This document shows positions 1-64,000 of a stretch of 64,000 nt of DNA, piece by piece. The notes beneath the pieces are model-generated. The model did not search any database. It was not told the DNA's origin and saw nothing but the letters and a program-made list of their open reading frames with translations. A program made the translations under genes and the position numbers. Source of the DNA: Flaviramulus sp. BrNp1-15 (GTDB lineage: Bacteria; Bacteroidota; Bacteroidia; Flavobacteriales; Flavobacteriaceae). Within the stretch, counting starts at the first letter, position 1; the number at the start of each line of letters is the position of its first letter. Where the stretch lies: NCBI RefSeq assembly GCF_022259695.1, contig NZ_CP092099.1:1224471-1288470 (forward strand). Direction: 5' to 3'.

Positions 1-450
1 GTCTGGGGCTGTTTTAATTACTCTAGTAAAATCTTCTATAGCAGTTTCGTATTCTTCTAAATCTAATTTAACACAAGCTAAACTGTAAAGGGCATCAATA
101 AAATTCTCATCAAGCATGTAAGCCTTTGCGTAATCTTCTTTAGCACCTGTAAAATCTTTAATACTGTATCTTGAATTTCCCCTGTTGTAATAGGTATCCG
201 CGTCAGGTTCTTCAATTATTATTTTAGAATAATCTACAATGGCTCCAGAGTAATCGCCTAAATCATTTTTTGCAATAGCTCTATAAAAGTAAGCGTCTAA
301 ATTTTTAGGCTCTTGTTCTATTACTTGTGTTAATAGTTTTATTTTTTCGTTCAAATCAGAAGTTCTTTGAGCTAGCCTAAATATCTTATTTGTTTGCCCA
401 TAACTTAGTATTGGACATGTAACGAGTAGTAGAAGAATAATTTTTTTCAT
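1..450 (-). CDS. Secreted TPR-repeat protein, C-terminus cut by window edge
   Basis: A reading frame without stops runs on the minus strand from an ATG at 450 off the left edge (150 codons visible). The start MKKIILLLLVTCPILSYGQ is a signal peptide with an AXQ-like cleavage end, so the protein is exported. From about residue 40 there are repeated 34-residue helical units with the TPR signature (A-F-Y-R-A..G-D-Y..A-I-x-D-Y and Y-Y-N-R-G..D-F-x-G-A-K-E-D-Y). TPR arrays bind proteins; no enzymatic domain is visible. Partner and role unknown, and the C-terminus is missing. Confidence 0.8.
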   Translation of the reverse strand, partial: MKKIILLLLVTCPILSYGQTNKIFRLAQRTSDLNEKIKLLTQVIEQEPKNLDAYFYRAIAKNDLGDYSGAIVDYSKIIIEEPDADTYYNRGNSRYSIKDFTGAKEDYAKAYMLDENFIDALYSLACVKLDLEEYETAIEDFTRVIKTAPD

Positions 451-753
451 AGCTTAAATGCAACAAATAATATGCCATTTTATTACGTAATAAAGTTAGT
501 ATTATTTTTATTTATTTATTGTTAAGAATAAATATCTTTTTTTATTCATTTTATAGAATTAGTAATTATAACCAATTTATAGTTTAATAAATACGCTTTG
601 TTTTTTGTAAGTAAAAATATACAAAAATAAAAATTTCATGCATTTCGTCGAATATATTTGTATTACAAACAAAAGTAATAGTATTATTACAAAATAATAA
701 TAATTAATTACAAGTCTCTCAACAAAATTTAATCCCCCAAATCTAAAATTTAT
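451..753. other. AT-rich intergenic region between divergent genes
   Basis: About 300 bases, very AT-rich, between two divergently transcribed genes. The only recognisable signal is a TAnnTTTG box at 653-660, listed separately. I see no ORF, RNA or repeat in it. Confidence 0.5.
653..660 (+). promoter_or_regulatory. Candidate Bacteroidota -7 promoter box
   Basis: TATATTTG matches TAnnTTTG, the -7 element used by the primary sigma factor of Bacteroidota. It lies about 93 bases upstream of the ATG at 754. I do not see a convincing TTG -33 element at the usual distance, so this is a weak call. Confidence 0.35.
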
Positions 754-3700
754 ATGAGAAGATTTTTACCCCTCAATTTTTTTCAAACTAATACATTTAT
801 ATTTTTTTTACTGTTTTTTTCTATTGGAAATGCCCAAATTATTCAGGTTGAAATAATTGGTGATGCAGTTGTTACGCAAGGTTCTACAATTACAATTAAT
901 GCTGGATCTAGTCTGGATTTTAGGATTACCAATGTTGAAACTGCAGCATGTAGTAATAGTAATAGGTTGGAAATTGAAAATGTAACAGTTGCAGATGTTA
1001 CAAATTTTAATGTTTCGCCTAATAATGTTAAAAGAAAAATTAAACAAGATACTTGCCCAGGTAATGGTAATAAGGATTTAGATTTTTCAATTGAAAATAC
1101 TAGTGGTAATTGTGCAACGGTGTCTACCCTTGTGACCATTGAAATTAAAAATCAAGCAAATTTCACTTTTACTTTGGAGGTGAATTCTTCTCCTGTAATT
1201 TCAGTACTTGGAGGTAGCCCATCAGCAGATATTTTAAATGGATCAACAACAATATCAAGTGTTAACGGTACATATTTTGGAGTTGTTGAAGAGGCCGGTG
1301 TGGTTACTAGAAATTATATAATTTCTAATACGGGAAGTTGTCCACTTGATATTTCTGCAATTTCAAGTTCACTTAGTGATTTTACTGTAACACCTTATGT
1401 TATATTATCAGATTTTGTTACGCCTGCATTTTATACAGTGAGTATAGCTCCGGGAGATTTTGTTGTTTTCCCAGTAACATTTATAGGGCCACTTGCTGGA
1501 TCAGGAACTTTAACTTCTACAATTAGTATTTCTAATTCAGACAATACTACATTTACTTTTGATGTTAGTGCAGAAATGTTTGATTTTAATATTCCAGGAC
1601 CAGGAGGTGTTACGGCTGATTTTAGGCTTTGGTTAAAGTCAACTAGAGGAATTACAGAAACCGGATCTAAGGTGTCTTTATGGTCAGATTTAGGATCAAA
1701 TGGTAAAGATGCAGAACAACCTGTTGCTAGTAATCAACCTACTTATTTAGACAATGCTACCGATAATATAAATTTTAATCCTGTAATTAAGTTTGAAAAC
1801 GATGGAGCTTCCGTTGAGCAATATTTATACAATTCAAGCAATGGTTTTTATAGTCAAGATGTGTTTATAGTTATGATTCCTGATGTAAGTATAAATAGTT
1901 CTTCTACTAGAAGTACTGTGTTTTCAGGTATTTCGTCGGGTAGTGCAAGTGATATTACAGGTATTGGTTTTGGAGATTATTCATCAGAATTTACTAATGA
2001 AACATTATCTTATAATCAAGACGTTTCAGGAGGTGGAAGTTTTAATGGAGAAGCGGTAATTGGTGGTAGTTACTCTAATGCAGGAATAATTAACGTTAGA
2101 AATAATGCTTTTGTTTCACCAACAGGACAAGATATTTTATATAACTCCAATGTTTTAACAACAACCTCAGTTAACGATGTGGCTTTTGTAAACGTAGGAA
2201 CACCAGGACCTCCTATTGTATTGGGAACAGAATATTGGATTGGTAGAAATTTTGATATCCAAGGAAGTTTAAATGGCAGGGTGGCAGAAATTTTCACATT
2301 TGCAGAACGTGTGCCAGATGCTGCTAGACAAAAAATTGAATCATATTTGGCTATTAAATATGGTATTACATTAGGAGCAACTAATGAAGCTCAGAAGGAT
2401 TATATTAACTCTTTTGGTACTAAAGTTTGGGATGTTGCAGTTAACACAGGTTATAATTATCACGTAGCTGGAATTGGGAAAGATTCAATTTCAGATTTAA
2501 ATCAAAAACAATCAAAAACATTAAATGATACCAATGAAGTTGCTATTGGCTTAAATGGGGTGTTTACTACTAATAGTGCAAATACAAATGAGTTTGTTAA
2601 TGACGGCGATTTTTTAGTTTGGGGATCTAATAACTTAGCAATTACATCAGGTGGAAGTAATACGGTAACTATAGATACAGGTTTAACATCTTCAGTAACC
2701 AGAATTTTAAGGCAATGGAAAATAATTGAATCTACTGAAGTTACTAGTGATGTGGAAAATGTTTATGTTTCTATACCATCAAACGCCTTTAGTAGTTTTA
2801 CTTTAAATACAGACGAAGAATATGTGTTAATTGTTGCAGATAACGATAATTTCACAGATGCAGATATTATAGATGTTGTTCCTTTAAAATCTGATGGCTC
2901 AGGAAACCTTCAAACCTGGTATGATTTTAATGGTACTAAATATTTTACATTTGGTAAAGCAAGTAAATTATCAGATAATCATTCTATACATATTGAGGCA
3001 GGAGATTATTTGGTAGGCGAATATGCTTTAAACTTAAATATTAATGCTTTTTCAATTTCTGCATGGGTAAAAGCAGATGCTAGTCAAACTTCAACAAGAA
3101 CAGTTATGGCTAAAGGAAGTAAATTACAATTAAGATTAAACAGTTCGCATCAAGTAGAAATTATGCTTGATGATGATGTTACTCCACGATTTATTTCAAA
3201 CATGGTTCTTAATGATAATAAGTGGCACCAAATTAGTTTTGTTTATAAAAGTGGAACAATATATTTGTATGTTGATGGTGTGCTAGATAAGTCTGAACAC
3301 GATGTAAATCCTCCATCACCTAATTTTAATAGATTTTCTGTAGGCGCACTTTTTGTAGATAAAAATAACATTTCAAATTACTTTTTAGGAGAAATTGATG
3401 AGGTTTATGTATGGGATCAAGAGCTTACGCAAGCTCAGGTAAGATACCTTATGAATCAAGAAATTGAAAGATTTGATGTTAGTGGAACAGATTATGTAAA
3501 CGGTAAGATATTACCACAAGCCTCATTAAGTAATGAGGTAAATTCTATTCCATGGAGTAATTTAAAAGCGTATTACGATTTTAATTCTTTTTATGGTTCT
3601 ACAGTTGAAGGTTTAACAAATAATCGAAACTTTTTACGTTTAAAATATCTTATTAAAGATAAAACCATAATTGATAATCAAACTATACCAGTACCATATA

Positions 3701-5682
3701 TTTCGGCAAGTGGTGGAGATTGGGATGCCGCTTCTACATGGAGCAACAGTGCAGATCAAATTATTCCAAATGCTTTAAGTTTAGATGGTTCTACAATTAT
3801 AGATTGGAATATTGTTCAAATATCTCATGATATTGATTCTGGTGATAGAGATATTTCTCTTTTAGGTTTAATTCAAACTGATGGGATTTTAAAAATATCA
3901 GACCCAGTAGATGTTCAAGATGAAACAAATTCTGGACAAGGACTAACTATTACACATTATCTAGAGTTAGATGGTGTTATAGATTTAGTTGGTGAATCTC
4001 AATTAGTACAAACTGAAGGAAGTATTATTGATATAGATAGTGGTGGTTATATTGAACGTGACCAACAAGGAACTGCAAGTGGTTTTAATTATAATTATTG
4101 GTCATCTTCTGTTGGTCCAATTACGGGTAATAGTGCTACTAAAGGAACAGGAATTGCAAGCACAAATGCAAACCATACAATTTCTGGTGTTTTAAACGAT
4201 GGAACTATTTCTAGCTCATACCAATCGCTATTGTATAACGCATCACCAAATGGAAGTGGTTCTATTCCGCCACCAGGTTTTGCAAGAACTATTAGTACAG
4301 AATGGTTATATAAGTTTTATGGTGTTGCAGATGATTATTATGCTTGGTCAAAGATAGGTGAGTCTTCGTCATTATTACCTGGTGAAGGGTTTACCATGAA
4401 AGGAACTGGAGGTTCAGCTTTAATTCCAATTTCTACTCAACAAAATTATGTATTTGTAGGATTGCCAAATAATGGAGATATTACTTTAGAATTAGATAAA
4501 TCTTCTGGAGAAGTAGAGCGATTAATTGGAAATCCATACCCATCAGCAATTGATGCTACAGAATTTATATTAGACAACATGAGTATTGCAGATGGTGGTA
4601 ATAATTCAACAGGAACTATTTTTAATGGTGCACTTTATTTTTGGGATCATTTCGGGCAAGAAGATTCGCATGTATTAAAAGATTATGTAGGTGGTTATGC
4701 TACCAGAAATTTAACAGGCGGGGCAGTAGCTATTTCAAATGATGCCAGACTAAATAATGATTTAACCACAGGAACAAAAGTGCCAGGGCAATATATTCCT
4801 GTAAACCAAGGGTTCTTTGTATCTACGGTACTAGATGGTTTTGATAATGATAATGGTACACCAGTTTTAACTGTTGATGGAGGAGATATTGTATTTAAAA
4901 ATAGCCAACGCGTTTATGTAGCTGAAGATGGTGCAGCATCATTGTTTTTCAAATCAGTATCTAGTAAAAAGAAAAATAACTCAAACGCAAATTATATAGA
5001 TGTTACACCCACTATTAAACTAATGTATAGTTCGCCTTTAGGTTATCATAGGCAAATAGTTTTAGGAGCAAATAAAAATGCTTCAATGGAATTTGATTTA
5101 GGTTACGATGCATTTATGGCAGATGTAGCTGAAGAAGATATGTATTGGAATATAAATAGTAAAAAGTTTGTTATACAAGGAGTTGATACTTTTGATGCAT
5201 CACAAGAATTTTCTTTAGGTATAAAAGTTAAAGAGGCTGGTATAGCTAGTATTAAACTTGATGCATTAGAAAATATAGATACTAGCACTTCAGTGTTTAT
5301 TAAAGATAGCATTACAGAAGAAACGTATAAAATTAATGACAGTGCTTTTGATGTGTTTTTAGAACCTGGTGAATATAATGATAGATATAAGCTAGTATTT
5401 CAGCAAAACAACATGTCATTAAGTGTTGAAGAAAGTATTATCGCTAACAAAGTATTGTTTTACTACGATTTAGGTTCTTCGGAATTAAAAATAATAAATA
5501 AAGATGGTTTATATATTTCTAGTGTTAATCTATACAATATACTAGGTCAGGAAATTTTAAGTACTAATTTAAAGTCAACTTCATTAAACGAATCTGTTGA
5601 GTTAAATGTAGTAACTGGAATATATATAGTAAAGCTTGAAACTGAAAAAGGATTGATTAATAAAAAAATAGTTATTGAATAA
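754..5682 (+). CDS. Very large T9SS-secreted surface protein with LamG-like domain
   Basis: 1642-residue protein. An N-terminal signal peptide (hydrophobic to about residue 27, ending IGNAQ) is followed by beta-sandwich repeats resembling choice-of-anchor-D/ASPM-like modules (residues ~150-280) and a segment (~295-540) typical of flavobacterial secreted proteins. A LamG/concanavalin-like fold lies at ~740-905 (NAFSISAWVKA, KWHQISFVY, GEIDEVYVWD). The last ~80 residues form a type IX secretion C-terminal sorting domain (SVNLYNILGQEI, GIYIVKLET, KKIVIE). It should cross the outer membrane through T9SS and remain on the surface or be released. LamG domains commonly bind carbohydrate or protein; adhesion is a plausible role, not shown. 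A Plug-type T9SS protein is encoded at 16395-17645. Confidence 0.88.
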   Translation: MRRFLPLNFFQTNTFIFFLLFFSIGNAQIIQVEIIGDAVVTQGSTITINAGSSLDFRITNVETAACSNSNRLEIENVTVADVTNFNVSPNNVKRKIKQDTCPGNGNKDLDFSIENTSGNCATVSTLVTIEIKNQANFTFTLEVNSSPVISVLGGSPSADILNGSTTISSVNGTYFGVVEEAGVVTRNYIISNTGSCPLDISAISSSLSDFTVTPYVILSDFVTPAFYTVSIAPGDFVVFPVTFIGPLAGSGTLTSTISISNSDNTTFTFDVSAEMFDFNIPGPGGVTADFRLWLKSTRGITETGSKVSLWSDLGSNGKDAEQPVASNQPTYLDNATDNINFNPVIKFENDGASVEQYLYNSSNGFYSQDVFIVMIPDVSINSSSTRSTVFSGISSGSASDITGIGFGDYSSEFTNETLSYNQDVSGGGSFNGEAVIGGSYSNAGIINVRNNAFVSPTGQDILYNSNVLTTTSVNDVAFVNVGTPGPPIVLGTEYWIGRNFDIQGSLNGRVAEIFTFAERVPDAARQKIESYLAIKYGITLGATNEAQKDYINSFGTKVWDVAVNTGYNYHVAGIGKDSISDLNQKQSKTLNDTNEVAIGLNGVFTTNSANTNEFVNDGDFLVWGSNNLAITSGGSNTVTIDTGLTSSVTRILRQWKIIESTEVTSDVENVYVSIPSNAFSSFTLNTDEEYVLIVADNDNFTDADIIDVVPLKSDGSGNLQTWYDFNGTKYFTFGKASKLSDNHSIHIEAGDYLVGEYALNLNINAFSISAWVKADASQTSTRTVMAKGSKLQLRLNSSHQVEIMLDDDVTPRFISNMVLNDNKWHQISFVYKSGTIYLYVDGVLDKSEHDVNPPSPNFNRFSVGALFVDKNNISNYFLGEIDEVYVWDQELTQAQVRYLMNQEIERFDVSGTDYVNGKILPQASLSNEVNSIPWSNLKAYYDFNSFYGSTVEGLTNNRNFLRLKYLIKDKTIIDNQTIPVPYISASGGDWDAASTWSNSADQIIPNALSLDGSTIIDWNIVQISHDIDSGDRDISLLGLIQTDGILKISDPVDVQDETNSGQGLTITHYLELDGVIDLVGESQLVQTEGSIIDIDSGGYIERDQQGTASGFNYNYWSSSVGPITGNSATKGTGIASTNANHTISGVLNDGTISSSYQSLLYNASPNGSGSIPPPGFARTISTEWLYKFYGVADDYYAWSKIGESSSLLPGEGFTMKGTGGSALIPISTQQNYVFVGLPNNGDITLELDKSSGEVERLIGNPYPSAIDATEFILDNMSIADGGNNSTGTIFNGALYFWDHFGQEDSHVLKDYVGGYATRNLTGGAVAISNDARLNNDLTTGTKVPGQYIPVNQGFFVSTVLDGFDNDNGTPVLTVDGGDIVFKNSQRVYVAEDGAASLFFKSVSSKKKNNSNANYIDVTPTIKLMYSSPLGYHRQIVLGANKNASMEFDLGYDAFMADVAEEDMYWNINSKKFVIQGVDTFDASQEFSLGIKVKEAGIASIKLDALENIDTSTSVFIKDSITEETYKINDSAFDVFLEPGEYNDRYKLVFQQNNMSLSVEESIIANKVLFYYDLGSSELKIINKDGLYISSVNLYNILGQEILSTNLKSTSLNESVELNVVTGIYIVKLETEKGLINKKIVIE

Positions 5683-5689
5683 TTAATAG

Positions 5690-6931
5690 TTATTCATTAA
5701 ACAAATTTTCTTTCTTTTTTTGAAGATGTTTTTTTTCAAGAACATTCGTTACCGTTTTTAAAGCCAAATCAATGTATTTGTTAGCTTTTTCTGAATTATT
5801 AGTTTTAATGAAATAATCAGCTTTGGTGCCATAATACAAGTAAGCGCGTTGCTCAAAATCATCAGACTTAATATCGTTTAGATAAATTTTTGCCATATGG
5901 TAATCTTGTTTTTGTATGCAAACTACTGCCATATTTAAAACATGAATTGGTGTAGGCTGTAATCTATTTAAACATTGATACCAATAATGTATTTTATCCC
6001 AATTAGTGTCTTCAAAACGAGTAGCTTTTAAATGTTCGGCAGCTATAGCGGCTTCGTAATGGTAACAGGAAAGCGTTTTATCTTCAACAGCTTTGTTCAT
6101 CATACTATTTCCCAGTTGAATTAAAGGAAAATACCATTTACTTCTATCTTGATGCTGTAAATCTAAAATTTCATTTTCGGCATTGGTTTTTGTTTCTAAT
6201 CGTGCCGCATGAAAACACATTAATGCACACAAAGCATAAGCTTCCGAATTGCGAGTGTTTTTATTTTTTAAAAGGAGTTGTGTTAACCGAATAGCTTCTC
6301 CGCATAAGTCTGAACGTATTAATTTGTCTTTTTTGTTTGAATGAAAACCCTCATTAAAAATCAAGTAAAGTACTTCCAAAACACTGTCTAACCGTTTTTG
6401 TAATGCTTTTCCTTGTGGGATTTCAAATTTTAATTGCGATTGTTGAATGGCTTTTCGTGCTCTTGCTAAACGTTTTTTAATAGTGTCTTCTTTGGTAAGT
6501 AAAGCTGATGAAATTTCTTTAATACTAAAACCAGAAACCGTTTTTAGAGCAAACGAAATACGATCTCTTGGATCCAGTTTTGGATGACACGCTGTAAAAA
6601 TCATGCGGAGTTGAGCGTCTTCTATTTCAGTATCTAAAAAGAGTTCGTTTATGGCAATGGCGTCCGTTCCTTGATTGATGTTTGGAAGATATTTTTGTTC
6701 GGTTTTTAGTTTTCTAAAAATATCTAAAACCCTGTTTTTAGCCACTTGTGTTAACCACGCTTCTGGATTGTCTGGTTGGTTGTTTCTCCAACTTAAACTA
6801 GCTTTTATAAAGGTGTCTTGTACGGCATCTTCAATAATTTCGAGATGTTTAAGCCCAAAAATTCGAGTTAAAATAGAAACCATCTTCCCGCTGTGATGGC
6901 GAAAAAGATGGTCTATGAGTTTGGGTTCCAT
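5690..6931 (-). CDS. ECF sigma factor with C-terminal helical extension (ECF42-like)
   Basis: 413 residues, about twice a minimal ECF sigma factor. Sigma-70 region 2 is visible near the start (HLFRHHSGKMVSILTRIFG..IEDAVQDTF) and region 4 at ~110-160 (CHPKLDPRDRISFALKTVSGFS..KEDTIKKRLARARKAI). The C-terminal half is a TPR-like/SnoaL-less helical domain (GFHSNKKDKLIRSDLCGEAIRL..). This layout, together with a YciI/DGPF protein directly upstream, matches the ECF42 group, where the extension takes the place of an anti-sigma factor. The ATG overlaps the upstream stop as TAATG, so the two are translationally coupled. It converges with the T9SS gene (7-base gap). Regulon unknown. Confidence 0.85.
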   Translation of the reverse strand: MEPKLIDHLFRHHSGKMVSILTRIFGLKHLEIIEDAVQDTFIKASLSWRNNQPDNPEAWLTQVAKNRVLDIFRKLKTEQKYLPNINQGTDAIAINELFLDTEIEDAQLRMIFTACHPKLDPRDRISFALKTVSGFSIKEISSALLTKEDTIKKRLARARKAIQQSQLKFEIPQGKALQKRLDSVLEVLYLIFNEGFHSNKKDKLIRSDLCGEAIRLTQLLLKNKNTRNSEAYALCALMCFHAARLETKTNAENEILDLQHQDRSKWYFPLIQLGNSMMNKAVEDKTLSCYHYEAAIAAEHLKATRFEDTNWDKIHYWYQCLNRLQPTPIHVLNMAVVCIQKQDYHMAKIYLNDIKSDDFEQRAYLYYGTKADYFIKTNNSEKANKYIDLALKTVTNVLEKKHLQKKKENLFNE

Positions 6932-7278
6932 TAGTGGTCAAAAACCATAATTTCACGAATCTCCACGGTGCCTCCCAAATCGTAATCTGGAAAATCTTGG
7001 GCGATTTTTTCAACTTCATCAAAATTTTTGGCTTTAACGGTGTAATAACCACCAACAATTTCTTTGGCTTCGGCTGAGGTTAAATCGGTAACTGTTCTGT
7101 TTTTACCAACAATACGTCTAATTTGTGGCGTTAAAGCTTCACCACCTTTTAAAATGCCTGCTTTTTCCATTTTGTCGCCCCAGGCAAACCATTTTCCCAT
7201 TCTGGTTTGTAATTCTTCAGGTGAAAGCCCTAAATCGGTGTAATCAGCTCCAATAAAAATCATCATAAAATCTTTCAT
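6931..7278 (-). CDS. YciI-related (DGPF domain) protein, sigma-factor partner
   Basis: 115 residues, a single ferredoxin-like YCII/DGPF domain: MKDFMMIFIGADY start, W-F-A-W-G-D-K-M-E-K-A-G helix, VGKNRTVTDL strand, GGYYTVKAKNFDEV and the closing VEIREI strand. It is the first gene of a two-gene operon with the ECF factor at 5690-6931 (1-base overlap). DGPF proteins are the characteristic neighbours of ECF42 sigma factors; whether they sense a signal or are targets is unclear. No signal peptide, so cytoplasmic. Confidence 0.85.
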   Translation of the reverse strand: MKDFMMIFIGADYTDLGLSPEELQTRMGKWFAWGDKMEKAGILKGGEALTPQIRRIVGKNRTVTDLTSAEAKEIVGGYYTVKAKNFDEVEKIAQDFPDYDLGGTVEIREIMVFDH

Positions 7279-7386
7279 AATTGTTTTGTGTTTGGTTTAT
7301 ATGGTTAAGACGTTTATCAAGATTTAAAAGGGGACAGGTTTTTCAAATTTATTAAACTAGTGTGGAAATAGAAATATAATTTTTTA

Positions 7387-7399
7387 AACTTTGCTTAAC
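7387..7399 (-). repeat. Right half of candidate cassette recipient site (locus 7.4-8.8 kb)
   Basis: On the minus strand this reads GTTAAGCAAAGTT, followed by an A/T tail similar to the sequences that follow GTTAAACGAAC at 43775 and 56986. It is a 10/13 inverse match to GTTAGGTGAAGTT at 8781-8793. The two halves bracket the gene at 7432-8727 as they bracket cassettes at the other two single-cassette loci. Confidence 0.4.
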
Positions 7400-7431
7400 G
7401 ATTTGAATAAAAGAGACTGTTTTAATGATGT

Positions 7432-8727
7432 TTATTTTTTATTAGAAAGATCATTTATCCAATCTTGAATGGTTTTTAAATAATTAGGATGGATTTTTGA
7501 CCAATAAGGGAAATCGCTTTCTCCAACATAGTAGATGGAATGAGAGGCTCCATCTAATAAAACAATTTTAAAATTTTTATTACCTGATTTTGTAAGTGCA
7601 TTAGCGATGAGTTCGTGACTATTCGAAGGAATTATTTCATCTAATTTCCCTTGCAGAATAAGGACTGGTTGCTTTGTTGTTTCAAAGTAAGGAATTGGAC
7701 TGTATAGAAGTTTTTTATCTGTTTGAACTTCATCTAAGCTTGGTATCCAAATATTAGCAAACCATGATTTTGATTTTTCATTATCAATGGCCTTTTCTAA
7801 ATCTACTCTAGATAGTTCTCCTGCTATAAATTTAAATACCTTTCGTTGCAATGCAGTTGCATCCTCAATTTCATCTCCTAAAACTTTAGTGTTTCTATTT
7901 GTCCAATAGTTCAAATCACTTTCTAGTAGAGTAACTCCAGGACAACTTACCGCAACTCCAAATTCAAGGTTTTCTATTTTACTTAAAATAAAAGGGATTT
8001 TTGTGGCTCCTTGGCTACTACCTTTTATTCCAATATTCTTAAATGGAATACCAGTCTTGTCAGAAAAATATTTTATAGCATTGATATCATCTGCAGATAA
8101 TTCTTCAATTGTTGCAACTTCCCAATTACCCTCGGAATTCCCAGTACCTCTTTTGTCATAATGAAAAGTAGTGAATCCCATTTGCGCAAATAATAGGGCT
8201 TCTGCACGTGAAGCACTTCGATCTGCATTTCCAGAAGAAGTTAAAATTATTAGAGCTTTATCTTTATTACTTGAATGAAAAATAGTCCCGTTTAAAGTAA
8301 ATCCATTGGATTCAAAACTAATTTCCTCACTTTTGGGTGTTTTGCTATCATCTATAAGTTCCTTTTCTAATACATAGTAGGTTTTAATGGTGTCAACAGT
8401 AAGTGAACCTTGAAGCTTATTATTGTTTTCAATCCATTTATTTTTGAAAGAGTAAGTGTAAAAATCACTTTGTAACTTAAAATTTATTGAATCATCGCTT
8501 ACTTCAACATTTTGAAATGGAATTCGGTTGGCATTTTGCTCTAAACTCGTGAAGAAAGCTTTAAAATTAATAGAATCGCTTTCTATTTCAAATAGTATCT
8601 TATCAGAAAAATTACCGTACTCAATTATACCCCTAAAATCCCCCGTTTTGTTACTTACTTTGGTTTCAGGGTTTGGTTTGCATGAAAATATTCCAAATGC
8701 TATGAAGATAATAAGTTTTTTTTTCAT
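7432..8727 (-). CDS. Alpha/beta-hydrolase lipoprotein (possible cassette gene)
   Basis: 431 residues. The N-terminus ends in a lipobox (FGIFSCKPN), so it is probably an outer-membrane or periplasmic lipoprotein. After a ~130-residue beta-rich N-terminal domain comes an alpha/beta hydrolase with GKxG strand-turns (YDKRGTGNSEGNW), nucleophile elbow GSSQG, acid in LQGKLDEIIPS and histidine in LLDGASHSIYY. This is the serine aminopeptidase/S9-like esterase layout; the substrate is unknown. Its ends carry a 9/10 inverse pair of boxes (7441-7450 and 8735-8744), and it may be an old integron-like cassette inserted behind P5C dehydrogenase. See the findings. Confidence 0.85.
   Translation of the reverse strand: MKKKLIIFIAFGIFSCKPNPETKVSNKTGDFRGIIEYGNFSDKILFEIESDSINFKAFFTSLEQNANRIPFQNVEVSDDSINFKLQSDFYTYSFKNKWIENNNKLQGSLTVDTIKTYYVLEKELIDDSKTPKSEEISFESNGFTLNGTIFHSSNKDKALIILTSSGNADRSASRAEALLFAQMGFTTFHYDKRGTGNSEGNWEVATIEELSADDINAIKYFSDKTGIPFKNIGIKGSSQGATKIPFILSKIENLEFGVAVSCPGVTLLESDLNYWTNRNTKVLGDEIEDATALQRKVFKFIAGELSRVDLEKAIDNEKSKSWFANIWIPSLDEVQTDKKLLYSPIPYFETTKQPVLILQGKLDEIIPSNSHELIANALTKSGNKNFKIVLLDGASHSIYYVGESDFPYWSKIHPNYLKTIQDWINDLSNKK
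7441..7450 (-). repeat. Candidate cassette 3' box (R''-like)
   Basis: The minus strand reads TCTTTCTAAT, a 9/10 reverse complement of the box ATTAGAAACA at 8735-8744 just upstream of the same gene. It overlaps the last codons of the gene, as the equivalent box does at 45306-45315. It ends in AAT rather than AAC. Confidence 0.35.
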
Positions 8728-8734
8728 AATATAT

Positions 8735-8744
8735 TGTTTCTAAT
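8735..8744 (-). repeat. Candidate cassette 5' box (R'-like)
   Basis: The minus strand reads ATTAGAAACA, preceded by an ATATC box and five spacer bases. The same ATATC-N5-[G/A]TT arrangement precedes the cassettes at 46055 and 57958. The inverse partner is at 7441-7450. Confidence 0.35.
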
Positions 8745-8780
8745 TTTAGGATATAGATAGTTCAGTTACCCATATTCCGA

Positions 8781-8812
8781 GTTAGGTGAAGTTCGGCTTT
8801 TTTTTGAGAATA
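8781..8812 (-). repeat. Left half of candidate recipient site plus conserved flank
   Basis: The minus strand shows TTCTC and an A-run, then GAACTTCACCTAAC, then TCGGAATAT. The same order occurs at 46130-46085, where 12 bases (TTCTCAAAAAAA) and GAACTTC are identical. At 58030-57990 it is recognisable but more diverged. It lies just downstream of the P5C dehydrogenase terminator. Reported because the same sequence recurs beside cassettes elsewhere. Confidence 0.5.
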
Positions 8813-8826
8813 TCAAAAAAACAAAA

Positions 8827-8856
8827 AAAAGCCATTTCAATTAAGAAATAGCTTTT
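8827..8856 (-). terminator. Intrinsic terminator of P5C dehydrogenase gene
   Basis: Inverted repeat AAAAGC.ATTTC / GAAAT.GCTTTT with one mismatch and a 6-base loop. On the minus strand it is followed by a run of eight T. It lies 50-75 bases past the stop codon at 8904. Confidence 0.7.
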
Positions 8857-8903
8857 AAAATATTAAGAGTTAAATAGAGATCCTTTTCTTAAAAAGGAAT
8901 TTA

Positions 8904-10532
8904 TTATTCTCCCAAAAACGGATAACGATAATCTGTTGGTGTTACAAAGGTTTCTTTAATTAACCTTGGCGATACCCAACGTAATAAGTTTTGTGCACTA
9001 CCTGCTTTATCGTTAGTTCCAGAAGCACGAGCACCACCAAAAGGTTGTTGCCCAACTACAGCGCCTGTTGGTTTATCATTTATATAAAAGTTTCCTGCAC
9101 TGTTTTGTAAAGCTTCAGTAGCTTGTGTTATAGCGTATCTATCTGTAGATAAAATGGCTCCAGTTAATGCATATTCACTGGTTTCGTCTACTAATTTTAA
9201 AGTTTCCGCGTAAGCGTCATCTTCATAAATATAAATAGTAATTACTGGTCCAAATAACTCAGTACACATGGTGGTGTATTTTGGATTACTTGTAACAATA
9301 ACAGTAGGTTCAATAAAATACCCTTTGCTCTTATCATAATTTCCACCAGCAATAATTTCGGCATCTTTATCTGCTTTAGCTAGGTCTATGTATTTAACCA
9401 GTTTATCAAAAGAGCCTTCGTGAATTACTGCGGTTATAAAGTTGCTCATATCTTCAGGAGAACCCATTTTAAATGAGTTAACATCTTCTAAAAGATATTT
9501 TTTCACATCTGCCCATAAACCTTTTGGAATGTAAGCACGAGAAGCAGCACTACATTTTTGCCCTTGAAATTCAAAAGCACCACGTGCAATAGCAGTAGCG
9601 ACTTGTTTTGCATTAGCCGATTTGTGAGCTACAATAAAATCTTTACCACCAGTTTCTCCAACAATTCTTGGGTAGGTTTTATAGTTATGAATATTTGTTC
9701 CTATTTGTTTCCAAAGTTCTTTAAAAATAAATGTAGATCCTGTAAAGTGCAATCCAGAAAAATCTGGACTAGATAATACCGTTTCTGTAATCATAACTGG
9801 GTCGCCAAAAACAACGTTTATAACTCCTGGAGGTACACCTGCTTCTTTAAATACATCCATAATTACTTTTGCAGAATATACTTGGCTATCGCTAGGTTTC
9901 CAAACTACTACATTACCCATTAACGCCATACAAGCTGGTAAGTTTCCAGCAATTGCGGTGAAGTTAAACGGGGTAACAGCATAGGTGAAACCTTCAAGCG
10001 GACGATATTCAACGCGGTTCCAAGCATCACTTGTGCTTTCTGGTTGTTCCATGTAAATATCGGTCATAAACTGCACATTAAAACGCAAGAAATCTATAAA
10101 CTCACAGGCCGCATCAATTTCAGCTTGATGAATGGTTTTAGATTGCGCAATCATAGTTGCAGCATTTATTTTGGCTCTGTATGGTCCAGCAATTAATTCG
10201 GCTGCTTTTAAAAAGATACCCGCACGTTGTTCCCAAGGCATTTGAGACCATGTTTTTCTAGCTTCTAAAGCAGTTGCAATAGCATCATCAATATGTTTTT
10301 TTTCTGCAACATGATATGTTCCAACCACATGTTTGTGGTCGTGAGGTGGCGACATGGTTCTGGTATTTCCAGTAGTTACATCTTCACCATTAATATATAA
10401 AGGGACATCCACTTTGCTGTTAAACATTGATTTGTAAGCCTTAAGAACAGCATCTCTTTCTGGAGATCCTGGAGCATAAGATTTTACAGGTTCGTTAACC
10501 GCAATTGGCACATTAAAAAAGCCTTTTCCCAT
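8904..10532 (-). CDS. pruA: 1-pyrroline-5-carboxylate dehydrogenase (L-glutamate gamma-semialdehyde dehydrogenase)
   Basis: 542-residue aldehyde dehydrogenase of the long type shared by Bacteroidota and eukaryotic mitochondria. It oxidises glutamate-gamma-semialdehyde to glutamate with NAD+, the second step of proline breakdown. Visible features: catalytic Cys327 in GQKCSAASRAY, general-base Glu in VGETGGKDF, cofactor loop FTGSTFIFKELW, and FGPVITIYIYEDD and FGGARASGTNDKAG near the end. The proline dehydrogenase partner is not in the window. The gene stands alone with its own terminator, and a -7 box (10575-10582) lies upstream. Divergent from the NRDE gene. Confidence 0.95.
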   Translation of the reverse strand: MGKGFFNVPIAVNEPVKSYAPGSPERDAVLKAYKSMFNSKVDVPLYINGEDVTTGNTRTMSPPHDHKHVVGTYHVAEKKHIDDAIATALEARKTWSQMPWEQRAGIFLKAAELIAGPYRAKINAATMIAQSKTIHQAEIDAACEFIDFLRFNVQFMTDIYMEQPESTSDAWNRVEYRPLEGFTYAVTPFNFTAIAGNLPACMALMGNVVVWKPSDSQVYSAKVIMDVFKEAGVPPGVINVVFGDPVMITETVLSSPDFSGLHFTGSTFIFKELWKQIGTNIHNYKTYPRIVGETGGKDFIVAHKSANAKQVATAIARGAFEFQGQKCSAASRAYIPKGLWADVKKYLLEDVNSFKMGSPEDMSNFITAVIHEGSFDKLVKYIDLAKADKDAEIIAGGNYDKSKGYFIEPTVIVTSNPKYTTMCTELFGPVITIYIYEDDAYAETLKLVDETSEYALTGAILSTDRYAITQATEALQNSAGNFYINDKPTGAVVGQQPFGGARASGTNDKAGSAQNLLRWVSPRLIKETFVTPTDYRYPFLGE

Positions 10533-10574
10533 GATTTTTGATTTTTTGTTATTGAATTTTCAGTAAATAGGTCA

Positions 10575-10582
10575 CAAATTTA
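10575..10582 (-). promoter_or_regulatory. Candidate -7 box for P5C dehydrogenase
   Basis: The minus strand reads TAAATTTG (TAnnTTTG), 43 bases upstream of the ATG at 10532. No TTG lies at the preferred ~19-21-base spacing, so confidence is limited. Confidence 0.4.
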
Positions 10583-10641
10583 AGAATTTTTAAATCAATA
10601 TAGTGTGTGTTCTACTGTCAAATAACTGTTAATATTTAGTT

Positions 10642-10649
10642 TATTTTTG
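10642..10649 (+). promoter_or_regulatory. -7 box deciding the NRDE gene start
   Basis: TATTTTTG fits TAnnTTTG. Transcription would start near 10655, at or inside the upstream in-frame TTG at 10654. That codon therefore cannot be the start, and the ATG at 10684 is supported. Confidence 0.5.
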
Positions 10650-10683
10650 TAAGTTGCAAATCGATTTTAAGACTACATTTTTT

Positions 10684-11409
10684 ATGTGTACGGTTACAAT
10701 TATTCCTAAAGCGGAAAATAATTTTGTGTTAACATCTAATAGAGATGAAGCGCCAAATAGAATATCGCTTGCTCCAGATTTTTATCAGGTAGAAAACACC
10801 AAACTGCTGTTTCCAAAAGATGAACTCTCTGGTGGTACTTGGATTGGGGTTAGTGATAAAAACAGATTGGTTTGTGTGCTTAATGGCGCTTTTGAATGCC
10901 ATGTTAGAAAAGCAGAATATAGAAAGAGTAGAGGTGTTGTTGCCAAAGATTTTATGGTTTCTGAAAATGTTATTACAACCATTGAAACCTATAGTTTAAT
11001 GGATATAGAACCGTTTACAATGGTAATTGCAGATTGGAATTCTACATTGCAATTCTATGAATTGGTTTGGGATGGTAACCAAAAACATATTTCAGAATTA
11101 CCTTTGGAGCCAAAAATTTGGTCGTCATCAACACTTTATAATCCGACTATGAAAAAAGAACGATTACAATGGTTTGAAAGCTTTAAAGCCGAAAATAATT
11201 TAAGTGCACAGTCTTTATTAAAATTCCATAAAGAATCCGGTAATGGTAATGAAGATTATGGTGTTATAATGAATCGTGGTTTTGTAAAAACCACAAGCAT
11301 CACACAAGTTGAAAAACAAAATGACGCTATAGCTATGCATTACGAAGGTCTTCAAAACAAAACAATTTCAAACAAAACATTCTACATTCCTCAAATAATT
11401 AATGAGTAG
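10684..11409 (+). CDS. NRDE-family protein (TANGO2-like, Ntn-hydrolase-like)
   Basis: 241 residues starting MCTVTIIPK. The family starts with Met-Cys, and the motif TSNRDEAPNR (N-R-D-E) follows at about residue 20. Cys2 is in the position of an N-terminal nucleophile. I chose the ATG at 10684 instead of the in-frame TTG at 10654 because it restores the conserved MC start and lies downstream of the probable promoter. The family (TANGO2/T10) is linked in eukaryotes to heme and lipid handling; the bacterial function is unsettled. It overlaps the next gene by 8 bases, indicating an operon. Confidence 0.85.
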   Translation: MCTVTIIPKAENNFVLTSNRDEAPNRISLAPDFYQVENTKLLFPKDELSGGTWIGVSDKNRLVCVLNGAFECHVRKAEYRKSRGVVAKDFMVSENVITTIETYSLMDIEPFTMVIADWNSTLQFYELVWDGNQKHISELPLEPKIWSSSTLYNPTMKKERLQWFESFKAENNLSAQSLLKFHKESGNGNEDYGVIMNRGFVKTTSITQVEKQNDAIAMHYEGLQNKTISNKTFYIPQIINE

Positions 11410-12394
11410 TACAGGTATTATTTTAACATTAGCGTACCCAGATACTATTGTTATGGTTTCTGAAGAATGGTTTTCTCCATATTTACGTTATTTAGGCGTT
11501 GGTAAAAAGAATTATTTACGCGCAGGACATGCAGCATTGGTTTTAATTAATAAGGAAAACGGTGTTTTAGAGTATCACGATTTTGGTCGTTACATCACGC
11601 CCGAACCTTCTGGAAGAGTTAGAGGAAGAGATACTGATAACGAATTACACTTTCCGTTAAAAGCCGAAATAGAAAACGACCAGATTAAAAACCTTGATGC
11701 TATTCTGGAATTTCTTGGAACACACCCAAAACTTACTCATGGCGATGGAAAATTAGTAGCATCAGTTTGTAATGCGGTAGATTACCAAAAAGCCAGAACA
11801 CATATTACAATGATGCAAAACAAGCATTTTATTCGTTATGCGGCATTTATAAAGGATGCTTGTAATTGTGCGCGTTTTGTAACCGATAGTTTGATTGCTT
11901 CTGTAACAGATAAAAGGATTAAAAAGAAACTTGAAAACTCTAAATGGTTTACACCAAGTACAGTTGGTAATGTGGTTTTAGCTGATACTGAAGATTATGT
12001 TTTTGAAGTATCTGAAGCTGGACAAATATCAAAATTTGAAGGCTCTCAACAAAGTGAAAACATCCGTTGTTTTTTAGATAAGTTAAAAGACCATGAGCCA
12101 ACTTTTGTGGGAACACTACATCCTAAACCAGTTGATGATTTGCATGAAAAAGCACAATGGTTATCTGGCATTGCAGCAGGAGCGTGGTTTGAGTTGCATA
12201 AAGTAGGGCATGATGTAGAGTATCATTTTAAGCGTATTTCGCCTTACGGAAATATTGATATTCATGAAAAGTTTGTTGTTGATGACGATTCGTTTGATTA
12301 CGATTTAGAATTTGAGTTTATACACTACTCCAACTGCAAATTTTTTCATGTAAAGCAGAATGAACGTGTTTATAGGTTTGAGAGAGTTGGGTGA
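11402..12394 (+). CDS. DUF6695-like protein, possible papain-fold hydrolase
   Basis: 330 residues, cytoplasmic (no signal peptide), overlapping the NRDE gene by 8 bases. The N-terminal ~170 residues show AGHAALVLIN (His43), EYHDFGRY and, later, DACNCARFVTDSLI (Cys154/Cys156). A His in an early strand followed by a helix-capping Cys is the order seen in circularly permuted papain-like (NlpC/P60, LRAT, YiiX) enzymes, so a thiol hydrolase is a reasonable guess. The C-terminal half (WLSGIAAGAWFELHKV..YHFKRISPYGNID) looks like a separate beta domain. Function unproven. Confidence 0.65.
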   Translation: MSSTGIILTLAYPDTIVMVSEEWFSPYLRYLGVGKKNYLRAGHAALVLINKENGVLEYHDFGRYITPEPSGRVRGRDTDNELHFPLKAEIENDQIKNLDAILEFLGTHPKLTHGDGKLVASVCNAVDYQKARTHITMMQNKHFIRYAAFIKDACNCARFVTDSLIASVTDKRIKKKLENSKWFTPSTVGNVVLADTEDYVFEVSEAGQISKFEGSQQSENIRCFLDKLKDHEPTFVGTLHPKPVDDLHEKAQWLSGIAAGAWFELHKVGHDVEYHFKRISPYGNIDIHEKFVVDDDSFDYDLEFEFIHYSNCKFFHVKQNERVYRFERVG

Positions 12395-12410
12395 TTTGAT
12401 GAGGCTTAAA

Positions 12411-12433
12411 AACAACAAACTAAACGTGTTGTT
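12411..12433. repeat. Short hairpin at the distal end of the cassette array
   Basis: AACAACAAAC and GTGTTGTT form a stem with one bulged base and a five-base loop. On the minus strand it follows the last cassette's 3' box (12431-12440), where a 139-bp repeat would be expected. It may be a minimal attC-like end left by recombination with the recipient, or simply a terminator for the plus-strand gene ending at 12394. Confidence 0.45.
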
Positions 12434-12445
12434 GATAAATCGTTT

Positions 12446-12919
12446 TTAATCGTTCTTTGTTTTATTATAAATCAAAATAACTGTAATTATCTCTCCTAAA
12501 TAATAGAATATTGATTGTGTAAAATATAAAATATAGTTTTTTCTTAAATATCCATAGTACTCTGTGAATCCTACGTTTTCTTTTCCAAATTCAAAAAATG
12601 ATTTTATTGAAGGATACGAAATTTGAACAATTTGAATAATGAAATAGGCAGAAAAACTCCAAATAAGATATTTTAGAATGTTTTCGCAAATTGTTTTATA
12701 ATTATCAAAAATCCAATTAATTAGATTGTTAATTAATATAACAAAAAGGATAAGGCCAACTAGTTCCGAAATCCAAAAAACCCAATAAGGTTGGGAGTCT
12801 AATGAAATTAGTAAATCCTTTGTGAAATCGGTAAAGCTATAACTTAAGCTAGAAATAAACTTATATGAAAATATTCCAAAACCGAAAAAACCAATTAATT
12901 CATTTCTTTTTATTTTCAA
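12446..12919 (-). CDS. Cassette gene 5: small membrane protein, unknown
   Basis: 157 residues, not recognised. Four hydrophobic segments can be seen (around residues 8-25, 45-65, 88-105 and 135-152), so it is an inner-membrane protein. The start is a TTG at 12919; no ATG lies upstream in frame before the cassette boundary. Last unit of the array, with 5' box GTTGGTAAAC and 3' box ATTTATCAAC (8/10 inverse). Atypically AT-rich. No promoter of its own seen. Confidence 0.7.
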   Translation of the reverse strand: MKIKRNELIGFFGFGIFSYKFISSLSYSFTDFTKDLLISLDSQPYWVFWISELVGLILFVILINNLINWIFDNYKTICENILKYLIWSFSAYFIIQIVQISYPSIKSFFEFGKENVGFTEYYGYLRKNYILYFTQSIFYYLGEIITVILIYNKTKND

Positions 12920-12949
12920 TGAGATTCAATTTAAGGTTTGAGTTTTAAT

Positions 12950-13087
12950 GTTTACCAACGTTTATGTATAAGATTTAGTTGCGGTTTTGTGTCCGAGGAT
13001 TTTCCGCAGGAAAATCAAAAGTTAACAAACGAGCAACTAACTTTGGTTTAACTAAAATCAGCATTTTTTTATATGGTGTTACCACAC
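12950..13087 (-). repeat. attC-like repeat A (138 bp)
   Basis: On the minus strand it runs from GTGTGGTAAC (13087-13078, overlapping the stop of the gene at 13079) to GTTGGTAAAC (12959-12950). Inside are an L-type pair (ATATAA / TTATAC), GTTGC / GCAAC, and an apical hairpin GATTTTCC-TGC-GGAAAATC. It carries the TGC apical loop shared with copy F, whereas B, C and D have TTC. Confidence 0.75.
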
Positions 13088-13720
13088 GTTTTTATTAATT
13101 CCGATCAGTTGTCTCATTACTTGATTATATCTGTATATAATTCGCATTTTACTTTGGCTGGGATTAAATATGTAAACATAATCCACTTTATAAGTTTCAG
13201 CTATTTCTTCGCGTCTTTGCGTCGTCTCATCTGTTGGCCAATCATAACCAACTAATAGAATGTTTTGCTTTCTAGCTTTGAAATCTATTTTAGCTTGCAG
13301 TTCACTATATTTATTTTGAAATTCAGGTTCAAGAACAGAATCTCTGTGAATTGCTATTTTTCTGTCGGAAATGCGAAGTTTTAATGTATCCGAAATATCT
13401 TTAGTTTCAAATTCAAATTGTCCGTTAAAAAAGGGTGAATGTTCATTTACTTTAATTTTGACTGAATCTTTCAAAGAAACACTAATTTTAAAATTCCCTA
13501 ATGAGTCAGTTTCCACTTCGGTTAAGCTGTCTTTTTGAAATAATTGAATTTTGCTTTTTCTTTTATTTAGATTTTTGGTGTATCTGTCATCAGTGTCTCT
13601 AAATAATGCGAATTTGGTAGCCTCTGATTTATAAAATTCCACTTTTCCAACTATTTCCTTTTGTGAGTAAAGACTTTGCTGGAAAATCAAAATGGTCAAT
13701 ATGAATAATATTTTTCTCAA
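13079..13720 (-). CDS. Cassette gene 4: exported protein with carboxypeptidase-regulatory-like fold, unknown
   Basis: 213 residues. A signal peptide (RKILFILTILIFQQSLYSQ) precedes a ~100-residue beta domain (VEFYKS..LTEVETDSLGNFKISVSLKDSVKIKV) resembling a carboxypeptidase-like regulatory sandwich. A C-terminal part follows (KQNILLVGYDWPTDETTQRREEIAETYKVDYVYIFNPSQ). The TTG start at 13720 is the conserved ATTTG just after the cassette's 5' box. The stop codon lies inside the 3' box of repeat A. Box complementarity 7/10. Function unknown. Confidence 0.72.
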   Translation of the reverse strand: MRKILFILTILIFQQSLYSQKEIVGKVEFYKSEATKFALFRDTDDRYTKNLNKRKSKIQLFQKDSLTEVETDSLGNFKISVSLKDSVKIKVNEHSPFFNGQFEFETKDISDTLKLRISDRKIAIHRDSVLEPEFQNKYSELQAKIDFKARKQNILLVGYDWPTDETTQRREEIAETYKVDYVYIFNPSQSKMRIIYRYNQVMRQLIGINKNVW

Positions 13721-13722
13721 AT

Positions 13723-13860
13723 TTGCGCTAACGTTTATGTATAAGGAAAGTTGCGTGTTTGTGTGCGAGGATTTTCCGAAGGAAAATCAGAAGTTAGCAA
13801 ACAAGCAACAAACTTTGGTTTAGCTAAAACTAGCAATTTTTTTATACGGTGTTGTAAAAC
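13723..13860 (-). repeat. attC-like repeat B (138 bp)
   Basis: Minus strand from GTTTTACAAC (13860-13851) to GTTAGCGCAA (13732-13723). Internal pairs GTATAA / TTATAC, GTTGC / GCAAC and the apical hairpin GATTTTCC-TTC-GGAAAATC. The 3' box of the unit ending here is the exact inverse of that unit's own 5' box GTTGTAAAAC at 14459-14450. Confidence 0.78.
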
Positions 13861-13874
13861 GTTTTTTATTATTT

Positions 13875-14447
13875 TTAAATTCCGCTCAATATAATTCCGA
13901 CAAATATTACAATCAACGAAGTCAAAAGAAACGGTTTTTTACTTTTATAAATATCCGAAATTAAATTCCAACAATACAAATAAATAAATATCGGAAACAT
14001 AAATCCCAAATAAGCAAAGTCCTTTTCAATTGTCAAATCTACTCCAGCAAAAAACCAAAACAATCGCAAAAGAAAAAATAATGTTCCAAATAAAATCCAA
14101 ATCGTATTAGTTTGAGCCATTCTCAATCTTATGTTTTTCTTTCTGTTAGTCCCAAAAGGTTTGCTCATCCACAAATAAGTTGTGAAACAAAATGAAAATC
14201 CAACTGAAGTAAAACCAATTAAAGTCAAATAATAAATTGAGAATTCATAACTATAGAAATTCGACCAGCTCAAGTCTGTGATAATTTCTCCAACATTGCA
14301 CATTTTTAAAAATACTCGAAGTAATGAATTAAAAATTAAGCTAAATCCGATTCCGATTGCAATTCCGCTATAAAATTGGAACTTTCCAATTTCGTTTATC
14401 GTGAAGTCAGATTTGAGTTTTTTCAATTCAGCGTATTGTTTGGTCAA
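13875..14447 (-). CDS. Cassette gene 3: polytopic membrane protein, unknown
   Basis: 190 residues, not recognised. Four hydrophobic stretches (IGKFQFYSGIAIGIGFSLIF; YYLTLIGFTSVGFSFCFTTY; WILFGTLFFLLRLFWFFAG; LLTSLIVIFVGIILS) indicate an integral membrane protein. The start is a TTG at 14447, the G of the ATTTG that follows the cassette 5' box GTTGTAAAAC. No in-frame ATG precedes it. Flanking boxes are a perfect 10/10 inverse pair. Confidence 0.7.
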   Translation of the reverse strand: MTKQYAELKKLKSDFTINEIGKFQFYSGIAIGIGFSLIFNSLLRVFLKMCNVGEIITDLSWSNFYSYEFSIYYLTLIGFTSVGFSFCFTTYLWMSKPFGTNRKKNIRLRMAQTNTIWILFGTLFFLLRLFWFFAGVDLTIEKDFAYLGFMFPIFIYLYCWNLISDIYKSKKPFLLTSLIVIFVGIILSGI

Positions 14448-14449
14448 AT

Positions 14450-14589
14450 GTTTTACAACGGTTACGTATATGAAATGTTGCGTGTTTGTGTGTGAGGATT
14501 TTCCGAAGGAAAATCAGATGCAAGCAAACAAAGCAACTCACATTGGTTAAGCACAAAATAGCAATTTTTTATATACAATGTTAGCATAC
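14450..14589 (-). repeat. attC-like repeat C (140 bp)
   Basis: Minus strand from GTATGCTAAC (14589-14580) to GTTGTAAAAC (14459-14450). The L-type pair is GTATAT / ATATAC here instead of GTATAA / TTATAC, a change on both sides that keeps pairing. Then GTTGC / GCAAC and the GATTTTCC-TTC-GGAAAATC apex. Confidence 0.78.
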
Positions 14590-14594
14590 GTTTT

Positions 14595-15119
14595 TTATAT
14601 TTTCATTCTGTTTAATAATTCCTCAATTTTCAAAGGGATTTTTTCGGTCGGTTTCGCAATCAAATTTTTAGGATAAGAGAAATTAATATTGATTACCTTT
14701 TTTTCATTACGATACGTATAAATAGTATGAGTCATTTCACCAAAATCCCTTTTCATTAAGAATATCAATCTTTTATATTCAATGCCTTGAAAATTTGTGT
14801 AATCTTCTTTGATAAGTTGATTCTCCGGAAGGTCTAAAAAGTGTATTTTTATTCCTTCAAAGTAGTCCTTGTCGGATATTAAATCTTTGGAGAAGTCAGG
14901 CTCTATTTTTACGGAAAAAGAAGAATAATCAGTTGAATCACTCAGCATGACTAGAACCATATCATCATTATCAATTGGTTTGCTTAATTCCCATTTGTCA
15001 TTGAAAACCAATTCTAAATCGAAATCAGAATATTTAGGTTTCCATGTTGTATGATTGTTTTTATTACAGGAAACCAAACATAAATTCAATGTTAAAATTA
15101 TTAGGATTATGCTTTTCAT
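14595..15119 (-). CDS. Cassette gene 2: small lipoprotein, unknown
   Basis: 174 residues. The lipobox is clear (LNLCLVSCNKN), so it is a cell-envelope lipoprotein. The rest is a mixed alpha/beta domain of the PsbP/DUF1795-like size (FDLELVFNDKWELSKPIDNDDMVLV.., TIYTYRNEKKVININFSYPK). I cannot name it. ATG start at 15119, 14 bases past the 5' box GTTAGCATAC, whose exact inverse begins repeat C. Confidence 0.72.
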   Translation of the reverse strand: MKSIILIILTLNLCLVSCNKNNHTTWKPKYSDFDLELVFNDKWELSKPIDNDDMVLVMLSDSTDYSSFSVKIEPDFSKDLISDKDYFEGIKIHFLDLPENQLIKEDYTNFQGIEYKRLIFLMKRDFGEMTHTIYTYRNEKKVININFSYPKNLIAKPTEKIPLKIEELLNRMKI

Positions 15120-15123
15120 AAAT

Positions 15124-15262
15124 GTATGCTAACGTTTATGTATAAGGAAAGTTGCGTGTTTGTGTGCGAGGATTTTCCGAAGGAAAATCAGACGCAAGCA
15201 AATGAGCAACTAACTTTGGCTAAGCTAAAAATAGCAATTTTTTTTATACGGTGTTACCACAC
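15124..15262 (-). repeat. attC-like repeat D (139 bp)
   Basis: Minus strand from GTGTGGTAAC (15262-15253) to GTTAGCATAC (15133-15124). Stem elements: GTATAA / TTATAC, GTTGC / GCAAC, TTTGCTTGCG / CGCACACAAA (8 of 10 paired) and GATTTTCC / GGAAAATC with loop TTC. It covers the start of an 97-codon plus-strand ORF that I regard as spurious. Confidence 0.78.
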
Positions 15263-15267
15263 GTTTT

Positions 15268-15831
15268 TTATCCTTGAATGTCAACATTGGTCAGTTCGTT
15301 TTTTTTGTTTAAGTCCGCAACAATTTGGTGACCCCAAAACAAGTTTCCGTCATCATACACCAATTCAGAACTCAAATCGCCAAAAAATAATATTGAACCT
15401 AATTTTATTCTATTTATAAAATCCCTTTCCGTTATTATAGATTCATTATCATTTAGCCAACTTTGATTTTTTAAGGGAAGTAGTTTTTTTGCGATTTGAC
15501 TATTTATTTCGTTTTTATTTTTTGATATCCAATTCAATTTTTGATTCAGTCCAATAATAAAATCGCTTTCACTCAACTCAATTTCCGAAGGATTGTATGT
15601 TATTTCAACTTTGTTTCCAAAAAGAATTGCACTCGTTGAATTCCTGTCATAATTTAATTCTTTATCTTCATTTATGCCTTTTTCTTCTTTCCATTTAGCA
15701 ACAGTTTTGGCAAATTCCTCGTTTATAGGCGGAGAAGATTCATCGTCATAAAATGAATCCGTTTCTGTTTTAAAATCAGATTTTTTAAGATTGAAATTTG
15801 GATTTTTACTAAATCTAGAAAATATTCCCAT
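15268..15831 (-). CDS. Cassette gene 1: cytoplasmic protein, unknown
   Basis: 187 residues, no signal peptide or membrane segment, rich in charged residues, not recognised (MGIFSRFSKNPNFNLKKSD start; SILFFGDLSSELVYDDGNLFWGHQIVADL near the end, similar in feel to DUF2262/DUF6985-type small domains, without certainty). First cassette of the array; 5' box GTTACCACAC (15855-15846) and 3' box GTGTGGTAAC (15262-15253) are perfect inverses. Confidence 0.7.
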   Translation of the reverse strand: MGIFSRFSKNPNFNLKKSDFKTETDSFYDDESSPPINEEFAKTVAKWKEEKGINEDKELNYDRNSTSAILFGNKVEITYNPSEIELSESDFIIGLNQKLNWISKNKNEINSQIAKKLLPLKNQSWLNDNESIITERDFINRIKLGSILFFGDLSSELVYDDGNLFWGHQIVADLNKKNELTNVDIQG

Positions 15832-15852
15832 TGTGTATTTTAAATGTGTGGT

Positions 15853-15870
15853 AACTCAAGGATATGAGTT
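15853..15870. repeat. Palindrome at the entry end of the cassette array
   Basis: AACTCA-AGGATA-TGAGTT, perfect 6-bp arms around 6 bases. On the minus strand it places an ATATC box and five bases before the GTT of the first cassette, the same arrangement seen before the single cassettes at 46055 and 57958. It could be a recombination half-site; it is too short to call more. Confidence 0.45.
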
Positions 15871-15900
15871 ATAAAGATAAAAATAATAAAAAGAAAAATA

Positions 15901-16287
15901 CTAGTTTATAGCAAACGAAGCGCTTAGTTTAAAAGTAGGTATGGTAACTTTAAACTTTTTAGTGGTGGTAAAGTTTACCATATCGTAATGCCCTTGCATA
16001 GCACCAAAAGGTGAGGTAAGTAAGCAACCCGAAGAGTAGGTATGAGATTCGCCTGGTTTTAACACGGGTTTTTTACCAATAACGCCTTCGCCGGTTACTA
16101 CTTCTACATTATTTAAAGCGTCTAAAATTTCCCAGTGGCGCGCATTAAGTTGTACAGAATCTTTGCTTTGGTTTTCTATAGTAATGGTGTAACCAAAGGC
16201 AAATTGTATTTTATAATTTTTATAAAACGAGCCTTCGTAGGTAGTGTCTACCGAAATTTTTATCCCTTTTGTTACTTGTTGAACCAT
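15901..16287 (-). CDS. apaG: ApaG domain protein
   Basis: 128 residues from the ATG at 16287, which matches the usual ApaG length; the longer frame begins at a TTG and adds eight unlikely residues. Fibronectin-type beta-sandwich with the family marks YTITIENQSKDSVQL, HWEI, GVIGKKPVLKPGESHTYSSG and MQGHYDMV. ApaG is associated with cobalt/magnesium resistance and diadenosine tetraphosphate phenotypes in enterobacteria; its biochemical role is unresolved. The cassette array begins right behind its 3' end. Confidence 0.92.
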   Translation of the reverse strand: MVQQVTKGIKISVDTTYEGSFYKNYKIQFAFGYTITIENQSKDSVQLNARHWEILDALNNVEVVTGEGVIGKKPVLKPGESHTYSSGCLLTSPFGAMQGHYDMVNFTTTKKFKVTIPTFKLSASFAIN

Positions 16288-16394
16288 GTTAACTATTAAT
16301 AAACCATGCAATTACGCGGGCTAAAATAAGAAATATAAAGCAGTTGATGATAAATTTTAACGTATTGAGTTGAAAAATTAGTTAAACAACACTA

Positions 16395-17645
16395 TTAATT
16401 CGAGATATTAACCGAACTACCTTCGCCAAAACCTATTATTTTATCGTAGCGAGCGCCTAAATCTCTGTAATATACAAGCACTTTATAATTGTTTTCGGTT
16501 TGGTAAAAATTTCCACTAACAAAACCTTCATCAATAGACTTATCGTTATTATCTACAACAAATTTGTAATTGTAAAACCCTTGTTTAAGTAACATGGTGT
16601 TTTGGTAAACGTTATTGTCTGGGTTATATGTCATTTTAGTGCTTTCATCTGTGGTGTAATTGTTGAAATTACCATACACATGAATGTTTTTGCCTTGTAA
16701 AGCTTCGTTAGCTAGTAAAGAAAAGTGTACCCAAACATAATCTGCTTCAATACTTGGGTCGTCTGCATCAATATTTAAAATCACATAATTTCCATTAATA
16801 TCCGGGTTGTATGTATAAGGATTATTTGCTCTTTGAATATTCGTGTATAGATAATTGTGATATAAATCTTGTAAATCTATATACTGAATGCCTGTATTTG
16901 CGGCTCTAATGTCTTTGTTTTCAAAATAGAAATATTCATTTCCGCCCCAAAAACTCGTCTCATTATCATATTTATAAATAAGTTGATTGCCAACAGTGTA
17001 TTGCGGTTTTATGTTTGAAATGGCTGTTTTTAAGTTGTTGTTTTGAACTATTACGGTTTTTATAGTTTGATTTGGGTTGTTAAGCTGCATACGGTTTGAA
17101 GCAATAACAATTTCTACACGTTGTTTTTCTTCAATATATTGAAGATCGCGCGCTCTTTTAATATTAACGCCCACATTTACTTCGTTTTCATAAATCATGA
17201 ATTTTCTTGAGAAAACAAGTTCATCGTCATTATTATAAATAGAAAGTAAGTAATTACCAGAAACAAGAAGCCCTTTTGTAAATTGATTTGGGATAGTTAG
17301 TTTGTAATGTGAGTATATTTGATAGGTGTTATATGAATTCTCGTAATTACGTATGCGCTGATTATCAAATCCATTTAAGTATTCAGATTTCATTAAAACT
17401 GAAGGAGTCCAGTCGTAATTGAAATGTTCAAGTTTATAGTAATAATCTTCTTCATCACCATTTAATGCATCAAACTCTAAAACCACATATTCCCCTAATC
17501 TTAAAATAGGCAATTGTGTTTCTGGGGTATTGCCTTTAAAGTTTATGGTTTTAATATAGTCTGGAGGGTTTACTTCTTCAACTTGAGAAAAAGAAATTAA
17601 AGGCAGAAAAACAAAGAGAATAATTTGTTTAAACTTTATAAGCAT
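16395..17645 (-). CDS. Type IX secretion Plug-type protein (DUF5103)
   Basis: 416 residues from the ATG at 17645, which gives a clean signal peptide (LIKFKQIILFVFLPLISFSQ); the ORF extension upstream adds 13 residues in front of it. The sequence YIKTINFKGNTPETQLPIL, the paired motifs EDYYYKLEHFNYDW and the C-terminal YYRDLGARYDKIIGFG are those of DUF5103 proteins. A member of this family (Plug) closes the SprA translocon of T9SS from the periplasmic side. It fits the T9SS cargo encoded at 754-5682. Divergent from nqrA. Confidence 0.85.
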   Translation of the reverse strand: MLIKFKQIILFVFLPLISFSQVEEVNPPDYIKTINFKGNTPETQLPILRLGEYVVLEFDALNGDEEDYYYKLEHFNYDWTPSVLMKSEYLNGFDNQRIRNYENSYNTYQIYSHYKLTIPNQFTKGLLVSGNYLLSIYNNDDELVFSRKFMIYENEVNVGVNIKRARDLQYIEEKQRVEIVIASNRMQLNNPNQTIKTVIVQNNNLKTAISNIKPQYTVGNQLIYKYDNETSFWGGNEYFYFENKDIRAANTGIQYIDLQDLYHNYLYTNIQRANNPYTYNPDINGNYVILNIDADDPSIEADYVWVHFSLLANEALQGKNIHVYGNFNNYTTDESTKMTYNPDNNVYQNTMLLKQGFYNYKFVVDNNDKSIDEGFVSGNFYQTENNYKVLVYYRDLGARYDKIIGFGEGSSVNISN

Positions 17646-17765
17646 TATTAAGGTGTTTTGCGTGTAAAGATAAACAAAATCCATGCCTAAACTTTTTCAT
17701 TTATTTAGAATGAATATAAATAAATAAGTTGCAAAAATTTGAATGTATTTATGGCTATTAATTCG

Positions 17766-17773
17766 TATTTTTG
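17766..17773 (+). promoter_or_regulatory. Candidate promoter of the nqr operon
   Basis: TATTTTTG (TAnnTTTG) with a TTTG at 17738-17741, a spacing of 24 bases, slightly long. Predicted start near 17780, about 30 bases before the nqrA ATG. Confidence 0.5.
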
Positions 17774-17810
17774 CCCCGATTTTTAGACAACTAATTTCAA
17801 TAAAATAAAT

Positions 17811-19163
17811 ATGTCAAACGACATTCGTATTAAAAAAGGTCTGGACATTAAACTTAAAGGTGAAGCTGAAAAAACTGTAGAACAGGCAATTATCAGCAAC
17901 TACTGCACCATAAGACCAGAAGATTTTCACGGTGTTATCCCTAAACTTGTCGCAAAAGAAGGTACAACAGTAAAAGCTGGAGCTACTTTGTTTTACGATA
18001 AAACTCACGAAGCTGTTATGTTTTCATCACCAGTTTCAGGTAAAGTTTTAGAGGTAGTACGTGGACCAAAAAGACGCATTGATGCTATTAAAATTGAAGC
18101 TGATAAAACACAATCTTATGAAGATTATGGTAAATTCAATTTAGATAACGCATCTGCAGAAAGTGTTAAAGCGCATTTATTAGCATCAGGTTGCTGGCCG
18201 TTTATAAAACAACGCCCTTATGATGTTATTGCAAATCCAGAAAAATCGCCAAAAGCGGTATTTATTTCTGGTTACGCAAGTGCACCATTAGCTGCCGATT
18301 TAGATTTTACTCTAAAAGGTAAGGAAGCAGAATTGCAAGCAGCAGTAACAGCTTTGGGTAAACTTACCGAAGGTAAAGTACATGTGTCTGTAGGTAATTC
18401 TAATTCACCATTAGCTGGTTTAAGTGGAGTTACTTTACACAAAGTATCTGGTCCGCATCCTTCAGGAAACATAGGAACACTTATTAATAAAGTAAATCCT
18501 ATAAACAAAGGAGAAATTGCTTGGACAGTTAACGCTCAAGACCTTGTTATTATCGGCGAGTTATTACTAACTGGTAAATTCAATGCAGAACGCGTTGTTG
18601 CACTTGTGGGATCTTCGGTTAAAAAACCTAGATACTTTAAAACAATTATTGGTAGCGAAGTTGCTACAATAGTTTATGATAATGGTGTTGAAAAAGATGG
18701 TAATGACCGTATTATCTCTGGAAATGTTTTAACAGGAAAGCAAGTTGAGGCAGATGGTAGTTTAGATTATTACAGCAATGTAATATCTGTAATTCCAGAA
18801 GGTGATGATTATGAGTTTTTTGGATGGACTAAACCAGTATTTAATAAGGTTTCTACATCAAGAGCGCTTACTTTTTCTTGGTTAAATCCTAAAAAGAAAT
18901 ACGATTTAAATACAAATACTAATGGAGAGCATCGTGCTTTTGTAACTACAGGAACTTACGAAGAAGTATTTCCATTAGATATTTTTCCAATGCAGATTTT
19001 AAAAGCTTGCATGTATCAAGATTTAGATGAAATGGAAGCTTTAGGGATGTACGAAGTTGCACCAGAAGATTTTGCATTAACAGAATTTGTTTGTGTTTCT
19101 AAGCAACCACATCAAAAAATAATAAGAGCTGGATTAGACTTAATGCTTAAAGAGATAGGATAA
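17811..19163 (+). CDS. nqrA: Na+-translocating NADH:quinone reductase subunit A
   Basis: 450 residues, full length. NqrA is the peripheral, cytoplasmic quinone-site subunit of the Na+-pumping NADH dehydrogenase. Visible family features: KGLDIKLKGEAEKT start, KPRYFKTIIG, VISVIPEGDDYEFFGW and the end motif ALGMYEVAPEDFALTEFVC. First gene of nqrABCDEF; its stop overlaps the nqrB ATG as TAATG. Confidence 0.97.
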   Translation: MSNDIRIKKGLDIKLKGEAEKTVEQAIISNYCTIRPEDFHGVIPKLVAKEGTTVKAGATLFYDKTHEAVMFSSPVSGKVLEVVRGPKRRIDAIKIEADKTQSYEDYGKFNLDNASAESVKAHLLASGCWPFIKQRPYDVIANPEKSPKAVFISGYASAPLAADLDFTLKGKEAELQAAVTALGKLTEGKVHVSVGNSNSPLAGLSGVTLHKVSGPHPSGNIGTLINKVNPINKGEIAWTVNAQDLVIIGELLLTGKFNAERVVALVGSSVKKPRYFKTIIGSEVATIVYDNGVEKDGNDRIISGNVLTGKQVEADGSLDYYSNVISVIPEGDDYEFFGWTKPVFNKVSTSRALTFSWLNPKKKYDLNTNTNGEHRAFVTTGTYEEVFPLDIFPMQILKACMYQDLDEMEALGMYEVAPEDFALTEFVCVSKQPHQKIIRAGLDLMLKEIG

Positions 19164-20386
19164 TGGGTTTAAAAGAAAAATTACATAGTTTTAAAGAGAA
19201 GAACAAAGGCAAAAAATGGTTGCCTGCATTTTCTGCAATACATACATTTTTATATCTGCCAAATGAAACTACTCATGGTGGTACACACATTAAAGCAGCC
19301 GATGATTTAAAGCGTACCATGAATACGGTTATTATGGCATTGGTACCATGTTTGATTTTTGGAATGTTCAATGCGGGATATCAACATTACTTAGCTTTAG
19401 GTGAGATTGAATCTGCTAAAGGTTTTTTAGGGGCTTCTTTTTGGACTTTAGATAACTTAGTAGTTGGTTTATGGCAAGTATTGCCATTAGTAATAGTCTC
19501 TTACGGAGTTGGTTTAGCGGTAGAATTTATATTCGCCATTATAAAAGGACACGAAGTAGAAGAAGGTTACCTAGTAACAGGAATGTTAGTACCATTAATT
19601 GTACCTGTAGATATCCCTTTATGGATGTTAGCAGTAGCAGTAATCTTTGGTGTTGTAATAGGTAAAGAAGTGTTTGGAGGAACAGGAATGAATATCTTAA
19701 ATCCTGCATTAACAATAAGAGCATTCTTATTCTTCGCCTATCCAACTTGGATGTCTGGAGATAAAGTTTGGGTGCATGGAGCAGTAGAACGTGATCAATT
19801 AATAGCTTCAGGACAAAACCTTGATGCTATCTCGGGTGAAACTATTTTGGGTAGTTATGCTCAAGGAAACTCGGTAGTATATGATTATTGGGATATGTTT
19901 TGGGGTTTAATACCAGGTTCAGTTGGGGAAACCTCAAAGTTCTTAATTATTATTGGAGCTTTATTTTTAATTTTTACTAAAATTGGAAGCTGGAGAATTA
20001 TACTTAGTACTTTAGTTGGGGCACTAGCCATGGGACTTATTTTTAATTTTGTAGTAGATTCTGGTTGGATTTCAGAATCAAGTAAATTCTACGGATTAAT
20101 GAGTGTTCCTTTTTGGCAACATTTAATAATAGGAAGTATATTATTTGGTGCCGTTTATATGGCAACAGATCCTGTAACAGCGTCACAAACCAATAAAGGA
20201 AAATGGATTTATGGGTTTTTAATTGGATTCATTTCCATTATGATTCGTGTATTTAACCCAGCATATCCTGAAGGTGTGTTTTTAGCTATTCTATTAATGA
20301 ATGTATTTGCACCAACAATTGATCATTATGTGGTTCAAGGAAATGTAAAGAAAAGAATGAAACGTTTAAAAGTTAAAACAGCATAA
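19163..20386 (+). CDS. nqrB: Na+-translocating NADH:quinone reductase subunit B
   Basis: 407 residues, an integral membrane subunit of the NqrB/RnfD family with about ten hydrophobic segments (LPLVIVSYGVGLAVEFIFA, WMLAVAVIFGVVIGKEVFGG, LIIIGALFLIFTKIGSW). It normally carries covalent FMN on a Thr in a [S/T]GAT motif. Here the corresponding loop reads DAISGETILG (Thr227), with Glu in place of Ala. Ends KKRMKRLKVKTA. Overlaps nqrA by 1 base; nqrC follows after 2 bases. Confidence 0.96.
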   Translation: MGLKEKLHSFKEKNKGKKWLPAFSAIHTFLYLPNETTHGGTHIKAADDLKRTMNTVIMALVPCLIFGMFNAGYQHYLALGEIESAKGFLGASFWTLDNLVVGLWQVLPLVIVSYGVGLAVEFIFAIIKGHEVEEGYLVTGMLVPLIVPVDIPLWMLAVAVIFGVVIGKEVFGGTGMNILNPALTIRAFLFFAYPTWMSGDKVWVHGAVERDQLIASGQNLDAISGETILGSYAQGNSVVYDYWDMFWGLIPGSVGETSKFLIIIGALFLIFTKIGSWRIILSTLVGALAMGLIFNFVVDSGWISESSKFYGLMSVPFWQHLIIGSILFGAVYMATDPVTASQTNKGKWIYGFLIGFISIMIRVFNPAYPEGVFLAILLMNVFAPTIDHYVVQGNVKKRMKRLKVKTA

Positions 20387-20388
20387 TT

Positions 20389-21135
20389 ATGGCAGTTAAC
20401 ACAGACAAAAACTCATATACTATAATCTTCGCTATTGCGATGGTATTGGTTGTAGGTTCTTTATTAGCGTTTACAGCATCATCTTTAAGACCTAATATTG
20501 ATGAGAATAAGCGTATGGAAAAACAACAGAATATTCTATATGCTATGGGTGTAAATGGAAATGAAGGTACAGGAGATATCACTTTTGTTGGAACAGATGT
20601 AGTTGCTGATGAATTTTCAAAGTATATCAAACAACAACTTGTTATTGAAAATGGTGTAGCTAAACAAGATGATAAAGCTTACCTAATAGATATAAAGAAA
20701 GAACAAGCAAAAGCAAAAAATGGAGGAACAAGACGTTTACCTTTGTTTGTAGGTGAAAAAGATGGTAAAACATTCTACATCACACCAATAAGAGGAAAAG
20801 GCCTTTGGGATGCTATTTGGGGTTATGTGGCGCTTGATAAAAATATGGTTGTTCAAGGTGCTTTTTTTGATCACGCTGGAGAAACTCCAGGTTTAGGAGC
20901 AAATATTAAGCAACGTTATTTCATGGATGATTTTTATGGTGAAAGGTTATTAACTGAGGCTGGTGTTTTTAAAGGTATAACCGTGGCTAAAGGTAATGCA
21001 GATCCTAAAAATGAAATAAAAGATGATTATGAAGTTGATGCCTTAGCAGGTGCAACAATTACTGGTGATGGTGTTACAGCCATGATTAAGAAAGATTTAA
21101 AATTATATTTACCTTACTTTAAAACGTTAAAATAA
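20389..21135 (+). CDS. nqrC: Na+-translocating NADH:quinone reductase subunit C
   Basis: 248 residues: one N-terminal membrane helix (YTIIFAIAMVLVVGSLLAFTA) and a periplasmic FMN-binding domain with GLWDAIWGYVAL, GETPGLGANI and the flavinylation motif DALAGATITGDGV, where Thr223 is the expected FMN attachment residue. The modification would be made by the ApbE encoded at 25720-26691. Confidence 0.97.
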   Translation: MAVNTDKNSYTIIFAIAMVLVVGSLLAFTASSLRPNIDENKRMEKQQNILYAMGVNGNEGTGDITFVGTDVVADEFSKYIKQQLVIENGVAKQDDKAYLIDIKKEQAKAKNGGTRRLPLFVGEKDGKTFYITPIRGKGLWDAIWGYVALDKNMVVQGAFFDHAGETPGLGANIKQRYFMDDFYGERLLTEAGVFKGITVAKGNADPKNEIKDDYEVDALAGATITGDGVTAMIKKDLKLYLPYFKTLK

Positions 21136-21136
21136 T

Positions 21137-21781
21137 ATGGGACTACTTTCAAAAAAAGATGCAAAGTTAATTACAGACCCGTTAGCAGATAATAACCCGA
21201 TTACAATTCAAGTATTAGGTATTTGTTCTGCTTTAGCAATTACTGCTGAACTAAAAGCTTCACTAGTAATGGGTATTGCTGTACTTTTTGTTTTAGGTAT
21301 TGGTAACGTTGTTATTTCTTTAATGAGAAATATCATTCCTTCAAAAATTAGAATTATTGTGCAACTTATTGTAGTTGCTGCTTTAGTAATAATTGTAGAC
21401 CAAGTATTAAAAGCCTTTGCTTATGAGTTAAGTAAAACCTTATCTGTATTTGTGGGTTTAATTATTACTAACTGTATTATAATGGGACGTTTTGAGGCTT
21501 TTGCTTTAGGAAATGGGCCATGGAAATCATTCTTAGATGGTATTGGTAATGCTTTAGGATATGCAATTATTCTTATAATTGTTGGTTTTTTTAGAGAATT
21601 ATTAGGTTCAGGTACATTATTCGGTATTCCTGTTTTGGGAGATCCTATTGAGAAAACAGGTGTTTACTCGATTGGATATGAAAATAATGGATTTATGTTA
21701 ATGCCTCCTATGGCGTTAATAGTTGTAGGGCTAATTATTTGGATACAACGTAGTAGAAACAAAGCATTAATTGAAGATTAA
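21137..21781 (+). CDS. nqrD: Na+-translocating NADH:quinone reductase subunit D
   Basis: 214 residues, six hydrophobic helices, NqrDE/RnfAE family (ADNNPITIQVLGICSALAI, GLIITNCIIMGRFEAFALG, FRELLGSGTLFG). Membrane subunit forming part of the Na+ path and, with NqrE, the inner-membrane iron centre (Cys in LGICSAL and TNCIIMG). Sits 1 base after nqrC. Confidence 0.97.
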   Translation: MGLLSKKDAKLITDPLADNNPITIQVLGICSALAITAELKASLVMGIAVLFVLGIGNVVISLMRNIIPSKIRIIVQLIVVAALVIIVDQVLKAFAYELSKTLSVFVGLIITNCIIMGRFEAFALGNGPWKSFLDGIGNALGYAIILIIVGFFRELLGSGTLFGIPVLGDPIEKTGVYSIGYENNGFMLMPPMALIVVGLIIWIQRSRNKALIED

Positions 21782-21812
21782 TATTCTTTTTAAGAATTTA
21801 AAATAAAAGACA

Positions 21813-22535
21813 ATGATAGAACACATCGAATTATTTTTCAAATCAATTTTTATTGATAATATGGTGTTTGCGGTTTTCTTAGGTATGTGTTCATACTTAG
21901 CCGTATCAAAAAAAGTTGCAACAGCAGTTGGTTTAGGAGCAGCAGTAATATTTGTATTAGCAATTACAGTACCTTTAAACTGGTTACTTGATCAATATTT
22001 ATTACAACCAGGAGCTTTATCTTGGTTAGGTGAAGAATATGTAGATTACGATTTAAGTTTTCTTTCTTTCATCATGTTTATCGCAACCATTGCAACTATG
22101 GTGCAATTAGTAGAAATAGTAGTTGAAAAATTTTCTCCATCCTTATATAATTCATTAGGTATTTTCTTGCCATTAATTGCTGTAAACTGTGCTATTTTAG
22201 GAGGTTCGTTATTTATGCAATCTCGAGAAATTGAAAGCTTAGGTTTAGCTTTTAATTATGGAGTTTCTTCAGGTATTGGTTGGTTTTTGGCCATTTTAGC
22301 TATTGCAGCAATACGTGAGAAGATAAGATATAGTAATGTACCAGCGCCTTTAAGAGGTTTAGGAATTACATTTATTATAACAGGATTAATGGGAATAGGA
22401 TTCTTAAGTTTTGGAGGTATGCTAACTGGTGGTGACGAAGAAGGAGAACCAACTACTGAAACTGCAATAGAAGTTGAAAAAATAAAAACTGAAGAAGCTA
22501 AAGAATTAGCTGATAACACTAAAATAATAGAGTAG
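21813..22535 (+). CDS. nqrE: Na+-translocating NADH:quinone reductase subunit E
   Basis: 240 residues; homologous to NqrD with inverted topology (MIEHIELFFKSIFIDNMVFA, LGMCSYLAVSKK, VNCAILGGSLFM). The core ends at about residue 200 (GIGFLSFGGMLTG), the usual family length. A further ~37 acidic residues (GDEEGEPTTETAIEVEKI..) form an extra tail. Cys residues in GMCSYL and VNCAILGG match the iron-centre positions. Separated from nqrD by 31 bases. Confidence 0.96.
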   Translation: MIEHIELFFKSIFIDNMVFAVFLGMCSYLAVSKKVATAVGLGAAVIFVLAITVPLNWLLDQYLLQPGALSWLGEEYVDYDLSFLSFIMFIATIATMVQLVEIVVEKFSPSLYNSLGIFLPLIAVNCAILGGSLFMQSREIESLGLAFNYGVSSGIGWFLAILAIAAIREKIRYSNVPAPLRGLGITFIITGLMGIGFLSFGGMLTGGDEEGEPTTETAIEVEKIKTEEAKELADNTKIIE

Positions 22536-23843
22536 ATGATTTTAGCAGCAGGAACAACAGGAATAGTTATAGCAACAGTTGTAGCGTTTTTATTAATTAC
22601 GTTAATACTTGTTAGTTTATTACTTTTTGTAAAACAAAAATTATCACCATCTGGTCCAGTTAAAATTACCATAAATGGTGAAAAAGAAATAGAAGTAGCT
22701 TCTGGAGGTACATTATTATCAACTTTGGGGAGTAATAAAATTTTCTTACCATCTGCTTGTGGTGGTGGTGGAACTTGTATACAATGTGAATGCCATGTAT
22801 TAGAAGGTGGAGGTGAAGCTCTACCAACTGAAACACCTCATTTTTCACGTAAAGAACTGCAGCATGGAGCTCGTTTAGCTTGTCAAGTTAAAGTTAAACA
22901 AGACATGAATATTACCATTCCAGAAGAAGTTTTTGGTATTAAAAAATGGGAAGCAACAGTTGTACGTAATTATAACGTTGCATCCTTTATTAAGGAGTTT
23001 GTTGTTGAAATTCCAGAAGATATGGGTTACAAAGCTGGGGGGTATATTCAAATTGAGATTCCGCCTTGTGAAATAAAATACCAAGATATTGATATTACAG
23101 CGCATCCAGAAGAGCATGAAACTCCAGATAAGTTTCAGGCAGAATGGGATAAGTTTGGTCTTTGGCCTTTAGTAATGAAAAATGATGAGACCGTTGAAAG
23201 AGCATATTCTATGGCTTCTTATCCTGCAGAAGGACGTGAAATTATGTTAAACGTTCGTATTGCAACACCACCATGGGATCGTGCTAAAAACGGTTGGATG
23301 GATGTAAACCCAGGTGTGGCATCCTCTTATATTTTTGCGCAAAAACCTGGAGATAAAGTAGTTATTTCTGGACCTTATGGTGAGTTCTTCATAAATGAAT
23401 CTGATTCAGAAATGCTTTATGTAGGTGGTGGAGCAGGTATGGCACCAATGCGTTCACATTTATACCATTTATTCAAAACTTTAAAAACAGGACGTAAAGT
23501 AACTTACTGGTATGGAGGACGTTCTAAACGTGAGTTATTTTATATTGATCATTTCAAATCTTTAGAAAAGGATTTCCCTAACTTTAAATTTTATATGGCG
23601 TTATCTGAACCTTTAGAAGAAGATAACTGGAAAGTAAAAGAAAATATTGATGCACCTGGTGATGGATTTGTTGGATTTATTCATAATTGTGTAATTGACA
23701 ACTATTTAAATCATCATGAGTCTCCAGAAGATATAGAATTGTATTTCTGTGGACCACCATTAATGAACAAAGCGGTTCAAAAAATGGGTGAGGATTTTGG
23801 TATCCCAGATGAGCATATTAGATTTGATGATTTTGGAGGATAA
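22536..23843 (+). CDS. nqrF: Na+-translocating NADH:quinone reductase subunit F
   Basis: 435 residues. N-terminal membrane helix (~5-32), then a plant-type [2Fe-2S] domain with Cys75, Cys81, Cys84 and Cys116 (ACGGGGTCIQCEC; RLACQV). A ferredoxin-reductase module follows: FAD site RAYSMASYP and NADH site VGGGAGMAPMRSH, CGPPLMNKAV. It takes electrons from NADH into the Nqr complex. The start codon follows the nqrE stop directly, and the operon ends in a strong palindromic terminator. Confidence 0.98.
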   Translation: MILAAGTTGIVIATVVAFLLITLILVSLLLFVKQKLSPSGPVKITINGEKEIEVASGGTLLSTLGSNKIFLPSACGGGGTCIQCECHVLEGGGEALPTETPHFSRKELQHGARLACQVKVKQDMNITIPEEVFGIKKWEATVVRNYNVASFIKEFVVEIPEDMGYKAGGYIQIEIPPCEIKYQDIDITAHPEEHETPDKFQAEWDKFGLWPLVMKNDETVERAYSMASYPAEGREIMLNVRIATPPWDRAKNGWMDVNPGVASSYIFAQKPGDKVVISGPYGEFFINESDSEMLYVGGGAGMAPMRSHLYHLFKTLKTGRKVTYWYGGRSKRELFYIDHFKSLEKDFPNFKFYMALSEPLEEDNWKVKENIDAPGDGFVGFIHNCVIDNYLNHHESPEDIELYFCGPPLMNKAVQKMGEDFGIPDEHIRFDDFGG

Positions 23844-23860
23844 ACTTCAATCTATATAAT

Positions 23861-23891
23861 AAAAAAGCCAACTTATTAAGTTGGCTTTTTT
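23861..23891. terminator. Bidirectional terminator after nqrF
   Basis: Stem AGCCAACTT / AAGTTGGCT with a 3-base loop, flanked by six A and six T. It serves the plus-strand nqr operon and the minus-strand gene ending at 23893. Confidence 0.9.
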
Positions 23892-23892
23892 A

Positions 23893-24345
23893 TTATATAG
23901 CTAATTGATATTTTGGTTTGTTATTTTCAAATTCAAACAGTTTAGAGTAATCCATAATATTATTTATACCATCTAGTTCACATAAATATACTATAACAGC
24001 ACATAAACCATTAAATTGAACGTTCTTATCTGTTGGGTTTTCTGGTTTAGTATTCCTGTAGTGTAATGGCAATTTATATCCACAGGCCTTTAGAAAAATA
24101 GCTTCAATTTGTAGTAGTTCAAGTGGCGAATAACCATTAAATTTTCTGCCTAAGTTTTGATGTACTTTACCAACATAGTTTAATTTGGTTGTACCATGAT
24201 GGTCTGCAAGATGTTTCCAGCTATCCTTATTATCTAAAATATTACCAACTGCACATTGCATACAACATTCTGGATGTAATTTATCAGAATGAAAAGCGAT
24301 ATATAATTTTTTTATTGCTTGTTCTAAGCGGGATGTAGTTTTCAT
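23893..24345 (-). CDS. Conserved flavobacterial protein with Cys motif, beside nqrF
   Basis: 150 residues, cytoplasmic, no family I can name. The N-terminal half has a Cys/His-rich stretch (HPECCMQCAVG followed by WKHLADHHG) that could bind metal, and the remainder is helical (SPLELLQIEAIFLKACGYKLP; LCAVIVYLCELDGI). Its end abuts the nqr terminator. I recall similar proteins next to nqrF in related genomes, sometimes mislabelled as an Nqr subunit; that is memory, not a search. Confidence 0.75.
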   Translation of the reverse strand: MKTTSRLEQAIKKLYIAFHSDKLHPECCMQCAVGNILDNKDSWKHLADHHGTTKLNYVGKVHQNLGRKFNGYSPLELLQIEAIFLKACGYKLPLHYRNTKPENPTDKNVQFNGLCAVIVYLCELDGINNIMDYSKLFEFENNKPKYQLAI

Positions 24346-24410
24346 ATTTTTTATTTCTAAGTTAATAAAAATATGGGAATTTCATCAATACAATGAATTC
24401 AACTAAAACT

Positions 24411-25142
24411 TTAATCAGTTAATTGTTGTAAAATTTCAGTGCTATTATTTACATTACTCAAGCTTAGATATTTCTTTGCCAATTCTATATTGCCTTCATT
24501 TAAATAAGCTAAACCTAAATAATAGTATGCGTCATTTATTAACGGAAAAGTATTTTTAGAAACACTTCTTTCTAAAAAAGGAATGGCATCTGCTACATTT
24601 TTATTGGCCATTTTAGCAACGCCTATAAAATAATTTAAAGTATCATTGTTTGGTTTTTCAGTATTTAAAATATTCCATTTTGCTATTGCTGTCTTGTAAT
24701 CACCTTTGTTGTAATCCTTCATAGCATCGTTAAAGGCTGTATTTTTTGTATCAACCACTTGAAGTTCTGAAACTGGTTTGAAATATTTATTATAAAGCTT
24801 TTGATTTGGCGAAATACTAAAAAACCATATACCACCCAATGCGATTAATAAAGCTATAATTAAGGCAATCCTACTAATATTTATTAACGGATTTTTATTA
24901 GAAGAATCATTATTAAATTTTGGTTGTTGACTATCTTTTTGTGAGTCTTCTAATTTTTCTTGTATAGGCTCATTGCCCTTGCCTAAAAGGATGGTTCTAA
25001 TATCTTCAACTTGAGCCTTAAATTCAGAATCAATTTTAAGATAATCATTAAAATCTTTTAATTCATCTCGTTCCATAGTGCCATTAACATAGCGTTCTAT
25101 GGCTTCAAATAATTCTTGCGGTATATCGTGTTTATCTTCCAA
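24411..25142 (-). CDS. Membrane-anchored TPR protein
   Basis: 243 residues. A cytoplasmic N-terminal helical part (PQELFEAIERYVNGTMERDELKDF) resembles the zinc-less anti-sigma/adaptor helices seen in Bacteroidota. A single membrane helix (ISRIALIIALLIALGGIWFF, ~92-111) follows, then a C-terminal TPR array (DAMKDYNKGDYKTAIAKW; NDAYYYLGLAYLNEGNIELAKKYL). It may be a periplasmic scaffold or signalling protein; no ligand is evident. Confidence 0.75.
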   Translation of the reverse strand: MEDKHDIPQELFEAIERYVNGTMERDELKDFNDYLKIDSEFKAQVEDIRTILLGKGNEPIQEKLEDSQKDSQQPKFNNDSSNKNPLINISRIALIIALLIALGGIWFFSISPNQKLYNKYFKPVSELQVVDTKNTAFNDAMKDYNKGDYKTAIAKWNILNTEKPNNDTLNYFIGVAKMANKNVADAIPFLERSVSKNTFPLINDAYYYLGLAYLNEGNIELAKKYLSLSNVNNSTEILQQLTD

Positions 25143-25329
25143 TTTTTTAATTTTCGGAAAGTTGTTTTTTGACTTTTATATGTTGATTTTCTTTACAACT
25201 AAAATCATTTATATTAAATGTACAATTAATTAATTTCACTACAAATACTTAACTATTAAGTGATTAATAAATCGATTATCTACTTTTAGCCCTTGTTTTT
25301 TACTTCACCACATTCTTAATGATTTATAT

Positions 25330-25337
25330 TATTTTTG
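25330..25337 (+). promoter_or_regulatory. -7 box directly before the apbE operon
   Basis: TATTTTTG (TAnnTTTG) ends four bases before the ATG at 25342. Transcription would begin at or within a base or two of the start codon, implying a leaderless mRNA if the box is used. Confidence 0.5.
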
Positions 25338-25341
25338 TAGT

Positions 25342-25719
25342 ATGAGTAAGCCACTTACAGAGCAAGAATTACATAATTTGGCAATGAACCATGTTGGTAA
25401 AGATTTAGAACAACGTGGTTTCGAGTTTATAGCTGTAAATAGTAAGCTTAAGAAACACCCTCAATTTGTATGTATCGATAAAAACAAGCAATATTATTTT
25501 GTAATTGTAAGAGCGGTTATTTTACCAGACAACCCTAATAACTACGATGTGGTTTGGATGGAATCATTTAAAAAACATGCTAGAGAAAAAGATGCAAAAG
25601 TTTTATATGCCGGCGTTGGTCTTGGTAGTGTAAAAGACGAAAAATCTCCTATTTATTTAAACGAAGAGTATTTATTAGAATATAATGGTATTCAGGTTTT
25701 AGAAACTAATTTAAACTAA
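25342..25719 (+). CDS. Small conserved protein upstream of apbE, unknown
   Basis: 125 residues, soluble, no signal peptide. Alternating alpha/beta pattern (ELHNLAMNHVGKDLEQRGFEFIAVN; FVCIDKNKQYYFVIVRAVI; DAKVLYAGVGLGSV), in character like a restriction-endonuclease-fold (PD-(D/E)XK-like) domain but without a motif I would trust. It is followed by apbE with no gap, so co-expression with the FMN transferase is likely and a role around Nqr maturation is conceivable. Function unknown. Confidence 0.75.
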   Translation: MSKPLTEQELHNLAMNHVGKDLEQRGFEFIAVNSKLKKHPQFVCIDKNKQYYFVIVRAVILPDNPNNYDVVWMESFKKHAREKDAKVLYAGVGLGSVKDEKSPIYLNEEYLLEYNGIQVLETNLN

Positions 25720-26691
25720 ATGAAGAAACTTATACTTGTTATTGTTTGTGCTTTAATTTTTTCTTGTAAAAAAAATGTAAAAAACACAGCTCTGAATGGA
25801 TCTGTTTTTGGAACCAGCTATTCCATTATTTATGATTCTGAAATTAATTATCAAAAGCAGTTTGATAGTTTGTTTTATGTAATAAATAAATCGATGTCAA
25901 CGTATCAAACAAATTCTATTATTTCAAAAATTAATAGAGATGAAACGGTTGATATGGATGTGCATTTTGATAATGTTTTTAAAGCTTCAAAGAAAATTTT
26001 TTATGATACAGAAGGTGCTTTCGATCCTACAATAGGAGCCGTTGTTAACGCATGGGATTTTGGTCCAGAAGGAAAAATACTAAACCTAGACAGTCTTAAA
26101 ATAGATAGTTTAATGACTTCAGTTGGTTTTAATAAAATACTTAGAATTGATAATCACCTTACAAAACCTAAAGATGCTTTTATAGATTTTAATGCTATTG
26201 CAAAGGGCTATGGTGTAGATGTTATTGGTGAATTTATGGAAAGTCAGAATATTAAAAATTATTTAGTTGAAATTGGTGGTGAAATACGAGTAAAGGGCAT
26301 AAATGCTGAAAAACAAACTAATTGGATAGTTGGAGTAGAAAACCCAGATTTTAATGGCGATCAATCTATTTTAAAAGCAATTACCTTGCAAGATGAAGCT
26401 ATGGCTACCTCTGGAACGTATAGAAAGTTTAAATTAGATGAAAACGGTAATAGGTACGCGCATATTATTGATACTAAAACTGGGTACCCAAGTAAAACGA
26501 ATTTGTTAAGTGTCTCTGTAATTGCAAAAAGTTGTATGATTGCAGATGCTTACGCAACAGCTTTTAAAGCTATGGGTATTGAAAAAGTAAAAGAATTTTT
26601 AGAAAGACACCCAGAACTTAAGGTGTTCTTGATTTTTGAGAATGATAATGGCGAATTTGAAACCTTATCTTTTAATGGTTTTCCTGAATAA
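25720..26691 (+). CDS. apbE: FAD:protein FMN transferase (ApbE), lipoprotein
   Basis: 323 residues. Lipobox LIFSCKK, so it is anchored in the envelope facing the periplasm. ApbE motifs: GTSYSIIY, MSTYQTNSIISKIN, FDPTIGAVVNAWDFGP, DFNAIAKGYGVD, YLVEIGGEIRVKG, MATSGTYRKF and the Mg2+/FAD end HIIDTKTGYP..DAYATAFKAMG. It transfers FMN from FAD to Thr of NqrC (and NqrB). Its position 2 kb from nqrF supports that role. Confidence 0.95.
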   Translation: MKKLILVIVCALIFSCKKNVKNTALNGSVFGTSYSIIYDSEINYQKQFDSLFYVINKSMSTYQTNSIISKINRDETVDMDVHFDNVFKASKKIFYDTEGAFDPTIGAVVNAWDFGPEGKILNLDSLKIDSLMTSVGFNKILRIDNHLTKPKDAFIDFNAIAKGYGVDVIGEFMESQNIKNYLVEIGGEIRVKGINAEKQTNWIVGVENPDFNGDQSILKAITLQDEAMATSGTYRKFKLDENGNRYAHIIDTKTGYPSKTNLLSVSVIAKSCMIADAYATAFKAMGIEKVKEFLERHPELKVFLIFENDNGEFETLSFNGFPE

Positions 26692-26694
26692 AAT

Positions 26695-27063
26695 TTAAAG
26701 AGAATTAATAATTATAAATATCCAACCTAAAACAAAAAACAACCCTCCAATTGGAGTAATGGGACCTAAAAACTTGAACTTTTTTCCTTTGCTGTCACTT
26801 AAAACAAGACCGTAAATACTGAAGGAAAATAACAAAATACCTAAAGTGAAAGCCCAATACGTTACAGAGGTTGAAAATTGAGAATGAAATCCAAGCACAA
26901 GTAAGACTATAGCATGGTACATTTGATATTTTACACCAGTTTCAAAGCTCTTTAGTTGGTCTGTTGTTAATGTTTTTTTTAGCGCATGAGCACCAAAAGC
27001 CCCAAATATAATTGCGAGCAAACCAAATATGGCACCTGTTATTATAAAAGTTTGTTGAGTCAT
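26695..27063 (-). CDS. DUF423 family membrane protein
   Basis: 122 residues with four membrane helices. Features of DUF423 (YgdD): FGAFGAHALKKTL near the start, FETGVKYQMYHAIVLLVLG, and FSIYGLVLSD..LGPITPIGGLFFVLGW at the end. Inner-membrane protein of unknown function, full length for the family. Convergent with apbE, with only a few bases between them. Confidence 0.9.
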   Translation of the reverse strand: MTQQTFIITGAIFGLLAIIFGAFGAHALKKTLTTDQLKSFETGVKYQMYHAIVLLVLGFHSQFSTSVTYWAFTLGILLFSFSIYGLVLSDSKGKKFKFLGPITPIGGLFFVLGWIFIIINSL

Positions 27064-27075
27064 TTTTTGTTAGTT

Positions 27076-27840
27076 TTATTTATAAACTACAGGAATAATT
27101 TCACCTTGAGCTAAACAATATTTTTCAATATCTTCTTTTAAAAATTTTGAGGTATAATCAATTTCTTCAACTTTAAAACCGATATTCCTTAGCTTATCAA
27201 AATAGTCACGACCATAAACACGTACATGGTCATATTGACCAAAAATTTTAGCACGTTCTTTTTTATCGGTTATACTATTATCCTCAAAAGTTTTTTCTCT
27301 GTTTAAATCTTGTGGAATTTGAAAAATGCCCCATCCACCGGTTTTTAAAATTCTATAAAGTTCCTGCATAGCTTTAGTGTCATCAGGTATGTGCTCTAAA
27401 ACATGGTTGCACAAAATAACATCAAATTCATTATCATTAAATGGAAGATTACAAATATCTGCTTTTACATCTGCTAAAGGAGAATTTAAATCTGTTGTGG
27501 TATATTCAAGATTCTTCATTTTCTTAAAACGCTTATAAAAAGCTTGCTCTGGAGCAAAATGTAAAACTTTTAATTTAGCAGTGAAGAAATCTGTTTCATT
27601 TTTAAGATATAGCCAAAGTAGGCGGTGGCGTTCTAAACTTAAGGTAGATGGCGATAATACATTATTACGCTGTGTGCCATAACCGTATGGTAAAAAGGTT
27701 TTAAAACCTTTACTATCTATAGGGTCTATAAATGTGTTTCCTTTTAAAATGAAAGCTAAAATAGGTCTGATAACATAACTTAACCTGATAAGTAGCGGTC
27801 TTGGTATGACGTTTAAAATTATTTTGAAGAGTTTTTTCAA
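27076..27840 (-). CDS. Class I SAM-dependent methyltransferase
   Basis: 254 residues. The Rossmann methyltransferase core is at ~85-200: LKVLHFAPEQ, YTTTDLNSPLADVKADICNLPF, DVILCNHVLEHIPDD, MQELYRILKTGGWGIFQIP. That is the Methyltransf_11 pattern. The N-terminal ~60 residues (PRPLLIRLSYVIRPILAFILKGN) are hydrophobic and may contact the membrane. Substrate unknown. Tandem with the cupin gene (6-base gap) and map. Confidence 0.88.
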   Translation of the reverse strand: MKKLFKIILNVIPRPLLIRLSYVIRPILAFILKGNTFIDPIDSKGFKTFLPYGYGTQRNNVLSPSTLSLERHRLLWLYLKNETDFFTAKLKVLHFAPEQAFYKRFKKMKNLEYTTTDLNSPLADVKADICNLPFNDNEFDVILCNHVLEHIPDDTKAMQELYRILKTGGWGIFQIPQDLNREKTFEDNSITDKKERAKIFGQYDHVRVYGRDYFDKLRNIGFKVEEIDYTSKFLKEDIEKYCLAQGEIIPVVYK

Positions 27841-27846
27841 AAGGGA

Positions 27847-28164
27847 TTATTTATAATCTTCTCTTACAGGATGAAAAATATCAGTAACAACACAATCTGT
27901 TAAGGCATAAGCGCCATGAACAGCATTTGATGGAATTATAGTTATAGAACCGGGTTCTAAAATTTGTTTTTTTCCATCAATAGTCATTTCTAATTTACCA
28001 GAAATAATTTGAGTAGTTTGTTCATGAAAATGTGAGTGATCAGGCAATACTGAGCCTTTATCAATGTTAACAAAACCAATAGTCATATTTTCAGAGTGCA
28101 CGTATTTACCAGTAATACCTTTAGCTAACTCTTTTGATGGTATATTATCAATTTTATAATTCAT
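27847..28164 (-). CDS. Single-domain cupin protein
   Basis: 105 residues forming one cupin barrel: G-S-V-L-P-D-H-S-H-F-H-E-Q-T-T-Q (His ligands HSHFHE), GKLEMTIDGKKQILEPGSITIIPSNAVHG. The ligand set H-x-H-x-E with a distal His (AVHGAY) would bind a divalent metal. Function may be sugar or small-molecule isomerisation or dioxygenation; unspecified. One base separates it from map. Confidence 0.88.
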   Translation of the reverse strand: MNYKIDNIPSKELAKGITGKYVHSENMTIGFVNIDKGSVLPDHSHFHEQTTQIISGKLEMTIDGKKQILEPGSITIIPSNAVHGAYALTDCVVTDIFHPVREDYK

Positions 28165-28165
28165 T

Positions 28166-28984
28166 TTATAAAACTAAAGCTTCTTTTCTAAATTCTTCTT
28201 CTTCATTACTTTCAATACCTAAAGCTTGATAGATATAAGCAAAAGTTGAAAGTAATTCTGGTTTTCCATCTACTAAAGCAACGTTGTGCTCAAAATGTGC
28301 ACTAGGTTTATTATCTAGAGTAGTAATTGTCCAACCATCTCTGTGTTGTTTTATTCGATGAGTACCCATATTAATCATAGGTTCTATAGCAACTACCATT
28401 CCTTCAACAAATTTCTTGCCTTTACCTCGTCTTCCATAATTTGGCATTTCTGGATCTTCATGCATTTTTTTGCCTAAACCATGTCCAACTAGTTCTCTAA
28501 CCACTCCATAGCCATGATCTTCACAATATTTTTGAATAGCATACCCAACATCACCAACTCGGTTTCCTAATTTAAACTCTCTAATACCAACGTATAGAGA
28601 CTCCTTTGTAACTTTAAGAAGCTTTTCTATTTCTGGTTCAATGTCGCCAACAGCAAAGGTATAAGCATGATCGCCATAGAATCCATTTTTTAGAGCGCCA
28701 CAATCTATAGAAATGATATCACCTTCAACCAGTGGTTCTGCATTAGGAATACCATGAACCACTTGAGTGTTTGGGCTCATACAAAGCGTATTAGGAAAAT
28801 CATAAAGTCCTAAAAATCCGGGGATAGCGCCATGATCTCTGATAAACTCTTCAGCAATTTTATCTAACTGAAGTGTTGTAACCCCAGGTTTTATTGCTTT
28901 TGCAACTTCACCTAAAGTTTTAGATACAATTAAGGCACTTTCACGCATTAATTCAATTTCCTCTCTAGTTTTTACTATAATCAT
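28166..28984 (-). CDS. map: Methionine aminopeptidase, type I
   Basis: 272 residues. Removes the N-terminal Met from new proteins. The metal ligands of the pita-bread fold are visible: SIDCGALKNGFYGDHAYTF (two Asp), GHGLGKKMHEDPEMPNYG (His), VVAIEPMINMG (Glu) and FEHNVALVDG (Glu region). The substrate His is in VVHGIPN. Heads the map-cupin-methyltransferase run on the minus strand. Confidence 0.97.
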   Translation of the reverse strand: MIIVKTREEIELMRESALIVSKTLGEVAKAIKPGVTTLQLDKIAEEFIRDHGAIPGFLGLYDFPNTLCMSPNTQVVHGIPNAEPLVEGDIISIDCGALKNGFYGDHAYTFAVGDIEPEIEKLLKVTKESLYVGIREFKLGNRVGDVGYAIQKYCEDHGYGVVRELVGHGLGKKMHEDPEMPNYGRRGKGKKFVEGMVVAIEPMINMGTHRIKQHRDGWTITTLDNKPSAHFEHNVALVDGKPELLSTFAYIYQALGIESNEEEEFRKEALVL

Positions 28985-29079
28985 ACTTCAAAAAATAATG
29001 GCAAAGATACTTAAAATAATATTTTTAAAAATTTTGCTCATATATGACTTTCGACAGTTTTTTTTAGCTTATTATTAAA

Positions 29080-29087
29080 TAATTTTG
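29080..29087 (+). promoter_or_regulatory. Candidate -7 box for the CoA-transferase gene
   Basis: TAATTTTG (TAnnTTTG), with the predicted start near 29093 and the ATG at 29106. No good -33 TTG. Confidence 0.4.
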
Positions 29088-29105
29088 CCATATAAATAAT
29101 GTACC

Positions 29106-30371
29106 ATGTATAAAATTGTAAGTGCAGCAGAAGCTGTAAAAGTTATAAAATCAAATGATAGAGTATACGTACAAGCAGCCGCTGCGGCGCCACAATTATT
29201 AATGAAAGCTATGACGGATCGTCATGAAGAATTACGAAACGTTGAAGTTTGCCATTTGCATGTAGAAGGCGAAACACCTTATGCAAATCCTGATTTAAAA
29301 GATAGCTTTCATGTAAATTCTTTTTTTATAGGTAATAATGTAAGACATACATTAACAGCTGGAAATGGGTCTTATACTCCTGTTTTTTTAAGTGAATTAC
29401 CGTTATTGTTTAAAAGGAATATTCTTCCTTTAGATGTGGCTTTAATTCATGTGTCTGTACCAGATAAACATGGTTATTGTTCTTTAGGGGTTTCTGTTGA
29501 AGCCACTTTAGCGGCTATTGATAATGCTAAAGTTGTAATTGCACAAGTGAATGAACATATGCCTCGAACACATGGAGATGGTATTATTCACCACACTGAA
29601 ATTGATTTGTTTGTTGAGAGTAACGAACCTATACCATCTCACTTTTTGGGTGAGCCATCGGCTATTGAGAATAAAATAGGAAACTATGTAGCAAGTTTAA
29701 TTGACGATAAAAGCACATTGCAAATGGGTATTGGCTCTATACCAAATGCTGTATTGTCTAAACTTACAAATCATAAAAACTTAGGATTACATACCGAGAT
29801 GTTTTCTGATGGTGTTATAGATTTAATTTTAAAAGATGTTATTAACGGAAATTTTAAAGGTGTTAACCCTGGAAGAGCTCTAGCTACTTTCTTAATTGGT
29901 TCACAACGATTATATGATTATGTAGATGATAATCCTTTTGTAGAGATGAAGGCATCAGATTATGTGAATGATGCATCCATTATTAAGCAAAATCCAAGAA
30001 TGGTGGCTATTAATTCTGCTATTGAAGTTGATGTTACTGGACAGGTTTGTGCAGATTCTCTTGGTGCTAAAATGTATTCTGGTGTTGGTGGTCAAATGGA
30101 CTATATAAGAGGGGCTGCATTAAGTGAAGGCGGAAAAGCTATTATTGCATTACCTTCTGCAACTAAAAAAGGAATTAGCAGAATTGTACCTTCTTTAAAA
30201 CCTGGTGCTGGGGTAGTAACTACGAGAGCTCATGTACATTATGTGGTTACAGAATATGGTATTGCCAATTTATATGGAAAAACAATTAAAGAGCGAGTTA
30301 AAGCTCTAGTTAACATTGCACATCCAGACCATAGAGAATCTATAGATAAAGCTTATTACGAATTAATATAA
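29106..30371 (+). CDS. Acetyl-CoA hydrolase/transferase family protein (Cat1/4-hydroxybutyrate CoA-transferase type)
   Basis: 421 residues, two CoA-transferase domains. The N-terminal one has VYVQAAAAAPQLL and VSVPDKHGYCSLG. The C-terminal one holds the catalytic Glu in GLHTEMFSDGV and the CoA loop MYSGVGGQMDYIRGA. The end ITEYGIANL-type motif (VTEYGIANLYGKT) is typical. Enzymes of this group move CoA between acetate and other short acids. The exact acid cannot be read from the sequence. Single-gene unit. Confidence 0.9.
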   Translation: MYKIVSAAEAVKVIKSNDRVYVQAAAAAPQLLMKAMTDRHEELRNVEVCHLHVEGETPYANPDLKDSFHVNSFFIGNNVRHTLTAGNGSYTPVFLSELPLLFKRNILPLDVALIHVSVPDKHGYCSLGVSVEATLAAIDNAKVVIAQVNEHMPRTHGDGIIHHTEIDLFVESNEPIPSHFLGEPSAIENKIGNYVASLIDDKSTLQMGIGSIPNAVLSKLTNHKNLGLHTEMFSDGVIDLILKDVINGNFKGVNPGRALATFLIGSQRLYDYVDDNPFVEMKASDYVNDASIIKQNPRMVAINSAIEVDVTGQVCADSLGAKMYSGVGGQMDYIRGAALSEGGKAIIALPSATKKGISRIVPSLKPGAGVVTTRAHVHYVVTEYGIANLYGKTIKERVKALVNIAHPDHRESIDKAYYELI

Positions 30372-30379
30372 AAATAGAT

Positions 30380-30784
30380 CTATCTTAAAAAACTAAAGAA
30401 TCCTTTTTTCTTTTCAGGAATTTGTGGGGTTTCATTTGTAAGCATTTGGTATACTTCACCCCAGCCTGGGAATCCGCCAATATTTCTGTCGTCAATAAAT
30501 AAATCGGCATGTATTTTTCTGCTTATTTCATTATTGTATTCTTCTTCAGGAAAACTTTTGTTAACAGCATAGAAAAAAATACCGTTTTCTTCACAGAATT
30601 TTACAGCCTCATTTAATCTATCACCATATCTATATGTCCATAATATAAGACGATGCCCATCTTCTTGAAGTTTTTTTAAAGTTTCAAAAGCAAAGAGCAT
30701 TGGCTTTCCTATTTTAGGATAAGCGTCTTCTACAATGGTGCCATCAAAATCGACAGCAATAATTAGATGTTGGTCAAAATTCAT
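30380..30784 (-). CDS. HAD-like hydrolase, BT0820 type
   Basis: 134 residues, a cap-less HAD phosphatase: motif I DFDGTIVEDAYP, motif II LILWTYR, motif III/IV K-I-H-A-D-L-F-I-D-D-R-N-I-G-G. Small HADs of this kind dephosphorylate sugars or nucleotides; the substrate is not predictable. Cytoplasmic. Confidence 0.88.
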   Translation of the reverse strand: MNFDQHLIIAVDFDGTIVEDAYPKIGKPMLFAFETLKKLQEDGHRLILWTYRYGDRLNEAVKFCEENGIFFYAVNKSFPEEEYNNEISRKIHADLFIDDRNIGGFPGWGEVYQMLTNETPQIPEKKKGFFSFLR

Positions 30785-30838
30785 TTAAGTAATAATAGAT
30801 TAGAGTTTTGCAAAAATACAATAATTTATTATTACCAA

Positions 30839-32356
30839 TTATATTAATGAGTGTTGAGTCATAGCTTCAGGTTGTGGCACACCCATTAGTTTTAATATTG
30901 TTGGTGCCATATCTCCTAAAATACCATCCTTAATTTGAGTTAATTCATTATCAATTAGAATAACTGGTACTGGATTGGTTGTGTGAGCTGTATTTGGTGA
31001 ACCATCAGGGTTTATCATAGTTTCACAATTTCCATGGTCTGCAATTAATAAAGTTGTATAACCGTTTTCTAATGCGGTAGTAACAACATCTTTTACACAT
31101 TCATCAACAGCTTCACAAGCTTTTATTGCTGCTTCCATTACGCCGGTATGCCCAACCATATCGCCATTTGCAAAATTTAGACAAACAAAATCTACTTCAC
31201 CTTTTTGTAATTCTGGTACTAAAGCATCACGTAATTCATAAGCACTCATCTCAGGTTTTAAATCGTAAGTAGCTACTTTGGGAGAGTTTCTTAAAATACG
31301 TGTTTCTCCTTTAAAAGGTGTTTCTCTTCCGCCAGAGAAAAAGAAAGTAACATGAGGATATTTTTCTGTTTCAGCAATTCTAATTTGTTTTTTATTATGC
31401 TTTTCTAAAACTTCACCTAAAGTTTCTGATAAGTTATCCTTATTAAAAATTACATTAACATTTTTGTAAGTTTCATCATAATTGGTAAGCGTTACATAAT
31501 GCAAATTTAGTTTGTGCATATTTTGCTCATGAAAATCGTTTTGAGATAACGCTTCAGTTAATTCTCGCCCACGGTCTGTTCTGAAATTGAAAAAGATAAC
31601 GACATCACCATCTTTAATTTTAGTTACTGGTTCTCCAGAACCATCAGTCATGATAATGGGTTTTAAAAACTCGTCTGTAATATCGTTGTTATAATTTTTT
31701 TGTACAGTTTCGGTTACGTTTGTAGATTTTTCACCAATACCATTTACCATAGCATCGTACGCTAATTTTACACGTTCCCAACGTTTATCTCTATCCATAG
31801 CATAATATCTACCAGTTACGGTTGCTAATTTGCTATTTGTTTTTTCTAAATGTTGTTCTAATTCTGTTAGAAATCCAAATCCCGATTTAGGGTCTACATC
31901 ACGACCATCGGTAAATGCATGAACAAAAGTATTTGTTAATCCAAAATCGTTTGCAGCATCTAATAAACCAAGTAAATGATTTATGTGCGAATGCACACCA
32001 CCATCACTTAACAATCCTAAAAAGTGAACATCTTTATTGTTAGTCTTAGCATAACTAAAGGCATCAACCAAAACTTTTTCTGTGTTTAGTGTTTTATTTT
32101 TAACTGCTAAATTAACTTTAACCAAGTCTTGATAAACAATTCTGCCTGCTCCTAAATTCATGTGCCCAACTTCACTATTACCCATTTGACCTTCAGGTAA
32201 CCCAACATGTAAACCATCTGTACGCAAAGTAGCGTAAGGATATTTTCTGTAAAGAGAATCTATAAATGGTGTGTTTGCATGATCGATTGCAGAAACTTTT
32301 GGATCTGGAGAATTACCCCATCCATCTAGTATCATTAAGATAACTTTTTTGTTCAT
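30839..32356 (-). CDS. gpmI: 2,3-bisphosphoglycerate-independent phosphoglycerate mutase
   Basis: 505 residues, full length. Glycolysis/gluconeogenesis enzyme, Mn2+-dependent, alkaline phosphatase superfamily. Metal site LMILDGWG at the start, catalytic Ser in GQMGNSEVGHMNLGAGR, phosphotransferase-domain residues GRDVDPKSG and YYAMDRDKRWERV, and C-terminal metal ligands NFANGDMVGHTG and IADHGNCE. Own transcription unit. Confidence 0.97.
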   Translation of the reverse strand: MNKKVILMILDGWGNSPDPKVSAIDHANTPFIDSLYRKYPYATLRTDGLHVGLPEGQMGNSEVGHMNLGAGRIVYQDLVKVNLAVKNKTLNTEKVLVDAFSYAKTNNKDVHFLGLLSDGGVHSHINHLLGLLDAANDFGLTNTFVHAFTDGRDVDPKSGFGFLTELEQHLEKTNSKLATVTGRYYAMDRDKRWERVKLAYDAMVNGIGEKSTNVTETVQKNYNNDITDEFLKPIIMTDGSGEPVTKIKDGDVVIFFNFRTDRGRELTEALSQNDFHEQNMHKLNLHYVTLTNYDETYKNVNVIFNKDNLSETLGEVLEKHNKKQIRIAETEKYPHVTFFFSGGRETPFKGETRILRNSPKVATYDLKPEMSAYELRDALVPELQKGEVDFVCLNFANGDMVGHTGVMEAAIKACEAVDECVKDVVTTALENGYTTLLIADHGNCETMINPDGSPNTAHTTNPVPVILIDNELTQIKDGILGDMAPTILKLMGVPQPEAMTQHSLI

Positions 32357-32604
32357 TTTGTTAAAGTTTTAATACTATACAAAGATAACTAAGTTTAATA
32401 AAAAAACAGTGAGATAATCGCTCAAATGCTAGAGAATTAAAGACTTTTTCGGCTTTTTTAATAAATCAACTAATCCGTTAATTATATGTGAATTAAACGT
32501 TAAATATCTGTTATAAATCATTTTTCATGTAACAAATAATTTTTTTTTTCGTCTATTTAATATATCAAAAAACGAATCATTTAATCAAATTAAAATCTTT
32601 CATC

Positions 32605-33006
32605 ATGAAAAAAACAATCATTATTTCTGCAATCGCATTATGTTTTTCTATTGCAAACGTTAATGCAAAACCAATTACAAAAAACATTGAAACTAACAAT
32701 TATGAATACTTTTTTAAAGTAAACTCATTTTGTGTATCTATTGCTAAAGGCGATTTAGAAACTGTACAGAAACTAATAGCTAGAGGAGCTGATGTAAATG
32801 CTAAATCTAATGGTATGACACCAATAATGTATGCTGCAAAATTTAACAGAGTAGAAATCTTAAAACTTTTAATTGCTCAAGGTGCCAATTTAAAAGCTAA
32901 GTCTGATAAAAAAATGACTGCTTTAGATTATGCTGAATTACATGGGGCAAATGATACAGCTGCAATTTTAAAAGAAGAATTATCTAAAAATAAAAAGAGA
33001 AAATAA
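32605..33006 (+). CDS. Exported ankyrin-repeat protein
   Basis: 133 residues. The signal peptide (KKTIIISAIALCFSIANVNA) is followed by about two and a half ankyrin repeats (GDLETVQKLIARGADVNAKS; GMTPIMYAAKFNRVEILKLLIAQGANLKAKS; KMTALDYAELHGANDTAAIL), ending in a basic tail. It probably works in the periplasm as a small binding protein; catalase-linked ankyrins are the best-known relatives. No enzymatic partner is adjacent. Followed by a strong terminator. Confidence 0.88.
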   Translation: MKKTIIISAIALCFSIANVNAKPITKNIETNNYEYFFKVNSFCVSIAKGDLETVQKLIARGADVNAKSNGMTPIMYAAKFNRVEILKLLIAQGANLKAKSDKKMTALDYAELHGANDTAAILKEELSKNKKRK

Positions 33007-33043
33007 TTATAAAATACAATAATTATTTGAGCTAGTCACTCAT

Positions 33044-33073
33044 AAAAAAAGCCTTGTTTTACAAGGCTTTTTT
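33044..33073. terminator. Bidirectional terminator between ankyrin and M48 genes
   Basis: Stem AAAAGCCTTGT / ACAAGGCTTTT, loop TTT, flanked by an A-run and T-run. Serves both convergent genes. Confidence 0.9.
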
Positions 33074-33077
33074 ATTT

Positions 33078-33845
33078 TTATTGGTTTCTATATTTTTCAA
33101 TAGCTTCTTGAATTTTTTCAATCCTATTGTCTGGGTCTGGGTGTGTACTTTTAAATTCTGGTACACGATTGGGGCCAGCTGCATCTTTTAAAATTTCCAT
33201 AACGCCAATCATTTCTACGGGGTTGTAACCGGCTTTAATCATGAATTTAACACCTAATTCATCGCTTTCTAATTCATCATCTCTTCCATTGGTAAGTAAA
33301 GTGTTTTGTCCTATACCGCTAACTAAACCACCCATATCTGCTCCAACAGAACCAGCAGTAGCTAAGCCTTGCCAATACTCACTTTCAGCAATGCGTTCTG
33401 CACTGTGTCTTCCTAAAACATGTCCGATTTCATGACCTAAAACGCCAGCTAATTGGTCTTCATTTTCTAATTTTGAAAATAAAGCATAGGTTATAAAAAT
33501 CTGCCCTCCAGGTAGTGCAAAAGCATTAATAGCATTTGGGTCTGCTAATAAATGAAACTCATATTGATATGGTGTTTTTCTCGCGATACTGTTGTTAACT
33601 AATTTGTTCCCAACATTATCAACTAATGCTTGATATTGATTATTAGAGTGTAAGCCACCATGTTGTTGTGCCATTTGAGGAGCACTTTGTAAGCCTATGG
33701 CAATTTCTTCATCGGCATTCATAGAAATAGTTTGCATTCTATGTGTATATGGATTCTCTTGTCGTTGGCTACAACGTTTAAAAACAAAAAATAATGCAAT
33801 TGCAGCACCAATTAATAACCTGACTTTTAGATTTCTTCCTCTCAT
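33078..33845 (-). CDS. M48-family zinc metallopeptidase, membrane-anchored
   Basis: 255 residues. N-terminal hydrophobic anchor (VRLLIGAAIALFFVFKRCS; the Cys could also be a lipobox). Catalytic HEIGH in LAGVLGHEIGHVLGRHSAE, third ligand Glu in GRDDELESDELGVKFM, and the family end FKSTHPDPDNRIEKIQEAIEK. Resembles BepA/LoiP-type periplasmic peptidases that take part in outer-membrane protein quality control. Confidence 0.92.
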   Translation of the reverse strand: MRGRNLKVRLLIGAAIALFFVFKRCSQRQENPYTHRMQTISMNADEEIAIGLQSAPQMAQQHGGLHSNNQYQALVDNVGNKLVNNSIARKTPYQYEFHLLADPNAINAFALPGGQIFITYALFSKLENEDQLAGVLGHEIGHVLGRHSAERIAESEYWQGLATAGSVGADMGGLVSGIGQNTLLTNGRDDELESDELGVKFMIKAGYNPVEMIGVMEILKDAAGPNRVPEFKSTHPDPDNRIEKIQEAIEKYRNQ

Positions 33846-33932
33846 TTTTAAAAATTTATAAGCAACTAAAATTACAAAATTTTAGTTTATAATTAATAGA
33901 CACAAAGCTTAGTAATAAGTCACTTAAAAATA

Positions 33933-34400
33933 TTACAATTCATCAAGTGTTTTGTACATCACAAAGTGCTTACCAATACCCATAATATCAAATGGATTTC
34001 CAATAATTTTATAACCACTTTTATCATAAAAAGGCACTGCTATTTCTCTAGCATTACACCAAATTATTTTAGTGTTTTTATTTTTTATAATGTTTTCGCC
34101 ATAGCTTAAAATAATTTTCCCAACTCCTTTTCCTTGATATTTATCAAGAACAGCCATCCCTCTTAGCTGGTATTGATTTTCTTCCAAAATACTAGCATGA
34201 TTGTTTTTAAAAAAAGAACAAACACTTACTAATTCTTTTTTTATAAATAGCCCAAGATGAATAGTAGTTTCATCATCATCACCTTCAAATACACATGTAG
34301 TAATGGGTTTGCCTTTTCTTAAAACAGGATGCCTTACAAGATGAGTTTCTTTAGAAGTAATTCTAACTATATTATAATCAAAATTTTTAATTACAGACAT
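33933..34400 (-). CDS. GNAT-family N-acetyltransferase
   Basis: 155 residues. GNAT core with the acetyl-CoA loop D-K-Y-Q-G-K-G-V-G-K-I-I-L and the C-terminal strand VPFYDKSGYKIIG. Beta-bulge substrate side LGLFIKKELVSVCSFF. Acceptor unknown. Divergent from a second GNAT gene at 34468; the two are not close paralogues. Confidence 0.85.
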   Translation of the reverse strand: MSVIKNFDYNIVRITSKETHLVRHPVLRKGKPITTCVFEGDDDETTIHLGLFIKKELVSVCSFFKNNHASILEENQYQLRGMAVLDKYQGKGVGKIILSYGENIIKNKNTKIIWCNAREIAVPFYDKSGYKIIGNPFDIMGIGKHFVMYKTLDEL

Positions 34401-34467
34401 GTTAAATTTTATATTTCAAACTTATAAAATATTTTAGATAATTATTACCTTCACGTAAAACTTATTC

Positions 34468-34893
34468 ATGGCTTTTGAATTTAAAATTATAGAAAAAGAA
34501 CAAATAAATTCTGTAATCCCATTAGTGCAAAAATTAAATAAAAATAATATTTCATACGAAGTATTAGAGCAACGTTTTTCAGAAATGATTACACAGAATT
34601 ATGAGTGTGTTGGAGCTTTTGATAACAATAAATTGATTGGTGTTTGTGGTTTGTGGTATTGTACTAGGCATTATTCAGGAAAGAGTGTTGAACCAGATCA
34701 TGTTTTTATTGATGAGGATTACAGAGGTAAAGGAATTGGTAAGCAATTTTTTAAATGGATATATAACTATACTCTAAACAAAGGTTGTGAAGCAGTAGAG
34801 TTAAATACTTATGTAAGCAACTCTGCATCGCATAAATTTTATTTTAATGAAGGTTTTAAAATTTTGGGCTACCATTTTTTAAAAAAGTTATAA
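34468..34893 (+). CDS. GNAT-family N-acetyltransferase
   Basis: 141 residues, complete GNAT fold: LIGVCGLWYC, VFIDEDYRGKGIGKQFFKWIYNY (acetyl-CoA loop RGKGIG) and the end KFYFNEGFKILGYHFLKKL. The many Tyr/Asn in strand 5 and the short length suggest an amino-acid or polyamine acetylase group, without certainty. Located directly before tRNA-Gly. Confidence 0.85.
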   Translation: MAFEFKIIEKEQINSVIPLVQKLNKNNISYEVLEQRFSEMITQNYECVGAFDNNKLIGVCGLWYCTRHYSGKSVEPDHVFIDEDYRGKGIGKQFFKWIYNYTLNKGCEAVELNTYVSNSASHKFYFNEGFKILGYHFLKKL

Positions 34894-34900
34894 TTTTTTC

Positions 34901-34932
34901 TTGCAGATGAACCAACGGTTTGTTTATATTTG
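34901..34932 (+). promoter_or_regulatory. tRNA-Gly promoter
   Basis: TTG at 34901-34903 and TATATTTG at 34925-34932, spaced 21 bases: a good match to the Bacteroidota TTG-N19-21-TAnnTTTG consensus. Predicted start near 34938, seven bases before the tRNA. Confidence 0.7.
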
Positions 34933-34944
34933 CAGCCAATTATT

Positions 34945-35017
34945 GCGGGAGTAGCTCAGTTGGTAGAGCGTCAGCCTTCCAAGCTGAATGTCGCCGGTTC
35001 GAACCCGGTCTCCCGCT
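34945..35017 (+). tRNA. tRNA-Gly (anticodon TCC)
   Basis: Complete 73-base cloverleaf. The acceptor stem GCGGGAG/CTCCCGC pairs fully. D-arm GCTC/GAGC, anticodon loop CTTCCAA with anticodon TCC, T-arm GCCGG/CCGGT with loop TTCGAAC. Discriminator base T; CCA is not encoded. Followed by a T-rich hairpin terminator. Confidence 0.97.
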
Positions 35018-35018
35018 C

Positions 35019-35052
35019 AAAAAACTTCATCTATAAACGGTGAAGTTTTTTT
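35019..35052 (+). terminator. Terminator after tRNA-Gly
   Basis: Stem AAAACTTCA / TGAAGTTTT around an 11-base loop, ending in eight T. Confidence 0.8.
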
Positions 35053-35098
35053 TATGTCTAAATTGTACTGAATACTAATGAACTAAGGGTAAAAATTT

Positions 35099-35135
35099 GT
35101 TTAGAGCAAGCTGAAGAGAACCTGATCTGCTGCTC
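35099..35135 (+). pseudogene. Remnant of a second tRNA-Gly copy
   Basis: The segments TTTAGAGC, AAGCTGAA and GAACC..ATCT.C.GCTC follow the order of the intact tRNA's D-arm, anticodon 3' side and T-loop/acceptor end, with the middle parts deleted. It is then followed by a second hairpin terminator of the same design as the first. The best reading is a tandem tRNA duplication that has decayed. Confidence 0.6.
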
Positions 35136-35174
35136 AAAAAAAAGCTTCATCAAAAAACGATGAAGCTTTTTTTT
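35136..35174 (+). terminator. Second tRNA-type terminator (orphan)
   Basis: Stem AAAAGCTTCATC / GATGAAGCTTTT, loop of seven, then a T-run. Homologous in position and sequence to the terminator at 35019-35052; it follows the tRNA remnant. Confidence 0.75.
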
Positions 35175-35184
35175 AGTGTTTTTT

Positions 35185-35257
35185 GCGTGAGGGATTGGAG
35201 CAAGTTACCGTGTAACGCGCAAAGCCCGACACCAATTTAAAAATTGGTGACACGCCC
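35185..35257 (-). repeat. GGGCGT-type intergenic repeat, copy 1
   Basis: Read on the minus strand: GGGCGTG, a hairpin CACCAATTT/AAATTGGTG, GTCGGGCTTTGCGC, then CAATCCCTCACGC. The order GGGCGT - hairpin - TCnGGCTTTnC - CAATCC - ACG is shared with copies at 43556 and 49204. Length 73 bp here; the other copies carry an insertion. Confidence 0.65.
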
Positions 35258-35260
35258 AAA

Positions 35261-35968
35261 TTATTTTAAATGATTAAGTTCTGTTTCTGGTTCTAACTCA
35301 TAAGGTGTTTTATTATATTCAAAGATTCTTGCAGTTAAACTGCCTTTTAAAGTTATAGATTTATCTTTTACTTTTAACCAACTACCTTCGCGTAAACCTA
35401 CAACTGGATGTGTGTTAAATTTATGGAACTCTTTAATTCTGGTTTCTCGGGTTTCACCCATGTGCTTACTATTAGCATCTGGATCTAAGTAATGCGGATT
35501 TATATTAAAAGGAACCAAAGCCAAAGCATTAAAGCTTGGTGGGTACACAATGGGCATGTCGTTTGTGGTTTTAATAGTTAAACCACAAATATTACTACCT
35601 GCACTGGTGCCTAAATAAGGTGTGCTATTTTCTATAGCGGTTTTTAAGGCGTCTATTAAATTGTTTTTATAAAGTTGGCTAGTTAATACAAAAGTATTAC
35701 CGCCACCTGTAAAAATGGCTTCAGCATTTTTTACTGCTTCAGCAGGATTATCGAATTCATGGATGCCTTTTACTTTTTTGCCTATTTTAGAAAAAGCTTC
35801 ACTAGCCTTTTTTGTGTATTCATCATGTGTTATACCGCTTGGTCTTGCGTATGGAATGAACAAAATGGTATTAGTATTTTTAAAAAAAGCTTTTAAATCG
35901 TTTAATATATATTCTAAATAATCGCTTCCATGAACTGTTGAAGTGCTTGCAATTATAATGTTTTTCAT
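35261..35968 (-). CDS. pepE: Dipeptidase E (peptidase S51)
   Basis: 235 residues. Cytoplasmic serine dipeptidase specific for Asp-Xaa dipeptides. Nucleophile in YLGTSAGSNICG, preceded by the glutamine-amidotransferase-like loop AIFTGGGNTFVLTSQLY, and INPHYLDPDANSKHMGETRETRI containing the catalytic His region. Typical length. Single-gene unit. Confidence 0.93.
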   Translation of the reverse strand: MKNIIIASTSTVHGSDYLEYILNDLKAFFKNTNTILFIPYARPSGITHDEYTKKASEAFSKIGKKVKGIHEFDNPAEAVKNAEAIFTGGGNTFVLTSQLYKNNLIDALKTAIENSTPYLGTSAGSNICGLTIKTTNDMPIVYPPSFNALALVPFNINPHYLDPDANSKHMGETRETRIKEFHKFNTHPVVGLREGSWLKVKDKSITLKGSLTARIFEYNKTPYELEPETELNHLK

Positions 35969-36079
35969 AAAAACTGATGTTTATGTGTAAAGCTAATTAA
36001 AAATAAAATTTAGCAAAATTTTTAGTGTGTTTTACTTCATAATTTGGAATTAAAATGGTAATTTGAAGATAAAAATATC

Positions 36080-36880
36080 ATGAAAAAAATAATATTCTTT
36101 TTAGCTTTTATAACATCCTTAAATGCTGTCTCACAAAACGTAACTAGAATTGAAGTATCTGGAAAAATAATTGTTGAAGGCAATGATATTTCTGGAATAA
36201 CTATTTTTAACTCATCTTCTAATAAAGGAACAATTTCAGACGATAAAGGTGAATTTAAATTACAAGTTGCACTAAATGATATTATTGAAGTTAGCGCTTT
36301 ACAATATCAAAACCTAAAATTTCAAATAAATGAAGCTATTATCAAATCTAAAAAATTGAAGCTTTTTTTAATTGAAGAAATTAACCAGTTAGACGAAATT
36401 ATTGTTTTTAATAACGAGTTAACAGGGAATCTTAATACAGATATAGAAACCACACAACCTTTTAAGCCTAAATTAGATGCTTTATATTTTGGAGTTAAAC
36501 ATAGTAGTGAATATGATTTTGAACAAGATTATAGGTCTGAAGTACAAAACATGGCTGTAAATGATCAACAACCCACTATGGTTAATGGTCTTAATATAGT
36601 TAATGTTGTAGACCAATTATTACTTCCGCTATTTAGGTCTGAGGTTAAGAATAAGAAAAAAGCTAGCATTCCTGAAGTACCTGCAGAGGCAATTAAGTAT
36701 TATTTTGGATCTGAGTTTTTAGTTGATAATTTTAATATTCCAGAACATCGCGTAGGAGAGTTTATAAGATTTGTTGAAAGTAACGATTTTGATTATGACT
36801 TACTTAACTACGGAAATGAGATGGAATTTCTCGAACTTCTTAATACAAAAAGCAAAGCCTTTTTAAATTCCAAAAAGTAA
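36080..36880 (+). CDS. Exported protein with carboxypeptidase-like regulatory domain, paralogue 1
   Basis: 266 residues. Signal peptide (KKIIFFLAFITSLNAVSQ), then a CarboxypepD-regulatory-like beta sandwich (VSGKIIVEGNDISGITIFN..GTISDDKGEFKLQVALNDIIEVSALQYQ). A linker with LDEIIVFNNELTGNLNTDIE follows, and a helical C-terminal part (YYFGSEFLVDNFNIPEHRVGEFIRFVESN). Role unknown, probably outer-membrane associated. First of three tandem paralogues. Confidence 0.82.
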   Translation: MKKIIFFLAFITSLNAVSQNVTRIEVSGKIIVEGNDISGITIFNSSSNKGTISDDKGEFKLQVALNDIIEVSALQYQNLKFQINEAIIKSKKLKLFLIEEINQLDEIIVFNNELTGNLNTDIETTQPFKPKLDALYFGVKHSSEYDFEQDYRSEVQNMAVNDQQPTMVNGLNIVNVVDQLLLPLFRSEVKNKKKASIPEVPAEAIKYYFGSEFLVDNFNIPEHRVGEFIRFVESNDFDYDLLNYGNEMEFLELLNTKSKAFLNSKK

Positions 36881-36970
36881 AAACTTACTATGTTTTAACA
36901 AAAGATTAGAAGCTATTTACGTTTTCTTTAAGATAAGAAATACGTTCTTTATGCTTTTAATTATAATAAT

Positions 36971-37777
36971 TTGAAACTAGCTTTACCTTATTTCATTTTA
37001 ATTTTATTGCCTTCTATAATTAATGGTCAATCTGTTAATAGAGTAGAAGTTAACGGGTTTATTTTGTCTAAAACAAACGATATTGAAGCGGTTACAGTTT
37101 TTAATAAATCGTCAAATAGAGGAGTTATTACTAATGAAAAAGGGGAATTTAAAATTAGAGTAGCAGAGCATGATATTATTGAAATTTCTGCGTTACAATT
37201 TCAAACGGTTACCTTAACAATAGATGTTGATGTTATAAAAACAAAACAACTAAAAATTCAACTGGTAGAGCAAGTCAATCAGCTAGATGCTGTAATGCTT
37301 TCATCTGGTCTTACAGGAAATATTGAAACAGATATAGACAATGTTAAAATGATTAAGATTAAACCCATTGAGTTGGGCAATATGGATGCCTTCTCAATGT
37401 CTGAAGACAAAATATTTGACAACAACGTTATTCAAGATCACTTAACATCAACCATAAATCCAGATGCTCGAAACTATTTACCCGATTTGGTTAAAATTTT
37501 CGATTTGTTCAAATCTAAAAATAAACCTAGAAAACCAAAGAACGAAAATTTATTAGCTGATATAGAATTACCTAAGGATTTATTAAGTGTTTACACACAA
37601 AAAGATATTAGTGAAGTATTTAATATTCCAATTAATAATGTTGAAGCTTTTGTAAGGTATGTTGAAAATGAAGGAATAAAACCAGAACTTCTTGAGCCCG
37701 AAAACGAAATGCAGCTTATTGAGTTTTTGATAAAGCAAAGCGAAATATTTTTAAAACTCAATCATGTTAAGAATTAA
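36971..37777 (+). CDS. Exported protein with carboxypeptidase-like regulatory domain, paralogue 2
   Basis: 268 residues, same architecture as the genes on both sides (signal peptide KLALPYFILILLPSIINGQ; VTVFNKSSNRGVITNEKGEFKIRV; VNQLDAVMLSSGLTGNIETDID; FNIPINNVEAFVRYVENEG). The start is a TTG at 36971, as no ATG lies in front of the signal peptide. It overlaps paralogue 3 by 14 bases, so the two are translated together. Function unknown. Confidence 0.8.
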   Translation: MKLALPYFILILLPSIINGQSVNRVEVNGFILSKTNDIEAVTVFNKSSNRGVITNEKGEFKIRVAEHDIIEISALQFQTVTLTIDVDVIKTKQLKIQLVEQVNQLDAVMLSSGLTGNIETDIDNVKMIKIKPIELGNMDAFSMSEDKIFDNNVIQDHLTSTINPDARNYLPDLVKIFDLFKSKNKPRKPKNENLLADIELPKDLLSVYTQKDISEVFNIPINNVEAFVRYVENEGIKPELLEPENEMQLIEFLIKQSEIFLKLNHVKN

Positions 37778-38564
37778 GGGCTTTATAACATTAATTGTAT
37801 TAATATGTTTTCAAACAATGAGTTCTCAAAATGTAGAAATACAAGGAAGAGTTAAAAGTAATACTGATATTGAAAATATTCATGTTATTAATAAAACAGC
37901 ACAAGTTTTTACAATAACTAATAAAGCAGGGCATTTTAGCATTACAGCAAAAGAGCATGATACTTTGGTGTTTTCATCAGTGCAGCATCAATCAAAAGAA
38001 ATTATAATTACAAAAGATATTATTTTAGATAAAGCCATTTTTGTAACATTAGTAGAGCAGATAAATGAATTAGATGAAGTGCTGGTTGGCAAGGTGTTAA
38101 CAGGAGATTTAATGTCTGATATTAAAAATACAGAAGGAAATCCACCAATAAACTTTTACGATGTTGGAATACCTGGATATAAAGGAAAACCGGCAACACA
38201 AAGTGAAAGGCGACTACATGAAGCGGGAGAATTTAAACCTCAAATGCTTTTAGGACTTCTAGGTGGAGGGTTACCATTAAATCCAATTTTAAATGGTATT
38301 TCAGGTAGAACAAAAATGCTAAAAAACAGAGTTGAATTAGAAACAAGGGAGGAGTTAATGCAAAGCATAAAAGCAAGATTGTCAAAAGATTTTTTTGCTT
38401 CAAATCCTTTAGATGAGGATTTAAAAACGGACTTTTTTTATTTCTGTGCAGATGATGAAAACTTTATAAAACATTGTAAAAACCAAAACGATTTTAAAAT
38501 TTTAAATTTCCTAAGAATGAAATATAGACAATATTTAGAAAATACGAACCAAACTAAAAACTAA
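37764..38564 (+). CDS. Exported protein with carboxypeptidase-like regulatory domain, paralogue 3
   Basis: 266 residues; signal peptide ending MSSQ, regulatory domain (IQGRVKSNTDIENIHVINKTAQVFTITNKAGHF), then INELDEVLVGKVLTGDLMSDI. The C-terminal half is more diverged than in paralogues 1 and 2, with a Gly/Leu-rich segment (LLGLLGGGLPLNPILNGISGR). Followed by the DUF6702 gene after 63 bases. Confidence 0.8.
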   Translation: MLRIKGFITLIVLICFQTMSSQNVEIQGRVKSNTDIENIHVINKTAQVFTITNKAGHFSITAKEHDTLVFSSVQHQSKEIIITKDIILDKAIFVTLVEQINELDEVLVGKVLTGDLMSDIKNTEGNPPINFYDVGIPGYKGKPATQSERRLHEAGEFKPQMLLGLLGGGLPLNPILNGISGRTKMLKNRVELETREELMQSIKARLSKDFFASNPLDEDLKTDFFYFCADDENFIKHCKNQNDFKILNFLRMKYRQYLENTNQTKN

Positions 38565-38627
38565 TATAAATTTGGAATGCTTTTTGAATTAACTAAATAG
38601 TTATTTTAGCAAACACAAAATAAATTT

Positions 38628-39131
38628 ATGCAACCTTTAAAATATCTGATATTAACTTTTATTATACCACTTTTTGCATTTACTTCTATGCACAAATATT
38701 ATATTAGTGTTACACAAATAAATCACATAAAAGAAAAGCAATCGGTACAAATAACTTCCAGAATTTTTATTGATGATTTTGAAAATGCATTGAGAAAAAG
38801 ATATGATGAAAGCATAACTTTAGCTGGAAAAGATGAGCCCAAAATAGTAGACGATTACATTGAAAAATATTTAAAAGAAACCCTTGTAATTAAAATTAAC
38901 AACCAAAACACAACACCTGTTTTTATTGGAAAAGAATATGAAGGCGATATTGTACGTTGTTATATTGAAATTGAACATGTTGAAAGTATACAAGGTTTAG
39001 AAGTTTCAAATAGAATTTTATTCGATGTGTTTGAGGATCAGCAAAATATTGTCAAAACTAAAATCAATTCCAAACAGAAAAGCTTTATTCTTACTTTAGA
39101 AAATAGCAAAGGCGTGTTAAATTTTAATTAA
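38628..39131 (+). CDS. DUF6702-like exported protein
   Basis: 167 residues. Signal peptide to about residue 20 (LIPLFAFTSMHKYY). The remainder is a beta-rich domain (VTQINHIKEKQSVQITSRIFIDDFENALRKRY; IEIEHVESIQGLEVSNRILFDVFEDQQNIV). This matches my memory of DUF6702, a periplasmic family usually found just upstream of an M1-type peptidase in Flavobacteriaceae, as here. Function not known. Confidence 0.78.
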   Translation: MQPLKYLILTFIIPLFAFTSMHKYYISVTQINHIKEKQSVQITSRIFIDDFENALRKRYDESITLAGKDEPKIVDDYIEKYLKETLVIKINNQNTTPVFIGKEYEGDIVRCYIEIEHVESIQGLEVSNRILFDVFEDQQNIVKTKINSKQKSFILTLENSKGVLNFN

Positions 39132-39242
39132 AAAAAACACGTAAACCTTAAAAATTTATTAATTTCGAGCGTTTTTGGTTGTAAAAATTAACGTTTTATA
39201 GCTAAAACTTTAAATCTTCTAAATAAAAATCAAAAAACGAAA

Positions 39243-41501
39243 ATGAAAAAACTCACGTATTTTATCTTATCAATTGTTTTTGTTTCTACAAGTGTATTTG
39301 CTCAAGAACAACAAAACACAAAACCTCAAGGTCATACAGATCAAAATAAATTTAGGCAAATGAAGGATGTTTTGGCTACGCCTAACGAAACCAGAACAGC
39401 ATCAGGAGCTCCTGGACATGCATATACACAACAAAAAGTTGATTATGTTATGGATATTCGTTTAGACGAAAACAAAAGCCAGCTTTTTGGTGATGAAAAG
39501 ATAACGTATCATAACAATTCAAAAGATTATTTAGAATATTTATGGGTTCAGTTAGACCAAAATATGAGAGCAAGAGATTCAAAAACACCAGATATTAATT
39601 CTGAGAGTTTTAATGCAGCTTTTAATGGTCCGCAATCTTTCACAAGAACAAATTTAAAAAAGCGTTTTGATGGTGGTTTTAATATAGAGTATGTTAAAAA
39701 TGATGATGGTTCAGATTTACCATTTATGATAAACCAAACCATGATGCGTATAAACTTACCAAAACCATTAGCACCAGGCGAAGTTTTTAAATTTCAAATA
39801 AAATGGTGGTATAATATAAATAACCATATAGAAGATGGAGGACGATCTGGTTTCGAAGCCTTTCCTGATGGAAATAATACTTATGTAATTGCACAATTCT
39901 ACCCAAGACTTTGTGTGTATGATAATGTTGAAGGTTGGCAGAATATGCAATTCTGGGGCAGAAGTGAATTTGCTTTAGAGTTTGGAGATTTTGATGTTAA
40001 ATTAACCGTTCCTTCAGATCATATATTAGAAGCAACAGGTGTTTTACAAAACCCAAAGGATGTAATGACCAAAGAACAACTTAAGCGTTTTGATGAAGCA
40101 AAAAAATCGTTTAAAGACCCTGTGTTTATTGTAACTCAAGAAGAAGCTGAGGCTGCCGAAAAGCTAAGAAGCACAAAAGAGAAAACATGGCATTTTAAAG
40201 CCAACAATGTAAGAGATTATGCTTTTGCTACATCAAGAAAATTTATTTGGGATGCTATGGGTGTAGATATTAATGGAAAAACTGTAATGGCTATTTCTTT
40301 GTATTCTAAAGAAGGAAATCCGTTGTGGGAAGAGCACTCAACACGAGTTGTAGCTAACACTTTAGAAGAATATTCTAAGCTTACTTTTGATTATCCGTAC
40401 AATAAAGCGGTATCTGTTCACGCACAAATGGGTATGGAGTATCCTATGATTTGTTTTAATTTTGGACGTCCAAATCCTGATGGAACATATTCAGAAAGAC
40501 TTAAACGAGGAATGATTGGTGTAATCACGCATGAGGTAGGACATAACTTCTTTCCAATGATTGTAAATAGTGATGAGCGTCAATGGACATGGATGGACGA
40601 AGGTTTAAACTCTTTTGTTGAAACATTAGCGGAGTTAGATTACGATCCTAACTTTATTACAGGAAACCTGCCAAAGGATATTGTGCCTTATATGGGAGGC
40701 GACCAAAGCAATATTTCGCCTATAATGTCTCAAGGCGATTATGTATATCAATTTGGTCCAAACGCATACACTAAACCTGCTGCTGGTTTATATATGTTAA
40801 GACAAACTATTATGGGGCCAGAATTATTTGATTACGCTTTTAGAACCTATTCTCAGCGTTGGATGTTTAAACACCCAACACCTGCAGATTTCTTTAGAAC
40901 AATGGAAGATGCATCAGCAATGGATTTAGATTGGTTCTGGAGAGGTTGGTTCTATACTACAGATTATACAGATATTGGGGTTAAAGAAGTTAAGCAATAC
41001 TATTTAACAGATAAGCCAACAGATAAAGCTCTAAAACAAGCAGAGCGTTACAACATGAACCTTGATGAATTTAAAGATAAATTGGTGTATTATGCTGAAG
41101 CAGAAGATGGCGTTATACCAGCAAATGCTAAAAAGATTACAGATTTTGAGTTTTTAAATAATCATTTAGAAAGTTTATCTGAAGAAGAAAAATCAAGATT
41201 AAATGAAATGCCTAATTATTTTTACGAAGTTACTTTTGAAAAACCAGGTGGATTAGTAATGCCTATAATTTTAGAACTAACTTATGAAGACGGTACTAAA
41301 GAAAGAAAAACATATCCAGCGCAAATATGGCGTTATAATGAGCATGAAGTTAAAAAGGTGTTTAGAACAGGAAAAGCTATTACAAATATAGTTGTAGACC
41401 CAGATTTAGAAACTGCCGATGTAGATACGTCTAATAACTCATGGCCAAAAGAAGTATCAGAAAATAAATTCGATCAGTTTAAAGAAAAAGTAAAAGGATA
41501 A
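39243..41501 (+). CDS. M1-family metallopeptidase, exported
   Basis: 752 residues. Signal peptide (KKLTYFILSIVFVSTSVFAQ). An N-terminal beta saddle (~60-280) precedes a gluzincin catalytic domain with zinc ligands His430, His434 in THEVGHNFFPM and Glu in WTWMDEGLNSFVE. The substrate-binding loop before it (HAQMGMEYPMICF) replaces the canonical GAMEN with MGMEY. A C-terminal beta domain ends the protein. Probably a periplasmic or surface aminopeptidase for peptide feeding. Confidence 0.92.
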   Translation: MKKLTYFILSIVFVSTSVFAQEQQNTKPQGHTDQNKFRQMKDVLATPNETRTASGAPGHAYTQQKVDYVMDIRLDENKSQLFGDEKITYHNNSKDYLEYLWVQLDQNMRARDSKTPDINSESFNAAFNGPQSFTRTNLKKRFDGGFNIEYVKNDDGSDLPFMINQTMMRINLPKPLAPGEVFKFQIKWWYNINNHIEDGGRSGFEAFPDGNNTYVIAQFYPRLCVYDNVEGWQNMQFWGRSEFALEFGDFDVKLTVPSDHILEATGVLQNPKDVMTKEQLKRFDEAKKSFKDPVFIVTQEEAEAAEKLRSTKEKTWHFKANNVRDYAFATSRKFIWDAMGVDINGKTVMAISLYSKEGNPLWEEHSTRVVANTLEEYSKLTFDYPYNKAVSVHAQMGMEYPMICFNFGRPNPDGTYSERLKRGMIGVITHEVGHNFFPMIVNSDERQWTWMDEGLNSFVETLAELDYDPNFITGNLPKDIVPYMGGDQSNISPIMSQGDYVYQFGPNAYTKPAAGLYMLRQTIMGPELFDYAFRTYSQRWMFKHPTPADFFRTMEDASAMDLDWFWRGWFYTTDYTDIGVKEVKQYYLTDKPTDKALKQAERYNMNLDEFKDKLVYYAEAEDGVIPANAKKITDFEFLNNHLESLSEEEKSRLNEMPNYFYEVTFEKPGGLVMPIILELTYEDGTKERKTYPAQIWRYNEHEVKKVFRTGKAITNIVVDPDLETADVDTSNNSWPKEVSENKFDQFKEKVKG

Positions 41502-41520
41502 TAAAATATTTTCTAATTAA

Positions 41521-41549
41521 AGAGCCGATTTTTATAATCGGCTTTTTTT
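41521..41549 (+). terminator. Terminator after the M1 peptidase gene
   Basis: Stem AGCCGATT / AATCGGCT, loop TTTAT, followed by seven T. Confidence 0.88.
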
Positions 41550-41569
41550 ATTCTAACAAAACAACTCAC

Positions 41570-41577
41570 TATATTTG
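41570..41577 (+). promoter_or_regulatory. -7 box directly before tatA
   Basis: TATATTTG (TAnnTTTG) ends four bases before the tatA ATG at 41582, so transcription would start at or next to the start codon (leaderless mRNA). No -33 TTG at the ideal distance. Confidence 0.5.
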
Positions 41578-41581
41578 CACT

Positions 41582-41869
41582 ATGATTCAGCATACTACAT
41601 TTTTATTCATTAGTGGTGGCGAAATAGCTTTTATACTATTTATAGCTATTATGGTTTTTGGCGCCGATAAATTACCCGAAATCGCAAGAGGTTTGGGTAA
41701 AGGTATGCGTACACTTAAAGATGCTACAAACGATATTAAGCACGAAATAACAAAAACAGCAGAAAAAAATGGTATTGATACCAGCATTACTTCTGATGTA
41801 AAAAAAGAACTAGATAAAGTAAAAGACGATATAGAAGATTTTACCGGTTCTGTTAAGCGAAAATTATAG
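41582..41869 (+). CDS. tatA: Twin-arginine translocase subunit TatA/TatE family
   Basis: 95 residues: one N-terminal membrane helix (GGEIAFILFIAIMVFG), a hinge with the conserved FG-D-K-LPEIARGLGKGMR, an amphipathic helix and a charged C-terminal tail. The size and FGADKLPE hinge fit TatA rather than TatB. It would multimerise to pass folded proteins with twin-arginine signals. tatC is not in the window. Confidence 0.92.
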   Translation: MIQHTTFLFISGGEIAFILFIAIMVFGADKLPEIARGLGKGMRTLKDATNDIKHEITKTAEKNGIDTSITSDVKKELDKVKDDIEDFTGSVKRKL

Positions 41870-41978
41870 TCTTCGTAATTTTTGGCATAACATTTTGATA
41901 ATTTCTTATTTTTAAGTTTAAAAAATTGTGATTTATTTAATATATTGACTGGGTATTAACCATCTAAAAATTTATTAA

Positions 41979-43499
41979 ATGAAACACATTCGATTACGAT
42001 TATTATTAATGGTAGCATTAGTAATAGCATCTTGTTCAAAAGATGAAAGCATTCCAAACATTGATAATCAACAACAAACTGACGAAATTCAACAAAAAGA
42101 ACCCCTTAACGCATCAGAGATTAACCAAAAAATTAATTCAGTATTAAACGAAAAAAATGACTTTAATTGGTCAGATGTCGATGAGCACACTTTATGGAGT
42201 GCTGTTTTAAAAGGTGATAGCATTCTCACCATTGGCTATGGTGAAGAAGGCGAGAGTTTTAGTGAAAACAAATCAGAAAAGCTTATTGCCACAAAAAACA
42301 ACATCATTAAAATAGTTGAAGAAACCGAAAATTACAAAACAGGAAAAGAAACCCTTGTTGAGCATGAAATTATAAACGTAATTGATGTTAAAGTAGAAAA
42401 CCTTAATACTATTTTAAAGCTTAAAAAAATTGATGGTGTTCGTTACATGGAACCTAACGGGTATAATCAATATACAGCACCACAAGTAAATTATTTAAAA
42501 TCTAGCTCAGGTTGTAGTAAGGACGGAGAATCAATCAATTCTGCTCATTACACAACTGTATCACCAAATAATGCGCAAGTATCATGGCATTTTTATGAGC
42601 ATAATATTCCTCAAGCGTGGAATTACAGTACAGGTTCTGGTGTAACCGTAGGTTTAATAGACACTGGAGTGTCACAATCTCAATCGTTATTAAACCAAAA
42701 GGGGTTTAACGATGGTGTTTCTAATGGGAGAACCGTTCAAAAATATGGCACTTTTATAGACTCATCTTGGTGGTGGAGCAGTAACTATGATGGACCACAT
42801 GATAAATGCGGACATGGAACAGCAATGGCATCAACAATAGCAGCACCAAGAAACGATAATGGTATGCCAGTAGGTGTAGCATATAATTCTAATTTAGTAG
42901 CTTACAGAGCTACTGAAGATGTGGTTTTAAACGACTACCACGAACGAAAAGGCGTATCTGATGCATTAACCCAATTAGGAAACAGAAGTGATGTTAAAAT
43001 TATTTCTATGTCTATTGGTTATATGTGGTCTATTGGTAATATTAAAGATGCAGTAAAATATGCTAATAGTAAAGGGAAATTAATTTTCGCAGCTGGAGGT
43101 ACTTCAACTAATTTTACTAATTGGTATGGTGTTATTTTTCCGGCTACCATGAGTGAAACTGTTGCAGTTACAGGAATTACAGATGGTGCCTATTACGAAA
43201 CCTGTGGCACTTGCCATGAGGGAGATAAAATTGATTTTACCATTATTATGGAAGGAGATAATAATACAAGTAAAGCGCCACCGGTTTTAGGATTTTATAA
43301 TAATGAGAGACGTTACACAGGAGGTTCGTCTGTAGCAACAGCAACAACTGCCGGTATAGCGGCTCTAGTTTGGGCTAAACATCCAAATTGGTCTAAAAGT
43401 CAGGTTTTAGATAAACTAAAGCAGTCTTCACATTTATATCCAAACAAACACTCGAGTTTTGGATACGGAATAATAGATGCATTAGCAGCTGTACAATAA
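41979..43499 (+). CDS. S8 family serine peptidase (subtilase), lipoprotein
   Basis: 506 residues. Lipobox LVIASCSKD. A ~170-residue pro-region precedes the subtilisin domain. Catalytic triad: Asp228 in VGLIDTGVSQ, His279 in CGHGTAMAS, Ser451 in GGSSVATATTAG. An oxyanion Asn-type position (FAAGGTST) has Gly/Gly-Thr where Asn is usual, which should be checked. C-terminal ILDKLK-type helix end is typical. Surface or periplasmic protease. Confidence 0.92.
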   Translation: MKHIRLRLLLMVALVIASCSKDESIPNIDNQQQTDEIQQKEPLNASEINQKINSVLNEKNDFNWSDVDEHTLWSAVLKGDSILTIGYGEEGESFSENKSEKLIATKNNIIKIVEETENYKTGKETLVEHEIINVIDVKVENLNTILKLKKIDGVRYMEPNGYNQYTAPQVNYLKSSSGCSKDGESINSAHYTTVSPNNAQVSWHFYEHNIPQAWNYSTGSGVTVGLIDTGVSQSQSLLNQKGFNDGVSNGRTVQKYGTFIDSSWWWSSNYDGPHDKCGHGTAMASTIAAPRNDNGMPVGVAYNSNLVAYRATEDVVLNDYHERKGVSDALTQLGNRSDVKIISMSIGYMWSIGNIKDAVKYANSKGKLIFAAGGTSTNFTNWYGVIFPATMSETVAVTGITDGAYYETCGTCHEGDKIDFTIIMEGDNNTSKAPPVLGFYNNERRYTGGSSVATATTAGIAALVWAKHPNWSKSQVLDKLKQSSHLYPNKHSSFGYGIIDALAAVQ

Positions 43500-43514
43500 C
43501 AGTTTTTATATAAA

Positions 43515-43553
43515 TTAAAAGCCTCTTTGTTTTTTTTGAAGAGGCTTTTTTAT
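43515..43553 (+). terminator. Terminator after the S8 peptidase gene
   Basis: Stem AAAAGCCTCTT / AAGAGGCTTTT around a T-rich loop, ending in a T-run. Confidence 0.85.
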
Positions 43554-43555
43554 TT

Positions 43556-43717
43556 GGGCGTTCCCACGTAAAACGTGGTCAGGCTTTCCGCTATATCTTT
43601 CTTGTGCTGAACTTGTTTCAGTATCTCATCAAGTGTTTTCTTTATATTTTATAATGAGTTTTAAAACAAACTATCTTCTTGAGCACAAAAAAGGATGCCG
43701 CTTCAATCCTTAACGTG
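43556..43717 (+). repeat. GGGCGT-type intergenic repeat, copy 2
   Basis: Starts GGGCGTT, hairpin CCACG/CGTGG, TCAGGCTTTCCGC, and ends CAATCCTTAACG. The middle holds a TGCTGAAC..GTTTCAG segment also present in copy 3 and, on its own, at 50211-50237. Same layout as copies at 35185 and 49204. Confidence 0.65.
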
Positions 43718-43764
43718 AAACGAAATGCTCAACTTAAAATTAAATTAAAGGTAAAATTTTGAAG

Positions 43765-43775
43765 GTTCGTTTAAC
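43765..43775 (-). repeat. Right recipient half-site (locus 43.8-46.1 kb)
   Basis: The minus strand reads GTTAAACGAAC, identical to 56986-56976 at the other single-cassette locus, followed in both by a similar TT..AAAAT.TTAC tail. Near-inverse partner at 46094-46106. Confidence 0.6.
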
Positions 43776-43887
43776 TTGTTCGTGTATTACTAGTAGCGAA
43801 TTTTGGAACGCTAACTTTTTGGTTTGGTAAAGACCTCTGTTTATATGTTTGTTGTTCCTGTTTAGTACTTCAACCACTATTATTTCT

Positions 43888-45168
43888 TCATAATTTTTTC
43901 AAATTATAAATGTACTCTGGTACTCTCCAATCATTATTCTTATTCCCCAATTCAATTGCTTTTTCATAATACTTTTTAGCATCGTTAATTTCTCCTCTTA
44001 AAGAATAAAGGTCTCCAAGTGCATTGAGTACTTGTGCATTGTCCGGATATTTACCTATTGCGAATGATAATATTTTTTTTGCTTGTTCTGGATTTTTATG
44101 TTTTAGGTAGAATTGAGCATAATCAATTAAATGCGGAGCGAAAGATTTTTCCAGAAAACCATCATTTTCGAATATTGTAAATAATGAATCAAACCATTTA
44201 TATTCATTTTCAGAAATAGCAACAAATGTTATGTTTCTTCTGGTAGCATGTTTAGATTCATCATCATTTGTTAAACTTAGTTGAGTCTGTCTTTTCTCAT
44301 AAAACTTTTCGATATAATTAAGAGCTCCGAGTCTTTCAAATTCTGCTTTACTGTTAAAAGTTAAGTAATGAAAATACCTATAGTATTCCTTTAGTCCATC
44401 TTGAAGGGTTCGGTAAGCACACATTTCATGAGTTGATTCATTTATAACTTTATGATGCCAGTTTAGGCCTTTGGGGGCTTCATCATTTAAGAGTCTTTTT
44501 AAAGTTTTGGTGCCATAAAAAACGGGATAGTCTACTTCCCCTTCTCCTATAAACAAAAAAGTATTTAGTTCCACATTATTTTTCAAAAACGTTTTTAATG
44601 ATAAATACTCATTCTCAAGATTTTTAAAATAGTCACCATAGAGCGGAGCAGGACTTGCAGCTATATAGGCAGAAAATAATTTAGGATTTTGAGACAAGGT
44701 CTGAATGACAAATCCTCCAGTAGTTTCCCAGCCAAATAGAATCCGCTCATCAGAAGTTCTATAATTATCATCGATAAATTTAATTATGTTAAACTCAATG
44801 GTCTTAAGGAATAATGACGCATTTTCTCTTCCCCAATCCCATCTGTTATCATTACTCGTGGTAATTCCAACTACAATGAACTCTGGAGTGTGCATAGGAC
44901 CATTACGTTGTGTGAAATCAGCCCGAATACTCAAAGCATGAGGAAAAAACCATTGTCCATCAAGGATGTAAAGAACGGGATATAAATCCTCAGTATTGTT
45001 ATAATTTTCAGGCGTGGAAACTTGTATATTTAAACTCGTGTTTTCTAAATAATCTGATTGTATTTCATAAGCTTTACCCATTATTATATCAGTGGGCACA
45101 GTTTGAGCAAATAATTTACTAATGCTTATTAATAAAATTAAGAGGTAATATTTGATATTAATCTTCAT
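43888..45168 (-). CDS. Exported esterase (alpha/beta-hydrolase, esterase-D fold) with C-terminal TPRs
   Basis: 426 residues. Signal peptide (KINIKYYLLILLISISKLFAQ). Esterase D/IroE-like domain: YPVLYILDGQWFF, FIVVGITTSNDNRWDW, and a nucleophile region LFGWETTGGFVIQTL where the usual G-x-S-x-G Ser is replaced (G-W-E-T-T-G-G). STHEMCAYRTLQDGL carries the likely His. C-terminal TPR (AQVLNALGDLYSLRGEINDAKKYYEKAIELG). The missing Ser questions activity. It may be the second unit of a two-cassette insertion (5' box GTTAGCCACA at 45188-45179). Confidence 0.8.
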   Translation of the reverse strand: MKINIKYYLLILLISISKLFAQTVPTDIIMGKAYEIQSDYLENTSLNIQVSTPENYNNTEDLYPVLYILDGQWFFPHALSIRADFTQRNGPMHTPEFIVVGITTSNDNRWDWGRENASLFLKTIEFNIIKFIDDNYRTSDERILFGWETTGGFVIQTLSQNPKLFSAYIAASPAPLYGDYFKNLENEYLSLKTFLKNNVELNTFLFIGEGEVDYPVFYGTKTLKRLLNDEAPKGLNWHHKVINESTHEMCAYRTLQDGLKEYYRYFHYLTFNSKAEFERLGALNYIEKFYEKRQTQLSLTNDDESKHATRRNITFVAISENEYKWFDSLFTIFENDGFLEKSFAPHLIDYAQFYLKHKNPEQAKKILSFAIGKYPDNAQVLNALGDLYSLRGEINDAKKYYEKAIELGNKNNDWRVPEYIYNLKKL

Positions 45169-45178
45169 TTTTTCTAAT

Positions 45179-45315
45179 TGTGGCTAACGGTTTTATGTAT
45201 GATTAGTGGCGTATTCAAGAACCTAATTTAGCAAATAAAAACCGAATAGAAAATCCGTGAGGATTTTCGTAAGCATGCGAGAACTAGCCATTAATTATAG
45301 ACGTTGTTGCCAGTA
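45179..45315 (-). repeat. attC-like repeat E (137 bp)
   Basis: Minus strand from TACTGGCAAC (45315-45306) to GTTAGCCACA (45188-45179). TTAATGGC / GCCACTAA pair 7 of 8. The apical hairpin is GAAAATCC-TCAC-GGATTTTC, the same shape as in copies A-D and F but with the arms' sequence exchanged. The 3' box is a perfect inverse of GTTGCCAGTA at 46055-46046 and lies inside the end of the coding region. Confidence 0.7.
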
Positions 45316-46054
45316 GTTTTTATTTTCCAAGCACTATCAATTAGTGAAACTTCAAATTTGTCGCCAACATTGACTTCATTCATAAAAATTTCAGTTTTAG
45401 GATGGTTTTTAGTCAGAATTTTTACTTTAAAATATGCGCCAAGAGAGTCCTTTTCGTAAAATTTATCGGTAATTACTCCGTCAATTGATAAATCAAAGGA
45501 CTTTCGGAATTCCCAATCTAAATTAGGACATCCATAATAGACAACACTATTATTTTTACTAACAGGCATTTTCACATTAATAGTGTCATTAACCTCAAAC
45601 TTGTTGTATTTTTCTAAACCAATGATTTTTTGCTCTTTTACACATTCTACATAAGGTTTTTCACTTATTATTATTTCATTGACTTTGTCTTGTATGTCAA
45701 TATTTTCATTATTAAGATGTTGATGATAAGAATATAATATTAATCCAGACATATAATCATAGTGAGTTATTCCTAATGAATTGAAATAAGCTACAATAGT
45801 ATCCGATTTTGAGTGATGTCGTAATAAATTATTTCTCAAGTGTAATCCGATTCCAAAATGTAAATTATTCGGTGTTGTATCGTTTTTCTTTATGTTTTTA
45901 AAAACTTCGATATCTTCAGGACTCCAAACTTCATTTAGATACTCAAAAGAATATTCCAGTTCTTTGGGAATTTCCTCTTTTCTATTACAAGATAGAAGTG
46001 AAAATATGGTAAGAATTAGGATTAGTTTTCTCAATATGTTCAAATTACTGGCAA
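45188..46054 (-). mobile_element. Single integron-like cassette (DUF6794-like gene)
   Basis: 867 bp on the minus strand from the TT of 5' box GTTGCCAGTA to the G before the next GTT. Contains one gene (45291-46043) and repeat E. Own boxes match 10/10. Upstream on the minus strand is the half-site GAACTTCATTTAAC followed by GATAT..ATATC, as at the 58-kb locus. Confidence 0.65.
45291..46043 (-). CDS. Cassette-borne lipoprotein, DUF6794-like
   Basis: 250 residues. Signal with lipobox (LTIFSLLSCNRK). The segment YLNEVWSPEDIEVFKNIKKND..LHFGIGLHLRNNLLRHHSKSD..YFNSLGITHYDYMSGLIL is what I remember as DUF6794. A C-terminal beta domain (PKTEIFMNEVNVGDKFEVSLIDSAWKI) follows. TTG start at 46043, again the ATTTG next to the 5' box. 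The last codons and stop run into the 3' box of repeat E. Confidence 0.72.
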   Translation of the reverse strand: MNILRKLILILTIFSLLSCNRKEEIPKELEYSFEYLNEVWSPEDIEVFKNIKKNDTTPNNLHFGIGLHLRNNLLRHHSKSDTIVAYFNSLGITHYDYMSGLILYSYHQHLNNENIDIQDKVNEIIISEKPYVECVKEQKIIGLEKYNKFEVNDTINVKMPVSKNNSVVYYGCPNLDWEFRKSFDLSIDGVITDKFYEKDSLGAYFKVKILTKNHPKTEIFMNEVNVGDKFEVSLIDSAWKIKTTGNNVYN

Positions 46055-46130
46055 CAACTCGATATGAAATCGTTTTAATGTTTTATATCTAATGTTAAAT
46101 GAAGTTCAACTATTTTTTTGAGAAAGTCAA
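46046..46130 (-). repeat. Cassette entry site with left recipient half-site
   Basis: Minus strand order: TTCTCAAAAAAA, GAACTTCATTTAAC (46106-46094 as GTTAAATGAAGTT on plus), four bases, GATAT, ~19 bases, ATATC, five bases, GTTGCCAGTA (5' box of the cassette). The same order occurs at 58030-57944, and the first part at 8812-8772. Confidence 0.6.
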
Positions 46131-46895
46131 TTACTGCTTTCGTTGATTAAATAACCATTCCATCATCATAGTATCGCTATAAGCAGCAATCCATGAAAAG
46201 TGGCCAACTTCTGGATATTGTGTATAACCTGGATAAGATCCAGCTTTAGTTAATGCATTCAACATATTTTGTGACAAAACAGCGTTTACTGCATCATCTT
46301 TTGCACCATGAAAAATCCACATAGGTATATGTGCTATTGATTCCGCTTTTGTAACATCACCACCACCACAAACCGGAACAGCTGCCGCAAATAAATCGGG
46401 ATATCTAGAAACAGCATCAAAAGTTCCAAATCCACCCATAGAAAGTCCTGTAATGTAAATTCTGTTAGTGTCTACTGGTAAATTTTCAATTGCTTTATGA
46501 ATTAATTCAATCAATAGTGTCATAGTTTTTGTTGGCTCAGGTTGTAGCGACATATTTTCATATGAATAATTTCCCCAGCTTGTGTTTTTTGGACACTGAG
46601 GCGCTATAACTATTGTAGGATGTAGCTTCATGTTTTCACTAGTCGCAAAGTTTTTAACACCCCATTTTAATTGTGCTTTATTATCATCACCTCTTTCACC
46701 AGAACCATGTAAAAAAATAACTAAAGGGTATTTGGTGTCTTTGGCATAATCTGAAACCAATTGCCTGTATTTTAAAGTATCTCCTTTTGTATTTACGTAT
46801 TGTTCATAGCTAAAAAGCGATGATTGTGCATGTAAGTTAGTAATACAGCAAAGTGTAACCAAAACAACAATTAAATTAAACTTTATTGATTTCAT
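46131..46895 (-). CDS. Exported alpha/beta-hydrolase (prolyl-oligopeptidase/PHB-depolymerase-like esterase)
   Basis: 254 residues. Signal peptide to LHAQS. Fold marks: YPLVIFLHGSGERGDDN, PTIVIAPQCPKNTSW, nucleophile Ser in YITGLSMGGFGTFD, acid in IFHGAKDDAVN, His in EVGHFSWIAAYSD. Similar enzymes cleave short esters or feruloyl/acetyl groups on polysaccharides. Lies 17 bases after the O-methyltransferase gene in transcription order and could be the tail of the kynurenine operon. Confidence 0.88.
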   Translation of the reverse strand: MKSIKFNLIVVLVTLCCITNLHAQSSLFSYEQYVNTKGDTLKYRQLVSDYAKDTKYPLVIFLHGSGERGDDNKAQLKWGVKNFATSENMKLHPTIVIAPQCPKNTSWGNYSYENMSLQPEPTKTMTLLIELIHKAIENLPVDTNRIYITGLSMGGFGTFDAVSRYPDLFAAAVPVCGGGDVTKAESIAHIPMWIFHGAKDDAVNAVLSQNMLNALTKAGSYPGYTQYPEVGHFSWIAAYSDTMMMEWLFNQRKQ

Positions 46896-46912
46896 ATGTA
46901 TTATGATTTAAG

Positions 46913-47563
46913 TTAGGTGTTCTTTTTTCTACTTATGGTCAATCCATCACGAATTGGTAATAAAACAGTTTCAACTCGTTTATCTTCTTTTAATAGTTTG
47001 TTGTATGTAATCAAAGCAGGAGTAGAGGTATCGTCTTTTTTAAATGTAGTATTTAAAACTTTTCCGCTCCAAAGTACATTATCAGATAAAATAATACCAC
47101 CTGGGTTTAATTTATCTATGATTATGTTGAAGTAATTTAGGTAATTGTCTTTATCAGCATCAATAAAAACCAAGTCGAAAGTTTTTTCTAACTTAGGAAT
47201 AATTTCTAAAGCATTACCTAAATGCTGAAAGATTTGGTGGCCAAATCCTGATTTATCAAAATACTTCCGTTGAAAATCAACCAATTCTTCATTAATGTCA
47301 ATAGTATGTAACTCACCCGAAGGTTGCATGCCTTCTGCTAAACAAAGTGCAGAATATCCCGTATAAGTACCAATTTCTAAGATGTTCTTGGGGTTAATCA
47401 ATTTAGAAATCATGCTTAAAATTCTACCTTGATAGTGGCCACTAAGCATACGTGGTTGCAATATTTTTTGATAGGTTTCGCGTGTTAGTTGCTGCAGTAA
47501 TTCTGGTTCATCATCAGAATGTTTTACAACATAATTATCAAGCTCTTCTGATATAAAATGCAT
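46913..47563 (-). CDS. O-methyltransferase (class I, caffeoyl-CoA-type)
   Basis: 216 residues, Methyltransf_3 fold. LEIGTYTGYSALCLAEGM is the SAM motif, ELHTIDINEELVDFQRKYF follows, and the metal/acid segment is FDLVFIDADKDNYLNYF with GIILSDNVLWSGKV. Catechol-like hydroxyls are the usual acceptors. It overlaps the ACMS decarboxylase gene by 1 base, so a link to the kynurenine cluster (for example a hydroxyanthranilate-type substrate) is possible but not shown. Confidence 0.88.
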   Translation of the reverse strand: MHFISEELDNYVVKHSDDEPELLQQLTRETYQKILQPRMLSGHYQGRILSMISKLINPKNILEIGTYTGYSALCLAEGMQPSGELHTIDINEELVDFQRKYFDKSGFGHQIFQHLGNALEIIPKLEKTFDLVFIDADKDNYLNYFNIIIDKLNPGGIILSDNVLWSGKVLNTTFKKDDTSTPALITYNKLLKEDKRVETVLLPIRDGLTISRKKNT

Positions 47564-48645
47564 TAATTTAAAATCTTATTAATCAATGTTTGTTTAGCTT
47601 TTTCATCATCTCCAAATAACCACTGCAGTACATTATCTTCCCAAATGGCGTCACGTTCTTCTTCGGTAATTATTTTACGTTCCATTGCTAAATCTAATAT
47701 TTTACCTGGGTAAGACGATTGCTTTGCACTTTCCATCTCGCCTAATGGATAAGGGTCATCTAACCCCATTAACACTTGCTTTGATGTTTGGTTTTTTATT
47801 AAAAGTTCTAATGAACCTGTGTCATGAACCAAAGTGTCAAAGAAAATATTTTTATGTCCAACTGCTTTTCTAGGGTGGTGTTTACCTTCAAATAAATCTG
47901 GTCTACCATCAAAACCTTGAATGCGTCTTCCTAAATTAATTTGAGCAAGCTGTCCACCATGAGCAAAACAAGTGCGCATATTGGGGTATTTGTCTTGTAA
48001 ACCATTTAAAGTAAAAAAGTGGTATGCATCAGCGCATTGAGCCAGCATCCAAATTAAATGAAATCGCCACGAGGTATTTTGCAGTTTTATAAACTTCTCA
48101 CCATCATAAGGATGAATTTCAAGAGCTAAATTGTATTTATTTGCCAATTCAAAAATAGGCTCATTCTCTTCGTCAAAAATACTTCGCCATGTACCAATGG
48201 TGTCCATGTAATGCGTTGGTAGGCAAAGTAACCGCATTTCTAACTGCTCAACACAACGCTCAATTTCCCAACATGCACCACGAACAAACCCTGGATGAAC
48301 CACAAAGCCACAGGTGAATTTACTAGGATTATCTTGTTGTATTTGAGCATTAAAATCGTTTTGAAAACGAAGTGCTTGCTTCATTTCCTCTAAGCGTAGT
48401 CCATTACCATAAAGTTGAGAAAGGTTTAAAACAACAGCATGATCAATTTTAAAACGCTCCATCCATTCTAATTTTTCATGTAGAAAGAAACTAGAGTCTG
48501 TCACTGGGCGACTCCAATCTTTTTGAAGCATAAATTTTCGGTCTTTATCTACCCAGAAAATACCTTTGTCTTTCATGAATTGAGGTATTTGTTCAGGATA
48601 TGGTAATAAATGCGAATGACCGTTAATACGAAGTTTTCTTTTCAT
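47563..48645 (-). CDS. 2-amino-3-carboxymuconate-6-semialdehyde decarboxylase (ACMSD-like amidohydrolase)
   Basis: 360 residues, amidohydrolase_2 barrel. The start INGHSHLLPYPEQIP carries the metal-binding H-x-H, and GFVVHPGF, LALEIHPYDGEKF and the late Asp in VLMGLDDPYPLGEMES complete the pattern seen in ACMSD. It diverts aminocarboxymuconate semialdehyde away from quinolinate to 2-aminomuconate semialdehyde. Context (3-hydroxyanthranilate dioxygenase 5 bases upstream) makes this assignment strong. Confidence 0.92.
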   Translation of the reverse strand: MKRKLRINGHSHLLPYPEQIPQFMKDKGIFWVDKDRKFMLQKDWSRPVTDSSFFLHEKLEWMERFKIDHAVVLNLSQLYGNGLRLEEMKQALRFQNDFNAQIQQDNPSKFTCGFVVHPGFVRGACWEIERCVEQLEMRLLCLPTHYMDTIGTWRSIFDEENEPIFELANKYNLALEIHPYDGEKFIKLQNTSWRFHLIWMLAQCADAYHFFTLNGLQDKYPNMRTCFAHGGQLAQINLGRRIQGFDGRPDLFEGKHHPRKAVGHKNIFFDTLVHDTGSLELLIKNQTSKQVLMGLDDPYPLGEMESAKQSSYPGKILDLAMERKIITEEERDAIWEDNVLQWLFGDDEKAKQTLINKILN

Positions 48646-48650
48646 AAAAG

Positions 48651-49187
48651 TTAATCTTCTAATTTAACCTTCTTTGGTGGATGCATAATTTCACCGCAAT
48701 TTGGGCATTTACGTTTGCTCTTATCGTTGTAATAGTTGTCGAAAATTTTAGGCATATCGGTTTCAATATTTTCTAAAGTAAAATCTTCTTCATACAATTT
48801 TGTTGAGCAGTTTTCGCAAAACCATAATAGAGCATCTTTAATACCTTTTTCTCTTGGGTATTCAATAACCAAACCAACGGTATTTGCACCACGTTGTGGT
48901 GAATGCGGTACTTTTGGTGGCAATAAAAAGATCTCACCTTCTTTAATAGGAATGTCTTTTGGAACTCCATCATCGATTACTTTTAACACAATATCACCTT
49001 CAATTTGATAGAAAAACTCTGGTGTTTCGTTGTAATGATAATCCTTTCTACTATTTGGTCCACCAACAACCATAACAATAAAATCACCATCTTTCCAAAC
49101 CACTTTATTACCAACAGGTGGTTTTAATAAATGTCTGTTTTCTTCAATCCATTCTTTAAAATTAATCGGTGGATATAATTTACTCAT
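48651..49187 (-). CDS. nbaC: 3-hydroxyanthranilate 3,4-dioxygenase
   Basis: 178 residues, cupin extradiol dioxygenase. Metal site YHYNETPEFFYQIEGDIVLKV (H, E) and PPKVPHSPQRGANTVG (second His). Bacterial-type C-terminal rubredoxin-like site with two CxxC pairs (CENCS; CPNCGEIM). It opens 3-hydroxyanthranilate to aminocarboxymuconate semialdehyde, the substrate of the next gene. Confidence 0.96.
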   Translation of the reverse strand: MSKLYPPINFKEWIEENRHLLKPPVGNKVVWKDGDFIVMVVGGPNSRKDYHYNETPEFFYQIEGDIVLKVIDDGVPKDIPIKEGEIFLLPPKVPHSPQRGANTVGLVIEYPREKGIKDALLWFCENCSTKLYEEDFTLENIETDMPKIFDNYYNDKSKRKCPNCGEIMHPPKKVKLED

Positions 49188-49203
49188 TGTGTTATTTTAT
49201 TTT

Positions 49204-49306
49204 GGGCGTTACCTTTCGGGTCAGGCTTTCACAACTCGCTTTTCTTTTGCTGAATTTATTTCAGTATCACAAAAAGAGCTCAAACAAATTGCTCAATCCT
49301 TAACGC
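49204..49306 (+). repeat. GGGCGT-type intergenic repeat, copy 3
   Basis: GGGCGTTACC..., TCAGGCTTTCAC, a TGCTGAA..TTTCAG insertion, and the end CAATCCTTAACGC. It sits between the dioxygenase and SDR genes in the kynurenine cluster, with outer ends GCGTTA / TAACGC inverse to each other. Confidence 0.65.
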
Positions 49307-49370
49307 AATGTTTCTCGTATAAAGTTAATGATTACTTTTCAATTAATAAGATGTCAAATCAAGTTTGACA

Positions 49371-50153
49371 TTAAAGACTTTTTGTTCTTCCACCATCAAC
49401 AGGAACATTAATTCCGTTAACATAACTAGCAGCTTCGCTTGCTAAAAAAGTGATAACATTTGCTGTTTCTTCTGGTTTAGCAAAACGTTTTGCTGGCGCA
49501 TAGTTTTTCATTATTTCAGCCATTTGCTCTAACGAACTACCAGCGGCATTCGCTTTAATTTTAATAATTTCAGTTAAACGCTCAGTTTCAGTAAAACCGG
49601 GTAAAACATTATTTACAGTAATACCAAAAGCGCCAACTTCTGTTGCCAATGTTTTACTCCAATTACCAACGGCACCTCTAATGGTGTTACTCACACCTAA
49701 ACCAGCAATTGGCTCTTTAACCGATGTAGAAATTATATTTACAATCCTACCAAAACCTTCTTCTTTCATAAACGGAATAGTAGCTTGTGCTAAAACATGA
49801 TTACATTTTAAATGTTGTGTAAAAGCGTTATCAAATTCATCTAAACTTGCGGTTAAAATATCACCACTTCTTGGGCCTCCAGTGTTGTTAATTACTATAT
49901 GAAAACCATGATTTTTTTCAATAAATTTAATAACCTGTTCTTGCAAATCTCTAGGGTTTGAAAAATCGGCAACTATGTAGCTGTGGTTTCCATCTTTGGG
50001 TAATTCTTCTAAAACGGCTTTTAGTTTTTCTCTATTTCTGGCTGCTAAAGTTACGTTTACGCCTTCTTGTGCTAATCCTAAAGCTGTTGCTTTTCCTATA
50101 CCTTGTGTGCTTCCGCAAACTAAAGCGTTTTTGTTTTTTATGTTTAAGTCCAT
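49371..50153 (-). CDS. SDR-fold oxidoreductase lacking the usual Tyr-Lys pair
   Basis: 260 residues. Rossmann start ALVCGSTQGIGKATA, then NNTGGPRSGD. Where YxxxK is expected (~154-160) the sequence reads GVSNTIRGAVG, with no Tyr or Lys. I recall an SDR subgroup, labelled 3-oxoacyl-ACP-reductase-like, with the same deviation. Located inside the kynurenine cluster, so a reaction on a muconate-type intermediate is likely but undefined. Confidence 0.85.
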   Translation of the reverse strand: MDLNIKNKNALVCGSTQGIGKATALGLAQEGVNVTLAARNREKLKAVLEELPKDGNHSYIVADFSNPRDLQEQVIKFIEKNHGFHIVINNTGGPRSGDILTASLDEFDNAFTQHLKCNHVLAQATIPFMKEEGFGRIVNIISTSVKEPIAGLGVSNTIRGAVGNWSKTLATEVGAFGITVNNVLPGFTETERLTEIIKIKANAAGSSLEQMAEIMKNYAPAKRFAKPEETANVITFLASEAASYVNGINVPVDGGRTKSL

Positions 50154-50162
50154 ATTTTTATT

Positions 50163-50183
50163 ATTCCTGCGAAGGCAAGGAAT
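50163..50183. repeat. Small hairpin ATTCCT..AGGAAT
   Basis: ATTCCT and AGGAAT arms around a GC-bearing loop, in the SDR-aldehyde dehydrogenase gap. REP-like; no other function suggested. Confidence 0.4.
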
Positions 50184-50210
50184 CTTTTTAATGTTTGTTC
50201 AATTTATTAT

Positions 50211-50237
50211 GAGATGCTGAAACAAGTTCAGCATGAC
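50211..50237. repeat. REP-like hairpin ATGCTGAA..TTCAGCAT
   Basis: Perfect 8-bp arms ATGCTGAA / TTCAGCAT around ACAAG. The same segment, slightly diverged and inverted, lies inside the GGGCGT repeats at 43556 and 49204. It occupies the gap between the SDR and aldehyde dehydrogenase genes. Confidence 0.6.
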
Positions 50238-50246
50238 AACAAGTTG

Positions 50247-51686
50247 TCAATACTTTATACATACATTTTTAGCTTCTGTAAAAAAGCGTAAAGCTTCAAA
50301 ACCACCTTCACGACCAACGCCAGAGGCTTTTATACCACCAAAAGGCGTACGTAAATCACGTAACATCCATGTATTTACCCAAACAATTCCTGCTTGTAAT
50401 TGGTTACTCATTCGCATAGTACGTTTTAAATTATTGGTCCACAGTGTTGCTGATAAACCATATTTTACTTTGTTTGCCATTTCTAATACGTCATCTTCTG
50501 TATTAAAAGGCATAATGGTCACCACAGGACCAAAAATTTCTTCTTGGTTTATTCTGCATTCATCAGTTTTAACTTCTATAACTGTTGGTTCTAAATAGTA
50601 TCCATTTTCATAATTTTTAACAGTTACTTTATTACCACCACACAGAATGGTTCCATCTTCTTTTTTTGCAACGTTTATATAACTCATTACTTTTTCAAGA
50701 TGAGGTTTTGAGACTAAGGCTCCAATATTTGTGTCTTCTTTTGAAGGATGCCCAACTTTAAGTTGTTTAACTTTTTCAACAAAATCGGATTTAAATTTTT
50801 TATAGATGTTTTTTTCTACAAAAATGCGACTTCCGCATAAACAAATTTGACCCTGATTTGCAAAAGACGAACGCACTGTGGTTTCTAACATATTATCATA
50901 ATCGCAATCTGCAAAAATGATGTTTGGGTTTTTTCCACCAAGTTCTAAAGATAGTTTTTTAAACATTGGTGCAGCAACTTTTGCGATATGTGCACCTGTT
51001 TCAGTTCCACCAGTAAACGAAATAGCTTTAATATTTGGGTGCTCAATAATGGCTTGTCCTGTTGTGTTTCCTAAGCCATGAACAATATTTAAAACGCCTT
51101 TTGGTAAGCCAGCTTCGTTACAGATTTCTCCTAAAAGGAAGGCTGTCATAGGTGTGATTTCACTGGGTTTAGCTACTATACAATTTCCTGCAGCAATAGC
51201 TGGTGCGATTTTCCATGTAAATAGATAGAGTGGAAGGTTCCAAGGTGAAATACAGCCCACTACACCAATAGGCTGACGCAACGTGTAATTTATAGCTTGT
51301 TGACCAACACTTTCATGACTTTCACTAGCAAATTGCGTTATGGCATTTCCAAAAAAACGGAAGTTACTTGCTGCTCTTGGAATATCTACAGATTTTGCTA
51401 ATGAGATTGGTTTACCATTGTCTTTACTTTCTGCTTCAGCAAAGCGTTGTAAATTAGCTTCTAATAATTCTGAAATTTTAATTAGGATTCTACTGCGATC
51501 TTCTAAAGTGGTTTGAGACCATTGTTTAAAGGCAGAATTGGCAGATATATATGCATTTTCTAAATCTTCTTTAGAAGAGTTAGGTGTTTGTCCATAAATT
51601 TCTCCATTAGATGGATTGTAATTATTAATCCAATTATCATTAATAGGATTTATATATTTACCGTTTATGAAGTTTTGGATATTCAT
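50247..51686 (-). CDS. Aldehyde dehydrogenase, probable 2-aminomuconate-6-semialdehyde dehydrogenase
   Basis: 479 residues. NAD-binding TPWN-type [20 protein letters not shown], catalytic Glu in [10 protein letters not shown], catalytic Cys in [13 protein letters not shown], end [14 protein letters not shown]. Family resemblance to 2-hydroxymuconate/aminomuconate semialdehyde dehydrogenases; the position between ACMS decarboxylase and RidA-type genes fits oxidation of 2-aminomuconate semialdehyde to 2-aminomuconate. Start overlaps the RidA stop by 4 bases. Confidence 0.92.
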
Positions 51687-52087
51687 TGTTTTTTATAAGC
51701 CATAACTTTAATCTCTACCACCAAATCTGGATGTGGTAATTGATGCACAGCAACGGTAGTTCTTGCAGGTCCTGTTTCTTTATCAAAGAATTCTGCATAA
51801 GCTTTGTTATAACCTGCAAAATCATTCATATTAACTAAAAAGGTTGTCACATCTACCACGTCTTTTAATGATGCACCAATTTTTCTTAAATTGTCATTGA
51901 TATTTTTTAAAACTTCACGGGTTTGAACTTCTATGTTTAAACGTTTTGTACCCATCTCGTCAATAATATCTACACCTGCAATTGTGTTGTCTGGTCGTCT
52001 GGAACTGGTTCCTGAAACGAAAATAAAATCACCAACTCTTTTGATGTGTGGGTATGCGCCTCGCGGTGTTACATTGTCTTTACTCAT
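51683..52087 (-). CDS. RidA-family protein, probable 2-aminomuconate deaminase
   Basis: 134 residues, trimeric RidA fold: [43 protein letters not shown], and the substrate Arg/Glu end [25 protein letters not shown]. Within kynurenine gene sets this family member acts as 2-aminomuconate deaminase rather than as a general imine hydrolase. It overlaps kmo by 8 bases and the aldehyde dehydrogenase by 4. Confidence 0.9.
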
Positions 52088-53492
52088 TAGTTTTTATTTT
52101 TAGTCCAGCAATTTTATCGTCTTCTAGAATAGATTCTGTTTCTTGTTTTACTTTTTTTAAAATTTCTTTTAAATCTCCGTTTACATCAATTTTTTTATCT
52201 GTAAGCAAGGTTAAAATTGCTTTGTCCTGCGCTCTTCCTTTTAACATAGCTTCTCTATAACCAATATTTTCATTAAAAGTTACTAGTGAATATTTTGATG
52301 AATATTCGTTTGGAAATTCTTTTTCCAAAGCCATCTCTAATTTACGCTTTTCTTGAAAAATGGGGTTAGCGACGTGGTCTTTCATTTCATAAAAATTATC
52401 TATCGCCAAATCTGCAATTGCATCGGTATCCTTTTTTCGAGATTTTTCGTAGGCTTTAAAAACGGTTTCCCAATTGCCTTGATGTGTTTCTAAAAATTTA
52501 TCAAACTCAACAACATCTTCAAAAGAAGCATTCATGCCTTGTCCGTAAAACGGAACAATAGCATGAGCAGCATCGCCCATTAAAAGCGTGTTGCCTTTGT
52601 AATGCCAAGGTGAACATTTTATAGTGCCTAAAGGTGATGTTGGGTTTTCAAAGAAATCATCTAACAGGTTTGGCATTATAGCTAATGCATCTGGAAATTC
52701 TTTTTGAAAAAATTCTAAAACTTTTTCTTCGGTAGTTAAGTTATTAAAATTGTATTCGCCTTTATCATAACTTAAAAATAAAGTTACTGTAAAACTACCA
52801 TCTAAATTTGGTAATGCAATCAGCATAAAACTACCACGAGGCCAGATGTGAAGTGCGTTTTTGTACGTTTTATAATCGCCAGTTTCAGTTGGAAGAATAC
52901 TTAATTCTTTATAACCATGAGTTAAATACTCCTGTGAAAAACTAAAGAGGAATTTTTTACCCAAATAATAGCTTTTTCGCATTGCAGAACCTGCGCCGTC
53001 TGTTGCGATAATAATATCTGCATCTTCTACAAATTGATTTTTTGTAGTATAGTCTTCAAATAAAGCAGTAGTTTTTTCAAAATCTACCGATTTACATTTT
53101 TTATTAAAAAAGAGATTAACGTTTTTGTGTTTTTCGGCTTCATTTAAAAGTAAGGCATTCAAATCTCCACGAGATACAGAATTAATGTATTCATGTTCTC
53201 TACCACTATAATTTGATTGAAAGGTATTGCCATGTATATCATGAATCATTCGTCCATTCATAGGAATGCAAAGTGCTTTTACTTTATCTTCTAAACCGAC
53301 TAATTTCATGGCTTTATTACCTCGATCTGAAAAAGCAAGGTTTATAGATCTCCCAGCTGAAATATCTACTTTACGTAAATCTGGACGCATTTCGTAAACT
53401 GAAACGTTATAACCACGTTGCCCTAAACGTAAAGCCAATAGTGAACCACATAATCCAGCGCCTATTATTAATATGTTTTGTTGTTTCTTCAT
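52080..53492 (-). CDS. kmo: Kynurenine 3-monooxygenase
   Basis: 470 residues, FAD-dependent aromatic hydroxylase. N-terminal FAD motif [19 protein letters not shown]-type motif [26 protein letters not shown], and DG-type [19 protein letters not shown]-specific [19 protein letters not shown] near the start. The C-terminal ~80 residues are helical but without an evident membrane helix. Converts kynurenine to 3-hydroxykynurenine. Confidence 0.95.
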
Positions 53493-53505
53493 TTTTATTG
53501 TCTGG

Positions 53506-53550
53506 TCGAGCGCAGTCGAGACCTAAATAAGACCTCTCGACTGCGCTCGA
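53506..53550. repeat. Perfect 16-bp inverted repeat between kynU and kmo
   Basis: TCGAGCGCAGTCGAGA and TCTCGACTGCGCTCGA separated by 13 bases. It is strikingly GC-rich for this genome. REP-like element in the 71-base space inside the kynurenine operon; it could stabilise or attenuate the message. Confidence 0.8.
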
Positions 53551-53563
53551 GGTGACATTCGTT

Positions 53564-54832
53564 TTATTTTAATATTGCTTTTAATTTTTCAACCAATTTG
53601 TAAACATCTTCAAAACTATTATAAAATGGTGTTGGAGCACAACGAATTACATCGGGTTCTCTCCAGTCGCTAATTACACCAGCTTCTGTTAATTTGTTAT
53701 GTAATGATTTATCAGCATTTTTTACCTGAATAGATAATTGGCAACCACGTTCATTAGGATTTGAAGGTGTTATTATTCTTATTATATCTTCACCTAATTG
53801 CTTTAATAGAAACTCAAAATAACCTGTTAGTTTTTTAGATTTTTCTGTTAGCTTTTCAATGCCAACTTCATGAAATAAATCAAGTGACGCTTTTATGGCC
53901 GCCATTGATAATATTGGCGGATTACTTAATTGCCAACCTTCTGCTCCGGGAAGTTGGTCAAATTCACCACGCATGTTAAAACGTGTTTCTTTATTATGGC
54001 TCCACCAACCTGTAAAACGATTAAGGTTTTTGTTATAAGCATGACGCTCATGTATAAAACATCCTGCTAGACTTCCTGGTCCAGAATTTAAATATTTGTA
54101 AGTACACCAAACGGCAAAATCTGCTCCAGAATCATGTAAATTCAATGCTACATTTCCTGCGCCATGTGCACAATCAAAACCTACTTTGCAACCGTGTTTA
54201 TGTCCTAATTCTGTGATGCGCTTGAGGTCAAAATATTGCCCGGTGTAATAGTTAACACCTCCAATCATGATTAGAGCAATTTCATCGCCATGTTCCTTAA
54301 GGATGAGTTCTAAATCTTCATAGTTTAATAGTTCTTCATCATTATGTGGTTTCCAAAGAATTAAACCTTCTTTATCATCAAATCCGTGATGACGTAATTG
54401 AGATTCTACTGCATATTTGTCTGATGGAAAAGCATCGCTTTCAATAAGTATTTTGTAGCGTGTTTTAGTAGGTTGATAAAATGAAACCATCATAAAATGA
54501 AGATTAGCAGTAAGCGTATTCATTACTACTACTTCTATAGGTTTTGCACCAACTATCTTTGCCATACTTTCGGTTAAAAATTCATGATATGGCAACCATG
54601 GATTTTTTGCTTCAAAATGACCTTCTACACCTAAAGTTGCCCAATCTTCAAGTTCTTGATTTACATAAGTCTTAGTAGTTTTTGGTTGTAAACCCAAGGA
54701 ATTACCAGTCATGTAAATTAAATCATCTCCATGAGCATCTTTAGGAATGTGAAACTGATTTCTGTATAATTTTAATTCATCATTTCGGTCTTGTTCTAAA
54801 GCATATTCAAGACCTGATTTATAGTCAGACAA
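53564..54832 (-). CDS. kynU: Kynureninase
   Basis: 422 residues, PLP-dependent fold type I. Lys of the Schiff base in WCTYKYLNSGPGS; Asp in VGFDCAHGAGNVAL; MTGNSLGLQPKTT near the start; WWSHNKETRF, GWQLSNPP and VISDWREPDVIRCAPTPFYN in the family pattern. Cleaves (3-hydroxy)kynurenine to (3-hydroxy)anthranilate and alanine. First gene of the minus-strand kynurenine operon. Confidence 0.96.
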   Translation of the reverse strand: MSDYKSGLEYALEQDRNDELKLYRNQFHIPKDAHGDDLIYMTGNSLGLQPKTTKTYVNQELEDWATLGVEGHFEAKNPWLPYHEFLTESMAKIVGAKPIEVVVMNTLTANLHFMMVSFYQPTKTRYKILIESDAFPSDKYAVESQLRHHGFDDKEGLILWKPHNDEELLNYEDLELILKEHGDEIALIMIGGVNYYTGQYFDLKRITELGHKHGCKVGFDCAHGAGNVALNLHDSGADFAVWCTYKYLNSGPGSLAGCFIHERHAYNKNLNRFTGWWSHNKETRFNMRGEFDQLPGAEGWQLSNPPILSMAAIKASLDLFHEVGIEKLTEKSKKLTGYFEFLLKQLGEDIIRIITPSNPNERGCQLSIQVKNADKSLHNKLTEAGVISDWREPDVIRCAPTPFYNSFEDVYKLVEKLKAILK

Positions 54833-54856
54833 AGTGTGTTAATTTTCGGTTTCTAA

Positions 54857-54864
54857 CAAAAATA
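54857..54864 (-). promoter_or_regulatory. Candidate -7 box of the kynurenine operon
   Basis: The minus strand reads TATTTTTG (TAnnTTTG); predicted start near 54851, about 20 bases before the kynU ATG. No clear -33 element. Confidence 0.45.
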
Positions 54865-54940
54865 AGAATTATAAAGTTAGAAACGAATACTTAAAATAGA
54901 AGTTTAAAAAGCTTTAAATTTTACTTGCTTCTAGAATTGA

Positions 54941-54971
54941 AAAGCGCTTCAATCATTGATTGAAGCGCTTT
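54941..54971. terminator. Long palindrome upstream of kynU
   Basis: Perfect 15-bp arms AAAGCGCTTCAATCA / TGATTGAAGCGCTTT around one base. It lies in the 231-base gap between kynU and the DUF3703 gene, on whose 3' side it could terminate transcription; a regulatory role for kynU is also possible. Short A/T runs flank it. Confidence 0.6.
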
Positions 54972-55063
54972 AGAAAATATATAGACGCATAATGCGGAAA
55001 ATTTGCTTTATATTTTATATACGACCTTAGTTAGGTTCTAGATTATATGTAATGTTTTTTAGT

Positions 55064-55435
55064 TTAATATACATCAGCTTTAATAAATATGTCTTGTAAT
55101 TCTTGTTCTATTGGAAATGGTTTTAAAGGAGGCACATTTGAACCTCCTGGGTTTCCAACGGGAATTCTTCCAACAAATGATTTCACGCCACCAAAAATGA
55201 GACGTGGAATTTGTCCTAATATTTCTTTTCTATTTTTAATTTTAAACCCAAATTGAAGCATTTTCCAATGCACAAAACTATGGGCGTAAGGGTATTTTTG
55301 ACCAATAATATGAGCTCTTTCTAGATAATTCCAAGCATTTTTTAAATTTCCGTTTGAGTATTCAATACTATATTTTTCTAATTCGGCATTGAAATAAGGT
55401 TTAAGTTTTTTAGGAATTGAAGTGTAAAATTTCAT
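55064..55435 (-). CDS. DUF3703 family protein
   Basis: 123 residues, soluble, helical N-terminal half (LEKYSIEYSNGNLKNAWNYLERAHIIGQ) and the family segment SFVHWKMLQFGFKIKNRKEILGQIPRLIF, GRIPVGNPGGSNVPPLKPFPI. Matches my memory of DUF3703. In other bacteria it accompanies metal-resistance genes; no such neighbours here. Function unknown. Confidence 0.85.
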   Translation of the reverse strand: MKFYTSIPKKLKPYFNAELEKYSIEYSNGNLKNAWNYLERAHIIGQKYPYAHSFVHWKMLQFGFKIKNRKEILGQIPRLIFGGVKSFVGRIPVGNPGGSNVPPLKPFPIEQELQDIFIKADVY

Positions 55436-55464
55436 ATCATTTAATTTAAAATATGTTTTAAAAT

Positions 55465-56127
55465 TTATTCTAAAGTAACTTTCACATCATTAAAAACAAG
55501 ATTCCAGTCTCCTGCAGCGTTTTTATGTTCTAAAGCAATTTTAATACCATTAAAATCTTGATAATTTTCAAAGGTATTACTCAATGAAGGTTCTTCTTGG
55601 TTGCCTCTTCTAAACGTCCATTCTTTCATGCAAAAATCGTCATCATAAAAAATATCGTAAGCATCACCTGGAGTGTAACCACCTTCATTTGGATAAGTTA
55701 TAGTGATTTTATTTAATTGTGTTTTACTTACGGGTGCTTCTGTTACTATGGATTCTGAAATTGTAGCACTTTTATCCCAAACCAATTGAAAGGGTATTAA
55801 TAGCCAAAACTTGTCGTTTACAAAGGCGCCATCAGTTTTAGTAGTTAGTGAATCTACTTTTTTTCTATTGTAATTGATTGTATCGGTTTTTCCCAAAAGC
55901 GTAACTTCGTTAGTTTTTGGTTTCCATATCCAATGTCTATTTCCTGCAAAAGTAAAAGCGACCTCAGAAACATGTTTCCAGTTTTCATATCCATGGGCAT
56001 TCGCTATTTTTTGTGCGGTAGAAAGTTCAGTTTTAACTATTTCAGGTTCTGTAGGTTCTGTTTTTTCTTTTTGTTTACAACCAACAAAAAGAAATGTAAT
56101 TAAAGTGATATAAATAAGAGTTTTCAT
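55465..56127 (-). CDS. Lipoprotein, unknown
   Basis: 220 residues with lipobox ITFLFVGCKQK. Beta-rich: TAQKIANAHGYENWKHVSEVAFTFAGNRHW, LLIPFQLVWDKSA, ITYPNEGGYTPGDAYDIFYDDDF, WTFRRGN. Reminiscent of LolA/outer-membrane-lipoprotein-like beta half-barrels that handle lipid, and of heme-associated envelope proteins; no firm family. Divergent from the methyltransferase at 56161. Confidence 0.75.
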   Translation of the reverse strand: MKTLIYITLITFLFVGCKQKEKTEPTEPEIVKTELSTAQKIANAHGYENWKHVSEVAFTFAGNRHWIWKPKTNEVTLLGKTDTINYNRKKVDSLTTKTDGAFVNDKFWLLIPFQLVWDKSATISESIVTEAPVSKTQLNKITITYPNEGGYTPGDAYDIFYDDDFCMKEWTFRRGNQEEPSLSNTFENYQDFNGIKIALEHKNAAGDWNLVFNDVKVTLE

Positions 56128-56160
56128 TATTTTAGTTTTTTATAAAGATATGATTAATAG

Positions 56161-56961
56161 ATGAGTACCAACGAAAATTATTTTAAAGTTAATAAAGAAA
56201 CTTGGAACAATAAAGTTAAAGTACATGCTAAAAGCGAAATGTACGATTTGGAGGCTTTTAAAAAAGGAAAATCCTCGTTGATGCCTTATGAGATTGAAGC
56301 TTTAGGTGATGTAAACGGAAAGTCGTTATTGCACTTACAATGCCATTTTGGACAAGATACATTAAGTTGGAGTAGGTTGGGAGCAAAATGTACAGGTGTA
56401 GATTTAAGTGATGAAGGCATAAAATTAGCACAAAATTTAAATGATGAATTGGGTTTAGATGCCAAATTTGTTTGTTGCAATGTGTTGGATACCTCAAAGT
56501 TTGTACAAGATATTTTTGATATTGTTTTTACAAGTTATGGAGTAATAGGTTGGTTGCCCGATTTAAAACCTTGGGGACAAATGATTGCTGAACGACTTAA
56601 GAAAGGAGGTACTTTTTTTATGGCTGAATTTCACCCCATAGTTTGGATGTTTGATTATTTGGATGGTAAACCTATAATGAAATATGGCTATATGCAAGAT
56701 GAAGTGATTTATGAAGAATATGAAGGCACTTACGCTAATCAGGAATCAAAAATGGTAAGTAAAGAATACGGTTGGAATCATGGTTTAGGTGAAGTGATTT
56801 CAGCACTAACTGAAGCAGGTTTGCATATTGAGTATTTAAAAGAATATAATGAAAGCCCTTATGATGTTTTAACAGATTTAGTTAAAACAGAATCTGGAAT
56901 GTATGTAACTAAGGATAAATTATATCCTTTAATTTTTACGTTGAAGGCGACGAAGTTTTAG
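56161..56961 (+). CDS. Class I SAM-dependent methyltransferase
   Basis: 266 residues. SAM motif LLHLQCHFGQDTLSWSRLGAKCTGVDLSDEGI, motif II DIVFTSYGVIGWLPD, motif III RLKKGGTFFMAEFHPIVWMFDY. The C-terminal part (KEYGWNHGLGEVISALTEAGLHIEYLKEY) is typical of small-molecule methyltransferases. Substrate unknown. Its 3' end abuts recipient half-site GTTCGTTTAAC at 56976. Confidence 0.9.
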   Translation: MSTNENYFKVNKETWNNKVKVHAKSEMYDLEAFKKGKSSLMPYEIEALGDVNGKSLLHLQCHFGQDTLSWSRLGAKCTGVDLSDEGIKLAQNLNDELGLDAKFVCCNVLDTSKFVQDIFDIVFTSYGVIGWLPDLKPWGQMIAERLKKGGTFFMAEFHPIVWMFDYLDGKPIMKYGYMQDEVIYEEYEGTYANQESKMVSKEYGWNHGLGEVISALTEAGLHIEYLKEYNESPYDVLTDLVKTESGMYVTKDKLYPLIFTLKATKF

Positions 56962-56976
56962 TAATATTTTAAAAAG

Positions 56977-57119
56977 TTCGTTTAACGGTTACGTATAAGA
57001 ATAGTGCGGTTTTGTGTCCGAGGATTTTCCGCAGGAAAATCAGACGTAACAAAAATGCACGACTCTTTGATTAAGCACTAAACTACGCATTATTTTTATA
57101 CAATGTTACACACTGTAGC
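56977..57119 (-). repeat. attC-like repeat F (143 bp)
   Basis: Minus strand: 3' box GTGTGTAAC at 57113-57105 (extended GCTACA before it), GTATAA / TTATAC, GTGC / GCAC where copies A-D have GTTGC / GCAAC, apex GATTTTCC-TGC-GGAAAATC, then GTTAAACGAA at 56986-56977. The change of both stem sides keeps the pairing. Confidence 0.75.
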
Positions 57120-57957
57120 GACACGTTAAATTTATCAATTCTGTAAATTATATCTACTATATTCATCCCAATTTCCGCCAACTTTTCCAAATAAACGTTG
57201 TTCTGCAAATTGAATCATTTCTCCATTGTTACATATTTTCCATAACTCCTCAAGTAACTTTTGATTATGTTTTTGACTGCTTAATTGCGGATTATCTGGT
57301 TTGGCTTTATCAACATAATCCTTAATAGCTACGTATAAAACTACTATCGTTGCTTTAGCATCCTTTGATTTATCCATATCAGAACATTCATAACTAAATT
57401 TTTCTATAACATCAAAAAAGTTAGTTTTCATTAATTCGTCAGGATAAATTTGATTTATATTGTCAATCCAAATGTCAAGTCCATACATTGTTCCAACTTC
57501 AAAATTTTCAAGACAATATTTGATGTAATTTCTGAACGGGATAAAACTAAATTTCTTTAAAATTGATTCTTTTGTTTTTTGAGATATGAGAAATGAACTT
57601 TTGTTAAACTCTTCATTTTCGATATGATAATTAAAAGTTATATCGCGATAATTTTGTAATTCCTTTGTTTGGGCGAGTAAAAATGATAAATAGATTTTCT
57701 GATGAGTTGGTTCGACAACAGAATTTTTGCTAAATATTAAATCAATTGAAATACTTTCTTTCTCGGTAGATTCAGTTGCTTTTAATTCCGAAATCATATT
57801 CGGCTTAATTGCATCAGAATTATTTTCTAAAGTACGAGTAATTCCGTTGTCAGAATTCGGATTGTCTGTCTTTGATTCTTTGCAAGAAATAATAATAAAT
57901 AAACAAACTATGGTTAAAATATTTCTCATTCGGTTTTTTTAGAGCTATTGTGTGTAA
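56986..57957 (-). mobile_element. Single integron-like cassette (lipoprotein gene)
   Basis: 972 bp on the minus strand, from the TT of [A]TTACACAC to the G of the next GTT. One gene plus repeat F. The 3' box GTGTGTAAC matches the 5' box in all but the base before TT; that base would belong to the recipient in integron-type crossover. Extended ends GCTA..GTGTGTAA match 12 of 15. Flanked by half-sites GTTAAACGAAC (56986-56976) and GTTAAACGAAGTT (57999-58011). Confidence 0.65.
57135..57929 (-). CDS. Cassette-borne lipoprotein, unknown
   Basis: 264 residues; lipobox LFIIISCKES. The rest is helical and polar (LSFLLAQTKELQNYRDITFNYHIENEEFN; FIPFRNYIKYCLENFEVGTMYGLDIWIDNINQIYP; ATIVVLYVAIKDYVDKA), and not recognised. 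Its only neighbours are the cassette boxes; no promoter seen. Convergent with the methyltransferase gene and downstream of the glycosidase gene on the same strand. Confidence 0.72.
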   Translation of the reverse strand: MRNILTIVCLFIIISCKESKTDNPNSDNGITRTLENNSDAIKPNMISELKATESTEKESISIDLIFSKNSVVEPTHQKIYLSFLLAQTKELQNYRDITFNYHIENEEFNKSSFLISQKTKESILKKFSFIPFRNYIKYCLENFEVGTMYGLDIWIDNINQIYPDELMKTNFFDVIEKFSYECSDMDKSKDAKATIVVLYVAIKDYVDKAKPDNPQLSSQKHNQKLLEELWKICNNGEMIQFAEQRLFGKVGGNWDEYSRYNLQN

Positions 57958-58030
57958 TGCGATGATATGACGTCGTTCTTTAATGACTTATATCAATCGT
58001 TAAACGAAGTTAGTTGAAAATTTTTACAAA
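57944..58030 (-). repeat. Cassette entry site with left recipient half-site (58-kb locus)
   Basis: Minus order: AACTTCGTTTAAC (58011-57999), GATT, GATAT, 21 bases, ATATC, five bases, ATT of the cassette 5' box. Same order and spacing as at 46130-46046. The half-site is the inverse of GTTAAACGAA at 56986-56977, so the two would have formed one ~60-bp palindromic site before insertion. Confidence 0.6.
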
Positions 58031-58063
58031 GTCAACTAGTACAACTAAAATACCTTTTATTAA

Positions 58064-60217
58064 CTAACGTTTCGCCATATCAATATCCTCAACAACTTTA
58101 TAACGAAGTAATGCCCAGTGAAATCTTAAATGGTCATTTTCTTGCCATGTTTTGCCCTTATTTTCATTGTAATGTACTAAGCGCATATCGTTATAAATAG
58201 GTCTGGTGATTTCTATAATGTTATCCCAGTATTTCAGGGCGTTTTCTAAATGAGTGATGGCTAATTGTTGTTTAACCTTGTCGCCATTGCGTCTATAAGT
58301 TTCTAAAGCGATACCTGCTTTTATTTTTTCTGCCATGTAAAGCCCCATATAACTCCAAGATTTTATATCCGCTACTTCGTACATGAGGTCCGCGTTGTCT
58401 GTAGTTTGTGTCGCTTCAACCAATTTAAGCGCTTCTTTGGCATCTACTTCAAGTTGACTTGCTAGTATCACAGGTGTTGTATAGTTTTTCGGAAATGTTT
58501 TTTTAGCATTGATCGACTTCACATAATTTTTTATCGATACAAATGTGGTGTCTTGTGGCGGTTGTTCAATAAACGTTTTAATGTCTATAAACTCCACATT
58601 TTCAGTGTTTGGATTTCTATACGTGAAACCTTCGGCATACATGGTAAAATCCCAGGTGGAATCAAAAAACGATAACAATCGTAACGGTGTTTTCCCTGCT
58701 AGATTTGATGCTTTAAATAGTTTTTCGGCATAAAGTTCGCCGTATTTTTCTTTAAAGGCATTTATAAAAACCGAATTTGGTGTTTCTGCATTATAAAGTA
58801 AGCGACCCCAAATTTTGTAAAACAACCATTGCCGTTCAAAAGCATAAGTCCAACTCACTTTATCTTTATATTCTGAAGTTGTAAAATAATCTTTAGCAGG
58901 AATATAAGTTTCAGAGCCTATAAAATAACCACCAACATATTCGGGTGTGTTAGCGTTAATATGGGCTCGGGCAAATTCTTCAACACCCCAACGCAGGCAG
59001 AAAAAATCTTCATTTCTCACAGTCCAAACAATTTTAAAATCTTTTGGAACAGGATCGAAATACTTGCCGTAAAGTTTACCACCATGTACTTTTATGAGTT
59101 TAGTAGTGGAGTGCGGGTGCGACCAGTTGAATTTCATACTCGCCCAAACTGGTTTTTCAATTTTGTCCATCGACGCTTCTTCCTCAATGCCGTTTCGGGT
59201 AATTTGTTCCATTTCTAAAGACGTAGCACCCAAAGATTCAGTATTCCCAGAAAACGGAATACGATGTATGAGTTTAGACGTGCGATTTGCCTGTTGCATA
59301 CCAGCAATAATGGTTTCTCTAATCCATTTTTCGCGTTCAAAAGGTGTCATGCCACCCATGCCTTCACCAAGCGTTAAACCTATTCCTGAAAGGTCTGGAT
59401 ATTCATTTAATAATTGTATAACGCTTTCCCTAGTGTAGTCTTTAACAACTTGCGAAGTGTCGCCTTCAACATAATGGTGGTGATCTAAATTTTTTGCCGA
59501 AATACCACCGTGTTTTTTTGAGAAAGACGGCGGAACAAAAATATTGAAAGGCATCACGTAAGTATCAATGCCACGAGCTTTTGCCATTTTGAAGATTGAA
59601 CCAAAAAGATGTTTCCACTCTTGCATTTCCTCATCGGTCCACTCTGAAGCTTCAGGATAATTTTTAGACTTAATCATGTAATTATAAGGATGTAAATTCC
59701 AAACGGTTAATGCATTGAATCGGTTTTCGCAAAGCATATCTAAAAACGCTTCCCAATAATTCAAATCTTTACAAGTTTCTTGGTGCTGATACAAAGCATT
59801 ACTATGGCGATACGTATCCCAAGGCAAGTCGTATTTTATGGCTCGAAACCCTAATTTTGGTGTATCTGATTGGTTTTCGATAGATTTTAAGGTGATGCCA
59901 TTGTAGAGGTTTTCAATAATGGTGTTCGAGGCATAAATTAAACCGGTTTGGTCGCCACCTTCAAGAATAATAGTTTTTCCTAAGTTTTTTATATTAAACG
60001 CTTCTTTACCCAAGGTAGAATCTAACTGAAATTGTATGCTAATTTCAGCATCATTTTCAATGAGATTATAACCATTTTCATTAAGGTTTTTAGATAGTTT
60101 TTTAAAGGCGTATTGTTGCTGTGGCGAATTATCGCTTAAAGTAATTTGTACAGAATTTTTATCTGAACAACTTATAAATAAAATTGATAAACATAGAAGG
60201 AAAATTAGCTTTCTCAT
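58064..60217 (-). CDS. Glycosidase-like lipoprotein (alpha-glucuronidase-type, GH20-like N-terminal domain)
   Basis: 717 residues. Lipobox LSILFISCSDK. N-terminal domain (VQITLSDNSPQQQYAFKKLSKNL..IILEGGDQTGLIYASNTIIENL) resembles the GH20/GH67 alpha/beta domain 2. A TIM barrel follows (FRAIKYDLPWDTYR; ENRFNALTVWNLHPYNY; MPFNIFVPPSF; GIGLTLGEGMGGM with two Glu candidates; WTVRNEDFFCLRWG). A helical C-terminal domain ends it. Best guess is an alpha-glucuronidase/galacturonidase-like enzyme acting on uronic polysaccharides; the family number is not certain. No SusC/D pair is next to it. Confidence 0.72.
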   Translation of the reverse strand: MRKLIFLLCLSILFISCSDKNSVQITLSDNSPQQQYAFKKLSKNLNENGYNLIENDAEISIQFQLDSTLGKEAFNIKNLGKTIILEGGDQTGLIYASNTIIENLYNGITLKSIENQSDTPKLGFRAIKYDLPWDTYRHSNALYQHQETCKDLNYWEAFLDMLCENRFNALTVWNLHPYNYMIKSKNYPEASEWTDEEMQEWKHLFGSIFKMAKARGIDTYVMPFNIFVPPSFSKKHGGISAKNLDHHHYVEGDTSQVVKDYTRESVIQLLNEYPDLSGIGLTLGEGMGGMTPFEREKWIRETIIAGMQQANRTSKLIHRIPFSGNTESLGATSLEMEQITRNGIEEEASMDKIEKPVWASMKFNWSHPHSTTKLIKVHGGKLYGKYFDPVPKDFKIVWTVRNEDFFCLRWGVEEFARAHINANTPEYVGGYFIGSETYIPAKDYFTTSEYKDKVSWTYAFERQWLFYKIWGRLLYNAETPNSVFINAFKEKYGELYAEKLFKASNLAGKTPLRLLSFFDSTWDFTMYAEGFTYRNPNTENVEFIDIKTFIEQPPQDTTFVSIKNYVKSINAKKTFPKNYTTPVILASQLEVDAKEALKLVEATQTTDNADLMYEVADIKSWSYMGLYMAEKIKAGIALETYRRNGDKVKQQLAITHLENALKYWDNIIEITRPIYNDMRLVHYNENKGKTWQENDHLRFHWALLRYKVVEDIDMAKR

Positions 60218-60309
60218 TTGGTTTAAGTTAGTATACTAAGTTAAGAAAATTACAAAATGAGGATTGGTTAATTTTAAAATACCTTTAAATTAAATCCAGG
60301 GTTTGTTTA

Positions 60310-62685
60310 CTAGCGTCTTCTACCAGAATATGTCATGGCTTCGCCTTTGCCAAACCCGTAACTTATGCCAAAGGTGACGAAGCGTCCACGTAAGGAATAA
60401 TCATATGTTTCAAAAGTGGGTTGGTTGACAAAACGTTCTTGAATTCTTGAAGCAAAAACATCTCTTACGCCCAAATTAGCAACTATTTTTCCTTTGAATA
60501 TTTTTTTTCTAACCCCAACATCTAAAAATGCAAAACCACTTTGTTCACCTTGTACGGTTTCGAATCCAGATTGATAATTTCCGTTTAATTCTAAATCGAT
60601 ATCTGCTGGCAATCCAATTTTTGAACCTAATCTTGTAGACCATTGTTTACCTGTAAAATCAAAAACTTGGTCTTCAAAAGTTCCTTTTCGGTCAAAATAG
60701 TTGAAATTAAAATCACCTGTTAAAGTCAGCCAATTACTTGGGCTATATTTTCCGTTGGTTTCAAAACCAATTGTTGCATTGGTACCAATATTTTGAGGCG
60801 TTGTAAACGTTACATTGTCTTGAAATGTAGATACACGTTCAACAACTTCGGTAGTATATCTATGATACAAACTAGAACTCAATGAGGCTTTTCCAATTTT
60901 ATAAATGCTAGTCAATTCATAGGAATGGGTGAATTCTGGTTGTAAATCAGGATTTCCGACCGTAATATTAAAATTATTCCTGATGTTGAAAAACGGATTT
61001 AAATCCCACAATCTTGGTCTAAAAATTCGCTTTGAATAACCTGCTTGTAGTGAAAAATTTTCACTTAGTTTATACGAACTATGAACCGTTGGAAATAGAT
61101 TGGTAAAATTCTGTGAATTCGCTTCACTTGTGTTGGTAAGCAGTGTGTTAAGTTCTGTGTTTTCAATACGCATACCAAGTTTTAATCCCCAAGTTTCATT
61201 TTCATAAGCTCCTGTTGCGTATATACCCAACACTTTTTGATTCCACTCAAAGTTGTTGGTTAAATCTTGGTTTGTTATATATTCGCCACCAATTAAATCC
61301 TGAACTTCAAAGTCGTTACCAACATCATTTATTACATATTGTGCACCAGTTTCTATGGTGTATTCTTTATTTATAGGATTTACGTAATCGGCTTTAAAAG
61401 TGTAATCTGCTTGAAGAAAATCTGTTGCGGTACGTTGGTTATTATCTACATTTTCACCTTCTAACGTTGCATCTGTAAATAAAGACGATTGGTCTTTACC
61501 GAAAAAACTACCCAAAGCACTTAGTTGAAAGGTGTGATCTTCGTTACTCTGAAACGTTTTTTTCCAATTAAACTCATATTGCCATTTAGGATTTGTAGCT
61601 TCGGTCGTTTCATTTCTTATCCAACGTGAAATTAAATTGTCACCTTCAAAAAAACTGAAATTAGTTTCAGAGGGTTGATCTTCAATTTCATAAGCAAAAT
61701 TTCCAGAAAGTGTAAAAACATTGTATTCGTTTAAGTGATAATCTGTTCCGAGGGTGATATTGAAAAACGTTTCATTTCTGAATTCTTCACCGTTACTAAA
61801 CACCGATTCGTTATTTGTAAGATTACGGTTTATGACTTCTCTTTCTCTTGGTATTGACCGATAACCTGCACCGAATTGGGTAAAGAGGTTAAATTTTTCT
61901 GTTCTTCTATTGATGCTTCCACCAATGCTATGATTGTCGGGAATACCTGTATTTGCTGAAATAGAACCATTCCAGCCTTGTTTTTCTTCTTTTTTTAGAA
62001 TGATGTTTAAAATACCTGAAGTGCCAGAAGCTTCATATTTTGCTGAAGGGTTGGTGATGACTTCGATACTTTCAATCATATCTGCAGTAATTGTTCCTAG
62101 TGCATTACTGGATTGATCTGCTAAAACCGAAGGTTTACCGTTAATTAAAATTTGAACACCACCGCTACCGCGTAAGGTAATTTCACCTTCAATATTTACA
62201 TTTACTGATGGTACATTGTTTAAAACTTCAAGCGCGCTCATTCCAGTACTACTAATATCTGTACCTACATTAAACACACGTTTGTCAAGTTTGAAAACTG
62301 TTTTAGACACTTCACCTGTTACCAAAACAGCATCTAATTCTTCATTATCTGAAGCCAAAACAATTGTTCCTAGATTAATAATGTTATTGGTTTTGGGCAA
62401 ATCGGTAATCGTTTTGGTTTCATAGCCCATAAAACTAATTTGTAGATAAACATTGGTGTTGTTAACTTGAATGTTAAACTTTCCAAAATCATCTGTTGTA
62501 GTTCCTGTGATAATGTCTTTTGAAGTTGAATTGTAAACTGCAACCGTTGCATAAGGTATAGGCTGATTGGTATCTTCTTCTACCAGAGTTCCTGAAATAT
62601 TTATAGTTTCATTTTGCGCAAAAGCCAAAGGGCTCTGTAAGACTAAAAAAAATATGATTGTAATATAATGAAGTTTTGCTTTCAA
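60310..62685 (-). CDS. TonB-dependent outer-membrane receptor-like protein (OMP_b-brl_3 family)
   Basis: 791 residues. Signal peptide (LQSPLAFAQ), carboxypeptidase-like regulatory domain (~28-105: ISGTLVEEDTNQPIPYATVAVYN, DDFGKFNIQV), plug domain (~115-225: VFNVGTDISSTGMSALEVLNNVPSVNVN, GSGGVQILINGKPS, ESIEVITNPSAKYEASGTSGILNIILKK) and a beta-barrel to the end. Lacks an adjacent SusD. Transported ligand unknown; members often handle siderophores, peptides or oligosaccharides. Upstream of msrA on the same strand. Confidence 0.92.
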   Translation of the reverse strand: MKAKLHYITIIFFLVLQSPLAFAQNETINISGTLVEEDTNQPIPYATVAVYNSTSKDIITGTTTDDFGKFNIQVNNTNVYLQISFMGYETKTITDLPKTNNIINLGTIVLASDNEELDAVLVTGEVSKTVFKLDKRVFNVGTDISSTGMSALEVLNNVPSVNVNIEGEITLRGSGGVQILINGKPSVLADQSSNALGTITADMIESIEVITNPSAKYEASGTSGILNIILKKEEKQGWNGSISANTGIPDNHSIGGSINRRTEKFNLFTQFGAGYRSIPREREVINRNLTNNESVFSNGEEFRNETFFNITLGTDYHLNEYNVFTLSGNFAYEIEDQPSETNFSFFEGDNLISRWIRNETTEATNPKWQYEFNWKKTFQSNEDHTFQLSALGSFFGKDQSSLFTDATLEGENVDNNQRTATDFLQADYTFKADYVNPINKEYTIETGAQYVINDVGNDFEVQDLIGGEYITNQDLTNNFEWNQKVLGIYATGAYENETWGLKLGMRIENTELNTLLTNTSEANSQNFTNLFPTVHSSYKLSENFSLQAGYSKRIFRPRLWDLNPFFNIRNNFNITVGNPDLQPEFTHSYELTSIYKIGKASLSSSLYHRYTTEVVERVSTFQDNVTFTTPQNIGTNATIGFETNGKYSPSNWLTLTGDFNFNYFDRKGTFEDQVFDFTGKQWSTRLGSKIGLPADIDLELNGNYQSGFETVQGEQSGFAFLDVGVRKKIFKGKIVANLGVRDVFASRIQERFVNQPTFETYDYSLRGRFVTFGISYGFGKGEAMTYSGRRR

Positions 62686-62715
62686 GTATAAAATGTTTTT
62701 ATTTTATAATCTAGT

Positions 62716-63372
62716 TTAATGAGTTTCTTTTAAAACTTTAGGCATTTTAGCTTTAAACCTATTTAATCTTGGTATGGAGACATTTTGAATATATGGGTGA
62801 TTTGGATGTAGTTTTTCATAATCTTGATGATAATCTTCGGCAACCCAAAACTTTTGAAACGGATATACTTCTGCGGCTACTTTTACATTTAACTCTTTTT
62901 CTAAGACTTTAATTTTGTTTAGAATGATTTGTTTTTGTTCATCATTTTGATAAAAAATAATAGATCGGTATTGAGGACCTCTATCATTACCTTGTCCGTT
63001 TACTTGGGTAATATTTTGTGATGCAAAATAGACATCAACTAAAGTGGCAAAACTTACCACTTTTGGATCATAAATAATCTCTACAGCTTCAGCGTGTCCT
63101 GTTCTGCCTGTATTACTAGCTTCGTAAGTCGGATTCTTTGTATGTCCTCCAGCATATCCCGAAATAGATTCTTCAACACCTTTTACACTTTCATAAATGG
63201 CTTCTACACACCAAAAACAACCACTTGCAAAATAGGCGCGTGCTTTTCCATTTTTCATTGATACTTCAATAGGTTCAGCATTAATTACAGCCTGTTGTTC
63301 CTTTTTGTTTTGTGCATCATTTTTACAATTAAAAAGTAAGGTTATAAATAAAAGTGGAATAATTCTTTTCAT
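62716..63372 (-). CDS. msrA: Peptide-methionine (S)-S-oxide reductase, lipoprotein
   Basis: 218 residues from the ATG at 63372, which gives a lipobox signal (ITLLFNCKND); the longer frame adds 24 residues in front and is unlikely. MsrA catalytic Cys in YFASGCFWCVEA; YAGGHTKNPTYEAS, GHAEAVEIIYDP, QGNDRGPQYRSIIFY and EDYHQDYEKLHP are the substrate-site segments. Repairs oxidised Met in envelope proteins. Confidence 0.94.
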   Translation of the reverse strand: MKRIIPLLFITLLFNCKNDAQNKKEQQAVINAEPIEVSMKNGKARAYFASGCFWCVEAIYESVKGVEESISGYAGGHTKNPTYEASNTGRTGHAEAVEIIYDPKVVSFATLVDVYFASQNITQVNGQGNDRGPQYRSIIFYQNDEQKQIILNKIKVLEKELNVKVAAEVYPFQKFWVAEDYHQDYEKLHPNHPYIQNVSIPRLNRFKAKMPKVLKETH

Positions 63373-63447
63373 GCGTTTTGTTTTTCTTTTTAATAGACGT
63401 TGAAAGTTAAGAAACCTTAAAGGTAATTTAGTGAAATTAATCATAAA

Positions 63448-63475
63448 AAAAGCCTTCAGGTTAATGAAGGCTTTT
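63448..63475. terminator. Bidirectional terminator between msrA and the zinc-ribbon-family gene
   Basis: Stem AAAAGCCTTCA / TGAAGGCTTTT with a six-base loop. It lies just outside the msrA start and 25 bases past the stop at 63500 of the upstream minus-strand gene, for which it is the likely terminator. Confidence 0.8.
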
Positions 63476-63499
63476 AAAAGTGTATGTTTTTAAAATGAA

Positions 63500-64000
63500 T
63501 TAAAGTTTAGAAAACATTTTTTCCATTTTTGCTTTTTGTTCTTCGGCTAAAGCAGCGTCAACTAAAATACGTCCACTGTGCTCATCTGTAATTACTTTTT
63601 TACGAGAAGCAATTTCTACTTGCACTTGTGGCGGAATAGTGAAGAAAGAACCGCCAGAAGCACCTCTTTCAATTGGTACAACTGCTAAACCATTTTTTAC
63701 GTTGTTTCTAATTCTGGTATAAGCAGCAACTAAACGGTCTTCAATTTGTTCTTTATATTCTTCAGACTTAGTAATTAAAGCTTGCTCTTCTTTTTCAGTT
63801 TCACTTAAAATAGCGTCTAACTCACCTTTTTTATGCTTTAAGTGTGTTTCACGCTCTTTTAGCTTCTCTTTAGTTTCAGCTATAACTTCTTTTTTCTGCT
63901 CTATTTGAGCTTTAAATTCTTTAATGTGTTTTTCAGCTAATTCAATTTCAAGTTCTTGAAATTCAACTTCTTTAGTTAAAGAATTATATTCTCTGTTATT
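63500..64000 (-). CDS. C4-zinc-ribbon-family coiled-coil protein without its cysteines, 5' part missing
   Basis: 167 codons visible; the start lies outside the window. A long coiled coil (EFQELEIELAEKHIKEFKAQ.. to ~residue 95) is followed by the domain that in this family binds zinc. The family pattern is C-x-x-C..C-x-x-C; here the positions read GASGGSFFTIPP and TDEHSGRILVD, with no Cys at all. The fold-specific residues (VPIERGA, GRIL) remain. Probable nucleic-acid-associated CT398-like protein whose ribbon no longer binds metal. Confidence 0.82.
   Translation of the reverse strand, partial: NNREYNSLTKEVEFQELEIELAEKHIKEFKAQIEQKKEVIAETKEKLKERETHLKHKKGELDAILSETEKEEQALITKSEEYKEQIEDRLVAAYTRIRNNVKNGLAVVPIERGASGGSFFTIPPQVQVEIASRKKVITDEHSGRILVDAALAEEQKAKMEKMFSKL

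Follow-up and report, generated by a model that had tools for sequence, protein, structure and literature searches.

A probable detached cassette array in Flaviramulus sp. BrNp1-15 and a recombinase-linked integron-like system of Bacteroidia

The window array and its insertion site

The question raised by this locus is whether a row of gene units with no recombinase nearby can be mobile cassettes and, if so, of which system. The window, a 64,000-nucleotide stretch of the Flaviramulus sp. BrNp1-15 chromosome, contains five single-gene units on the minus strand at 12411-15870; four sites of about 119 nt, with 10-nt boxes specific to each unit, lie between the genes. A preliminary description took the locus for a mobile cassette array of the CALIN kind in a Bacteroidota genome, with 10-nt rather than 7-nt boxes and no integrase. 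The features are as follows.

15133..15854, minus: cassette 1, DUF2262-domain protein, ORF 15268-15831, boxes GTTACCACAC/GTGTGGTAAC (10/10)
14459..15132, minus: cassette 2, probable lipoprotein, 174 aa, ORF 14595-15119, boxes GTTAGCATAC/GTATGCTAAC (10/10)
13732..14458, minus: cassette 3, probable membrane protein, 190 aa, ORF 13875-14447, boxes GTTGTAAAAC/GTTTTACAAC (10/10)
12959..13731, minus: cassette 4, 213-aa protein, ORF 13079-13720, boxes GTTAGCGCAA/GTGTGGTAAC (7/10)
12411..12958, minus: cassette 5, probable membrane protein, 157 aa, ORF 12446-12919, boxes GTTGGTAAAC/ATTTATCAAC (8/10)
Start boxes, units 1-3, minus: GTTACCACAC 15846-15855; GTTAGCATAC 15124-15133; GTTGTAAAAC 14450-14459
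Start boxes, units 4-5, minus: GTTAGCGCAA 13723-13732; GTTGGTAAAC 12950-12959
End boxes, units 1-3, minus: GTGTGGTAAC 15253-15262; GTATGCTAAC 14580-14589; GTTTTACAAC 13851-13860
End boxes, units 4-5, minus: GTGTGGTAAC 13078-13087; ATTTATCAAC 12431-12440
15124..15262, minus: attC-like site S1 (R'' ... R'), 105.5 bits with covariance model R2
14450..14589, minus: attC-like site S2, matched by model R2
13723..13860, minus: attC-like site S3, matched by model R2
12950..13087, minus: attC-like site S4, matched by model R2
15846..15855, minus: left boundary of the array, first R' box, without R'' upstream
12400..12440, minus: right boundary of the array, last R'' box, then a truncated site
11402..12394, plus: conserved flanking gene, TseH-like/DUF6695 protein, directly next to apaG in nine relatives
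15901..16311, minus: conserved flanking gene apaG, then a DUF5103 homologue at 16395-17684
45177..46055, minus: second, separate cassette, ORF 45291-46043, boxes GTTGCCAGTA/TACTGGCAAC (10/10), complete site 45177-45317
56975..57116, minus: isolated attC-like site, matched by model R2, no partner box identified

The stop codon of the cassette 4 ORF falls inside the cassette's end box, and the 3' site of cassette 5 is truncated. Six repeats had been counted previously; the array holds four complete inter-gene sites, its first boundary having a start box only and its last site being incomplete. The core of S2 is 99% identical to that of one site in the recombinase-linked array described below, with a different box and gene. 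Provided that the sites count as attC, four of them within 2.3 kb and no integrase nearby make this a CALIN (at least two attC sites less than 4 kb apart, integrase absent nearby). No convincing attI was found in the window array. As expected of a locus with variable gene content, the two flanking genes adjoin and the array is absent in nine relatives; judged by this comparison, the window array is an insertion between two otherwise neighbouring genes.

Box pairing, site folding and cassette copies

All of the unit-specific box pairs described previously were recovered at their places, with 10, 10, 10, 7 and 8 matches within units 1 to 5. Boxes that share a chromosomal site (the end of one unit against the start of the next) match at 8, 6, 4 and 6 positions. 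Of the 120 possible assignments of start to end boxes, none scores higher than the true one; a single other equals it, as two units have the same end box. The five window units by themselves are thin evidence, and it is the recombinase-adjacent array of 17 units that settles the box pairing. There, 98 of the 102 variable box positions pair within units, a score reached by none of 100,000 permutations (mean 36.5, maximum 69), so that the complementarity proposed earlier lies above chance. In a larger set of units, 222/264 own-unit pairings score at least 8, compared with 44/264 within-site pairings. The R box varies freely around a GTTRNNNNNMA consensus, with 102 different 10-mers among 214 cassettes.

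The sites have the folding potential of attC sites, with R''/R' and L''/L' pairing, spacers, a hairpin and a preference for the bottom strand, which is the more stable fold in 118/120 sites. The R box forms in 118/120 own joints and in only 23/120 hybrid sites. In helix 2, which was not used in site calling, both sides change at 4 of 5 pairs and G-T intermediates are nearly absent, indicating pairing of DNA and not of RNA; covariation in helix 1, the L-stem, is partly circular, since an exact L stem was demanded at site calling. Short sites in Hymenobacteraceae escaped the simple calling, which demanded an exact L stem and a length of 95-150 nt, and were recovered by the covariance model. R1, a model made from the four sites of the window array, proved too narrow (39 matches at E<0.1, fewer of them strong) and was superseded by R2. 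The many sites anticipated in related genomes exist, with dozens per genome and 52 in this one. ORFs run with their sites in 197 cases and against them in 11.

The same cassettes recur as copies at different places. Copies are 97-98% identical inside the cassette and 38-40% outside it, and the homology ends exactly at G|TT; the TT is always common to the copies, in 66 copy pairs from 12 cassette families, some of them between species. Two genomes (G000 and G017) carry homologous cassettes with different yet internally matched boxes. Sequence comparison thus points to cassette exchange with a G|TT crossover. The preliminary description was right on the mobile array, on the 10-nt boxes and on the crossover that gives each cassette its own box pair, and the precise boundaries speak in its favour.

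The linked recombinase and its distribution

A tyrosine recombinase linked to such arrays, which the preliminary description had anticipated, is encoded on the same chromosome.

C1:2886557-2887687, outside the window: IntX, tyrosine recombinase, 376 aa

Beyond the IntX gene come 44 nt and then, on the same strand, an array of 17 sites. IntX keeps the catalytic R-K-HxxR-H-Y residues and lies outside the IntI clade, which is separate and fully supported in the tree. No protein in this genome exceeds the TIGR02249 cut-off of 265 for IntI, the best reaching 126.6 bits over one stretch and 203.4 over the whole protein. The distance from the beta-hairpin Lys motif to the HxLRH motif is 106 residues in 28/28 IntI, as against 63-69 (median 64) in 89 IntX-clade proteins, and IntX is without the IntI-specific insert of about 42 residues (I2 helix/patch). 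It scores 238.6 with NCBIfam XerA (cut-off 220), and archaeal XerA is nearest to its core in both structure and sequence. IntX occurs in part of the genomes, XerC/D-type hits in nearly all.

A structure search with the whole IntX model returned mostly Xer, IntI and Cre-type recombinases, and the N-terminal domain was therefore predicted alone. The predicted fold matches XPB (Z 6.2 over 56 residues) and the SMARCAL1 HARP domain (Z 4.0, rmsd 2.1 over 49 residues) weakly, both Z scores lying below the level that is convincing by Z alone. In Pfam, the domain of one member matches HARP weakly (E=0.0018), that of the first IntX member matches nothing meaningful, and no relative emerged when the N-terminal profile was run against PDB sequences. 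The domain may thus bear a weak resemblance to the DNA-structure-recognition domains of XPB and SMARCAL1. One genome (G034) has arrays and no detectable N-terminal domain, so the domain may be dispensable. In most arrays 27-178 nt separate the IntX stop from the first R' box, which gives a putative attI-like junction; in the closest relatives a palindrome precedes this box.

Arrays lie downstream of IntX, on the same strand, in many genera, and recombinase loci outside the IntX clade yielded one site in 510 kb. The R2 search found no sites at IntI loci; having covered short flanks only (110 kb in total), it argues only weakly for their absence from IntI arrays. An even draw of 149 Bacteroidia genomes contains 88 with IntX and 105 with sites (co-occurrence p=6e-11), and the two also co-occur among 60 relatives (p=8e-11), in tests that ignore shared ancestry. 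Sites are few or absent in some genomes that do have IntX (G049 and G008). One genome (G014) has two arrays of about 40-50 kb. The cassettes carry a large pool of genes of unknown function together with acetyltransferases, immunity proteins and defence genes. Plasmids carry related recombinases. Overall, an integron-like gene-capture system looks widespread in Bacteroidia.

Origin of the array and comparison with known systems

Since no IntI exceeds the cut-off and IntX lies outside the IntI clade without its insert, the window array is very probably a detached, CALIN-like array of a distinct Bacteroidia integron-like system, the platform of which (IntX, the attI-like junction and the long array) lies elsewhere. 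The earlier CALIN assignment thus holds as far as a detached cassette array is concerned and fails as regards a canonical IntI system; likewise, the absence of an integrase is true of the window and not of the genome. The linkage suggests that IntX recombines the cassettes. The system appears integron-like in its working, yet its recombinase does not belong to IntI.

If the cassettes and their attC sites instead came from a classical integron whose IntI is lost or acts in trans, the agreement in how sites and cassettes are laid out, in the G|TT crossover and in the bias towards the bottom strand would follow; CALINs have no integrases, and true IntI is common in other parts of the phylum (84/296 genomes). 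The reading is nevertheless very unlikely: this genome has no such IntI, those over the cut-off come, with one exception, from outside the class Bacteroidia, GTTRRRY fits just 16 of 214 R' boxes, and the sites track IntX, adjacency included. Copying of intergenic repeats (REP/MITE-like elements, terminators or RNA elements), beside genes that only resemble units, could explain the repetitive cores, some near-identical beside different genes, and the strong hairpins in several of them. Such an origin is scarcely credible, being contradicted by the copying of whole cassettes, gene included, with edges at G|TT; moreover, the boxes pair across the ends of gene units and not inside an element, the helix changes without G-U intermediates, and an Rfam search of the array region gave nothing above threshold.

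It is also conceivable that the cassettes are genuine but that IntX only adjoins them, their movement being due to a different enzyme, XerC/D-like or a transposase. Some genomes, e.g. G019 (38 sites) and G048, have sites and no IntX, and XerC/D-type recombinases are near-universal. We consider this very unlikely, as IntX stands directly upstream in the same orientation in many genera, other XerA-like recombinase loci have no sites, and the sites, unlike XerC/D, are not near-universal.

In the preferred reading, with IntX as the recombinase, a cassette would leave as a circle, its site would fold on the bottom strand so that R'' pairs with its own R', and IntX, cutting between G and TT, would link the cassette either to another site or to the attI-like junction. 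With such a cut, R' would stay on the start of the cassette and R'' on the end. As the R box varies freely but always pairs, recognition would have to use shape together with the fixed GTTR/YAAC, the spacers and the L stem. The HARP/XPB-DRD-like N-terminal domain might read the folded DNA, replacing the I2 helix of IntI. It is probable that the window array owes its position to IntX, working in trans on a secondary site.

We lean slightly towards the view that integrons evolved twice, here with a Xer-type recombinase without I2 and a HARP/XPB-like domain instead, and that this is the main gene-capture platform of the class Bacteroidia. The I2 helix has been described as needed for cassette capture, as giving single-strand recombination and as exclusive to integron integrases (PMC7790495), and the IntegronFinder 2.0 survey lists one complete integron in Bacteroidetes proper, in Salinibacter (PMC9024848). 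Neither statement could stand unrevised if these cassettes are moved by IntX. In the open-access journal papers searched, we found no earlier description of Bacteroidia integrons or integron-like systems without IntI. If IntX does move the cassettes, about 60% of the class-wide sample (88/149 genomes) carries a second, independently built integron machinery, a second route to a main bacterial gene-collecting device, and how a double-strand recombinase gains folded single-strand substrates becomes testable through a comparison of two solutions. Model R2 can be used to search any genome for sites.

The IntX system resembles integrons and superintegrons (class 1; Vibrio chromosomal) in having a recombinase gene, a candidate attI-like junction, dozens of single-gene cassettes in one orientation, a G|TT crossover and hairpin sites that are laid out as R''/L''/L'/R' and favour the bottom strand. 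It differs in a recombinase that is outside the IntI clade, has no insert and in most members has the putative HARP/XPB-like N-terminal domain, in its freely varying 10-nt R boxes as against GTTRRRY, in an IntX gene that runs in the same direction as the cassettes, and in the palindrome at the attI-like junction of the closest relatives. The core of IntX is closest to archaeal XerA, but the extra N-terminal domain and the linkage to cassette arrays set it apart from XerA, XerC and XerD, and it is probably not the universal dif resolvase, because separate XerC/D-like genes exist in this genome. The predicted fold of its N-terminal domain weakly resembles the SMARCAL1 HARP and XPB damage-recognition domains, which, unlike it, are parts of helicases. 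Like a CALIN, the window array consists of sites and cassettes with no recombinase nearby; unlike one, its sites are of the IntX type and its presumed recombinase is encoded elsewhere on the same chromosome.

Boxes of the window array and a platform with IntX

All ten boxes that the preliminary description had named in the five-cassette minus-strand array at 12411-15870 are present at the positions it gave. The start box (R') and end box (R'') of each unit match at 10, 10, 10, 7 and 8 of 10 positions, as it had counted, and the two boxes within one chromosomal site match at only 8, 6, 4 and 6 of 10. The true box assignment is joint best among 120 permutations, a tie that arises because two units share one end box; taken alone, the five units would be thin evidence. 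The four inter-gene sites, with about 119 nt between boxes, align with 86% mean column identity and were also picked up as a direct-repeat family. A covariance model built on them identified 39 sites in the 3.58-Mb chromosome (C1) at E<0.1, many of them in one cluster beside the gene for a tyrosine recombinase, which we call IntX.

Features of the arrays and their surroundings
Window 14450-14589 and locus L008:15176-15315: site S2 and a second site, cores 99% identical, with different genes and different box pairs
Window 45177-46055, minus strand: second, single inserted cassette, 10/10 boxes, complete site
Window 56975-57116, minus strand: isolated attC-like site, no partner box
C1:2886557-2887687: IntX, 376-aa tyrosine recombinase; the site cluster begins just past it
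L149 (chromosome) and L258 (plasmid): Rufibacter short-site loci, same recombinase clade

The IntX stop codon is separated by 44 nt from the first start box, after which the IntX strand carries 17 more sites up to C1:2903106. In this 17-unit array the six variable box positions pair in 98 of 102 cases, whereas permutations gave a mean of 36.5 and a maximum of 69, and none of 100,000 attained the observed value. Since the site caller was blind to these six positions, the test is not circular, and the complementarity first proposed from the window array is above chance. Window site S2 shares 99% core identity with one site of the recombinase-linked array, which ties the two arrays together; gene and box differ. 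Site cores thus seem to be homogenised or exchanged, with the boxes staying with the gene. The isolated site has no partner box within 3.5 kb and is possibly a remnant. The unit after the single cassette has lost its end site, and a degenerate match is found at 43788-43885.

Insertion, movement and content of cassettes

The window locus has a conserved gene order: ALDH, TANGO2-like, TseH/DUF6695-like, apaG, DUF5103. Nine relatives have apaG immediately behind the TseH-like gene, at a distance of about 10 to 450 bp; in Flaviramulus sp. BrNp1-15 the 3.5-kb array separates them. The window array is therefore an insertion. Relatives with these five genes in unchanged order would have spoken against mobile cassettes; because the TseH-like gene and apaG are adjacent in all nine, these lack the array at this locus.

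From 264 cassettes we obtained 66 whole-length copy pairs in 12 families. Inside the cassette, copies are 98% identical over the final 50 nt and 97% over the initial 50 nt, the TT that follows the crossover is 100% identical, and just outside identity falls to 40% and 38%, placing the boundaries precisely at G/TT as had been anticipated. One genome (G014) has eleven copies of a 557-bp cassette, distributed over two arrays that lie about 500 kb from each other; these arrays, of some 40-50 kb each and with 80 sites called in the portions read (L102, L218-L221), are of superintegron scale. Two close cassette pairs span different genera (G017-G006, 89%; G034-Algibacter onchidii, 86%), and G000 and G017 share a homologous cassette whose box pairs differ, each being self-complementary. 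Of the cassette ORFs, 197 run in the direction of their site and 11 against it. About half of the ORFs in our set of cassette proteins (A5) contain a hydrophobic segment, and recognisable families in the set include GNAT acetyltransferases, immunity proteins, AbiEii, PtuA and HerA-like proteins.

Linkage, site structure and predicted folding

Arrays lie downstream of IntX on the same strand in Winogradskyella, Seonamhaeicola, Algibacter, Zunongwangia, Rufibacter and several MAGs. A general site model (R2) found 79 sites in 636 kb around IntX-clade recombinases, nearly all on the recombinase strand, versus one in 510 kb around other XerA-like recombinases. Among 60 relatives, at least three sites occur in 35 of 37 with IntX and 3 of 23 without (p=8e-11); among 149 genomes sampled evenly across class Bacteroidia, sites occur in 80 of 88 with IntX and 25 of 61 without (p=6e-11), both statistics ignoring shared ancestry. 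One genome (G019) has 38 sites, and IntX was not found in it: either the gene was lost or lies on a missing contig, or something else recombines its sites. A Rufibacter tibetensis plasmid and a Chryseobacterium plasmid each carry an IntX-type recombinase, with small genes and sites behind it on the same strand. Within the Chryseobacterium array (L259) lie two further genes, for an IS110-family transposase and for a reverse transcriptase of a group II intron; each of the two has relatives that target classical attC sites. In most arrays examined, the first R' box lies 27-178 nt past the IntX stop codon. The closest relatives have a palindrome such as ATAAACACACTAGTGTGTTTAT about 6 nt before it, and in the other branch the putative attI-like junction resembles ATATAACNA/GTTR.

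Across 97 sites from 16 arrays, R'' has YAAC at its end, and a spacer of 2-3 nt, in most cases AAY or ACC, separates it from the L arm; the 3' side consists of the L arm, a 5-6-nt spacer, C and GTTRNNNNNMA, mostly followed by T. The reported lack of a canonical GTTRRRY holds generally: only 16 of 214 start boxes fit it, and the 214 comprise 102 different 10-mers. Rufibacter sites are short (50-54 nt, close to classical attC) and keep the box rule unchanged. In an alignment of 58 sites (A4), a second helix, never used by the site caller, has both sides changed at four of five pairs and only two one-sided cells. G-U intermediates are normally frequent in RNA helices; the paucity of one-sided changes therefore favours a DNA hairpin over an RNA helix. 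The L helix shows the same pattern, which is partly circular since it was used for site calling. When folded with DNA energy parameters, the reconstituted joint has a stabler bottom than top strand in 118 of 120 cases. The R box is formed in 118 of the 120 own joints (both boxes of one cassette) versus only 23 of 120 hybrid chromosomal sites. Cassettes would be expected to pass through circular intermediates, with the folded bottom strand as the probable substrate.

IntX compared with integron integrases

IntX has the tyrosine recombinase catalytic residues. It scores below the cut-off of the integron-integrase family (203.4 bits; cut-off 265) and above that of the archaeal XerA family (238.6; cut-off 220). 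The stretch from KGxKxR to HxLRH spans 106 residues in 28 of 28 IntI proteins but 63-69 in 89 IntX-clade proteins, which therefore lack the IntI-specific insert. In a tree made by a quick method, with several open forks, IntI forms one fully supported clade and IntX-type proteins a separate, mainly Bacteroidota group. Of the two kinds of array-linked tyrosine recombinase that had been envisaged, with the IntI helix or new, IntX, lacking that insert, fits the second. Many Acinetobacter plasmids encode a recombinase that shares 54% identity with IntX across the 230 C-terminal residues; one record calls it TnpF.

Most IntX proteins have about 100 extra N-terminal residues. When this domain is predicted alone (pLDDT 81), its closest structural match is the XPB damage-recognition domain (Z 6.2); the SMARCAL1 HARP domain is a further match (Z 4.0, with an rmsd of 2.1 across 49 residues). 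Both matches are weak; the domain may read folded DNA, with IntX as the likely catalyst of cassette recombination. Genome G034 has arrays and no detectable copy of the domain.

We found no prior description of an IntX-type system in the searchable open-access literature, and one may exist in preprints or subscription journals. Canonical attC sites are recombined as folded bottom strands, and bottom-strand folding, here predicted, is common to both kinds of site. Of 296 genomes of the phylum, 84 have a true IntI, and just one of these 84 belongs to class Bacteroidia; an IntegronFinder 2.0 survey found Salinibacter to have the only complete integron within Bacteroidetes proper (PMC9024848). The I2 helix is reported to be needed for cassette capture and to be found in integron integrases alone (PMC7790495). 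The system described here works like an integron. It does not belong to the IntI integron family, since two defining features were tested and IntX has neither: it stands outside the IntI clade and is without the IntI-specific insert.
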